Origin: a virus
Length of the DNA stretch: 35,352 nucleotides
Virus record (IMG/VR): IMGVR_UViG_3300045738_000731
Location: 1-35,352 of that record
Reading direction: 5' to 3' (one strand)
Position 1 is the stretch's first letter, and each line of letters starts with the position of its first letter. The notes under the pieces were generated by a model that did not search any database, was not told where the DNA came from, and saw nothing but the letters and a program-made list of their open reading frames with translations. The position numbers and the translations under genes are program-made. This document shows, piece by piece, positions 1 through 35,352 of the stretch.

Positions 1-127
1 GCTGCCCCCCATGTCGGGAAAACGAAACCCCGCGTGGGGTCAGTGACACGGAGGTCGAAACGCACAGATTCATCGCCGTTTTCCAGTTTTTTCGAGAGCC
101 ACTCGATCATCGCCACCGCATCCACTT
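1..127. repeat. Terminal direct repeat, left copy (assembly overlap of a circular genome)
   Basis: Bases 1-127 are identical to 35226-35352. The length of exactly 127 matches the largest k-mer used by common short-read assemblers, so this is most likely an assembly overlap of a circular or circularly permuted molecule and not a biological terminal repeat. An open reading frame continues without a break when the two ends are joined, which supports circular closure. Confidence 0.93.
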
Positions 128-218
128 TCACGTTGGCAAGGATGAATGACGCGGCTTTCTCGTTCGGCGCGAAAACTCGAATTGCATCGCAAAATTCGTA
201 CTCTTTGGGATCTGGCAT
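1..218 (-). CDS. SSB-tailed small protein, N-terminal part (gene continues at 35225-35117)
   Basis: This is the first two thirds of a 108-codon minus-strand gene that crosses the circular junction; the rest is at 35225-35117. The ATG at 218-216 overlaps the TAA of the previous gene (TAATG) and has GGAG eight bases upstream. The joined protein begins MPDPKEYEFCDAI, has a helix plus mixed strand region, a motif NTWKPKPRG near residue 80, and ends GPDDDIAF. That acidic tip ending in Phe closely resembles the C-terminal tip of bacterial single-stranded DNA-binding proteins (DDDIPF in E. coli), which recruits repair and replication partners. The protein is shorter than a typical SSB and I do not recognise an OB fold. 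It sits two genes downstream of an ERF annealing protein, as phage SSBs often do. SSB-like function is inferred from tail and context. Confidence 0.85.
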   Translation of the reverse strand, partial: MPDPKEYEFCDAIRVFAPNEKAASFILANVKVDAVAMIEWLSKKLENGDESVRFDLRVTDPTRGFVFPTWGA

Positions 219-637
219 TAGATATTCTCCGTGGACTGAATGGGTGGCCCCAGCTTACGGCGTATTCGCCGTTCGATGATCTCAAGAAGCTCAGGGCTGT
301 CAGCGACGAGTTCGTCAGCTAACCAAGGACAAAAAGAATTATTGACACGTTTCTTGTGAGCGTCAGAGTCCACCCACGCTCTTACTGAAAACCGTTTCTC
401 TCTCATGTGAAGCGCGAACAGGGCCGCACCCCTAAGCTGAGTAAACAGGAGTTGTCCCTCCTCACTTAGGAAAAACTCAACAAACTTTTGTGGACGAGAA
501 TCCGAGGTACGATACGGATCTGCGAGCGGTCCCGTAGGCGGTGGTGGTGGCTCATCGAACAAATTCGCCTGATCCGGATCAACCACTTCCTCGCGGCGCG
601 ATGGCGAATCGTTCTGGTCGCCGGGATCGACGGCCAT
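218..637 (-). CDS. Hypothetical protein, conserved-phage-type, proline-rich linker
   Basis: The product is 139 aa from the ATG at 637, chosen because GAGG lies six bases upstream; a GTG at 649 overlapping the stop of the ERF gene (GTGA) is the alternative and adds four residues. The N-terminal third is acidic and low complexity with a run of prolines (DEPPPPP). The C-terminal part (about residues 50-135) is a compact alpha/beta region with KRFSVRAWVD and VNNSFCPWLADEL, ending in a basic helix. This arrangement recalls small uncharacterised proteins seen beside phage recombination genes, but I cannot name a family. The gene is translationally coupled on both sides, between the ERF annealing protein and the SSB-tailed protein, so a role in DNA metabolism is likely but unproven. 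Confidence 0.8.
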   Translation of the reverse strand: MAVDPGDQNDSPSRREEVVDPDQANLFDEPPPPPTGPLADPYRTSDSRPQKFVEFFLSEEGQLLFTQLRGAALFALHMREKRFSVRAWVDSDAHKKRVNNSFCPWLADELVADSPELLEIIERRIRRKLGPPIQSTENI

Positions 638-645
638 ATTATACC

Positions 646-1326
646 TCACGGTGTCGCTGCCTTGAGAAGATTGCCGAGGTACAGGCTCGCGGCCTGAACA
701 CGCTCAATCGGCGTCTTGTTCTTGGCACCGCCGCCTCTCTTCGTTACCACGGTCTTCGCGAGGGCGATGTGCCTGGCCTCAATGGTCCCGTCTTCTTCGC
801 AGGAAGAGATCATAAATTCCAACTCGTTGAGTGCAAAAACGAGTTCGGCCTCCACCTTCACCGGATCCTTCTTCGCGAACGCAGCCTTCGACTTCTTCTT
901 CTTGGGCTTCGCCTTCGGTGCCTGGGCGGTCGCCTCGTTGCCATCATCATCGTCGGATAGACCGATAGAAATTCCAAGACACGCTTGCGTGGTGTACCTC
1001 CTTAAGTAAGAAATTGCGGACCCGTATCCATGCGCCGTGTTCGCCTGAAGCGGGATCGATGCCGGGGGCAGCAGAATCCATTCGCCAGATTCGTGAAGGA
1101 TCAAGGTGCTCATGGTCACGGTTCCTTCCCCTTCTCCCGGGAATTGGGTGAGGGCCAAGCCATGCTTCGCGAGGGCCGGCTTCGCCACCTCCAAGACCGC
1201 ACTCAGGTCCGCGTACTGGGACTTGAAGTGCGCGTTCTCCTGGTTCTTCAGCGCCTTGCCTACGTCGGCTTGAGCGCCTACTAGAGCCTTGCTGATGTTC
1301 TTAATCTCTTCGGACATTTCAATCAT
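646..1326 (-). CDS. erf: ERF-family single-strand annealing protein
   Basis: The 226-aa product matches the ERF superfamily (P22 Essential Recombination Function), which anneals complementary single strands during recombination and genome circularisation. Signature parts: a helical N terminus, NAHFKSQYADLSAVLEVAKPAL (about residues 31-52), a beta hairpin TMSTLILHESGEW (71-83), and the family block HGYGSAISYLRRYTTQACLGI (about 99-119) followed by an acidic stretch SDDDDGNEA. After that comes a lysine-rich linker (about 139-148) and a separate helical C-terminal domain. The start at 1326 has AGGAG nine bases upstream and overlaps the end of the HTH gene by eight bases. The gene shares its operon with an SSB-tailed protein and, further downstream, a RecE-like exonuclease, so the phage carries a two-component exonuclease/annealase system. 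Confidence 0.93.
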   Translation of the reverse strand: MIEMSEEIKNISKALVGAQADVGKALKNQENAHFKSQYADLSAVLEVAKPALAKHGLALTQFPGEGEGTVTMSTLILHESGEWILLPPASIPLQANTAHGYGSAISYLRRYTTQACLGISIGLSDDDDGNEATAQAPKAKPKKKKSKAAFAKKDPVKVEAELVFALNELEFMISSCEEDGTIEARHIALAKTVVTKRGGGAKNKTPIERVQAASLYLGNLLKAATP

Positions 1327-1567
1327 CGTCTTCTTCTCCTGCTGGTGGTGTTGGTTGGTTTTCGATCAACGGCTGCGGCGACAGCATTCGCTTGACGAGA
1401 ATGGGAATCGGGGTGGCCCCCCTCCTCCACTTGTGCACGGTCGAGGGGCACCGGAAGAGAAAGTCCTCCGCGTAACGCGTGACCCCCCTGCCGTCTGCCC
1501 TGATCGCGGCCTCGAGAAGCTCGATCGCGGGATCGCCCGAGTGCTTTCCTGGTGGCTTTTCGCTCAT
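1319..1567 (-). CDS. Cro/YdaS-like helix-turn-helix protein
   Basis: A protein of 82 aa. Residues about 15-60 look like a small Cro/XRE-type DNA-binding domain: ELLEAAIRADGRGVTRYAED forms helix 1 and 2, FRCPSTVHKWRRG the turn and recognition helix, and TPIPILVKRML the closing helix. The C-terminal tail is proline-rich and very acidic (EEDDD) and probably disordered. The start has GGAGG four to five bases upstream and overlaps the previous stop (ATGA). The gene lies second in the leftward operon, next to the divergent control region 1873-2143, as expected for a phage regulator. It is a candidate for the protein that binds the palindromes at 1889-1904 or 2076-2089. No repressor with a peptidase domain is present. 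Confidence 0.75.
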   Translation of the reverse strand: MSEKPPGKHSGDPAIELLEAAIRADGRGVTRYAEDFLFRCPSTVHKWRRGATPIPILVKRMLSPQPLIENQPTPPAGEEDDD

Positions 1568-1872
1568 ATGTCCTCCGAAGAGAGTGGGCCGGGATCATAC
1601 TTCCGGCGCAACCATTTCCTTCGTTCCTCATCCTCTGACACATGGCGTTCCCATTGGCCCTCATGCGCTTTGCATATCGGGACGCCCATCTTCTTGATCC
1701 GATCCGGCGAAACATGGCGAGAGCACTGGTCGCCTTTTTTTCGAGCGGCCTCGCGATGCGATGAATACTCACTTGCCTTTCGCACCGTTTTCTCCACCGT
1801 GCAGATGCACCTCCCCCAACCTCTCCCGCTGGGTCCGGTAAAATTTTGGCGATCACCGTGGATTTTAGTCAT
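1564..1872 (-). CDS. Small Cys/His-rich protein, first gene of leftward operon
   Basis: Product of 102 aa, basic, with possible metal ligands: C.C near residues 22-24, then C50, H53, C67 and H70 (GDQCSRHVSPDRIKKMGVPI followed by CKAHEGQ). The Cys/His spacing in the middle looks like a small zinc-binding module, but no family is recognised. The ribosome site is strong (GGAGGGGAG seven bases before the ATG at 1872). The gene opens the leftward early operon and ends by overlapping the HTH gene (ATGA). An overlapping frame of 177 codons exists here but lacks a comparable start signal. Confidence 0.7.
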   Translation of the reverse strand: MTKIHGDRQNFTGPSGRGWGRCICTVEKTVRKASEYSSHREAARKKGDQCSRHVSPDRIKKMGVPICKAHEGQWERHVSEDEERRKWLRRKYDPGPLSSEDI

Positions 1873-1888
1873 ATTTTGCTCCCCTCCA

Positions 1889-1907
1889 ATTGTCCACGGT
1901 CAATCTA
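1889..1907 (-). promoter_or_regulatory. Candidate leftward early promoter with overlapping dyad operator
   Basis: On the minus strand TTGACC (complement of 1926-1931) lies 18 bases before TAGATT (complement of 1902-1907), a reasonable sigma-70 pair ahead of the gene at 1872. An imperfect dyad, ATTGTCCACGGTCAAT at 1889-1904 (pattern ATTGnCCnnGGnCAAT), overlaps the -10 box and would be well placed for repression by the HTH protein. This is inference from sequence pattern only. Confidence 0.4.
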
Positions 1908-2070
1908 CGCTCTGCCTCCCCACTCGGTCAAGTGTCGAATGCCACTAGTATCTGACACACATCGGTGGCAGAATGCTGCCGATTATTGGCATAACTTCGC
2001 AGTTTCCCCAAGGAAAAATGTGTTACACCTCAACGACTTACGCCATTCGGGGTAATTTAGCCACTCTATA

Positions 2071-2090
2071 TACTGGTGTCATATGACACA
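2071..2090 (+). promoter_or_regulatory. Palindromic operator, copy 1 (shared with 24278-24297)
   Basis: The sequence TACTGGTGTCATATGACACA contains the perfect 14-bp palindrome GTGTCATATGACAC (2076-2089). It lies 54 bases before the first gene of the plus-strand operon. A 20-base copy with one mismatch precedes the only other plus-strand gene. TATACT at 2069-2074 could be a -10 box; alternatively ATGACA (2083-2088) and TATGAA (2107-2112) form a promoter with 18-base spacing, placing the palindrome over the -35 region. Either way the palindrome overlaps promoter elements. Confidence 0.6.
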
Positions 2091-2143
2091 GGGCTGTAGA
2101 TTGGGGTATGAAAAACAACCTAGACGCGAGGAGGAACTAAACC

Positions 2144-2335
2144 ATGTGTCTTTTTACTGACGACGACATCGAACAGGCCCACTACGAACAGCAAGGCCGT
2201 GAGCGTGACGCCCTGACAGAGGAAGAGCGGGCCGAGCAAGACGCCCAGGCCCTGGCCGATCACCTGGCCGAAGAGGAAAGGTGGAGAGTAGCGCGGATAC
2301 TAGAGGACCGTCGTAATCCCAAGCGAGGAAGGTGA
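2144..2335 (+). CDS. Small acidic hypothetical protein, first gene of plus-strand operon
   Basis: A 63-aa product, highly charged, with a long predicted helix rich in Glu, Asp, Arg and Gln (TEEERAEQDAQALADHLAEE). No family recognised. The start ATG at 2144 has GAGGAGG nine bases upstream. It is the first of four tightly spaced plus-strand genes behind the palindromic operator at 2071-2090. Its orientation is opposite to nearly all other genes in the genome, which fits an independently regulated early or accessory function. Confidence 0.75.
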   Translation: MCLFTDDDIEQAHYEQQGRERDALTEEERAEQDAQALADHLAEEERWRVARILEDRRNPKRGR

Positions 2336-2339
2336 CACC

Positions 2340-2681
2340 ATGAGCGACCTACAGATCAGCATCATCTCTGATAAAGAAGCTGAATGCCCTGAGTACCCTT
2401 CCCCTTGGGACGTAGGTGATCGGGTGGTGGTGGGGCGAGGGGACTTGAGAGGCGACAACTGGTGCGGTGGGACGATGGAAAGCGACCAAGCAGAGCCTGT
2501 TCTGATCATTGATAAATGGTGGGATTACGAATGCGGATGGCGTTACCGTGCCACCCTGCTGGCACCCCCAGAGATCACTGCCACCAACCCACACTACTTG
2601 GGTGATGGAAGAGGGCGAGGTTGGTGGTTCAGTGAGTTTGGCGTCGGATTCACCTTCAGTCGCAAGCAGAGGAGGGCCTGA
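2340..2681 (+). CDS. Hypothetical protein, Trp/Gly-rich, second gene of plus-strand operon
   Basis: A 113-aa product starting four bases after the previous stop, with GGAAGG about eight bases upstream of the ATG. The sequence is rich in Trp, Gly and Tyr (DKWWDYECGWRYRATLLAPP, GRGWWFSEFGVGF), suggesting a small beta-barrel or SH3-like fold; PWDVGDRVVVGRG near residues 22-34 fits a strand typical of such folds. No family is recognised. Its stop overlaps the next start (TGATG). Confidence 0.75.
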   Translation: MSDLQISIISDKEAECPEYPSPWDVGDRVVVGRGDLRGDNWCGGTMESDQAEPVLIIDKWWDYECGWRYRATLLAPPEITATNPHYLGDGRGRGWWFSEFGVGFTFSRKQRRA

Positions 2682-2869
2682 TGAAACTGATTTTCGATTT
2701 CGTAGGCGGGAGCAAAGAGAGGAACAAGCGGGTAGAGGACGCTATGCGAAAAGAATTGGCGAAGCTGGGCACCGATCCCTATCGGACGCCCGAGCAGAAG
2801 CAGCGCGAGGCCGATATGGACAGAGAGCTTGAAGACAACATCGCTGAACAGTACGAGGACGACGAGTGA
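2681..2869 (+). CDS. Small charged hypothetical protein, third gene of plus-strand operon
   Basis: A 62-aa product starting at an ATG that overlaps the previous stop (TGATG), with GGAGGG a few bases upstream. After a short hydrophobic start (MKLIFDFVGG) it is a helical, highly charged protein with an acidic C terminus (NIAEQYEDDE). No family recognised. Its stop overlaps the GTG of the following small membrane protein gene. Confidence 0.7.
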   Translation: MKLIFDFVGGSKERNKRVEDAMRKELAKLGTDPYRTPEQKQREADMDRELEDNIAEQYEDDE

Positions 2870-2976
2870 GCGGGTACAATGAGGTGGGGTTCGCCATAAC
2901 CGTGTTGTGCATCGCAGGGGTCGTACTCTGCATCACGGTGGCTCTTGAGTACCTCTCAGAGAAGCGCGATCTTTGA
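2866..2976 (+). CDS. 36-aa single-pass membrane protein, last gene of plus-strand operon
   Basis: A 37-codon frame begins with GTG overlapping the TGA of the previous gene (GTGA) and has GAGG seven bases upstream. The product MSGYNEVG is followed by a hydrophobic span of about 20 residues (FAITVLCIAGVVLCITVALE) and a short charged tail ending EKRDL. It reads as a small inner-membrane protein with one transmembrane helix. The coupled start, ribosome site and clear membrane segment support it as real although it is very short. A terminator-like hairpin follows at 3087-3121. Its function is unknown. Confidence 0.6.
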   Translation: MSGYNEVGFAITVLCIAGVVLCITVALEYLSEKRDL

Positions 2977-3086
2977 GGTACATCTGACAGGTCAGGAGCG
3001 GGGAAGTTGCACCGCCGAGAGGTTCGCGTCGGTCGCCTCCCCGGGTAGTCAGTCCGGACCCGACAAGTTTCGACGCGACCAGAGGA

Positions 3087-3127
3087 AGCAGGGTCTGGGG
3101 CTAACGCCTCTAGGCCCTGCTTTCGTA
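3087..3127 (+). terminator. Hairpin terminator between convergent operons
   Basis: AGCAGGG (3087-3093) pairs with CCCTGCT (3115-3121), and an inner stem of GGGGC with GCCTC extends it; TTTCGT follows. It lies downstream of the plus-strand operon and also faces the end of the leftward late operon, so it may act in both directions. The U-tract is short, so strength is uncertain. I see no gene in 2977-3222. Confidence 0.55.
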
Positions 3128-3222
3128 TAAAAACCACCCACACTAGACCCCTCGGACATACGCCAAGGCCCGTTAGACGCGATCTGAGAGCCTCGTTTTT
3201 CGGGGGATCGGGCCAGAACGGC

Positions 3223-3846
3223 CTATTTGGTGACCACCACCCCGATCGCGAACCCGACAGCGGCCATCCACCAATCGGCTTTGAGCCGTAGCCCGAAGCT
3301 AGGCTGCATAGACGAGCGCAGAGCTGCGATCTGACCGACCATGATCGTGGTGTTTGCCTCATGTTCCGCGATGACGGCCTGAAGCCCCAACACCAACTCG
3401 GTCGCCCGCACAGCACGAAACTGTTCCGCAGCCGTCAGCCTACGCTCGACTTCGACCACCTCCTCCAGCGCAGCGATCTGGACTTCGTAGCTTTCGACCA
3501 CCGCATCCAACTCCACAACTTGTACGGAGTCGAGGGACGCTCTCAGGCTCGCTGACAGCGCCTCAGAACGCTCTCGCGCTTCCTCGCGGCTACGGGTGAG
3601 TCTAGCGACCTCACGCTCGGCCTGGAGCCTCTGGATGGTAACCGCCGAATCTGCCGCCGCGAGTGCTTCGGTCAGCGAATCGGCGTGGACCCCCGCAGAG
3701 TCCAGAACGAGTTGCTGTGTCTCAAGCCTCGACTCGGCGTCATCCGCGATGCCGCGCCAGTAGCTCGCTTGGGAACTCTGCTGTACGAAAACCGCCAAAG
3801 CGCCTACGACGGCTAGTCCAACCCAGACCCAAGGCGAGATTCTCAT
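3223..3846 (-). CDS. Spanin-like coiled-coil membrane protein
   Basis: Product of 207 aa from the ATG at 3846, which overlaps the previous stop (ATGA); an in-frame GTG three codons upstream is less likely. It has an N-terminal membrane anchor (WVWVGLAVVGALAVFVQQ, residues 6-23), a long alpha-helical coiled coil rich in Ala, Glu, Arg and Leu (about 30-180), and a C-terminal hydrophobic segment (WWMAAVGFAIGVVVTK). Together with its place at the end of the lysis block after a holin and endolysin, this suggests a spanin or i-spanin-like protein that disrupts the outer membrane. No lipobox is seen, so a classical u-spanin is not supported. It is the last gene of the late operon. Confidence 0.6.
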   Translation of the reverse strand: MRISPWVWVGLAVVGALAVFVQQSSQASYWRGIADDAESRLETQQLVLDSAGVHADSLTEALAAADSAVTIQRLQAEREVARLTRSREEARERSEALSASLRASLDSVQVVELDAVVESYEVQIAALEEVVEVERRLTAAEQFRAVRATELVLGLQAVIAEHEANTTIMVGQIAALRSSMQPSFGLRLKADWWMAAVGFAIGVVVTK

Positions 3847-4124
3847 CCGAACCACACTGATTTCATTCTTTCAGTTTCTGCTTTGTGCTTCCGGTCCCAT
3901 TCTGATACGCCATCTGGGTGGTCAGGATGACGCTCTGGCGTGAAACACTTCATGCAACGCACTTCTTTGGTCTTTATGCTGTACCAGACCATCCCACAGC
4001 TTGTTGCCCGACAAAGCGAACATGGGCCTTGGGCACGAAACTTTGTATTCATAAAATTTCTGACGTTGACCCACTCTTCCTCGCCCATTGGGCCGTATAC
4101 AGTTTTCCACCCATGGCTCACCAT
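3843..4124 (-). CDS. Small zinc-ribbon-like hypothetical protein
   Basis: A 93-aa product with two Cys pairs: CSLC followed by a further Cys (residues about 35-43), and VRCMKC (about 56-60). The spacing fits one small zinc ribbon. The rest is basic and aromatic with no membrane segment. The start at 4124 has GAGGG about ten bases upstream, and the gene ends by overlapping the spanin-like gene. It lies in the lysis block but shows no lysis hallmark; its role is unknown. Confidence 0.65.
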   Translation of the reverse strand: MVSHGWKTVYGPMGEEEWVNVRNFMNTKFRAQGPCSLCRATSCGMVWYSIKTKEVRCMKCFTPERHPDHPDGVSEWDRKHKAETERMKSVWFG

Positions 4125-4137
4125 CTAGACGCGTCCC

Positions 4138-4371
4138 TCATAGTTTCCATGCCTCGCTGTCCTCTTCCCACCCTGGCCTCACGCCGTCGAGCCGGTAAAG
4201 CTCGCTAGGATCATCCACGAATTCTGGCATAGCGAGGTGGCGATCTTCGGTCGAATAAACCGTCACACACTCGCCTGTTTCGGAGTTTTCGTATGTGTCG
4301 CCGCAGGGATGATCTGGCTGGTCGCCACCCACGCGACAACCGCCGCCGATATTTTCCCACCCCTTAGCCAT
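4138..4371 (-). CDS. Small acidic hypothetical protein in lysis block
   Basis: A 77-aa product from the ATG at 4371, chosen because GGGG lies five bases upstream and the start overlaps the endolysin stop; a longer frame to 4404 exists. It is rich in Asp, Glu, Gly and Trp, with three Cys in the first half (GGGCRVGG, HPCGD, GECVTVYS). No signal peptide or membrane segment is seen. It is not recognised. Confidence 0.65.
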   Translation of the reverse strand: MAKGWENIGGGCRVGGDQPDHPCGDTYENSETGECVTVYSTEDRHLAMPEFVDDPSELYRLDGVRPGWEEDSEAWKL

Positions 4372-4840
4372 TGCTACCCCAACGGGCTGGTGCTTCACGG
4401 CCAATCATGCCCCTCACATCAAGATGCGTAAAGGACCTGTAACGACCGATCCCAAACTGATCGCTGTCGGGGTGCCGTTCCAAAATGTCGGCCACCTCGT
4501 CCGGGGTGAATCCAGCTTTGACGACATCGGCTGCACCACAGGTCATGTGCATCGACCGAACAACTCCACCGATACGGTGATTATATGAGGAATCGCGATA
4601 CCAAGAATTCACGCGCACGGCCATCGGTCTGACCGCCGCTCGGAGATCGCACAGCACACGACAGAGTAGGATCGCGTTGGGAATTAGGTCCGGTGGTGGT
4701 GCCCTAAGCTGATGGGGTTTGTAAAGTGCTGTTGCGGGGGCCTCTCGCCCCATATCGCAAATCTCAAGCGGATGGAAGTTGTCGATGTTGGCAGCGTCTA
4801 GGGCCTCGCCGCACACCTCAATCCATTCACTTCTCGTCAT
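4364..4840 (-). CDS. Endolysin, M15-family zinc peptidase
   Basis: The 158-aa product belongs to the M15 peptidase group (D-Ala-D-Ala carboxypeptidase-like; VanY/M15_3), which cleaves peptidoglycan peptide cross-links. The zinc-binding pattern is visible: SMHMTCGAADV (residues 96-106, ligands H98 and D105) and THLDVRG (ligand H139). The preceding RVNSWYRDSSYNHRIGG is the usual substrate-groove segment. No signal peptide or SAR domain is present, so export would depend on the holin just upstream. The start at 4840 overlaps the holin stop by 14 bases. Confidence 0.88.
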   Translation of the reverse strand: MTRSEWIEVCGEALDAANIDNFHPLEICDMGREAPATALYKPHQLRAPPPDLIPNAILLCRVLCDLRAAVRPMAVRVNSWYRDSSYNHRIGGVVRSMHMTCGAADVVKAGFTPDEVADILERHPDSDQFGIGRYRSFTHLDVRGMIGREAPARWGSNG

Positions 4841-5144
4841 CGCGAAACGCTGGGTCGTTGTCGAGGAGCTTGGGTCTGCGCGGCTCCCTGGTCAGCGATG
4901 CACCGATACCGCTCGCTATCGCACCGATCTGCGGCAGGATGTACTGAGCGATCCTGGGACCGGCAGTCCACGCGAGGAGGCCGGTGAAGATCGTGCCCAT
5001 GAGTGCGTAGGCTGCGTTCGGGACCTCGGCCCAGAGCAGAGAATCGGCCACGATGATGGCGGCAGTGAACACCAAGGACGCGACCAGCAGGACTCTCGCG
5101 GCTGATGGGTTGCCTTTCTCGTCAGCTAGGATCTGGGAGATCAT
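4827..5144 (-). CDS. Holin-like membrane protein
   Basis: A 105-aa product with hydrophobic segments at about residues 18-38 (VLLVASLVFTAAIIVADSLL) and 45-62 (AYALMGTIFTGLLAWTAG), a third weak one at 65-82, and a charged C-terminal tail (REPRRPKLLDNDPAFRDDEK). Size, topology and position directly before the endolysin make it the likely holin that times lysis by opening the inner membrane. The start overlaps the stop of the 593-aa gene (ATGA) with no good ribosome site, so translation is probably coupled. Confidence 0.7.
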   Translation of the reverse strand: MISQILADEKGNPSAARVLLVASLVFTAAIIVADSLLWAEVPNAAYALMGTIFTGLLAWTAGPRIAQYILPQIGAIASGIGASLTREPRRPKLLDNDPAFRDDEK

Positions 5145-6922
5145 TGGATGAGCCCGAGTTGTCGGAGTTGTTCCCTCACCTGTTCATCGGTGAGGTTGGA
5201 GCTCCGGCGTGAGTCCTCTACCCTTGTGGCATCGGGTTGGGCCTCAAGCGCACGAACAGTTGGTCCCGCTGTGCGCCGTGCCTCGTTGGCCGCATTTACA
5301 GCGGTGACAAAAGGCCGTGCTGTTCGTATGGCCGGCCCAGCAATCGGTGCTGCCGCCCTTACGACGGGGCTCGCAACATTAGCTGCTCTCGCTGCGAGGA
5401 CGGTCCCTTCACCTACCAGGCGCGGACTCGATGACGCTAAATACCCCAGTGCAGGGATATTCCCCTGGAAACCACTAATGAGGGCAGCAGCAGCCGGCGA
5501 ACCAATCCTTGCTTGCCCCACCGGAACACCTGGCCTTAACGCAGACCCCGCAAGTGCGGGCGTCAGTGACGGATCCAACACATTTACATTAGCGGCACGA
5601 TTCCCGAATCCGGTGTTGACCCCATCCTTCAATGCCTGTTGCAATTTCCTCAAGGCGGCTGCTTGCGTATGCCCTGCCATCAGGCCCAAGTCCTTGCCGA
5701 GCTCCTTCTCCAACGTGATCGCTGCCTCATATCCTTCCATGACCGACTTGTACTCAGGATCGACCCTGATGATCTCCCTGCGGAGTTCATTCCGCACGGT
5801 CGAGGTCATAGAGTTTGCTGATCGCCCAGCCCCGGTAGAAGCCTCCCCCATCAGCGCATCAATCTCTTTCTTCAAGATATCCAGATCGTAAACTGAGTTC
5901 CATTCGTTCGACTCGAAGGTATCCATCAATTTGTCGATCTCTCTCAATCGCTGAACCGCAGGAGTGTTTTCACGCAGCACTCGAGCATCCGGAGGCCCAA
6001 CCTCCCACTCCTTGTACAGACCCCGGATCCTCTCTCGAATAGGGGCAAGGTTCACGGTCCTATCGCTCAAGTTCACCATGCCAGTTCGATATGCCGCTCG
6101 CCTCCCCTCGGCCATAGCCGCCATAGCCCTTTCGGCTTGGGCTACAATACCCATATCGATTCGTTGTACATCAGCACCTTTGGCCCGCATCGATTCGAGA
6201 AGAGCCTTGATATCGTCGCCACCCTTCCTCGCCGCATCCCATGCTGCCCTGATTGGTAGAGCGCCCGTACCTGGCGCGATACCCATTACCTCGGCAACCT
6301 TCCCCCCCACCGCTGCCGGGAATCTGGATTGAGCCACCTTACTCACTCCCCGTCCAGTGGCCGTCACGGGATCCATCCAACCCACAGCCCTTTGGGTTTG
6401 CTGTGCCACCCTTCCGACATTGCCACCCGCCCGCACTCCAGCGCCCGTACCTAGTAATAGTACAGCCGCCAGATCGGCAAGTACCCCCGCCGGATCCTCC
6501 CTAAACGAGGTCTTGAACTCATCGAGACCACCATACCTGTTCTTGAAATACTCCCCCATCCCTTTAGCCAATTCTGGATCAGCCGCCGCCTCGCCACTTC
6601 CTGGCCCCAACAAGCCCGCCACCTGACCACCAGGAGCGGCAGATAATCCTCGGCGCAGGGCTTGCATCTGTGGGTTGGAGCGCATTTTGGTGTCGGCCTC
6701 GATATATCCCGGGAGTATACTCACCACACTCCGAGCAACATCGACCAGACTCTCGGCAGTTTGGATTGGATGGCGTATCATCTGCCACAGACTAGCTCCA
6801 ACGTCTTTCAAGGATTCGGGAGTGGTCTCTTTCACCCGTCCCCAATAGGGACCGGCTCCTCGCGGGAACTCGGGATCCTCGCCATTACTGATCAACCCTG
6901 AAACCTGTGGATGCGTAGGCAT
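5141..6922 (-). CDS. Large internal-virion-like protein (593 aa)
   Basis: A 593-aa product with Ala/Gly-rich low-complexity stretches. Near the N terminus is a helical region (SLWQMIRHPIQTAESLVDVA, about 45-64), then GMGEYFKNRYGG (about 121-132) leading into a hydrophobic segment VLADLAAVLLLGTGAGV (about 147-163). This pattern recurs in large phage proteins that travel with the DNA or line the tail. The middle (about 270-440) is helical and charged; the C-terminal half is Ala/Pro-rich and ends TDEQVREQLRQLGLIQ. It is the third of three consecutive large genes between the nozzle and the lysis block, the usual place for podoviral ejection proteins. The role is inferred from position and composition. 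Confidence 0.7.
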   Translation of the reverse strand: MPTHPQVSGLISNGEDPEFPRGAGPYWGRVKETTPESLKDVGASLWQMIRHPIQTAESLVDVARSVVSILPGYIEADTKMRSNPQMQALRRGLSAAPGGQVAGLLGPGSGEAAADPELAKGMGEYFKNRYGGLDEFKTSFREDPAGVLADLAAVLLLGTGAGVRAGGNVGRVAQQTQRAVGWMDPVTATGRGVSKVAQSRFPAAVGGKVAEVMGIAPGTGALPIRAAWDAARKGGDDIKALLESMRAKGADVQRIDMGIVAQAERAMAAMAEGRRAAYRTGMVNLSDRTVNLAPIRERIRGLYKEWEVGPPDARVLRENTPAVQRLREIDKLMDTFESNEWNSVYDLDILKKEIDALMGEASTGAGRSANSMTSTVRNELRREIIRVDPEYKSVMEGYEAAITLEKELGKDLGLMAGHTQAAALRKLQQALKDGVNTGFGNRAANVNVLDPSLTPALAGSALRPGVPVGQARIGSPAAAALISGFQGNIPALGYLASSSPRLVGEGTVLAARAANVASPVVRAAAPIAGPAIRTARPFVTAVNAANEARRTAGPTVRALEAQPDATRVEDSRRSSNLTDEQVREQLRQLGLIQ

Positions 6923-8883
6923 TAGCTCATCCCCAGCTTAGTCCTGAGTTGTCGCCGCATTTCCATAACCGTATTAGTCTCCTGATCATCGGCAAGATCA
7001 AGGAGCATTCTCTCTGCTTCAAGCCGAGTAAATGATCCTATATCTTGTTCGATAGCCCTGGAGATCGCGCCATCGGTCGTGAGCACATCGTAGTCCTCGG
7101 GCCGAACCAGTAGATGTGCCATCGCTATAGTATCAGCGCCACCTTCCTCGGTGAACGTCCACGGGTTATCGAAATTGATGAACGACCGCTGATTGGCCGG
7201 ATTATCGTACCAATCCGACATCCTATTCTTCATCGCAGCCGTTCGCTGGACCTCACGCTTTAGACGCTCGATACGAATCTTATTCATTTCCTCGGGCAAT
7301 CTCATGTTGTACGATGCGGCCACCAGCCGCTCGCCCTCTTTCTGAGTGAACTGCGCCCCGAGTGTCTCCCTGAGAGATTCGTAGACAACGCCCGAGATGA
7401 GATCCCTGGCGTTGGTGGCTTCGATGTTAAGGAGCTCGAACAGTGTCTCCGGAAGTATCCAATCCATCACCCCAACAGCACCACCCGTAATTGCTCCTGG
7501 CTCATCCAGTGCCGCAAGAATATCAGTGAACTTCTCAAGCTGGCTTGTGAATGCCGTCTCGCCACCCGAGTTCCAATCGTAGACCTCGAGGACGAGTCTG
7601 CTATTCATCTCCTTTTCTGCATCAGATGCGAAATAGCCGCCGGCAGAAGTGGGCATACCCGTCTGTAGCGACATCACAAGCATCTGAGCCGCATTCATCG
7701 GCATCCCAGGCACCCAGTCGGGATCTCCTAGAGCGTAGATGCGATCCTCGATCCGTTCAGTATTGCCCTTCGCGGTGCGGGTCAGGGTGGAGCTCCAGAA
7801 CCTTTCGGCATCTTCCACCTTAATAGGATCTCCAGCCGCCTCCCTAAGCATGTTTTGGTAGTATTCCCAGTTTTGTCGATCTACACCGCCAGCAGCCCCA
7901 CCACCCTGCTGTGCGGTATACTGATCTTCCAGGATCTTTAGGGCTGTTGCTTTGGGGAGATTGTTAAAACTAGCCCGAGTCTTTGGATCAGTGATCTCTA
8001 AAAGATCCATTAGGCCCTCAATCGACAGTTCCTGGGATGTGACTTCCCGGGCACCCGTCAATCGGGCCTCAAGCTGCCCCGTGATGACCCTATAGCCCTC
8101 TACGGTCCTAGCCATCTCGAGGGCTCTGGCTCTCTCTGCCGGATCGGTTATCCCTACCTGATCTAGCATGGCGGTCACTGTGCTCACGCGGCCCGTCAAT
8201 CCGGTAGTCGCAGTTTGAGCCGTCTGTTGCCTTGCGGCCTCACTGGTCTGGAACCGAGCTCGCTCGGCTGCGAAGCCCTTGAGCCCCGTCCCTAATGAGC
8301 CGCCGAAGGTCGCGCCAGGGCGTCCAGCCGCTTCCATCATCGCGCCGCCGGCGCCGATCATGGCCTGTCCCATCCCCGGTCCCGTCAGATAGTCCTTGAC
8401 CCCGAAACCGCCGCCATCGCCAACATCGGTTCTGTCCTGTGGTACGCTAGCACCGGGCATTAACGAGTATCCCCCGGGAGCTAATGGGTTGGGATACACT
8501 TGCTGTGGAGGCCGATCGGTCATTGGTGGGCCTTGGGCAACCTCTTCTACGAATCCTTGGCTTCTAGGCCGCAGAGATGAGATCACTGACGCTACCGAGG
8601 GGGTAGCTGACGGACGGGCACTAGACTGCATCGTCCCGGGCGTAGGCGCACCCGGGATGCGTGATTGTGGTTCTGCATAGGTGCCGCTTGCCGCTCGAGT
8701 TCGTTGACCAGCGGCCTGACGTTCACGCCAGCCTGGGGATCTAAGCCGATCGGTGAACGAACCCGTGGCGTCGAGCAACGGCAATGACGCCGTTAGCCGG
8801 CCACCGCTCCGGAGTTGGTTGAGCCACTCTTGACCGGGGTTGCCGGGACGGTACTGCCTGGGATCGATCGGCATAAATGGCAT
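6922..8883 (-). CDS. Large internal-virion-like protein (653 aa)
   Basis: A 653-aa product whose ATG overlaps the previous stop (TGATG). The first 180 residues are Pro/Gly/Ser-rich and probably disordered; a Gly/Ala/Met-rich segment follows (GPGMGQAMIGAGGAMMEAAG), then long charged helices to the C terminus. It begins MPFM like the upstream 1106-aa protein, but the similarity does not extend. No enzymatic motif (for example lytic transglycosylase) is visible. By position among large genes after the tail nozzle it is probably an ejected or internal virion protein; this is inference. Confidence 0.7.
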   Translation of the reverse strand: MPFMPIDPRQYRPGNPGQEWLNQLRSGGRLTASLPLLDATGSFTDRLRSPGWRERQAAGQRTRAASGTYAEPQSRIPGAPTPGTMQSSARPSATPSVASVISSLRPRSQGFVEEVAQGPPMTDRPPQQVYPNPLAPGGYSLMPGASVPQDRTDVGDGGGFGVKDYLTGPGMGQAMIGAGGAMMEAAGRPGATFGGSLGTGLKGFAAERARFQTSEAARQQTAQTATTGLTGRVSTVTAMLDQVGITDPAERARALEMARTVEGYRVITGQLEARLTGAREVTSQELSIEGLMDLLEITDPKTRASFNNLPKATALKILEDQYTAQQGGGAAGGVDRQNWEYYQNMLREAAGDPIKVEDAERFWSSTLTRTAKGNTERIEDRIYALGDPDWVPGMPMNAAQMLVMSLQTGMPTSAGGYFASDAEKEMNSRLVLEVYDWNSGGETAFTSQLEKFTDILAALDEPGAITGGAVGVMDWILPETLFELLNIEATNARDLISGVVYESLRETLGAQFTQKEGERLVAASYNMRLPEEMNKIRIERLKREVQRTAAMKNRMSDWYDNPANQRSFINFDNPWTFTEEGGADTIAMAHLLVRPEDYDVLTTDGAISRAIEQDIGSFTRLEAERMLLDLADDQETNTVMEMRRQLRTKLGMS

Positions 8884-11800
8884 CAGACGGATTCCATCTG
8901 AATGTCGATTGCATCGTAATTAACGAGCAGGACACCATCTCGGGCGATGACCGCATCGGGTCGTGTCCTCGCAACCTCATGCGCCATGACGCCCCTGTAG
9001 CGTGTCGGCATATCCAAGTAGTTGAACTCATAAATATTGAAACCATTTTTGTTGCCAACGAGTTCGATATTCTCTTTAAGCCTTATATCGGAAGTCTTCG
9101 AGGTTTTGTAGATATCGGCTGCTATACCAGCCGCCGACAGCAACCCACCGCCGATTTGGCCGGCAGTGCTCGGCTTCCGTCCGTACTGCCACTGCTGTGC
9201 TCCCGGCATGAGCGACTGCGTCAGCGCGAGCGATTCCGCGCCGCCCTGTTGACCGCGCAACCACTGCTCATAATCCCAGGCCATCTGTTGACGGCGTGCC
9301 TGTTCCTGCTGGGCGCCCATGCCGGCAAGCTGCCCAGCAGCGCCGAAGGTCGCACCTTGTCTCATGCCGCCGATATCAGCCAACTGCTGGGCTGCGGCCA
9401 TCTGCTGCTGTCTGAACTGCGCTTGTGCGTCCATGCCCATGCCACCAGCCTGGAGGCCCATCTCCGAAAGACGTTGACGGCGTACAGCCTCCAATTGAAC
9501 TTGCTGACCAGCAGCCCCCGCACCGAGGCGTTGGGCCTGGCTCGCCACATCGATCTGTGCCTGAGCTCCTTGTGCGCGTCTAGCCGCTTCGAGTGCTGCC
9601 GCCTGATTCCCTGACGCTAATGCTGCTTGCTGATCGGCACGAGCGGCGGCGAGCGCGTTGGAAGCAGTAGCCATAGCGGCTTGTTGCCCTAACTGTTGCT
9701 GTTGCATGAACGCTTCGGCACCCAACCCTTGAGTAGCCTGTTCACGCTGAATATCCAACTCAGTCTGTCGGATAGCCGCTTGCTGACCAAAGCCAGCCTG
9801 TTGCATTCCGGCCTGTAGGCCAAGTTGTTGAGTCTGTTGCTGGCGCTGGAGGTTGAGTTCGGCTTGACGCATCTGTCTGGCCGACTCGATCTGCTGCGTC
9901 TGCGATCCGCTAGTGAGGGCAGTCGCTTGGTTGGCGCGAGCAGCCTCCATATCCAACTCAGCTTGACGTATATTCGCCTGTTGCCCCAACTGCTGTGCTT
10001 GCATTCCACCTTGGAATCCTAACTGCTGAGTCTGCATCGCTGCTTGCGTCCCCAACTGCTGACCGGCCAACACAGCCTGTTGGGCACGGGCGGCATCCGA
10101 TTCCCTGCGCTGCGCCTCAAGGGCCTGGCCGGCGAGGCCCGTCTGAGCACCTAGTTGTTGGGTTTGTAATCCGGCTTGCTGACGCCGTGCGACATCCTGC
10201 GACATCAATTCAGCAGCACGTTCATAGCCGGCCCCTCGGATCTGGGCGATATTGCGTTCCTGCGCCTCGATCAAGCCAGCCTCTTCGACAGTCCCTCGAG
10301 CTCCGAACGCACCAACCTGTGCCTGACGCGCCTTTTCGCGGTTGAGGGCAATCTCGTAATCTTGTCTCGCTTGTGTGACCGCCGCCTCGGTTCCGGCCAC
10401 ATTCATGTAATCTTGAATCGCGGGACCACCTAGGAATGAGGCACCCCCAAACTCACCGGCAGCTACGCCACCGACGGCTTCGGTTGCCTGACCCGTCACG
10501 GGATCAATTGTGACCGCATCTGGCGTCATAACGTCGGTGAGTTCGCCAGTAACCGGATCCCTGAATTGCCCAAGTCCTGGGATATCGCCACCTGTGATCC
10601 GTTCAGCTACAGCAGCGGGGGTGTATGTGTCGGTTAGCGGATCGTATACCTGACCGGGCCTTTCCGCCTGACCGATCTGGGAGAGTGCGCGTTGCTCCTC
10701 TGTCAGAGCCACCCCATCCTCACCATACGCAGTGGTCCCGTAACCCGTCTGCTCCGATATGAGTCTCTGCGTGACAGCCGGTACATCACCAATCGGGAAG
10801 CCCGTTTCTGGATCAACGCGAGGTTCGCCCGTGGCAGGATCGATAGAGCCAAACGTGAACGGATCCCGTTCCGTTACACCGAACGGCGTGGCCCTGACAC
10901 CATCTGTAACTTCACCTCGAATCGCGTCATAACTAGGACGGTAGCCGGTTCCCGGTATTGGCAACCCTGTTGCTGGGTCGATAGTCGGTCCTTCAAGCTC
11001 CACGCCAGACCACCCGAAACCCTCTATCGGCACCAAGTTGCCGGTCGCATCTCGCTCAAATCCCGGTGTCTCACCAATTCCTGCCTGGGCCTGTTCTCGC
11101 CAGCCAGCGGGTGTCACTACACCAGTAACCGGATCAGTCCGTTCGGGCAGGAACCTGTCGTACCCAAGCGTACTTGGCCCGCCTTCTTCCAGCATTCTGC
11201 GGGTTGCGAGCCTACCCATCTCCATCTCGCCAATACCGACAGCGGGCGAACCCGCCTCATCTCCCGGCCCTAGAAGTCCTACACGGGCAGGCACCCTAAT
11301 GGGTGCGCCCATACCTCCTCGTCCCTGAACATATCCACGGGTAGGCATCCTAATGGGTTCGCCCGGCTCTTGTAACCGAGGCGGTATATATCGGCCATCA
11401 GGGACTTGCTGCTGCCACTGCCGCTGTCCCCGCGCTATCTGTTCCTGCATCAACCCATACGTCTGCTGTTCCTGGGGTGCGGCTTGCAGCCCCATTTGTT
11501 GCTCGAAGGGAGCCGTCGGTGTAAATGGGGATCGAGCCAACTGAACGCCGGCACCGAACGTGGCACCTTTGTTAGAACCCCAAGGATCATCGTCATAAGG
11601 ATCATCGCCCCAAGGATCATCGTCATAAGGATCATAATAGGGGGTCGGCGATGTATATGGGGATGGAGTGTCCCAAGGATCATCGCTATAAAAATCATCG
11701 TCATAACCTTTGTCGCTGTATCGAGTAGGCGGTATATATCGGCCATCTCGAAACTGCTCGCGTCCCACAGCATCCGGTCCCTTCGGCATATAACTCCATC

Positions 11801-12203
11801 CTGGCGATGGAGCTGCCTCTGTCGGGCGCTGATAATCGGTAAAGCCGAGGTTCTGGACCGCATCCGTTGGGTCATTCGGGTCAGTCCAACCCGCGCCATA
11901 TGCACCGGGACCGAGAATTTGGTTGGTCAGGTATTGCTGACCGCGCTGGGACATCGCCCCCATACCAGGCATCGCCGCCGCACCACCGTACTGGCTCTGG
12001 AAGGGATCGGTGGCAGCATATTGCTCGGCCTGGTTCCACAGGTGCATCTGGCGCTCACGGGTAGGCTGACCCAACTGCCACATCTGTTGCGCTTGGAGAT
12101 CGCTATCGTCATCGCCATCGCCACCGCCACCAGCGAGCTTGCTACCAGCCCAAGCTGCCGCTGCTGTGCCAATATAAGGTAGTGCCGGGGCCATAAAGGG
12201 CAT
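8883..12203 (-). CDS. Giant virion protein with Gln/Ala repeats and C-terminal S74-type domain (1106 aa)
   Basis: The 1106-aa product has a distinct layout. Residues 1-20 are hydrophobic (a possible membrane insert), followed by Asp/Tyr/Pro repeats (DDDPWGDD, DDDPWGS, near 170-210), then a Pro/Gly/Thr-rich part with repeated TGEP, TGLPIPGTG and DPVTG units (about 350-620). Next is a long Gln/Ala helix with QQLGQQA-type heptad-like repeats (about 640-980), and at the end a domain SDIRLKENIELV, GFNIYEFNYLD, RGVMAHEV, PDAV, VNYDAI, which matches the S74 intramolecular chaperone/peptidase fold (endosialidase type). S74 domains usually cap trimeric fibres and self-cleave, so this protein may form a trimeric coiled-coil fibre or ejection conduit. 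Start at 12203 has GGAG six bases upstream. Confidence 0.75.
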   Translation of the reverse strand: MPFMAPALPYIGTAAAAWAGSKLAGGGGDGDDDSDLQAQQMWQLGQPTRERQMHLWNQAEQYAATDPFQSQYGGAAAMPGMGAMSQRGQQYLTNQILGPGAYGAGWTDPNDPTDAVQNLGFTDYQRPTEAAPSPGWSYMPKGPDAVGREQFRDGRYIPPTRYSDKGYDDDFYSDDPWDTPSPYTSPTPYYDPYDDDPWGDDPYDDDPWGSNKGATFGAGVQLARSPFTPTAPFEQQMGLQAAPQEQQTYGLMQEQIARGQRQWQQQVPDGRYIPPRLQEPGEPIRMPTRGYVQGRGGMGAPIRVPARVGLLGPGDEAGSPAVGIGEMEMGRLATRRMLEEGGPSTLGYDRFLPERTDPVTGVVTPAGWREQAQAGIGETPGFERDATGNLVPIEGFGWSGVELEGPTIDPATGLPIPGTGYRPSYDAIRGEVTDGVRATPFGVTERDPFTFGSIDPATGEPRVDPETGFPIGDVPAVTQRLISEQTGYGTTAYGEDGVALTEEQRALSQIGQAERPGQVYDPLTDTYTPAAVAERITGGDIPGLGQFRDPVTGELTDVMTPDAVTIDPVTGQATEAVGGVAAGEFGGASFLGGPAIQDYMNVAGTEAAVTQARQDYEIALNREKARQAQVGAFGARGTVEEAGLIEAQERNIAQIRGAGYERAAELMSQDVARRQQAGLQTQQLGAQTGLAGQALEAQRRESDAARAQQAVLAGQQLGTQAAMQTQQLGFQGGMQAQQLGQQANIRQAELDMEAARANQATALTSGSQTQQIESARQMRQAELNLQRQQQTQQLGLQAGMQQAGFGQQAAIRQTELDIQREQATQGLGAEAFMQQQQLGQQAAMATASNALAAARADQQAALASGNQAAALEAARRAQGAQAQIDVASQAQRLGAGAAGQQVQLEAVRRQRLSEMGLQAGGMGMDAQAQFRQQQMAAAQQLADIGGMRQGATFGAAGQLAGMGAQQEQARRQQMAWDYEQWLRGQQGGAESLALTQSLMPGAQQWQYGRKPSTAGQIGGGLLSAAGIAADIYKTSKTSDIRLKENIELVGNKNGFNIYEFNYLDMPTRYRGVMAHEVARTRPDAVIARDGVLLVNYDAIDIQMESV
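11379..11750. repeat. Short direct repeats inside the 1106-aa gene
   Basis: A 21-base sequence starting AGGCGGTATATATCGGCC occurs exactly at 11379-11399 and 11727-11747 and encodes DGRYIPP twice. Between them, 11579-11640 holds tandem copies of CCAAGGATCATCGTCATAAG-like units encoding DDDPWG/DDPYDDDPWG. These are coding repeats likely made by slippage or unequal recombination. Confidence 0.7.
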
Positions 12204-12204
12204 C

Positions 12205-12594
12205 TTAGTCTCCTATGTCCTTGGTCAGCAGGGCGCCTCGGTGTGCAAACCCATAAGGCTTAAGCACTTTCTCCCAGCCACGACGACCTCCAACCATAAT
12301 CTCTGTACAATCGAGCTCCCGGGCGTGGAACTCAGCAGCCTCGAGAACACCCTCTATGTTCGACGCCATCTCGCCACCATACAGCCAAATTATCAGAACG
12401 CGCTTCTGCGGATACTCGCCCAATTTGAATACGGCGGCTCCATCCTGTACCGGATAGAACTGCGCGAATCCCCCTTCCACCTCCTCAAGTACATCATCAA
12501 TCGAATGGAGTCCCGTATGAGCCAGCGCATCGACCAAGAACGGCTTGCTGCGTTCCCACGCCTCGGTGAATCCGTTGTGCTCAGTAGACTTCAT
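12205..12594 (-). CDS. GNAT-fold-like phage protein (129 aa)
   Basis: The 129-aa product has the pattern of small phage proteins related to the acyl-CoA N-acyltransferase fold: a strand pair around GAAVFKLGEYPQKRVLIIWLYGG (about 52-74), a helix NIEGVLEAAEFHARELDCTE (about 79-98), and IMVGGRRGWEKVLKPYGFAH near the C terminus. The classical acetyl-CoA loop (Q/RxxGxG/A) is not obvious, so catalytic activity is doubtful. Such genes often sit within phage virion modules. Its ATG overlaps the preceding gene's stop. Confidence 0.65.
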   Translation of the reverse strand: MKSTEHNGFTEAWERSKPFLVDALAHTGLHSIDDVLEEVEGGFAQFYPVQDGAAVFKLGEYPQKRVLIIWLYGGEMASNIEGVLEAAEFHARELDCTEIMVGGRRGWEKVLKPYGFAHRGALLTKDIGD

Positions 12595-12836
12595 GTTATC
12601 TCAGTCGTCCCCACAACCCCTGCATTGGATACCGTGATGATCCAGCGGGTGCCATCGGGACTCGGTATAATCAGCCGCTCGTTGTTCGCAAGATCGACAT
12701 CCACAAAGTGCTTGAAATTGCTTCTGTCGGCTTCTTCCTGTGCGATGTTGTTAAATATTTCTGCCTGGCGATCGTACTCCTCGCGTGGCTCCGGAAGACG
12801 CAGACGCTTTACCCCTGACGGCGCGGAAATGGTCAT
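12591..12836 (-). CDS. Hypothetical virion-module protein (81 aa)
   Basis: An 81-aa product translationally coupled to both neighbours (ATGA overlaps). An N-terminal charged helix (REEYDRQAEIFNNIAQEEAD) is followed by a short beta region with PSPDGTRWIITVSNAGVVGT, resembling the strand-turn-strand end of small proteins found after podoviral tail genes. Function unknown; a structural or assembly role is likely from position. Confidence 0.7.
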   Translation of the reverse strand: MTISAPSGVKRLRLPEPREEYDRQAEIFNNIAQEEADRSNFKHFVDVDLANNERLIIPSPDGTRWIITVSNAGVVGTTEIT

Positions 12837-14377
12837 CGTCTACCTCCCGGCTGCATCTCGAGGCGTGGGATGCCGAGATTCCATGCGGCACTGGAATCGG
12901 AAGTAACTTTCATGCGGCAAGTGCGCCCCGTAAACCGCACTGAGGTGGGCGCTGCCATCGTGAATGGCCCGTGCGTGGTGTCAGAATCGGTTGGGTACAA
13001 TCTAGTATAGAAGGTCGTGGTGATATCACCCAACGCGGTTACATCGGGGATCAAGCTCGTAGCCGACAACACTCTGTCTCCGTCACCAAGCTGGATCGGG
13101 CCGGATTCTACATACGGCACGATTGCGTCTTCGCCTACATCGGCATAAGTGTTGCCGACCTCATGCTCGTAAGGGTTGCCAGCCGCATCGAACAGGATCG
13201 GTTGCAAGAAGATGCCGCGACTCATAACGCCCGTTCGCGCCAACGTGCCGACCGCCCAATGCTTTTCAAGGTAGTTGTAGCTGATGTAGGCATCGACTTC
13301 GGTCGTATCGCCGGGATAGAACCAGACGATCTCGTTGAATAGCGTGTTATGCCATGCGACAACCTTGGATGCCTGTGCCGGATTCATCTCAGCCACCAAG
13401 AAGCTCTCGACATCGCACGGGATCGGGCGCACATAGCCGTCGAACATGAAAAAGCCCTGCGCCGAACGCCCCATCCAATAGGCTGTCGGGCCCGCAACGG
13501 CGACGGCGTTGATGCAGACGGGGCCACAAGCCTCGCCTACCCGGTCGAACGCATACGCATACGGCAACCCAACATAGGTCGCGGTGTGCGCGTCAATCGT
13601 CGTGAAGATCAGCAACTTGTCACGAACCTTGACCGCGCCCAGGAGGTCGCCTTCAGTCTCTAGGATGTGATCACCGGCTTGGTTGGTCGCTGTGGCCGTC
13701 CAATCGGTATTGTCCTCTGAATCCGACCAGAAGATCCTGCGCCTGTCGCGGTCGGCTTCGGCCCCACCGGACGGTACGCCGCCGAACACCATCTGAATTC
13801 TTTCGGATGTCACCGCTGTCGCGATAGCGAATTGTGGTGAATTGGCTACTCGAGCCGCTACAGCGGATGTAGGTGTTCCACCGCTCGCGTCCCACTGATA
13901 GACATCGCCATCATCGGGGGTGCAACCGACGAGATCCTCGCCCCACAGGTCGAGGGACCAGATCGTTGCCGGTTCCGGTATGCCCAGATCGGGCCGAGGG
14001 TCGCCGAAACTCGATTGCCCATAAACACCGTTGCCGTACCCGATATTCGGATCAGCGTCCTCGCGGCCAGCCGTGAATCCTACAGGTGTGATGTTGAACA
14101 GAGACGCGGCATGATCGTAGACGTAGAGATTCGCGTAGGTGCCGACAGCGATCCAACGCCGGAACGTGTTGTCCATCCACGGAAGCGTGGTTCTGGGCAC
14201 ATTCGTTATCGCAGTCGTACCAGTACCCCAAGTGCGCCAACCGCCGATAGGGCCTAACGCGCCCACACTCCAACGCATCAGATCGGCGTCAAACCAGCGG
14301 CCTTGCGCCTGATAGAGCGTACCGTTCTTCCAAACGCCAGGCTCGAAACGGAGCGAAACGTACTGCGGAGGAGGCAT
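12833..14377 (-). CDS. P22 gp10-like tail nozzle / DNA stabilisation protein
   Basis: A 514-aa product, almost all beta strand, with repeated aromatic-glycine blades (for example WIAVGTYANLYVYDH, IWSLDLWGEDLVGCTPDDGD, IFWSDSEDNTDW, GFFMFDGYV, AWHNTLFNEIVWFYPG). This is the pattern of the beta-propeller packaged-DNA stabilisation proteins (P22 gp10, Sf6 and SU10 nozzle). These close the connector and form the short tail below the adaptor. Its place after the fibre gene and before the ejection proteins fits. The start overlaps the previous stop (TGATG). Assignment is by blade pattern and synteny. Confidence 0.72.
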   Translation of the reverse strand: MPPPQYVSLRFEPGVWKNGTLYQAQGRWFDADLMRWSVGALGPIGGWRTWGTGTTAITNVPRTTLPWMDNTFRRWIAVGTYANLYVYDHAASLFNITPVGFTAGREDADPNIGYGNGVYGQSSFGDPRPDLGIPEPATIWSLDLWGEDLVGCTPDDGDVYQWDASGGTPTSAVAARVANSPQFAIATAVTSERIQMVFGGVPSGGAEADRDRRRIFWSDSEDNTDWTATATNQAGDHILETEGDLLGAVKVRDKLLIFTTIDAHTATYVGLPYAYAFDRVGEACGPVCINAVAVAGPTAYWMGRSAQGFFMFDGYVRPIPCDVESFLVAEMNPAQASKVVAWHNTLFNEIVWFYPGDTTEVDAYISYNYLEKHWAVGTLARTGVMSRGIFLQPILFDAAGNPYEHEVGNTYADVGEDAIVPYVESGPIQLGDGDRVLSATSLIPDVTALGDITTTFYTRLYPTDSDTTHGPFTMAAPTSVRFTGRTCRMKVTSDSSAAWNLGIPRLEMQPGGRR

Positions 14378-14646
14378 CAGCCAGAATCGCCGTTATTGGA
14401 AGGCTTGGTAACGAAATGCTTGTTATCGCCCTCAAACTGAACCCTCACGATGTCCTTGTCGCCGAAACCACCCGCGATCAGCAGACTCTGAAGGTTCTGA
14501 CGGGCATCATGGAACCCTTGAAACGCTCTCTGGTAAATCTCGGCCTGACTATCTTCAAGCGGCTCGACCTGTTCCATCTCAACGGTCGATGTCGCGTCAC
14601 CCTGGATGATGTCACCACTGAAATCCTGACCCTCGATTACACTCAT
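14377..14646 (-). CDS. Small acidic hypothetical protein (89 aa)
   Basis: The 89-aa product starts at the ATG at 14646, where GAGGG stands four to five bases upstream and the previous gene has just ended; a longer frame to 14751 lacks such a signal. It is acidic with a central helix (EDSQAEIYQRAFQGFHDARQ) and a C-terminal beta region (IVRVQFEGDNKHFVTKP). Not recognised. It overlaps the nozzle gene start by one base. Confidence 0.65.
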   Translation of the reverse strand: MSVIEGQDFSGDIIQGDATSTVEMEQVEPLEDSQAEIYQRAFQGFHDARQNLQSLLIAGGFGDKDIVRVQFEGDNKHFVTKPSNNGDSG

Positions 14647-14647
14647 G

Positions 14648-14875
14648 TTACCCTCGCTCCTTGATGTTGATCGTTTCGACTTCGAGCGCCGTAATCCTCT
14701 CGCCATGCCCCACCTCCAATTTACCCACCTTCTCGTCCAATCTGTTAACAATACGCTCGATCTGTGCGATCGACTGCCTTGCTCCGTTCAGTCCTGATTT
14801 GACCCCCGCCCAGGCTGCACCGGCAGCGGCTGGGATCGCGAGCAGGGACAGTATTTCGCCCACGCTATCCTCCAT
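14648..14875 (-). CDS. Small protein with hydrophobic N terminus and coiled coil (75 aa)
   Basis: A 75-aa product with a weakly hydrophobic Ala-rich N-terminal segment (EILSLLAIPAAAGAAWAGVK, 7-26) followed by a helix rich in Arg, Glu and Leu (about 30-73) ending EVETINIKERG. It could be a second holin-like or a tail-associated coiled-coil protein. The ribosome site is poor, so the exact start is uncertain. Confidence 0.55.
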   Translation of the reverse strand: MEDSVGEILSLLAIPAAAGAAWAGVKSGLNGARQSIAQIERIVNRLDEKVGKLEVGHGERITALEVETINIKERG

Positions 14876-14926
14876 TCTGCCAGGGAAGTGTCATCGCTTC
14901 TGTCGTCGGCGTGATCTCTTCGGTAA

Positions 14927-17326
14927 TCATCCCGCAGCCATTTGAGCTTCGAGCGCCTCAATGCGGGTCATCGCCTCACCGAGCGCGATCACCGCCTTGG
15001 TGTGGATTACCGAGCTTCGGAGAGACAGGTGTGCACTATCTCCCTCTCCACAGTCCATCACCAGCCCACCCATCCCGGCCTCCCGAACCGTCTGTGCGCC
15101 CCAGCCCAGCAGGACACGGTCGCTGTCCATCGTGTAGTTGACAGCATTTTGGCCCAGCCATTTAACATCGTCCCACTGGCTCCGTGCAGGCGTCATATTG
15201 GACTTCATGCGCTCGTCCGAGATTGTGCCGTAGGTGCCGTCGTGGTTCGCGACATCGCCATCTGAATAAATATAGAGGCGAGCCGCAGAAGTATCAGTAC
15301 AAGACAAGAAGTATTGTGTGTTGCCTTCCGTCGCTCCCCCCGAAAATATAATCCGTTGGCCGAGCGGGGTGGTGTCGTGGGTACAGTCTAAATCCAGCGC
15401 CAATTGGCTCCCTGTGGCTTGAAGCACATCCAGCGAAGTCGTGCTGGACGACTGCCCAATACCGACGTTGCCCGTGAGTACGCTCGTGCCAGAGACACTA
15501 AGACTTCCGAGAGTGCCGACCGAGGTCAGCGACGATGCCGTGACGCCAGAGTTCAGCGTGCCCCCCGTTACCGTACCCGCCGCAGCCGTTACCGTGATCG
15601 CGGCTGTCCCATCGAAGTCCGTGCCGTTGATGGCGCGAGCAGTCGCTAAGGCTGTGGCCGTAGCGGAAAGGGCTACCGCGATGTTCGCTGTACCATCGAA
15701 GCTGGTGCCGCCTATGGTTCTCGCCGTCTGGAGAGCGGTCGCAGTAGCAGCGTTGCCAGTACAGGCGGCGGCAGTCGATACCGTAACCACGCCGCCAGCG
15801 GTCATCGTCGCGTTGCCAGAGAGCGCGAACTCGGCAGCGACATTTGAGGCACTACCGATCCATATCTTCGTGCTCGCGAGCGGTGAGCTTGTGGGGTCGA
15901 TGTAGGCACCAGTGATCGCGGTGCCATTCCAGACACCCGTTCCAATCGTGCCCAGCGTGGTGATCGTGCTCTGGCCCACATAGTCAGATGCAATCGTTAC
16001 TGCGTCAGCAGATACGGTGATCGTCCCACTGGTCCCGATCACGTTCAGCGTGGGTATCGGCCCACTCAGGGATGTACCCGTTAATCCGGCACCGGCAACG
16101 ATGGCCGTGAGGTCACCCGTCGTGGGAGCGGCCCAAGTCGGGACTCCACTCGCCAGCGTCAACACTTCGGTGTCAGAACCGACAGCGAGCTTGGCGAGGG
16201 TGGTCGAGCCGCTGGCATACAGAAGATCGCCAGCGGTATAACTCGCTAGACCCGTACCGCCGTAGCCGACTGCCACGGTAGTGCCATTCCAGACGCCTGT
16301 CGCGACCGTGCCGAGAATCGTGATCGCGGTGGAACTCCCGACATCCAACGCGACGGGATCAGTAGTGCCATCACCGATCAGGATCTCGCCATCGGCCAGG
16401 ACAACCGTAGCCGTCACTGCCCCGGTGCCGCTACCCAAAAGGATGCCGCCATCGGTCAGGCTCGTCGCCCCGGTGCCGCCATAGGCCACTGCAACTGTGG
16501 CACCGTTCCAGGTGCCTGACGCCACGGTACCGACCGTGACCAGCGAACTGTCGCCGGTATACGCGGTCGCACTACTGAGATTGAAGGCCGGTGTCGCGTC
16601 CGAGGCACCCAGCGCGAGGCTCACGCCTCCGTAGCTCACGGTCGAGTTGGCTAGGTAGGCGTTGGCAACAGCAGTGCCCTGCCACACACCTGTCGCGATA
16701 GTGCCAAGCGCAGTTATCTGGGTCTGGGAAGCGTCCACGGCCAACGTACCGCTCGCTCCGGTCAGGCCGGTGCCACCCATCGCGGTCGCTAGATCGGCAA
16801 TCGACTCTTTCTTGGTGCTGCTGTCGTCGGCATCGATGATCGCAATCGAATCGTTGGCGACATTGACCGCAGCGGCTGACAGATCGTTGAAATTCAGTCC
16901 GAGCGTGACATCGGGGCCGGTCCCGTTCGTGACCGTCATCCCGCCATTCGTGGCGTCAGCTACCGAGGTGATGTCACCGACTTCTGGCGTCGTCCAGGCG
17001 AGTGTGCCGGAACCGTCTGCGGCAGACAGCACTTGGTTGGTCGAACCGACCGCTGCCGGCATCGTGAGCGTATAGCTGGTGGTGGTGCCGTGAGCTTGAA
17101 GCGCGACGTACTGACCGCCCGTGGTATCGGCCAACCTGAGATCACCCTGCGCGACCACAGTCAACTGATCGACGGATACAGCCCCCAACGATATCGCGGT
17201 ACCGCTTGAAGCGAACACAGCGTCAATGATGTCTACGACATTCTCGTTGAGTGTCGTGCCCCAGCTATCGGTGGAACCACCAACGGTGGGCTTCGTCATC
17301 CCCAGGTTGGTCGTCGGATTAGCCAT
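14927..17326 (-). CDS. Tail fibre with tandem repeats and C-terminal S74 chaperone domain
   Basis: A 799-aa product. The N terminus (MANPTTNLGMTKPTVGGSTD...WGTTLNENVVDIID) is a common fibre-start motif. Residues about 200-660 contain many short beta repeats of the type TLGTIATGVWNGTAVAVAYG, Thr/Gly/Ala-rich, typical of phage fibre or spike shafts. The C-terminal part (about 690-799) has ISDERMKSNMTPARSQWDDV, AVNYTMDS, LLGWGAQTVREAG and a closing helix EALEAQMAAG, matching the S74 intramolecular chaperone, in which Ser of SDE is the usual autoproteolysis site. The mature fibre would be a trimer that binds the host surface. Confidence 0.85.
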   Translation of the reverse strand: MANPTTNLGMTKPTVGGSTDSWGTTLNENVVDIIDAVFASSGTAISLGAVSVDQLTVVAQGDLRLADTTGGQYVALQAHGTTTSYTLTMPAAVGSTNQVLSAADGSGTLAWTTPEVGDITSVADATNGGMTVTNGTGPDVTLGLNFNDLSAAAVNVANDSIAIIDADDSSTKKESIADLATAMGGTGLTGASGTLAVDASQTQITALGTIATGVWQGTAVANAYLANSTVSYGGVSLALGASDATPAFNLSSATAYTGDSSLVTVGTVASGTWNGATVAVAYGGTGATSLTDGGILLGSGTGAVTATVVLADGEILIGDGTTDPVALDVGSSTAITILGTVATGVWNGTTVAVGYGGTGLASYTAGDLLYASGSTTLAKLAVGSDTEVLTLASGVPTWAAPTTGDLTAIVAGAGLTGTSLSGPIPTLNVIGTSGTITVSADAVTIASDYVGQSTITTLGTIGTGVWNGTAITGAYIDPTSSPLASTKIWIGSASNVAAEFALSGNATMTAGGVVTVSTAAACTGNAATATALQTARTIGGTSFDGTANIAVALSATATALATARAINGTDFDGTAAITVTAAAGTVTGGTLNSGVTASSLTSVGTLGSLSVSGTSVLTGNVGIGQSSSTTSLDVLQATGSQLALDLDCTHDTTPLGQRIIFSGGATEGNTQYFLSCTDTSAARLYIYSDGDVANHDGTYGTISDERMKSNMTPARSQWDDVKWLGQNAVNYTMDSDRVLLGWGAQTVREAGMGGLVMDCGEGDSAHLSLRSSVIHTKAVIALGEAMTRIEALEAQMAAG

Positions 17327-17329
17327 TTT

Positions 17330-17962
17330 TTATCCTAGCACCCTGGATCTCATGCGAAGCGAGGAGCCTGTATGTAATTCGCGCTCGCCCTGTAGGCGCA
17401 GCGCCATTAGGGCCTTGTCCAGGCGGTTCGTCCACATGGGCATCCGCTCGTCGTTTTTGAGGTACGGCTCCGCTTCTACCAGCGTCCCAAACAGATAGAT
17501 ATCGGGATGCGCTGCCAACAACCAATTGCTGGTCGCGGCGTCTGATAGCGCGGCGATCCGCGTGTAGTAGACAATCGAAGACGTATAGGTCGAATCGGGC
17601 GAAGGCACGACCTCGAGTTGGTTGCTGGAGCCACCGATCACCGTGAAATAATACGGTTTGCCGGTCGCGCTCATCGCGGCCCTGCGCTCCGAAATCTCTT
17701 CGGGCGTCATGTACTCGAGCACGATAACCGGCGTGAGATCGAGTACGATCCTGACGATTTCTAGCGTATCAGTGGGCAGTGTCGTGTAGCGGCCCGCGAT
17801 GGAAAACGAGTCGTCTTTGGCGACCATATCAGGCGATCGGATCACGCGATTGAAGTTCGCTTCCGAGAGTTCGATGAACTCGGGGATGCGCGCTGTCAGA
17901 TCGGTGCGGTCGAGCCAATTCGCGGTTGCCGTCTGGAGCTCCGCATAGGTAGTGATCGCCAC
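17330..17962 (-). CDS. Head-tail adaptor protein (SU10-adaptor type)
   Basis: A 210-aa product starting MAITTYAELQTATANWLDRTDL and continuing through a helical bundle (IPEFIELSEANFNRVIRSPDM) into a beta region and C-terminal helices. This matches the small adaptor proteins that attach to the portal in SU10- and related podoviruses. It lies between the capsid region and the fibre, as expected. It contributes to the ring below the portal to which the nozzle binds. One base separates it from the upstream gene. Confidence 0.78.
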   Translation of the reverse strand: MAITTYAELQTATANWLDRTDLTARIPEFIELSEANFNRVIRSPDMVAKDDSFSIAGRYTTLPTDTLEIVRIVLDLTPVIVLEYMTPEEISERRAAMSATGKPYYFTVIGGSSNQLEVVPSPDSTYTSSIVYYTRIAALSDAATSNWLLAAHPDIYLFGTLVEAEPYLKNDERMPMWTNRLDKALMALRLQGERELHTGSSLRMRSRVLG

Positions 17963-18304
17963 CTAAAGTCTCCCCGGCCTCGTTCTGAACGCCCAATTGT
18001 CCTTGTCGTTCAGCCACTTATCGAATGCTTTCTTGTCTTTGAAGTTATTGGTGATTTTCGCCAACTCACACATGATGCCCATGGGTACGCAAGCAGCCCT
18101 TTGCCATGATTCATGTGATGGCCGTAGTGGATTACCCCATCGGGCATTCTCATCGACCTGATTGAAGAGTGCCTTGTTGTGTTCCACGATGGCGGTAACG
18201 TCTTGCTGGGTCTGAAGCCCGATAGCGCCCGTGGCATCATCGTAATGATACCACTGCGTGATACCCGTAGCCGGATCGGAGTCCAGCACTCGTTTCATCG
18301 ACAT
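17963..18304 (-). CDS. Conserved-type virion-module hypothetical protein (113 aa)
   Basis: A 113-aa product with HYDDATGAIGLQTQQDVTAI (about 20-39) and a C-terminal segment KAFDKWLNDKDNWAFRTRPG, a pattern I associate with small conserved proteins encoded just after SU10-type capsid genes. Possibly a head-completion or minor capsid protein; no direct function known. The ATG at 18304 has AGTAGG seven bases upstream. Confidence 0.7.
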   Translation of the reverse strand: MSMKRVLDSDPATGITQWYHYDDATGAIGLQTQQDVTAIVEHNKALFNQVDENARWGNPLRPSHESWQRAACVPMGIMCELAKITNNFKDKKAFDKWLNDKDNWAFRTRPGRL

Positions 18305-18318
18305 GATTGTGCCTACTA

Positions 18319-18340
18319 GGGGGCAGGAGCCGAAGCCCCC
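18319..18340 (-). other. GC-rich hairpin after the capsid gene
   Basis: GGGGGC (18319-18324) pairs with GCCCCC (18335-18340) with a 10-base loop, 16 bases past the capsid stop. No U-tract follows on the transcribed strand. It could stabilise the capsid mRNA or cause partial termination so that capsid protein is made in excess over downstream products. Confidence 0.45.
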
Positions 18341-18355
18341 ACCCCACCAGCAGAA

Positions 18356-19363
18356 CTACGCCGAAGTGATTCCGGCAACGACACCATGAGCGGCTTCGTT
18401 GTTGACTTGAAGCCCCCACTCGATCAACGCCATCCGCTTATCAGCGTCACCCGTCTTCGCCAGCGACTCGATAGTGTAAGGTCGCAGACTCGCGATCTTC
18501 ACCTCATCTGGGTCGATCAAGAACGCCCAGTTGTTCATCAGCGATCCAGCACCTTCGTCGATCACTGATGTGAAGAAACGGTTCGGTACAACGGACAGAT
18601 TACCAAAATCTGACACGTAAATATCTGCCGAGCCAATTATCACTGACGGCTCTGCGCCGTCCACGTTGTACCGGCTGGAAGCGATGCCACTAAAGGCGCT
18701 CACGGAGGTCTTGTTGAAAGGACCGACCATCAATATCGACGGCTCGCCACCATTCTCGTAGCACGACTGCATGGCGCTTTTCAGCATCGTTTCTGTGAAC
18801 GCTACGGGAATGTCGAAAGACTTCCACACCTCGCTCGCGCCTGTCGGAACCGAACCCGAATAGCTGGGCTTGGTCGCGGCGTTTTCAACAACATTCGATT
18901 TCAGCCAGCCTGGGAAGCCGCAGGTGACGCGGGCTGTCGCGGTCGCGCCAACAACCGCTCCAACGCCGTTCAGCAACGCAGCTACTTCGACGTTGCGCTT
19001 GAGTTCCTTCGCAGCTTTCGCCGCCTGATAGCCGACTTCAGAGGCGCGGCCAGCCTTGTTCACCCTCTGCTCGGTGGCGCTGAGAATAAAGTCAGTCATA
19101 TTTATCTGACAATAGTTTCCGAGCCGAACGGTTGGTGTGACTGCCGTGAATGACGACAGATCCTGGCCTTCAACGACCGGCGTACCGCTGGCGGTCGCGA
19201 GTGAATCCGTCTGCCATTCGAAGTATGTGTTGTCTGCGTCCCTGCTACCTATATTGCTCTGGAAAGGCGTCGAAGTCGGGCTGATATCAGAGATCAGATC
19301 GCTGAGATCCTCCCGAATGCCTTTCGCATCGTAGGTAGTGAACGTGTCGGTAATTACCGCCAT
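18356..19363 (-). CDS. Major capsid protein (SU10-type, HK97 fold)
   Basis: The 335-aa product starts MAVITDTFTTYDAKGIREDL and continues LSDLISDISPTSTPFQSNIG, matching the SU10-type major capsid family (a compact HK97-fold branch). Other features: YFEWQTDSLA (about 46-55), a long helix containing QRVNKAGRASEVGYQAAKAA (about 118-137), and a C-terminal beta region with WAFLIDPDEVKIASLRPYTI. No N-terminal delta domain or protease is fused; a separate scaffold precedes it. Ribosome site GGAG is eight bases before the ATG. Highly expressed in virions of this type. Confidence 0.9.
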   Translation of the reverse strand: MAVITDTFTTYDAKGIREDLSDLISDISPTSTPFQSNIGSRDADNTYFEWQTDSLATASGTPVVEGQDLSSFTAVTPTVRLGNYCQINMTDFILSATEQRVNKAGRASEVGYQAAKAAKELKRNVEVAALLNGVGAVVGATATARVTCGFPGWLKSNVVENAATKPSYSGSVPTGASEVWKSFDIPVAFTETMLKSAMQSCYENGGEPSILMVGPFNKTSVSAFSGIASSRYNVDGAEPSVIIGSADIYVSDFGNLSVVPNRFFTSVIDEGAGSLMNNWAFLIDPDEVKIASLRPYTIESLAKTGDADKRMALIEWGLQVNNEAAHGVVAGITSA

Positions 19364-19377
19364 GGCTATATCTCCAG

Positions 19378-20388
19378 TTATTCCGTAAGGATATCAGCAA
19401 ACAAAGCCGCTGCGTCATCGACTTTACCAGTCTCTTTCAGCTTGGCTCTCTTCGCTTTCATCCCACGGTTGCGTGTTCGGCGGGATGTTTCCTTGTTGCC
19501 GCCTTTCACACTGCCGATGATTTTCGATTTGGCCTCAGTGATCTTGTCGCCGTTCGTGAGTTCGTTATAGCGCATCGCATCGCGTAGTACAACCACGGCC
19601 CGCCAATCGTAAAGACGATTGAGCTCGGTGTCACTAAACCCGACTCCTTTACCGTACTCGAACAACTTGCGCTGCTCATTGGCTTGGGTATCACCATCCG
19701 ACCATTCTGGAATTTTCTCGAGGATTTTACCTCGCTCAACGACCAAATGCGCTTGCAGCTTCTGATCGTTCTCATGCTGCATGAGTTGCTGCATCCGGCC
19801 CTGCTCGGCCATCACGGCCTGGATCTCAGAGCCACGTTGACGCTCGAGCTCTTTCAATTTCAGCCACTGGACGGGGTCGTCGCGTTCAAGCGCGTCCCAA
19901 TCCAGATTCGCCGGCGCGTTGGCCTGTTCCATCTGTCCTCGAAGTTGTTGCAGCACCTCCTGGTACTGCTGATACGTCTGGCGCATAGCCGCCTCCTGGG
20001 CGGGTACATTCTGGAATTGTTCCTCCAGTGTTTTCCGCTCCTGGGCAAGCTCTTGCTGCCGGTGTGTGTATGTCGCCTTGCGCTGGTATCCGCTAATGAG
20101 TTCGTCAAGCGGAACCTCTGATGTCTCGCCGTCAATCGTGACGGCATACAGAGGCGCATCGCTATCCGAGAATTCATCCGGTTCGACAGCTTCCGGCTCA
20201 TCCACCACCGAGTCATCGGCTAACTCGGCATCCTGTTGTGCTACATCCGAAGAATCCGTCGAGGGTAGCTCTTCCTTGGAAGAATCCTCTTCGGGTAGCT
20301 CCTCGGATCCGGTAAGCACCTGGGCAAACACATCTTCGATCTCGCCCATGGAGCGTGGGCCAGTTTGTTTCGTACCGGCTTCGCTCAT
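19378..20388 (-). CDS. Head scaffolding protein
   Basis: A 336-aa product starting at the ATG at 20388 that overlaps the previous stop (TGATG), with AGGAAGG five bases upstream. It is acidic at the N terminus (Glu/Asp/Ser-rich, residues 25-80), has a VTIDGETSEVPLDELISGYQ motif (about 83-102), a long coiled coil with Gln-rich stretches (about 105-220), and a basic C-terminal end (GNKETSRRTRNRGMKAKRAK) of the type that binds capsid protein. Position between portal and capsid and the composition are typical of podoviral scaffolds, which are removed or recycled during maturation. Confidence 0.83.
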   Translation of the reverse strand: MSEAGTKQTGPRSMGEIEDVFAQVLTGSEELPEEDSSKEELPSTDSSDVAQQDAELADDSVVDEPEAVEPDEFSDSDAPLYAVTIDGETSEVPLDELISGYQRKATYTHRQQELAQERKTLEEQFQNVPAQEAAMRQTYQQYQEVLQQLRGQMEQANAPANLDWDALERDDPVQWLKLKELERQRGSEIQAVMAEQGRMQQLMQHENDQKLQAHLVVERGKILEKIPEWSDGDTQANEQRKLFEYGKGVGFSDTELNRLYDWRAVVVLRDAMRYNELTNGDKITEAKSKIIGSVKGGNKETSRRTRNRGMKAKRAKLKETGKVDDAAALFADILTE

Positions 20389-20645
20389 CACTTCCTTCCT
20401 TTCTTGGTTTTATTGCGTGACTGCTCCATCGTCCAATCAGTAATCAGAGTCCGCAGTCCGCGCAACATCTCGTCCAGTCCGCGATTCGCGGCACTCAGAG
20501 CCTCACGCTCCTCGACTGCCCCCGGCTCACTCAGCGTCCACTGTATGACGTATCCCTCCCGGGTGCGCTCGATCATCTCGAGAAAAACTGAATCCTCGAG
20601 AATCTCCTTGGCACGGCGTCCTTTCTGTTCGCGGGTCAGGTCCAT
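20388..20645 (-). CDS. Small helical protein between portal and scaffold (85 aa)
   Basis: An 85-aa product from the ATG at 20645 overlapping the portal stop (TGATG), with GGAAGG six bases upstream. It is charged and helical (LTREQKGRRAKEILEDSVFL; LDEMLRGLRTLITDWTMEQS) with a basic C terminus. Similar small proteins appear at this position in podoviruses with long portals, but their function is not established. It may assist portal or scaffold assembly. Confidence 0.72.
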   Translation of the reverse strand: MDLTREQKGRRAKEILEDSVFLEMIERTREGYVIQWTLSEPGAVEEREALSAANRGLDEMLRGLRTLITDWTMEQSRNKTKKGRK

Positions 20646-22711
20646 CACAGCCCTTCCTGGAGACTCGCCTTGAGGAGCTCAAGATCGACATCGTTCTGGA
20701 ATTTCTCTTCAGCCTGGAACTCTCGTATAGCGAGGTCGCCAGCTATCCTGGCACTCTCACGCTCATCGAGCTGCTGCTGTTTCATCGCCGCGAGTTGAAG
20801 TTTCTGTTGCTCGATCTGTGCCCGGGCCTGGATATCGGCCATCTGCGCCTGGAGCAGCATCTCCTCAGGCGTCGGTTTTGGCGGCTCCTGCGAAGGAGGC
20901 GGCTCATAGTCGAGAGGAATCGGCTTGAAGAACTGGGAGGAGTCTTGAAACCCGCTCACTTCGAGCATCTTGGCGAGCGTGTTACGGAACTGGCCGAGCC
21001 CAACCAGCGGATTGCCTGGTCCGAGCTTCTCGAGAATCTCTTTCTGCTGCAAGGCCACCTGGGCCAGCACCCCGAGCCGTTCGTCCGCCATACCGTGGCC
21101 GAGTCCTACATTCACTGTACAGTCCATGTTCGAGTCCCACACCCGGGGATCGATCGGCACCCACTCCTCGCGCAATCTAACCATCCGCTCTTTGTCCTGA
21201 TGCGTGATAACGAGTTTGAGGATCCCCTTACACATTCGCTTGAATCCATCAGCGAACATCCGCGCCATGAGTTCGAGACGCTGTTCCGCGCCACGCACTG
21301 TGGCGGTTACCGCTGCCTTGGTGGTCGATTGCAATACATCGGGATCGAGCCCCTGTGATGCCGCCGTTTGGCCGGTACGCGCTTCCTTCATCGCGTCCAG
21401 GTATTGCAACATCGGGAACGCCTCTTTGCCGAGGAACGGCACATCAAGCTGCTGCACCATACCAGGCTGACGCATCCGGATGATACTACCGACCTCTGGG
21501 TTCATCACATCGTCCATATCGACCATACCCTCGACTACGCCGGTCCTCGGGTAGAGTGCAAACGAAAGGCTGTCGAGTATCCCACGCAGTACCGCGCTTT
21601 TCACGCGCTGAATGTCCTTCGTCTGATCGGCCAGATCGGAGCCAAAAAAGATGTGCGGCTCGGGATCAGAGTTGAACATCGCGAACGGGATGTCGGTGGC
21701 CGGCTCGTTGTTGACGACCTCGTAGTTGTCGCCCACGGTGCAAACGCGGCGAAGCTCGGCTATGTCGTCTCCGTCATAGTCAATGTAGCACCACGCCTCA
21801 ACGTACAAAATCCGACGCCGCTCATATGCCGATACCGGGCCCTGCATATCCGGACTCGATGTCCTGGCCCAATACTCATCGTTATCGATGAACGCAATCT
21901 GATCCGACAGATGCTCTTCCAGCATCTCGCGATCATAGCCGAGCGCGACCAGTGAGCTCATGGTCGCCATCGTGCGATGCCCTACCACCATAGCATCGTC
22001 GAGCGATGTAGCCGCTGCATCCACAAAGAACTCCTCGGGAGGCATCGTTTCGATCCGGACCTTGTTACGTTTCCTGGAACGTCTGATCTCGACATCGTAA
22101 ACTTGCGGGGCCGGCTGGCCTTGCGCCTCCATCTGCGCGAGTTGCTCAGGCGGCACCCCGGGCGCTGGACGCCCCTCGACACTAATGGCCTCGACGCCCT
22201 CTTCTTGCAGGATCAGCCCAAGCGCACCCTCGTCCAGCCCCTCGAACTTATGAGTCTGGACCTCGATTGAGTCGTCCCACCACCATTTTACGAAACCACC
22301 ACGATTGACTAATGCATCTTTGAAAACGCTATAGAAAATCTCAAGGCCGTTATTGTCTACAGTTAGCAGGAAATTAACATAGTCGGTGGCCTGTTCGGCC
22401 ATCGCGACGTCGTTGGCGGTGCGGGGGGAGAACTCGACGGCCTTCTCGGAACCGAAAAAGACGCGCATCATGGAAGGCAACACGGCCTGTACAGAATCCC
22501 GTACATCGCGGCTCACCACCTGGCTCCTGCCATCCACTTCATTACCGAACGGGTCGCCACGATAGTACCGAGTCGATTCTGCCCTGATCGGGCTGATCTC
22601 GTCGTCTATGTATTGAATCGCGTCAGCGATATAGGAGCGAACCACAGATTGCAGTTCGCCGTCGCTCATCCCTACGCCGGCCTGGGTTTCGGCCTGATCT
22701 ATGTACGCCAA
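20645..22711 (-). CDS. Portal protein
   Basis: The 688-aa product matches the long podoviral portal family: N-terminal helix SYIADAIQYIDDEISPIRAE, YYRGDPFGNEVDGRSQVVSR (about 49-68), VQAVLPSMMRVFFGS and an internal wing region with Pro-rich loops. The C-terminal barrel is Gln-rich (about 600-650). It forms the dodecameric ring at the unique vertex through which DNA enters. The start at 22711 is a TTG with GGAG nine bases upstream; an ATG 14 codons later is the alternative. It follows the large terminase after 157 non-coding bases. Confidence 0.9.
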   Translation of the reverse strand: MAYIDQAETQAGVGMSDGELQSVVRSYIADAIQYIDDEISPIRAESTRYYRGDPFGNEVDGRSQVVSRDVRDSVQAVLPSMMRVFFGSEKAVEFSPRTANDVAMAEQATDYVNFLLTVDNNGLEIFYSVFKDALVNRGGFVKWWWDDSIEVQTHKFEGLDEGALGLILQEEGVEAISVEGRPAPGVPPEQLAQMEAQGQPAPQVYDVEIRRSRKRNKVRIETMPPEEFFVDAAATSLDDAMVVGHRTMATMSSLVALGYDREMLEEHLSDQIAFIDNDEYWARTSSPDMQGPVSAYERRRILYVEAWCYIDYDGDDIAELRRVCTVGDNYEVVNNEPATDIPFAMFNSDPEPHIFFGSDLADQTKDIQRVKSAVLRGILDSLSFALYPRTGVVEGMVDMDDVMNPEVGSIIRMRQPGMVQQLDVPFLGKEAFPMLQYLDAMKEARTGQTAASQGLDPDVLQSTTKAAVTATVRGAEQRLELMARMFADGFKRMCKGILKLVITHQDKERMVRLREEWVPIDPRVWDSNMDCTVNVGLGHGMADERLGVLAQVALQQKEILEKLGPGNPLVGLGQFRNTLAKMLEVSGFQDSSQFFKPIPLDYEPPPSQEPPKPTPEEMLLQAQMADIQARAQIEQQKLQLAAMKQQQLDERESARIAGDLAIREFQAEEKFQNDVDLELLKASLQEGL

Positions 22712-22868
22712 CAGCTACTTCTCCATCCCCCGCCCGTCCCCAACATACCTGAGTCATGTTAAAAAAACCAGAAGGGCTAAGGGCACCGTTCGCTCCTGGG
22801 CAGGGAGAAAATCAACCATTTGGTTATTTAAGCTGGCCCGTGGACACCATTCCACCGGGCCAAGCCCC
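22712..22868. other. Terminase-portal intergenic segment with hairpins
   Basis: This 157-base gap holds a stable hairpin (GGCCCGTGGA at 22835-22844 pairing with TCCACCGGGCC at 22851-22861, one bulge) just past the terminase stop. It also has a small dyad AACCATTTGGTT at 22814-22825, and a run of seven A (T on the transcribed strand) near 22761. They may form an mRNA processing or attenuation site that separates terminase from the structural genes. No gene is seen. Confidence 0.4.
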
Positions 22869-24296
22869 TTAGACCACTCCAGCCAAATTCCGCTTGATCT
22901 TGCCTAAACGCCTACCCGCTCGGCCACCCATCGCGGTCCCGGCATCGGACGCGAACGTCAAAACAAAGGCATCAGCCGAGTCGGGTGACGCGACACCGCG
23001 CTTCTTGAGTTCGCCCTTACTCTCGATCTTCACCCTGCCACTCGATGTGTAGGTGTAGCGCACGGTTGCGAGTTCGGATTTCAGCACCGGATCCCTCGGC
23101 AACCTAACATCTCGACCTTCGAGCCAACTCTTGGCCTTATACCAGAGCTCACTGCGAAGGTTTAGATATTGCGTCCCCATCGCGGGGCTCTCGGCAACAT
23201 TGATGCCGTAAGCCGGGAGCTCGAGTTCACGCAGCCGATCGACCACGCCGGCACCCAACCCGATAGCGTCCACGAATATCTCAGTTGGTTTTTCATTCGT
23301 AGAATCGTATTCAGCCTTAATCGCGCCCGTCAACTGCATGGTGTCCAAATTGCGCCACAGGCGTATCGGCTCGGTGACCGCGTTGCCTTTGCGCTTACAT
23401 AGCGCGGACGAGTCCATACCGAACCGTGCGACATCGACGCCCCATATCGTGGGCCCGAACATCGTCGGTTCAACGTCACGGCTGATCGCCTCGGTGACGA
23501 GTTCCTGCGGAATCACGGTATCGTCGTCGCCACGCGGGAACTCGCCCAGCACGCGCACTCTGAAGACGTTCGATTCCTCGCCGTAACGTAACCGACATTC
23601 TTCGATGTATTCCTTCGATACGCGGCCAGTATCGATGCAGCTTACATGGAACGTAGTCCAGGTGTCGGCCAGCTTGTGGAATGTGTCGTAGAAGTAACCA
23701 CTCGAGCGGACGGGGTTGCCGGCCAGCACCATTGAGGCGTTGAGCGCCGACATCGAACCGCCAGCCGATTCGTAGACCTGTTCCGGCACACCGCTCGCCT
23801 CGTCGCAGATCAGCAACACATTGTCGGCGTGTACGCCCTGGAGCGCGTCGGGCTGTTCGGCCCTGGATGTCTTGGCGCTGATGAAGTTGCGTTCCGGATC
23901 TGCGACGAGCTCGATGCGGTCGGCCTTCACGTTGAACATACCCCGAAAATCTGGCGCACTCTGCTTCAGCCACGCCTTCGTTTCGGGCAACAGCGCGTCC
24001 TGTAGCTGGGCCGAGGTGGGCGCCGTGAGTATCACCTTCGCGTGGTGATGAGTCCCGATCCACCAGAGCGCGAGCCAACTCAGGCAACTCGTCTTGCCTA
24101 CACCGTGCCCTGATCTGATGCTGACCCCGCGATCACCCCGGGCGACCGCCTCGAGAACCTCCGACTGCCAGGGATCCGGCTCGACGCGGAGGATGCAGCT
24201 TACGAAGGAGGTGGGCTGCGTTCGCATCCCGCGCAGCGGTAGCTCATAGAAATCGGGGCTCACAACCCCACCATTCCTACTGGTGTCATAAGACAC
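22869..24296 (-). CDS. terL: Terminase large subunit
   Basis: The 475-aa product carries the packaging motor signatures. The ATPase has Walker A RSGHGVGKTS (residues 61-70) and Walker B LLICDEASG (about 161-169, D165 and E166). The nuclease domain has IWGVDVARFGMDSSA (D288), EIFVDAIGLGAG (D343) and SPDSADAFVLTFA near the C terminus. It pumps DNA into the prohead and cuts it. The GTG at 24296 lies within the palindromic operator at 24278-24297 and has no ribosome site; a GTG at 24263 (SPDFYEL...) is an equally plausible start and would leave the operator upstream. The small subunit is about 5 kb upstream. Confidence 0.93.
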   Translation of the reverse strand: MSYDTSRNGGVVSPDFYELPLRGMRTQPTSFVSCILRVEPDPWQSEVLEAVARGDRGVSIRSGHGVGKTSCLSWLALWWIGTHHHAKVILTAPTSAQLQDALLPETKAWLKQSAPDFRGMFNVKADRIELVADPERNFISAKTSRAEQPDALQGVHADNVLLICDEASGVPEQVYESAGGSMSALNASMVLAGNPVRSSGYFYDTFHKLADTWTTFHVSCIDTGRVSKEYIEECRLRYGEESNVFRVRVLGEFPRGDDDTVIPQELVTEAISRDVEPTMFGPTIWGVDVARFGMDSSALCKRKGNAVTEPIRLWRNLDTMQLTGAIKAEYDSTNEKPTEIFVDAIGLGAGVVDRLRELELPAYGINVAESPAMGTQYLNLRSELWYKAKSWLEGRDVRLPRDPVLKSELATVRYTYTSSGRVKIESKGELKKRGVASPDSADAFVLTFASDAGTAMGGRAGRRLGKIKRNLAGVV

Positions 24297-24297
24297 A
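24278..24297 (+). promoter_or_regulatory. Palindromic operator, copy 2
   Basis: TACTGGTGTCATAAGACACA matches the operator at 2071-2090 in 19 of 20 positions and retains the dyad GTGTC...GACAC. It lies 46 bases before the lone plus-strand gene at 24344 and also at the start of the large terminase gene. A good -10 box downstream is not clear. The same protein probably binds both sites. Confidence 0.6.
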
Positions 24298-24343
24298 ATC
24301 CGATAGATTCAACCAGGATTCTGTATCTCATTAGGAGGCGACT

Positions 24344-24541
24344 ATGACCATCAAATATGTACGCACCAAAGGCGGCAACGCCTGGGTACAGGTAGGCGAA
24401 CGCAACGAAGAAGAATGGGACGAGTTGCTGAAAACCGCTGGCGGTTGCAGGGGCGTCACCTCGGTGAACTACCGAGCAGCCCGGGCTGCCCAGAAGGCTG
24501 ATCGCCAAGCTGACTCTGAAGACCTAAAGCCCCAAGAATAG
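24344..24541 (+). CDS. Lone plus-strand small hypothetical protein (65 aa)
   Basis: The 65-aa product starts MTIKYVRTKGGNAWVQVGER and is followed by a charged helical part with Ala/Arg/Lys (RAARAAQKADRQADSEDLKP). AGGAGG stands five bases before the ATG, the best ribosome site of the region. It is the only plus-strand gene inside the late module, and its last 86 bases overlap the 3' end of the 937-aa gene on the other strand. Its control sequence copies that of the plus-strand operon at 2144. It behaves like a separately regulated accessory insertion; function unknown. Confidence 0.75.
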   Translation: MTIKYVRTKGGNAWVQVGERNEEEWDELLKTAGGCRGVTSVNYRAARAAQKADRQADSEDLKPQE

Positions 24542-27269
24542 CGACAGAAGGCAACGCGATACTCGGATCGGCAAGGGCTCTCCGTAACGCATCGTAGCCG
24601 CTCTGGCCGGCTTCCACGGCCTTGATGAATATGTTCCGCGCCCTGATCACATCGGGATTCTGCGGCCTACCCGATTGAGCCGCGAAGGCTTCGTCGGCCC
24701 TTGCGTTGATCTCCATGCGCTGTGCCAACCGCGCCTCTATCGCCCTAGCCACTTCCGGCTCGGCGTCCATCAAATCCAAGAAAGTCTGGGTGGCGCTTCC
24801 TGACCCCGGCTGTGTGAGATCGAATCCGATATAGCCCGATTGCGCTTTGACTCTCTCTAGCTTGGCGTCAGGGAAAATCTGACCAATTTCGGTGCCAAGG
24901 TCGCCTTTTGTAAGGCGCGATTGCAACTCCCACCCATTGATATTCCACTTTTCGAGTCGGGCTTTTTCTGCGTCCGTAAGCGATGACTTCGCCGTGAGTC
25001 TCGCGGCCCACCCCGGCGTCTGTGTTGGATCTTCGATCAGATTCACGCCGGCGCCCGTATCCGATACGAACCATCCATTCTGATCGGCAATGTCATGTAT
25101 GGCTTTCAATTCTGCTTCGGTAGCGGCGCGATTCAACGGAATATGAACGCTCGTTCTCTGCCACAACTGATTTTGCGTTTGAGATTGAGGGATCAGATAG
25201 TGCCACGATCCAGCGTTCTGCACATCAGCGTATGCCCTGCCGCCTTCGACCGTGTTCAGCAGCCGTTCTGACTGCTCTATCAATTTGCCGTCCCGGGAAT
25301 ACACAAGCGGCCTGTGAACTTCCAGCGGGTTGAATTCGAGGAGTCCACCCTGTGGCCGGAAGCTGCCCGTGCTACTCAGGGTTGGATCCTGCATAACCCC
25401 TACTTCCTCATAGAGCAGATCACGCCCCCCGGGCCCTATCTGCTGGGCAGTTTTGCCTCTGCTGTAGGCGGCACGTTCAGCGGCTGGCCGGTCCTCCATC
25501 CGAATATGGGGAGTAGCTTGCGGATATTTCGCCATGTCGATCACAGCAGGAACTTGTTCGGTGGTCGCATACCCGTGGTATCTCGGACCGAGCGCGGCAT
25601 AGCCTCCCGGTGGGCCTATCTTCTTGACGCTCGGATCGCGAATTTGAGCGCCCCTCCATGCAGCGGCCTGTGTATTGAGGGGATCCCAATCATTAAAGCC
25701 ACCGACCTTATTGTCGTTCATGTACTTGATGATCACCTCGAGCTCGTCATCCATGAACTGGTGCTGGGATGGGCTAAACCCTCCACTCCACTTTTTCCCG
25801 CCGGGGTTTTTCGTGTCCGGTATGTGGCGATACCCCAACGCTCGACCTTCCCAGATATCATGCACGGCACGATCACCAAATTGTGGATATCTGGTCACTT
25901 GAATGTTTTGCCGATAAGGATCCAGTTTTTCCCCCAACCACGAAGCCCCTACACGCGGGGCGGTGCGCTCGAGAGCCGCGTCATATCTCGGTGCCAATTT
26001 TTCTGGGTACGGGCCACCACGAATAGGATCACCCACAGCCCGTTGTGACAGCACTTCGCTTGTGCTGCCCAGGCTTACACTGGGTTTGCGCCCCTGTGAT
26101 CCAATCGCCAGGAGATTCGCGTTTAGTTCACGGTTTCCACGCCCTCGGGGGGACGCCAGATCGATCCATCGAGAGGACTGCGAATACCAATCTCTGCCCT
26201 CGATGCCCTCGATAGCTTGCGCGATATATTCGCGCCTCATCCTCTCCAACTTCTCAGGAGAATCGACCCTGGTCGCTCCATGCATGGGACCGCCCACATA
26301 TGCCCCGTCTTTATGGGTCTTCATAACCCTGCCTGGGATGCCAGGCGCTGATCCGACAGCAGGAAGATTGTCGATGTAGATAGTTCTAGTAGCAGCTTCT
26401 TCGGGGGTGAGGCCGGTCCTCGAATCTCGAGCACCTCCAATCGGTAAGCCCGAATCGTCAAGCTCGATCTGGCGTCCGATTGTCGCCGGTTCTCCAGGCA
26501 ACGGGCGAGAAGGCTCCACCCTCGTAGATGCTCGCATTCCCAGATCGTCAACAGGATCGGCTGCGTCCCGCGCAGCCCTTCGTGCTGCTTGTGCGGCCTG
26601 TGCTGCCTCGGCCTCGATCCTTGCGGCCCTCCTCGCTGTTCTCAGCGCCGGCATAGCCAACATACCGAAGCCGGGGATGGCCGAGAGGAGTTCTAGCGAA
26701 CCTATCGCCGTGCTGCCCTCCGGATCCCTCAATTCACCCACGCCCCGTACCGCTGCCGCTAGATCGGCACCGAGGCCACCAACGACCTCGCTCGTCAACA
26801 TCCCAGCAAAACCGCCAGCCCTGCCGGCGGCTGTGTCCGGAGCTCGAGGGGCGGCGGGGCTGTCGATGATGTCCGTTATCCAGCCGCCGGGGCCACCTAC
26901 CGATTCCGCACCGAGGGTGCGGGCAAGATCGAGTAGGCCACGCGGAGTCTCACGGGCCACGCCTTTACCGAAGTCGCTCACCATGCGCGGCAGCGTGTAG
27001 CGCAGATTGTCCAAGATATGACCGGGGACAGAATGCCGGAATTCGGGAGGCCCGATCGATGGGTATCCCGGCTCACCGGCCATCGCACGACGGCGATGCT
27101 CTTCCTGTTGCCGCAGGACCGGATCCATCTGGGCTTCGGGGCTCTGCCCCCATTCCTCCGCAGCCGAGAGCAGCGATTGCGGCAATCGGGTACGCGGCCA
27201 GGTGGGATCCGGATCGGGTTGATTCAGCAGTCCGTTCTGTGGACGACGATGGCGCGGGTAATGTGGCAT
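24456..27269 (-). CDS. Large virion-like or polyvalent protein (937 aa)
   Basis: A 937-aa product encoded directly before the large terminase. Residues 1-230 are Pro/Arg- and Ala-rich, with a Gly-rich hydrophobic part (SAIPGFGMLAMPALRTARRA). The middle contains RAVHDIWEGRALGYRH, FSPSQHQFMDDELEVIIKYM and a GGFNDWDPLNTQAAAWRGAQ block (about 470-550), which reminds me of regions in large multi-domain phage proteins that are carried in the virion, but I cannot name a family. Near the C terminus is HDIADQNGWFVSDTGAGVNL. Residues 807-815 (VKAQSGYIG) are duplicated at nucleotide level in the small gene at 27726. GGAAG lies four bases before the ATG. Placement before terL is unusual for an internal virion protein. 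Confidence 0.75.
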   Translation of the reverse strand: MPHYPRHRRPQNGLLNQPDPDPTWPRTRLPQSLLSAAEEWGQSPEAQMDPVLRQQEEHRRRAMAGEPGYPSIGPPEFRHSVPGHILDNLRYTLPRMVSDFGKGVARETPRGLLDLARTLGAESVGGPGGWITDIIDSPAAPRAPDTAAGRAGGFAGMLTSEVVGGLGADLAAAVRGVGELRDPEGSTAIGSLELLSAIPGFGMLAMPALRTARRAARIEAEAAQAAQAARRAARDAADPVDDLGMRASTRVEPSRPLPGEPATIGRQIELDDSGLPIGGARDSRTGLTPEEAATRTIYIDNLPAVGSAPGIPGRVMKTHKDGAYVGGPMHGATRVDSPEKLERMRREYIAQAIEGIEGRDWYSQSSRWIDLASPRGRGNRELNANLLAIGSQGRKPSVSLGSTSEVLSQRAVGDPIRGGPYPEKLAPRYDAALERTAPRVGASWLGEKLDPYRQNIQVTRYPQFGDRAVHDIWEGRALGYRHIPDTKNPGGKKWSGGFSPSQHQFMDDELEVIIKYMNDNKVGGFNDWDPLNTQAAAWRGAQIRDPSVKKIGPPGGYAALGPRYHGYATTEQVPAVIDMAKYPQATPHIRMEDRPAAERAAYSRGKTAQQIGPGGRDLLYEEVGVMQDPTLSSTGSFRPQGGLLEFNPLEVHRPLVYSRDGKLIEQSERLLNTVEGGRAYADVQNAGSWHYLIPQSQTQNQLWQRTSVHIPLNRAATEAELKAIHDIADQNGWFVSDTGAGVNLIEDPTQTPGWAARLTAKSSLTDAEKARLEKWNINGWELQSRLTKGDLGTEIGQIFPDAKLERVKAQSGYIGFDLTQPGSGSATQTFLDLMDAEPEVARAIEARLAQRMEINARADEAFAAQSGRPQNPDVIRARNIFIKAVEAGQSGYDALRRALADPSIALPSVAILGALGLQSQLGDQPSGQPGLLGSSPR
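24825..24851. repeat. 27-base exact repeat, copy 1
   Basis: These 27 bases are identical to 27744-27770 and both copies are read in the same frame on the minus strand as VKAQSGYIG. Core: GATATAGCCCGATTGCGC. Confidence 0.85.
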
Positions 27270-27270
27270 C

Positions 27271-27411
27271 CTACTTCCGCTTCCGGGGGCGAGTCCTGTG
27301 CCCTACGTTGGCCTTGAGTGCCGCGAGATGCCTACGGGCTTTCTCAGCGGTTGGATGCTTCTTGAGATCACCCCAACCCCAGGACCGTTTCACTTGAACC
27401 GTTCTCCCCAT
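27271..27411 (-). CDS. Small basic protein (46 aa)
   Basis: A 47-codon frame from the ATG at 27411 to the TAG at 27273-27271, just before the 937-aa gene (TAGGATG). AGGA is two to five bases upstream. The product (MGRTVQVKRSWGWGDLKKHP followed by TAEKARRHLAALKANVGH and an Arg/Lys tail) is strongly basic with one clear helix, suggesting nucleic acid binding or DNA-condensing. It fills the gap between the 36-aa membrane protein and the 937-aa gene, so it is probably real. Confidence 0.6.
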   Translation of the reverse strand: MGRTVQVKRSWGWGDLKKHPTAEKARRHLAALKANVGHRTRPRKRK

Positions 27412-27415
27412 GATC

Positions 27416-27526
27416 CTATACGGCATCGTCGTCAGCACGAGCGGCAGTTACGAGCAGCACCATCGGCAACATACCACAGAGGTTGCCCGCCAGGGCACCA
27501 ATAATGAACACTACGAGAGGCGGCAT
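27416..27526 (-). CDS. 36-aa membrane protein in late operon
   Basis: A 37-codon frame starts with an ATG overlapping the stop of the 66-aa gene (TGATG) and ends TAG at 27416. The product MPPLVVFIIGALAGNLCGML plus PMVLLVTAARADDDAV has one long hydrophobic segment of about 25 residues and an acidic tail. ARA followed by DDD also resembles a signal-peptidase site. It is probably a small membrane protein; a longer frame upstream of it is a shadow of the 66-aa gene. Function unknown. Confidence 0.55.
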   Translation of the reverse strand: MPPLVVFIIGALAGNLCGMLPMVLLVTAARADDDAV

Positions 27527-27726
27527 CACTTCTTCTTCAGCGACGGGAACTTCTTCTCGACGGCCCGTCTGACCTTCGACTTCTCGCCGGCAGTGCCGAA
27601 TTGCTCTACGCGAGCGAGTGCGTTCCTGGCGTGGCTGATGTCGGGGATCGGATAAGCTCGCTGTCGGGGAAGCGCAAACGAGGAGTCCTTCATGCGCTTG
27701 CGTGTCTTGGTGGTGAGCTTCGCCAT
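27526..27726 (-). CDS. Small basic conserved-type phage protein (66 aa)
   Basis: A 66-aa product, Lys/Arg-rich, with SSFALPRQRAYPIPDISHAR and a helix ending VRRAVEKKFPSLKKK. The block FALP...YPIPD.SHARNALARV is a recurring motif in small phage and prophage proteins of unknown function (the RKxxxxxSFALPxxxxYPIxD type). The ATG overlaps the previous stop (TGATG). It may bind DNA or capsid interior. Confidence 0.75.
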   Translation of the reverse strand: MAKLTTKTRKRMKDSSFALPRQRAYPIPDISHARNALARVEQFGTAGEKSKVRRAVEKKFPSLKKK

Positions 27727-28028
27727 CAGCGCCTAGTACCCCCTCCGATATAGCCCGATTGCGCTTTGACCCTCGGTTCCTGTTCGCGAGCACCCGTCTG
27801 TGCACCCGTCACATCGACCTCACCGAACTTCTCCTGACCGGCAGTGGTGGGACGCTTGGTCATGCCCAGGATTTTCTTGAGTGCCGCCTTACGCGCACGA
27901 CCGTGACCCCCTATCAACCCGGTTGCGCCAGCCCCAACCGCTCGGATTGGAGCTTCTGCGGCTCGACGTAAAGCCTTCTGCGCTTTCCGTGCCAATGCCA
28001 ATGCCTTTTTACCATTTCCGTTTGCCAT
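27726..28028 (-). CDS. Small basic Ala/Lys-rich protein with duplicated peptide (100 aa)
   Basis: The 100-aa product is very basic and Ala-rich in the first half (KKALALARKAQKALRRAAEA), then Gly-rich, suggesting a DNA-condensing or internal head protein. Its C-terminal end contains VKAQSGYIG (residues 87-95), encoded by a 27-base stretch identical to one in the 937-aa gene. GGAGG is five to six bases before the ATG. It is the first gene of the block that runs into the packaging genes. Confidence 0.75.
   Translation of the reverse strand: MANGNGKKALALARKAQKALRRAAEAPIRAVGAGATGLIGGHGRARKAALKKILGMTKRPTTAGQEKFGEVDVTGAQTGAREQEPRVKAQSGYIGGGTRR
27744..27770. repeat. 27-base exact repeat, copy 2
   Basis: Identical to 24825-24851, in frame with VKAQSGYIG in both genes. 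A repeat this long within coding DNA 2.9 kb apart suggests a recent copy event or selection on the peptide. Confidence 0.85.
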
Positions 28029-28221
28029 AAATACCTCCCGTTACCGGAACCTACCCGCCAGCCATCGACCGAGTCAAATCAAATACCGCCGCCGTAGGAG
28101 TGAATATCACCGATACCAATCATCCCTAGGTCGCTCGTCCGTCGAACGTAAACGCCCGACGACCACGATGATCAGCAGCACTGAGCCAGCAATCAAACCC
28201 AACAACCTCACCCAACCCCCC

Positions 28222-28440
28222 TGTAGTTATTTACTTGTTATTTAACTTACTTATTAGAGACGAGAAAGCCCTTATGCTATAAGGGTTTTTTGGGGGTAGG
28301 TGTTCGCAAAGGTGTCCCCAACCCCCGTTCGCAACCCCCACACAAGTGTCCCAAATATGGCTTAACTACGCCATTAAGTGGGTGTTGCAAGGTGTTCGCA
28401 AAGGTGTTCGCAAAGGTGTCCCGAACCCCCCCCTTGGCCC
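28222..28440. other. Candidate replication origin: AT-rich block and 12-bp iterons
   Basis: In the gene-free stretch 28029-28441, an AT-rich block (28224-28257) with TTATTTA repeated at an 11-base spacing (28227-28233, 28238-28244) stands out in a GC-rich genome. It is followed by 12-bp units GGTGTTCGCAAA at 28299-28310, 28391-28402 and 28403-28414 (plus a shortened copy at 28381-28390). Each cluster runs into GGTGTCCC and C-rich tracts. AT-rich DNA next to tandem iterons is classic origin architecture, and the phage encodes a replisome organiser and helicase. No DnaA box is evident. Confidence 0.5.
28269..28291 (+). terminator. Strong intrinsic terminator, plus-strand oriented
   Basis: CCCTTAT (28269-28275) pairs perfectly with ATAAGGG (28279-28285) around a three-base loop, followed by six T. 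The orientation ends plus-strand transcription, but both flanking genes are on the minus strand, so it would stop an antisense or origin-primer RNA. On the minus strand the tail is only weakly T-rich. Confidence 0.75.
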
Positions 28441-28441
28441 T

Positions 28442-28750
28442 CTAATTCGATGGCACCCGCTCTTGCCCCTCCCGGATAGAAGCCAGGTCCAAACGCTTGC
28501 GCTGCCACGGCAATAGCTTGATGCCCTCCTCATCCAGCCAGGCACCCACAGATGCAGCATCCACCACGATCGCATCATCAACACGATCCAGGCGCCGCTG
28601 TGCCTCATCGATAAGAGCTTGCATCAGCATCTTCCGAATCCGCAAATCGTCTATCTCCTCGCAAGCCCACTCTAGATCCCTCCGTAGATCCGGATAAAAC
28701 TTCATCCGGCCCCGTAACTGCTCCACAACGTCCGTGCCTCTAATCGCCAT
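28442..28750 (-). CDS. Hypothetical protein between control regions (102 aa)
   Basis: A 102-aa product, helical and charged (RRDLEWACEEIDDLRIRKML; IDEAQRRLDRVDDAIV), with no recognised domain. GGAGG lies six bases before the ATG. It sits alone between the promoter/dif-like region (28751-29181) and the iteron region (28029-28441), so it is probably the first product of the late transcript and could be a regulator or origin-associated protein. That role is only suggested by location. Confidence 0.72.
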   Translation of the reverse strand: MAIRGTDVVEQLRGRMKFYPDLRRDLEWACEEIDDLRIRKMLMQALIDEAQRRLDRVDDAIVVDAASVGAWLDEEGIKLLPWQRKRLDLASIREGQERVPSN

Positions 28751-28851
28751 CAGTCGCCTCCTGGGTGTGAGAAAATTTCGGGGAATGGTGTTTGGGTGAT
28801 TTTGTGTGTGTTGACCGAATCAATATCCCGGGCCTCTTGTTTTCGAGGGGG

Positions 28852-28886
28852 GGGTCTTTTTCTCCGAAAACCCCGAAGAAAAACCC
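28852..28886 (-). other. Hairpin in leader of the late transcript
   Basis: GGGTCTTTTTCTCCG (28852-28866) can pair with CGAAGAAAAACCC (28874-28886) with one or two mismatches. It lies between the candidate minus-strand promoter near 28897 and the 102-aa gene, so it would form in the 5' leader RNA and could act as a stabiliser or attenuator. Confidence 0.4.
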
Positions 28887-28889
28887 GAA

Positions 28890-28917
28890 AGTTCGTATAA
28901 TAGACATTATGTTAACC
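28890..28917 (+). other. dif-like XerC/XerD site
   Basis: AGTTCGTATAA (28890-28900), TAGACA (28901-28906) and TTATGTTAACC (28907-28917) align with the 28-bp proteobacterial dif site (E. coli GGTGCGCATAA, TGTATA, TTATGTTAAAT): 8 of 11 in the XerC arm, 9 of 11 in the XerD arm, correct 6-base spacer. No integrase is present, so a XerCD-dependent attachment site is possible. The same bases contain a promoter-like TATTAT on the minus strand with TTTACC 16 bases upstream, which is the main alternative reading. Confidence 0.45.
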
Positions 28918-28927
28918 TGGTAAACAT
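28897..28927 (-). promoter_or_regulatory. Candidate late promoter with inverted-repeat operator
   Basis: On the minus strand TTTACC (complement of 28919-28924) precedes TATTAT (complement of 28897-28902) by 16 bases, pointing to the 102-aa gene and the late operon. ATGTTAACC (28909-28917) and GGTAAACAT (28919-28927) form a 9-bp inverted repeat with one mismatch across the -35 region, as an operator would. Overlaps the dif-like site. Confidence 0.45.
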
Positions 28928-28936
28928 CTGAAGTCT

Positions 28937-29106
28937 ATGCACCACAACGACTTGCGGGACCGTGCCTAAACATCTGGGTGTTATGTTACCCTGAAGCTGC
29001 GTTTTCATGCGTCGATCCTGCATCGCTGGGCGCCTCGAGTTCTGAACTGGTTTGGTCGCACGGTTCTAGTTCCACGGACCTAAACCCATGCAGCACAACG
29101 ACTTAC
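28937..29106 (+). repeat. Direct repeats in control region upstream of the late operon
   Basis: ATGCACCACAACGACTTGC (28937-28955) and ATGCAGCACAACGACTTAC (29088-29106) match in 17 of 19 positions. TAAACATCTG occurs at 28921-28930 and 28967-28976, and TTATGTTA at 28907-28914 and 28981-28988. A related ACACCTCAACGACTTAC is at 2025-2041 in the early control region. They look like protein-binding sites. The rest of 28751-29181 holds no convincing gene. Confidence 0.55.
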
Positions 29107-29181
29107 AGCGGTTCGAACCGACCCGTTCTCGCGCCCGCGCATCTGTTCGGAGGCGGTGGGTGGGAGTTGGCTCAAAACCCC

Positions 29182-29733
29182 TTATCCCTCCTGGCCTTTC
29201 TCTACCCGAACGCCTTCGTCCTCGACCACCTCGTACTCGGCCTCCTGTATCTTCTCCTCGTCCTTCTGGCTGGCTTCGAGGCGAGAGGCTACGGCCTTCT
29301 CCTTAGCCCACTCCTCGACCTTCTTGAGGCTTACGAGGAACTCCTCCCCGATAGTGATCCCGACTGTAGCTGCGAGTTCTGGCTTCCCGAACTGCTTGCG
29401 GTTGAACCTTTCGGCCATCCATCGCCGGTACTCGGATCGCAGTCGGGCTCCCTGCACTGATGTTGGATCATCGCATCCATCGACTATCTCCAGACCCTGC
29501 TCGGCCCACTCACTGCCCTGGATCTCCTGCACCATCTCCCACTTGGCGTGGCGTTCCGGAGTCTCCTTCAGCCACGAGTAGAACACCCCGGTGGACATCG
29601 GTCCCACCTCTTCGGGCATCTTCTTGAGCAGCGGACGCACGCCACCGTACTTTAGGTACAAGGCAAAGACCCTATCCTCGCCGAAAGCGGTGAGCCGTTT
29701 CCCGATCGTTCTAGTGATTTTCTGTCCAGCCAT
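29182..29733 (-). CDS. terS: Terminase small subunit
   Basis: The 183-aa product starts at the ATG at 29733 (MAGQKITRTIGKRLT), where GAGGAGGAGGG lies upstream; a longer frame has no such signal. It matches small terminase subunits: an N-terminal DNA-binding HTH-like part (ending GVFYSWLKETPERHAKWE, about 48-66), then EWAEQGLEIVDGCDDPTSVQ and ARLRSEYRRWMAERFNRKQF (about 96-116), and a long charged helix. It recognises phage DNA for packaging. It ends the early operon and is split from terL by seven genes, which is unusual. The start overlaps the previous gene by 23 bases. Confidence 0.85.
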   Translation of the reverse strand: MAGQKITRTIGKRLTAFGEDRVFALYLKYGGVRPLLKKMPEEVGPMSTGVFYSWLKETPERHAKWEMVQEIQGSEWAEQGLEIVDGCDDPTSVQGARLRSEYRRWMAERFNRKQFGKPELAATVGITIGEEFLVSLKKVEEWAKEKAVASRLEASQKDEEKIQEAEYEVVEDEGVRVEKGQEG

Positions 29734-29989
29734 AACGCTTACCCTCCTCCTCGAAACTCGGCCATGAATCGACAATGATCTTGAGTCTCCTGTCCAATCG
29801 CTTCTCCGACACCGGGACACCGTCCTGATAGCGCAGCGGATCGTCGGGTGGCAGTCCTCCACCACGCAATTCCTTGATCACTTCCCTGATGTCCTGGCGC
29901 CACTCCTCTGCGTACTCGCTGATCTCCTCCAGCGGCAGTAGCTCGAGCGCAGCCAGGAGCCTGGCAGCTTTGCTATTCACCTCACTCAC
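29711..29989 (-). CDS. Small hypothetical protein (92 aa)
   Basis: A 92-aa product from the GTG at 29989, which overlaps the preceding TGA (GTGA) and has GAGG five bases upstream; a longer frame from 30100 lacks a signal. It is acidic and helical (LLAALELLPLEEISEYAEEW; RQDIREVIKELRGGG), followed by a basic part (VPVSEKRLDRRLKIIVDSWP). Not recognised. It overlaps the terS start by 23 bases, so it is translated together with it. Confidence 0.68.
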   Translation of the reverse strand: MSEVNSKAARLLAALELLPLEEISEYAEEWRQDIREVIKELRGGGLPPDDPLRYQDGVPVSEKRLDRRLKIIVDSWPSFEEEGKRYGWTENH

Positions 29990-30213
29990 TTCCCCCTCTC
30001 GGCTCGTTGTCTCGCCAATCCGTTGGCAACCCACGAGGCGGGCAGAAGCGCCACACATTGTTCTGCCGTCTGCGTCAGCGTATAGCCGAGAGAGCGCCAC
30101 CGCTCAATATCGTCAGACACACTACGCATCGTGAGCAGGTGAGATGCAAGTACGAGCGTACCCCCAAGGATCAAGGCCATGTAAGTAGCAATGAACTTAT
30201 TCCAAGTTGTCAT
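29986..30213 (-). CDS. Small membrane-anchored hypothetical protein (75 aa)
   Basis: A 75-aa product from the ATG at 30213, with AGGAGGG five bases upstream and only one base after the methyltransferase stop. An N-terminal transmembrane segment (FIATYMALILGGTLVLASHL, residues 7-26) precedes a soluble part (MRSVSDDIERWRSLGYTLTQ...). It is a type II or signal-anchored small protein of unknown role in the early operon. Confidence 0.7.
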   Translation of the reverse strand: MTTWNKFIATYMALILGGTLVLASHLLTMRSVSDDIERWRSLGYTLTQTAEQCVALLPASWVANGLARQRAERGK

Positions 30214-30214
30214 A

Positions 30215-31051
30215 TCAGCCCTCCTCACTGGGCAACCGTCTCCCGATCCATTCTGCTACTTGGGGCACGATGGCGTTGCCGAGTGCTCTAAGTCTGTCCA
30301 CCCGGTGGGAAACCCCATGAGCCACTCGACCCAGGCTGGATTCAACTGCCCAGTGCTCTCGCCCCGTGGTGTACTTGAGTCGCCCGTCCTCACTGCATCC
30401 GTCAGTGACACCCCGGCGTGCGCCTTCGATCCTTCTAGGTTGCGCGACCCCGAAGACTTCGCGTCCCCCGCTGTCGGTGTGGGCCACAACCCCTTCCTCG
30501 CCATCGTGTCCAACGACGGACGCACCGGACCCACTCGACCCATTCCACCCCCTTGGTTCGTCCCGTAGCTCACCGCTGTCGGTGTGGGCAATAACGAAGA
30601 TCCGCTTTCGGAGATGAGGGGCACCCACGGACGCAGCGGAGATACAGCCCCATTCCGCATCGTACCCTGCTGCGGCCAAGTCTCGGAGAACGTCTCCCAT
30701 CCCCCGAACAAGGAGCCCTGGCACGTTTTCCACAAGCGCGTATCGGGGTCGTAGCTCGCGTAAGATCCTCGCGAACTCGGGCCAGAGCCATCGCTCATCG
30801 TCTTGACCTCGCTGTTTGCCCGCCGTGCTCACGGGCTGACATGGGAATCCACCGCATATGACATCTACCTCCTCCAGATTGTGAGCACCAACGTCGTGAA
30901 TATCCTCATAACACGGCACATTCGGCCAGTGCTTCGCCAAAACCTTCCGGCAGTAGGGCTCGTTCTCGACTTGCCAGACGATCTCCATCCCACATCGCTC
31001 CAGCCCGAGGTCGAAGCCGCCTATCCCGCTGAACAGGCTACCGACTCTCAT
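30215..31051 (-). CDS. dcm: DNA cytosine-5 methyltransferase
   Basis: The 278-aa product shows C5-methyltransferase motifs: I SLFSGIGGFDLGL (5-17), IV CGGFPCQP with catalytic C71, VI LVENVPGL (106-113), VIII-like LRKRIFVIAHT (147-157) and X ALGNAIVPQVAEW (257-269). No restriction partner is nearby, so it probably protects phage DNA from host restriction. The segment between motifs VIII and X, which should be the target-recognition region, is short and Gly/Arg/Asp-rich and overlaps a second ORF in another frame. The start overlaps the previous stop (ATGA). Confidence 0.93.
   Translation of the reverse strand: MRVGSLFSGIGGFDLGLERCGMEIVWQVENEPYCRKVLAKHWPNVPCYEDIHDVGAHNLEEVDVICGGFPCQPVSTAGKQRGQDDERWLWPEFARILRELRPRYALVENVPGLLVRGMGDVLRDLAAAGYDAEWGCISAASVGAPHLRKRIFVIAHTDSGELRDEPRGWNGSSGSGASVVGHDGEEGVVAHTDSGGREVFGVAQPRRIEGARRGVTDGCSEDGRLKYTTGREHWAVESSLGRVAHGVSHRVDRLRALGNAIVPQVAEWIGRRLPSEEG
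30256..30798 (-). CDS. Nested same-strand ORF within dcm (180 aa)
   Basis: A 180-codon frame lies entirely within the methyltransferase gene, shifted one base, and starts at an ATG with GAGGT seven bases upstream. Its product has the look of a real protein family: SYASYDPDTRLWKTCQGSLF (12-31), WPQQGTMRNGAVSPLRPW (41-58), two LPTPTA/WPTPTA boxes, and LNPAWVEWLMGFPTGWTDLE (152-171). I recall such sequences (WPTPxA and LNPxWVEWLMGxPxGWTxL) in phage proteins encoded next to or overlapping cytosine methyltransferases. Both frames therefore look conserved at the same bases. Role unknown; possibly a methyltransferase partner or specificity subunit. Confidence 0.6.
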   Translation of the reverse strand: MSDGSGPSSRGSYASYDPDTRLWKTCQGSLFGGWETFSETWPQQGTMRNGAVSPLRPWVPLISESGSSLLPTPTAVSYGTNQGGGMGRVGPVRPSLDTMARKGLWPTPTAGDAKSSGSRNLEGSKAHAGVSLTDAVRTGDSSTPRGESTGQLNPAWVEWLMGFPTGWTDLEHSATPSCPK

Positions 31052-31470
31052 CCAGCTTCCTCGTCCCGCTGGAGAAGCGGCCTAAATCCTTCCATGTCCT
31101 CCTCCTTTATCGAGGCGGGCCTCAACCCCCTCGACCTGTCAGGCGAGATTCGAGGGAGGCCCATCGTCCCTAGGTACTTGGAAGCGACTTGGACTGCCTC
31201 TGAGAATTTAGTCACCTCGTTCACAAAGTCCCCCCGCAGACGCTTGCTCTCCTCTCGCTGGTCTGCTGGACTAAAGGGGAGAGTGTCTGGTAGGTACAGC
31301 GTGACTTCGCCAACGATGCCACCCCGTCCTCGGAAGCCGGTGTCATGCAACGCTCCCGCCAGCCCGTGATCTACGAGCCACCCTACGAACTCAGCCCTTT
31401 GTCTCGGCGTCTGCTGCTTCCATGCGTATCGCGCGTCCGCTACATGGCGCTTGTTCATGTGGGTCATCAT
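31048..31470 (-). CDS. Hypothetical protein (140 aa)
   Basis: A 140-aa product from the ATG at 31470, overlapping the helicase stop (ATGA); GAGG lies about ten bases upstream. N-terminal RYAWKQQTPRQRAEFVGWLV is helical, followed by a glycine-rich turn GFRGRGGIVGEV and a charged C-terminal half. Not recognised. It sits between the helicase and the methyltransferase and overlaps both, so it belongs to the replication operon. Confidence 0.72.
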   Translation of the reverse strand: MMTHMNKRHVADARYAWKQQTPRQRAEFVGWLVDHGLAGALHDTGFRGRGGIVGEVTLYLPDTLPFSPADQREESKRLRGDFVNEVTKFSEAVQVASKYLGTMGLPRISPDRSRGLRPASIKEEDMEGFRPLLQRDEEAG

Positions 31471-32342
31471 CCCCACCGATCCTCATCCGAAGGCAATCCC
31501 TCGGAGCATTGCAAAGTCGAGAAATCGATCTCGATCGGGATGCCTCCATCGATGACAGGGCCGTGCCGATTTTTCAGAGTGAGCAACCAGTAGTACCCTG
31601 AGTTGCCCACCCTCTTAACCCGGGTGTGATCCAACCCGAGGACCAAATCGCAACTCGCCTCTACGATCATGCCCCCATGCAGATTCTGGGCGACCGGCGG
31701 TGAATCATAGTTGCTCGATCCCTGGCGGTTCCACTGACTCAGCATCAGCACCGTACACTCAGTCTCGAGACAGAACCTCCGAAGCTGCGTAACCACCTGT
31801 GATGTAGAATCGTAGATCGACGCCTCCGTACCCGCCGTGGCGAGTTGAAGGTAGTCGAGACAAAACCAGTTGCAGCCGGCCTCGAAGCAGTCATTCGCGT
31901 AGGCTAAAATCGCCTCCCAGCTTGTCAGGATCCCCTTCGGTACATACAAGGGCGGCACGCCCTCGAGCTCGTCCCGGGTCATCGTCCAGGCGAACTCGTT
32001 GTAGCCATCGCCTGATTCGAGATCGCGTAGTTTGGTGCCGGTATGGATCGAATAGAGCCGCGTACTGAGTTGGATGTTGGTCTGTTCCAGATTGATCATA
32101 CAGCAAGAGCGGCCCTGTTTCAGTGCCGCGCTTACGAACGACAACGCGAGCGTTGTCTTGCCAATGCCGGGATTACCAGCCAGAGCAATTAGGTGCGGCC
32201 CCCAGCCTCGCCCCATGCCCTGGTCCCTGCAAATTTTATCAAGACTCGGGATCCCTGTGGACGTTGGCTGCACCCGTGGGTTGGCCTGTTCGGTCGCGTA
32301 GGAGTCCAGCCACTCGTCACCGAAGATGTTGATCTTCTCCAT
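31467..32342 (-). CDS. DnaB-like replicative helicase (RecA-fold domain only)
   Basis: The 291-aa product begins at the ATG at 32342 that overlaps the previous stop (TGATG), with AGGTG five bases upstream; a longer frame is not needed. It is a RecA-fold ATPase of the DnaB/gp4 C-terminal type: Walker A GNPGIGKTT (56-64), NLEQTN (84-89), Walker B WFCLDYLQLA (159-168, D163), SQWNRQ with the sensor Gln, and a C-terminal HGGMIVEASCDLVLGL motif 4. It lacks the N-terminal primase-interaction domain, so it is a compact helicase or loader-like version, probably partnered with the replisome organiser. Confidence 0.85.
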   Translation of the reverse strand: MEKINIFGDEWLDSYATEQANPRVQPTSTGIPSLDKICRDQGMGRGWGPHLIALAGNPGIGKTTLALSFVSAALKQGRSCCMINLEQTNIQLSTRLYSIHTGTKLRDLESGDGYNEFAWTMTRDELEGVPPLYVPKGILTSWEAILAYANDCFEAGCNWFCLDYLQLATAGTEASIYDSTSQVVTQLRRFCLETECTVLMLSQWNRQGSSNYDSPPVAQNLHGGMIVEASCDLVLGLDHTRVKRVGNSGYYWLLTLKNRHGPVIDGGIPIEIDFSTLQCSEGLPSDEDRWG

Positions 32343-32956
32343 CACGGCACCTGGGGGGAAAGCCGCTCTGTGCCGTATTTGCCGAAATAGAGGCGGCAAG
32401 CGTTGCAACGACCGCGCCGCAGTGGCTTGTATATCTTCCCGCAATTCGCGCAGGGTGAAGGCCCTGTGACTTGCCACGGGCGTTCCAGGCCAGGTCGCCG
32501 ACTAGCGCATTGTATGGTGCACCACCCCTTGTTGCCGCTCGAGGACGGTGTGTAAACCTTGTCGCATTGCCGGCATCTGCGATCCGCGACCCCAGAAAGA
32601 GCGTGCCGAACAACCTTCCATACGGCTCTCCTTTTTACTGCGGGCGGTGGTTTTTGGGGTGACAATTTGTGTATGTGTCGCACAAACTCTCTGTGATCGT
32701 CTGGGGTGTTATCGCTCATCCGTTGACGCTGTGCCATAGTGGCTAATCCTGTGTGGCCCTTCCATACAAAGGGGATGCCGAATTCTTCACAGTATTCTTC
32801 GACCAGCATCCCATGCATCGGCGTGATGTGGCGTCCGAGTAACTGAAACTTTCGGCCACATACCAAACAGGGCATTGGATCAGCATCGAAATAGGCGACA
32901 ACCTCTGTGGGTGTCAGCTTGCCGCTGCCAATCCACTGTTCATAATCGAACACCAT
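32342..32956 (-). CDS. Multi-zinc-finger protein with MucR/Ros-like N-terminal finger
   Basis: The 204-aa product has three metal sites: CLVC with HITPMH (C30, C33, H43, H48), CRQC ... CTIQC (C128, C131, C146, C150) and CANC ... CNAC (C169, C172, C184, C187). The first (CLVCGRKFQLLGRHITPMHG) resembles the Ros/MucR zinc finger that binds DNA in proteobacterial regulators; the remaining two are ribbon-type. It lies directly before the helicase gene and overlaps its start, so it could be a DNA-binding partner of the replisome or a regulator. No primase catalytic motif is seen. Confidence 0.72.
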   Translation of the reverse strand: MVFDYEQWIGSGKLTPTEVVAYFDADPMPCLVCGRKFQLLGRHITPMHGMLVEEYCEEFGIPFVWKGHTGLATMAQRQRMSDNTPDDHREFVRHIHKLSPQKPPPAVKRRAVWKVVRHALSGVADRRCRQCDKVYTPSSSGNKGWCTIQCASRRPGLERPWQVTGPSPCANCGKIYKPLRRGRCNACRLYFGKYGTERLSPQVP

Positions 32957-32957
32957 C

Positions 32958-33779
32958 TCAGTACGCCCACGCCGGCAAATCGAGTTTTATGATCTCGTCA
33001 GGCGTATAGCTGGGCCATTCGGCGTCCCACCCGAGCCCGTCGATGCATCGCTCCCAGAGCAGGAGCAGTGCCTGCACCTCGAACGCCGAGTGTTGGATGG
33101 CGGCTGGCGATATCTCGTACACTGCCAACGCGAACGGCGGCTTCTTCTCACAGGCGATGATGATGAAGCGGTCGCGGTCCTCGAAGGGGCTTAGGTAATG
33201 CGCCGCTTGCCGTGCATATCCGAAATTCGCGATCGCTTTCGCCATGTGTTCTGGGCTCGCGTCGACCGTGCTCTTGAGGTCAACCAGGTAGTCGCCGTTC
33301 GAGTATGCTATGGACGACTCAGTGGGTAGGGCATCGATCTTAGCCTTGCATTCTATGCCGCTCTCGTCGTCCGCCCAGAACGCGGCGACCTCTGTCTCGG
33401 CTCCTTGGAGGAAATGGTTCGCAATCGAGTGACCCAACACACTCTCGCGCATCGCACATACCGTATCGTAGTCGTCTGGCTTGAGGATTTTATCGAAGTC
33501 GTATTGCTCCTCGAGTTCGGCCTTCGCGGCCTTGCCCTCCTTGGTGCGCCCGCTCAGTTCGGATCCACGAGCCCAGCTATCTTGAAAGGTTTCCCATTCC
33601 AGGGTCGCGACATGGAAAGCGGTGCCCAGCCGCATAGCTGGCGTCGGTTCCGGTGGATGCGCGATCGCGTGCTGGAGGTGCGCGGGACTCTTCCGGAGCT
33701 CGCTTAGGAGACTATTGGAAGCCCGAGGTGCCGCGAAGTAGTCCTCGTCAGGTAGGTCGTGCATTTCGAAATCACTCAT
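32958..33779 (-). CDS. RecE-like PD-(D/E)XK exonuclease
   Basis: The 273-aa product from the ATG at 33779 (GGAG eight bases upstream) matches the RecE/Exo VIII C-terminal nuclease-like family. Marks: SNSLLSELRKSPAHLQHAI (21-39), RLGTAFHVATLE with conserved His (50-61), GIECKAKIDALP with D149, DYLVDLKST with D167 and K169, and YARQAAHYL with conserved Gln (188-196). It would resect double-strand ends 5' to 3' to make single strands for the ERF annealase encoded upstream in the same operon. The gene overlaps the replisome organiser by eight bases. Confidence 0.88.
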   Translation of the reverse strand: MSDFEMHDLPDEDYFAAPRASNSLLSELRKSPAHLQHAIAHPPEPTPAMRLGTAFHVATLEWETFQDSWARGSELSGRTKEGKAAKAELEEQYDFDKILKPDDYDTVCAMRESVLGHSIANHFLQGAETEVAAFWADDESGIECKAKIDALPTESSIAYSNGDYLVDLKSTVDASPEHMAKAIANFGYARQAAHYLSPFEDRDRFIIIACEKKPPFALAVYEISPAAIQHSAFEVQALLLLWERCIDGLGWDAEWPSYTPDEIIKLDLPAWAY

Positions 33780-34548
33780 CGTCAATACTCCATCCGAGGG
33801 ATACCCCCCCGCTCTGGGTGGTTGATTGTTTCTCGAGACTTCGCAAATACCATGACTCGCGGCGCTCGGGTGATGACAGGAACGATTCCGGATATTGGTA
33901 CGAGCGCACCGACATATGATGGCTCGACCGCTTTAGCGTCTGGCAGACGCCCCGGAAGAGGCGCAGCGGATCCGCACCGTTCTTCGACAGATGCTCGGCG
34001 TAGAGCGCATCCAAGACTCGAGCTCGCTTCGGGGTGAGCGTCGGGTGAGGCCCCCGGGGGCTCAACTCACTCAGCCAGACATCAAAGAGTTCCTTGCTAT
34101 GATCGGCGCCCTTCTTCTTCTTCTTGGGCGCCTTCGTCGGAGGCTTCTTGGGTGCCTTCGACGCACCTTCCTTGCGAAAGGATTTTCCGCTCTGGCGGTG
34201 GTCCCAGTTCACGACCTCCAGCAACGTGCCGGCGTTCGGAATGCCGTGCGTAATCACGCGGATTCTGCCATCGCGTTCCAATTTCTGGAGCATCCTCTCG
34301 ACCTTCGACGGGCTCCACTCCACCCTCTTGTTCCTGACCGTGTAGGCACAGTCGGCGGCGATCGATCTGAGGCTGCGTAGGAAGTGACCGCGCTGTACCT
34401 CGACGCCTTGATGGACGTAGGACTTGGTCCCGAAGTTGCAGCGCAGAAGGATGAAGAGCCACAGCTTGAGAACGTCAGAATCGCCTCGCCATATGGACGG
34501 CTTGTCGAGTATGTCTCGACTGAGCAGGATGAAGCCCGGGGTGGTCAC
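33772..34548 (-). CDS. Replisome organiser / replication initiator
   Basis: A 258-aa product from the GTG at 34548, which overlaps the VRR-NUC stop (GTGA) and has GAGG four bases upstream. The N-terminal part (MTTPGFILLSRDILDKPSIW, KLWLFILLRCNF, VQRGHFLRSLRSIAADCAY, KVERMLQKLERDGRIRV) is the winged-helix domain of phage replisome organisers. After a Lys/Pro linker with KKKKKG (about 140-150), a second helical domain may bind helicase. It would melt an origin, possibly the iteron region near 28400, and recruit the DnaB-like helicase. No polymerase is encoded, so host polymerase is needed. Confidence 0.8.
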   Translation of the reverse strand: MTTPGFILLSRDILDKPSIWRGDSDVLKLWLFILLRCNFGTKSYVHQGVEVQRGHFLRSLRSIAADCAYTVRNKRVEWSPSKVERMLQKLERDGRIRVITHGIPNAGTLLEVVNWDHRQSGKSFRKEGASKAPKKPPTKAPKKKKKGADHSKELFDVWLSELSPRGPHPTLTPKRARVLDALYAEHLSKNGADPLRLFRGVCQTLKRSSHHMSVRSYQYPESFLSSPERRESWYLRSLEKQSTTQSGGVSLGWSIDDE

Positions 34549-34889
34549 TGGGCCTCGATCACCTTGTGCTCCACCAGCCAATCGAAAACGTCGGTGACGC
34601 AATAGGCTACAACGTGCGGCACGTTCGCCTTCCGGCATTCCTCCTGGAACACCTTCTGGCTTGGGCGCAGCTTGCCCTTGCCGGCCTTCACCTCTATCCA
34701 GCCGAAGAACGGGAATCGATCCGGCCCGAACACCGCGAGATCAGCGAGCCCGGGGGTCTGGCGTACTCCCCCGGGATCCTTGCGATAACCCTGTTCGAGG
34801 CTGTAACACGCCATCCCCATCATCGCCAGGAAACTGCGGATGTCGGTGCTGACCTGTGCCTCGGGGCTCGGCCCCCTACGCCTTCCCAC
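34545..34889 (-). CDS. VRR-NUC domain nuclease
   Basis: The 114-aa product from the GTG at 34889 matches the small VRR-NUC family (PD-(D/E)XK-like, Holliday-junction or flap nuclease). Visible parts: GVRQTPGLADLAVFGPDR (G..D catalytic Asp), FGWIEVKAGKGKLRPSQK (E.K), and a conserved Gln in SQKVFQEE. Such nucleases often sit beside phage helicase and initiator genes and probably process recombination or replication intermediates. A longer frame to 34991 adds only basic low-complexity sequence shared with the gene upstream. Confidence 0.85.
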   Translation of the reverse strand: MGRRRGPSPEAQVSTDIRSFLAMMGMACYSLEQGYRKDPGGVRQTPGLADLAVFGPDRFPFFGWIEVKAGKGKLRPSQKVFQEECRKANVPHVVAYCVTDVFDWLVEHKVIEAQ

Positions 34890-35133
34890 GCGACTTCTGA
34901 AGCTCGATTTGCTTTTTCGCGTGGGCCAGTTTGCTCTCACAGGAGAGCAGGAACTCCCTCGCCTCTTCGAGCGAGCCCTTGCCCCGCTCATCCAAAATAT
35001 CCCAAGGCAAATTCGCTAGTCGAGCGCGAACACGCTCGGCGTCTTTCTGGGCTTGGTCAAGGTGCATGACGCAGGACTCCAGCAATTTGTTCATGTCCAC
35101 CTGGAGTCCCGACAACTCAGAAGGCGATGTCAT
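34876..35133 (-). CDS. Small coiled-coil protein (85 aa)
   Basis: An 85-aa product from the ATG at 35133, which overlaps the last 17 bases of the SSB-tailed gene; no strong ribosome site is seen. It is mostly one or two helices (MNKLLESCVMHLDQAQKDAE; SLEEAREFLLSCESKLAHAK) and basic at the C terminus, as in coiled-coil dimerisation. Not recognised. It overlaps the VRR-NUC start by 14 bases. Confidence 0.65.
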   Translation of the reverse strand: MTSPSELSGLQVDMNKLLESCVMHLDQAQKDAERVRARLANLPWDILDERGKGSLEEAREFLLSCESKLAHAKKQIELQKSRGKA

Positions 35134-35352
35134 CGTCAGGCCCGTCGCTCCCCGGTGTCGCACCCGAGGCATCATAGTCGCCACGCGGCTTCGGCTTCCA
35201 GGTATTCACAACCATAAACGGTTTTGCTGCCCCCCATGTCGGGAAAACGAAACCCCGCGTGGGGTCAGTGACACGGAGGTCGAAACGCACAGATTCATCG
35301 CCGTTTTCCAGTTTTTTCGAGAGCCACTCGATCATCGCCACCGCATCCACTT
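35117..35352 (-). CDS. SSB-tailed small protein, C-terminal part (continues from 218-1)
   Basis: This is the second part of the 108-codon gene whose start is at 218; bases 35226-35352 duplicate 1-127. The stop is TGA at 35119-35117. The protein ends DGPDDDIAF, an SSB-type acidic tip. Within the window alone the frame seems to start at a GTG at 35350, which is only an artefact of linearisation. Confidence 0.85.
   Translation of the reverse strand, partial: VDAVAMIEWLSKKLENGDESVRFDLRVTDPTRGFVFPTWGAAKPFMVVNTWKPKPRGDYDASGATPGSDGPDDDIAF
35226..35352. repeat. Terminal direct repeat, right copy
   Basis: Identical to bases 1-127; see the left copy. Removing one copy gives a 35,225-bp circle. Confidence 0.93.

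Follow-up and report, generated by a model that had tools for sequence, protein, structure and literature searches.

A nested reading frame in a phage cytosine methyltransferase gene is under selection and may encode a second subunit of the same enzyme

Organization of the locus

The window, that is, the whole stretch of 35,352 nucleotides of virus record IMGVR_UViG_3300045738_000731, is a tailed-phage contig, and matches to portal, scaffold, major head and DNA ejection proteins are found among its other ORFs. Its minus strand carries a dcm-type methyltransferase ORF, here called alpha, with a second ORF, beta, lying wholly inside it, and some 540 bases carry both frames. The initial annotation had described beta as a 180-codon ORF on the strand of dcm, shifted by one base and provided with its own ATG and a GAGGT ribosome site; this description is exact, beta being in the +1 frame and the ribosome site being present at a spacing of 7 nt. 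The main features are the following:

30215..31051, minus strand: alpha, C5-cytosine methyltransferase ORF of 278 codons (motifs I-VIII, residues 1-157; motif X, residues ~254-271; motif IX absent)
30836..30844, minus strand: catalytic PCQ of motif IV, alpha residues 70-72, invariant in A2/A4, upstream of the overlap
30806..30810, minus strand: GAGGT ribosome-binding site, 7 nt 5' of the beta ATG (from the sequence)
30256..30798, minus strand: beta, nested +1-frame ORF of 180 codons with ATG start, carrying a PTPTA region resembling a target-recognition domain (TRD) and motif IX
30574..30588, minus strand: first PTPTA box of beta, residues 71-75, with P71, T72 and P73 invariant or nearly so
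30469..30486, minus strand: WPTPTA box of beta, residues 105-110, with W105-P108 nearly invariant
30298..30345, minus strand: motif IX of beta, LNPAWVEWLMGFPTGW, residues 152-167, near-invariant in A1/A3
30239..30292, minus strand: motif X of alpha (LRALGNAIVPQVAEWIG region), residues 254-271, with AF2 helices and partly beneath the beta tail

An upstream ORF of 142 aa runs 4 nt into the start of alpha, which is adjoined by phage replication genes, namely those of a DnaB-like helicase, a DnaD-like loader and a RecE-like DUF3799 nuclease, and also by a small terminase gene; no restriction enzyme family was found among the neighbouring genes checked. At the other end, the last 14 nt of alpha are shared with an 80-aa ORF (29986-30228, minus strand), which has a hydrophobic N-terminal stretch (FIATYMALILGGTLVLASHLL) and for which a confident family match was not found. 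Three large ORFs on the minus strand (24456-27269, 6922-8883 and 5141-6922, of 937, 653 and 593 aa) lie among the structural genes and have no PHROG match at E<=0.001.

Products of the two frames

Alpha matches phrog_363 (2.4e-83) and PF00145 (4.6e-46), the latter over residues 1-159 only, which correspond to motifs I-VIII and to positions 1-164 of the 324 of the family. In the AlphaFold (AF2) model, pLDDT is ~96 for residues 1-157 and below 50 for most of residues 161-245, with helices at 250-257 and 263-271 in the region of motif X, and the best PDB fold matches are M.HhaI (3.3e-17) and M.HaeIII, over ~160 residues. The dcm frame had been credited with all key motifs through X, and this stands for motifs I-VIII and X, whereas motif IX is missing. 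Thus, since the PF00145 match is restricted to motifs I-VIII and residues 161-245 are predicted to be disordered, neither motif IX nor a folded target-recognition domain is present in alpha.

Beta matches phrog_1008 (2e-38), and the search of phage databases called for by the initial annotation also recovered it by tblastn in 98 phage records and 3 plasmids. It has no match in Pfam or NCBIfam, and a PDB search by sequence only with the beta profile gave chance matches only. Modelled alone, beta is poorly predicted by AF2 (mean pLDDT 64.5, pTM 0.31), and this weak model finds nothing among PDB folds at E<=0.001. Its C-terminal block, LNPxWVEWLMGFPxGW, is identifiable by sequence comparison as motif IX, because a main-frame copy immediately precedes motif X in two relatives, locus L181 (LNPDWVEWLMGYPISW) and L262 (Candidatus Megaera plasmid), and because the L181 block was aligned by phmmer with M.HhaI residues 270-318, the IX-X part being weak alone (6 bits). 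The presence of motif IX in the nested ORF, which makes it look like a second subunit of the same enzyme, goes beyond what had been noticed earlier. In the alpha frame, the bases of this motif (30298..30345) are read as the SLGRVAHGVSHR stretch. Motif X and LNPAWVEW had been thought to use the same bases, which proved incorrect: the bases of LNPAWVEW give ESSLGRVAH in the dcm frame, and motif X, with its GNA at about 30280, lies beneath the tail of the nested ORF.

The bases that alpha reads as its repeated VADTDG are read as WPTPTA in beta, and of the two versions single-chain enzymes retain PTPTA, not VADTDG. Since beta has a poor AF2 model and no fold match, it is only from their position in the single-chain relatives that the PTPTA boxes may be taken to read the target DNA.

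Evidence for dual coding

The initial annotation proposed a large dual-coding region, and this reading gained strong support, with both frames under selection, from a shuffle test, from frozen synonymous sites, from the conservation of alpha and beta as a pair in about 260 loci and from enriched ribosome sites. The same selection tests strongly support its further suggestion that dual coding explains the odd target-recognition segment of dcm. As the null, synonymous codons were shuffled within each dcm gene, which keeps protein and codon usage exactly. Stop codons in the nested frame of homologous loci, named beforehand as contrary evidence, are nearly absent, with 1 observed over 82 loci versus 253 expected, and the frame is stop-free in 81 of these loci versus 4.2 expected, while the third same-strand frame holds 555 stops versus 558 expected, as the null predicts. 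In the window alone, the 180 codons stayed stop-free in 46 of 20,000 synonymous dcm shuffles. A chance ORF is therefore ruled out by the codon-shuffle null, both over the 82 loci and for the window alone. Moreover, on a profile of the nested protein from which the window was left out, with 200 shuffles per locus, each of the 82 loci outscores all of its own shuffles; the loci reach at least 153 bits (median 207) versus 114 for the best shuffle, and the window scores 247.8 bits versus at most 103.9 for its own shuffles.

Synonymous sites, whose comparison across homologous loci had also been proposed, are near-frozen in alpha over the motif IX block and constrained in beta over alpha motifs IV-VIII and over motif IX. 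For conserved alpha residues, in a test that is independent of nested-protein similarity, third-position entropy is 1.78 bits over codons 1-84 versus 0.96 inside the overlap (p = 2.7e-7); it is nearly zero at codons 238-248, over the beta motif IX, and climbs again at codon 258 and beyond, to 1.4-1.9, the beta ORF having come to its end. A single codon is used in all rows that have the residue at V240 (GTG, 63/63), G241 (GGT, 68/68), V243 (GTG, 66/66), A244 (GCT, 66/66) and G246 (GGG, 67/67). Four-fold-site divergence over 30 locus pairs is 0.51 before versus 0.27 inside the overlap, being lower inside in 25 of the 30 pairs. Conversely, synonymous variation in beta is restricted opposite alpha IV-VIII (0.97 bits) and at IX (0.80 bits), and is free (1.73 bits) in the middle stretch, the PTPTA part, which coincides with the alpha stretch predicted to be disordered. 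An ATG with an SD of at least 5 nt is found in the beta frame of 70 of 174 loci versus 13 of 174 in the control frame, and the likely beta starts cluster at +139 to +181 and at +250 to +256 from the alpha start.

Distribution

The two-frame arrangement is common to hundreds of phages and bacteria. The virus-contig scan gave at least 590 confirmed matches and the genome scan 354, with relatives in bacteria of many phyla and, in archaea, one MAG; within the class to which a Pseudomonas genome belongs, 12 of 369 sampled genomes (about 3%) match. The +1 overlap with dcm is present in all 80 bacterial and archaeal loci kept from the genome scan. Retrieval by alpha instead of beta gave it in 80 of 80 virus loci when alpha motifs were used and in 14 of 15 loci when the window alpha was used, the 15th being a single chain; the near-100% rates of these alpha-based samples are in part a matter of ascertainment, as the patterns came from beta-bearing loci and one of them lies beneath motif IX. 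Close relatives of the single-chain enzyme L101 were absent from the virus contigs.

Single-chain and rearranged relatives

A lack of kin outside the overlap had likewise been named as contrary evidence, and such kin exist: the C-terminal block of beta occurs in the main frame of the single-chain enzymes L181, L262, L287 and L289. In the single-chain relatives, the PTP boxes lie between motifs VIII and IX, and motif IX lies between VIII and X. Mycobacteriophage Hamulus gp68 and prophiGD91-2 gp27 carry on one chain, in order, motifs I-VIII, several LLPTPxAxD boxes, IX and X. In Twister (gp79/gp78), JangDynasty (gp6/gp5) and the Streptomyces plasmid L264, alpha stops after motif VIII, and the boxes, IX and X are all on an overlapping +1 beta. 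L262 (2804-3335) and L181 (1804-2335), whose alpha includes both IX and X, still keep a beta that lacks motif IX, which suggests that the PTPTA part of beta may have a role of its own.

In an unrooted tree of the catalytic domain, AquI-like and fused forms fall in at least two separate, well-supported clades among the dual-coded form, the Megaera-like form makes a third clade and the fused Hamulus enzyme lies inside the Twister/JangDynasty group. Motifs IX and X appear from these comparisons to have switched frame several times, in an order of events that an unrooted tree does not prove. On balance, the relatives would seem to form an ancient, very widespread C5-methyltransferase family whose whole target-recognition half is written across the catalytic half in another frame, with both frames part ancestral and part overprinted, and in which IX and X moved between frames or were fused again into one chain several times independently; this account is held with somewhat better than even confidence.

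Several loci show local irregularities. In mycobacteriophage Llama (L084, ~2050-2070), the alpha frame is broken into two genes, gp74 and gp75, and beta changes frame at that very point, as though a single small indel had displaced the two together; two-piece matches like that of Llama were also seen in Ochi17, Seabastian, OfUltron and others. The frame-swapped single loci L050, L254 and Llama L084 were taken as indels, not as evidence. The beta frame of the Paenibacillus polymyxa plasmid pAP1 (L263, 3227-3734) has two motif IX blocks, GQLNPTWVECLMGFPLDW and GQLNPAWVECLMGFPLGW, with stops between them, as after a tandem duplication. The Nostoc sp. C052 plasmid pC052_C (L267, 2492-3250) is probably a decaying copy, with an alpha without clear motif X and a beta motif IX cut short by a stop after INPAFVRWLLGFPLE.

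Proposed mechanism and alternative explanations

One stretch of DNA very probably encodes a two-subunit C5-cytosine DNA methyltransferase, in which alpha would bring motifs I-VIII and X, the TRD-like region and motif IX would come from beta, and the two chains would assemble. Frame 0 would be translated into alpha, formed by the AdoMet-binding and catalytic domain (I-VIII) and motif X with a disordered linker between them, and the +1 frame would be translated into beta from its own ATG and ribosome site. Beta would then constitute the small domain, with the PTPTA region in place of the target-recognition domain, plus motif IX; both chains would join into one working enzyme, which in the phage could shield phage DNA from host restriction. 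The pattern of synonymous constraint, the predicted disorder of alpha and the retention of PTPTA in single chains are most simply explained if the target-recognition region and IX come from beta and the matching alpha stretch is a linker. Both frames are selected, alpha lacks IX and beta has it, and the single-chain relatives join the pieces in the expected order.

It is scarcely credible that the nested frame is untranslated and that loci resemble each other in it only because alpha is conserved and codon usage is biased. Alpha does pass on part of this likeness, since shuffles reach up to 114 bits on the beta profile; however, every locus, at 153 bits or more, lies above its own shuffles, there is 1 stop against 253 expected, the other frame behaves as in the null, and the fixed synonymous codons are found inside the overlap only. 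Less remote, yet very unlikely, is that beta does some unrelated job, such as that of a regulator or an anti-restriction protein, and is a distinct protein whose gene merely overlaps that of the methyltransferase. The lack of Pfam or NCBIfam matches and the IX-less beta kept by L181 and L262 beside an alpha with IX in frame would agree with this, but the best-conserved block of beta is motif IX, which is missing in alpha and takes its place between VIII and X in single chains, and the beta of Twister and JangDynasty even has motif X.

Programmed frameshifting from alpha, instead of internal initiation, could also make beta, and would yield a longer chain fusing the alpha N-terminus to the beta C-terminus beside alpha itself. 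Natural single-chain fusions such as Hamulus gp68 and prophiGD91-2 gp27 are known and the beta frame is often open far upstream of its likely start, but this origin is very unlikely, as the beta frame has a marked excess of SD-bearing starts, which cluster at set distances from the alpha start, and as beta is conserved over alpha IV-VIII, although a late frameshift would leave that stretch out of its product.

The reading of alpha and beta as two subunits made from one DNA stretch matters in several ways. Few cases are known of long dual coding on one strand in which both frames are strongly selected, and proof is usually difficult; in this family it can be tested directly on hundreds of divergent natural copies, for which single-chain fusions and AquI-like forms serve as built-in controls. 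Annotations often keep one frame or label both "DNA methyltransferase", and the second subunit is thus easily missed in phage and prophage genomes, while alpha expressed alone may be misjudged as inactive. Moreover, the family could provide ready-made split methyltransferases, a kind already in use for targeted methylation.

Comparison with known systems

M.EaeI is a naturally two-polypeptide C5-methyltransferase, and M.EcoHK31I and M.AquI have the specificities YGGCCR and CYCGRG, respectively. The small subunit of M.EcoHK31I is reportedly encoded in an alternative frame inside the gene of the large subunit, as Lee and colleagues are said to have described in 1995. The literature search on overlapping or nested cytosine methyltransferase genes in phages found no phage-wide description of such a family, and a search of this kind cannot exclude one. 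In PHROGs, phrog_363 and phrog_1008, matched by alpha and beta, are both labelled DNA methyltransferase, but the labels give no sign that one piece of DNA can encode both, each in its own frame.

With the single-chain type represented by M.HhaI and M.HaeIII (PF00145), the catalytic domain of alpha shares the same fold, and residues 270-318 of M.HhaI are, via L181, the counterpart of the beta motif IX block. However, the window places its TRD-like region and IX in a second frame and chain, and alpha has no full-length PF00145 match. In M.AquI, the catalytic half and the TRD/IX half are separate chains (PMC3404938), a split also seen in the window pair, but motif X is in the small subunit of M.AquI and in alpha in the window, where IX and X are thus not together on the small chain. 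The Streptomyces locus L264 and the mycobacteriophage loci L285 and L286 are alike to M.AquI in content, yet they overlap in two frames.

M.EcoHK31I, a C5-methyltransferase of two polypeptides, divides its motifs between a large subunit with I-VIII and X and a small subunit with IX, and its TRD is predicted in the large subunit (PMC3404938). Alpha has the same set, I-VIII and X without IX, and motif IX is carried by beta, which would be the small subunit. Two differences are seen: the window gene belongs to a phage, and the neighbours checked include no restriction enzyme family; and the comparison suggests that the window beta also gives the target-recognition region, unlike the TRD placement predicted for M.EcoHK31I, which speaks against this part of the reading. 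As in the reported layout of that system, beta is fully nested in the +1 frame, with both frames selected. Judged by its motif division and this reported gene layout, the window pair shows the testable features of a split C5-methyltransferase of the M.EcoHK31I type and may be classed with it.
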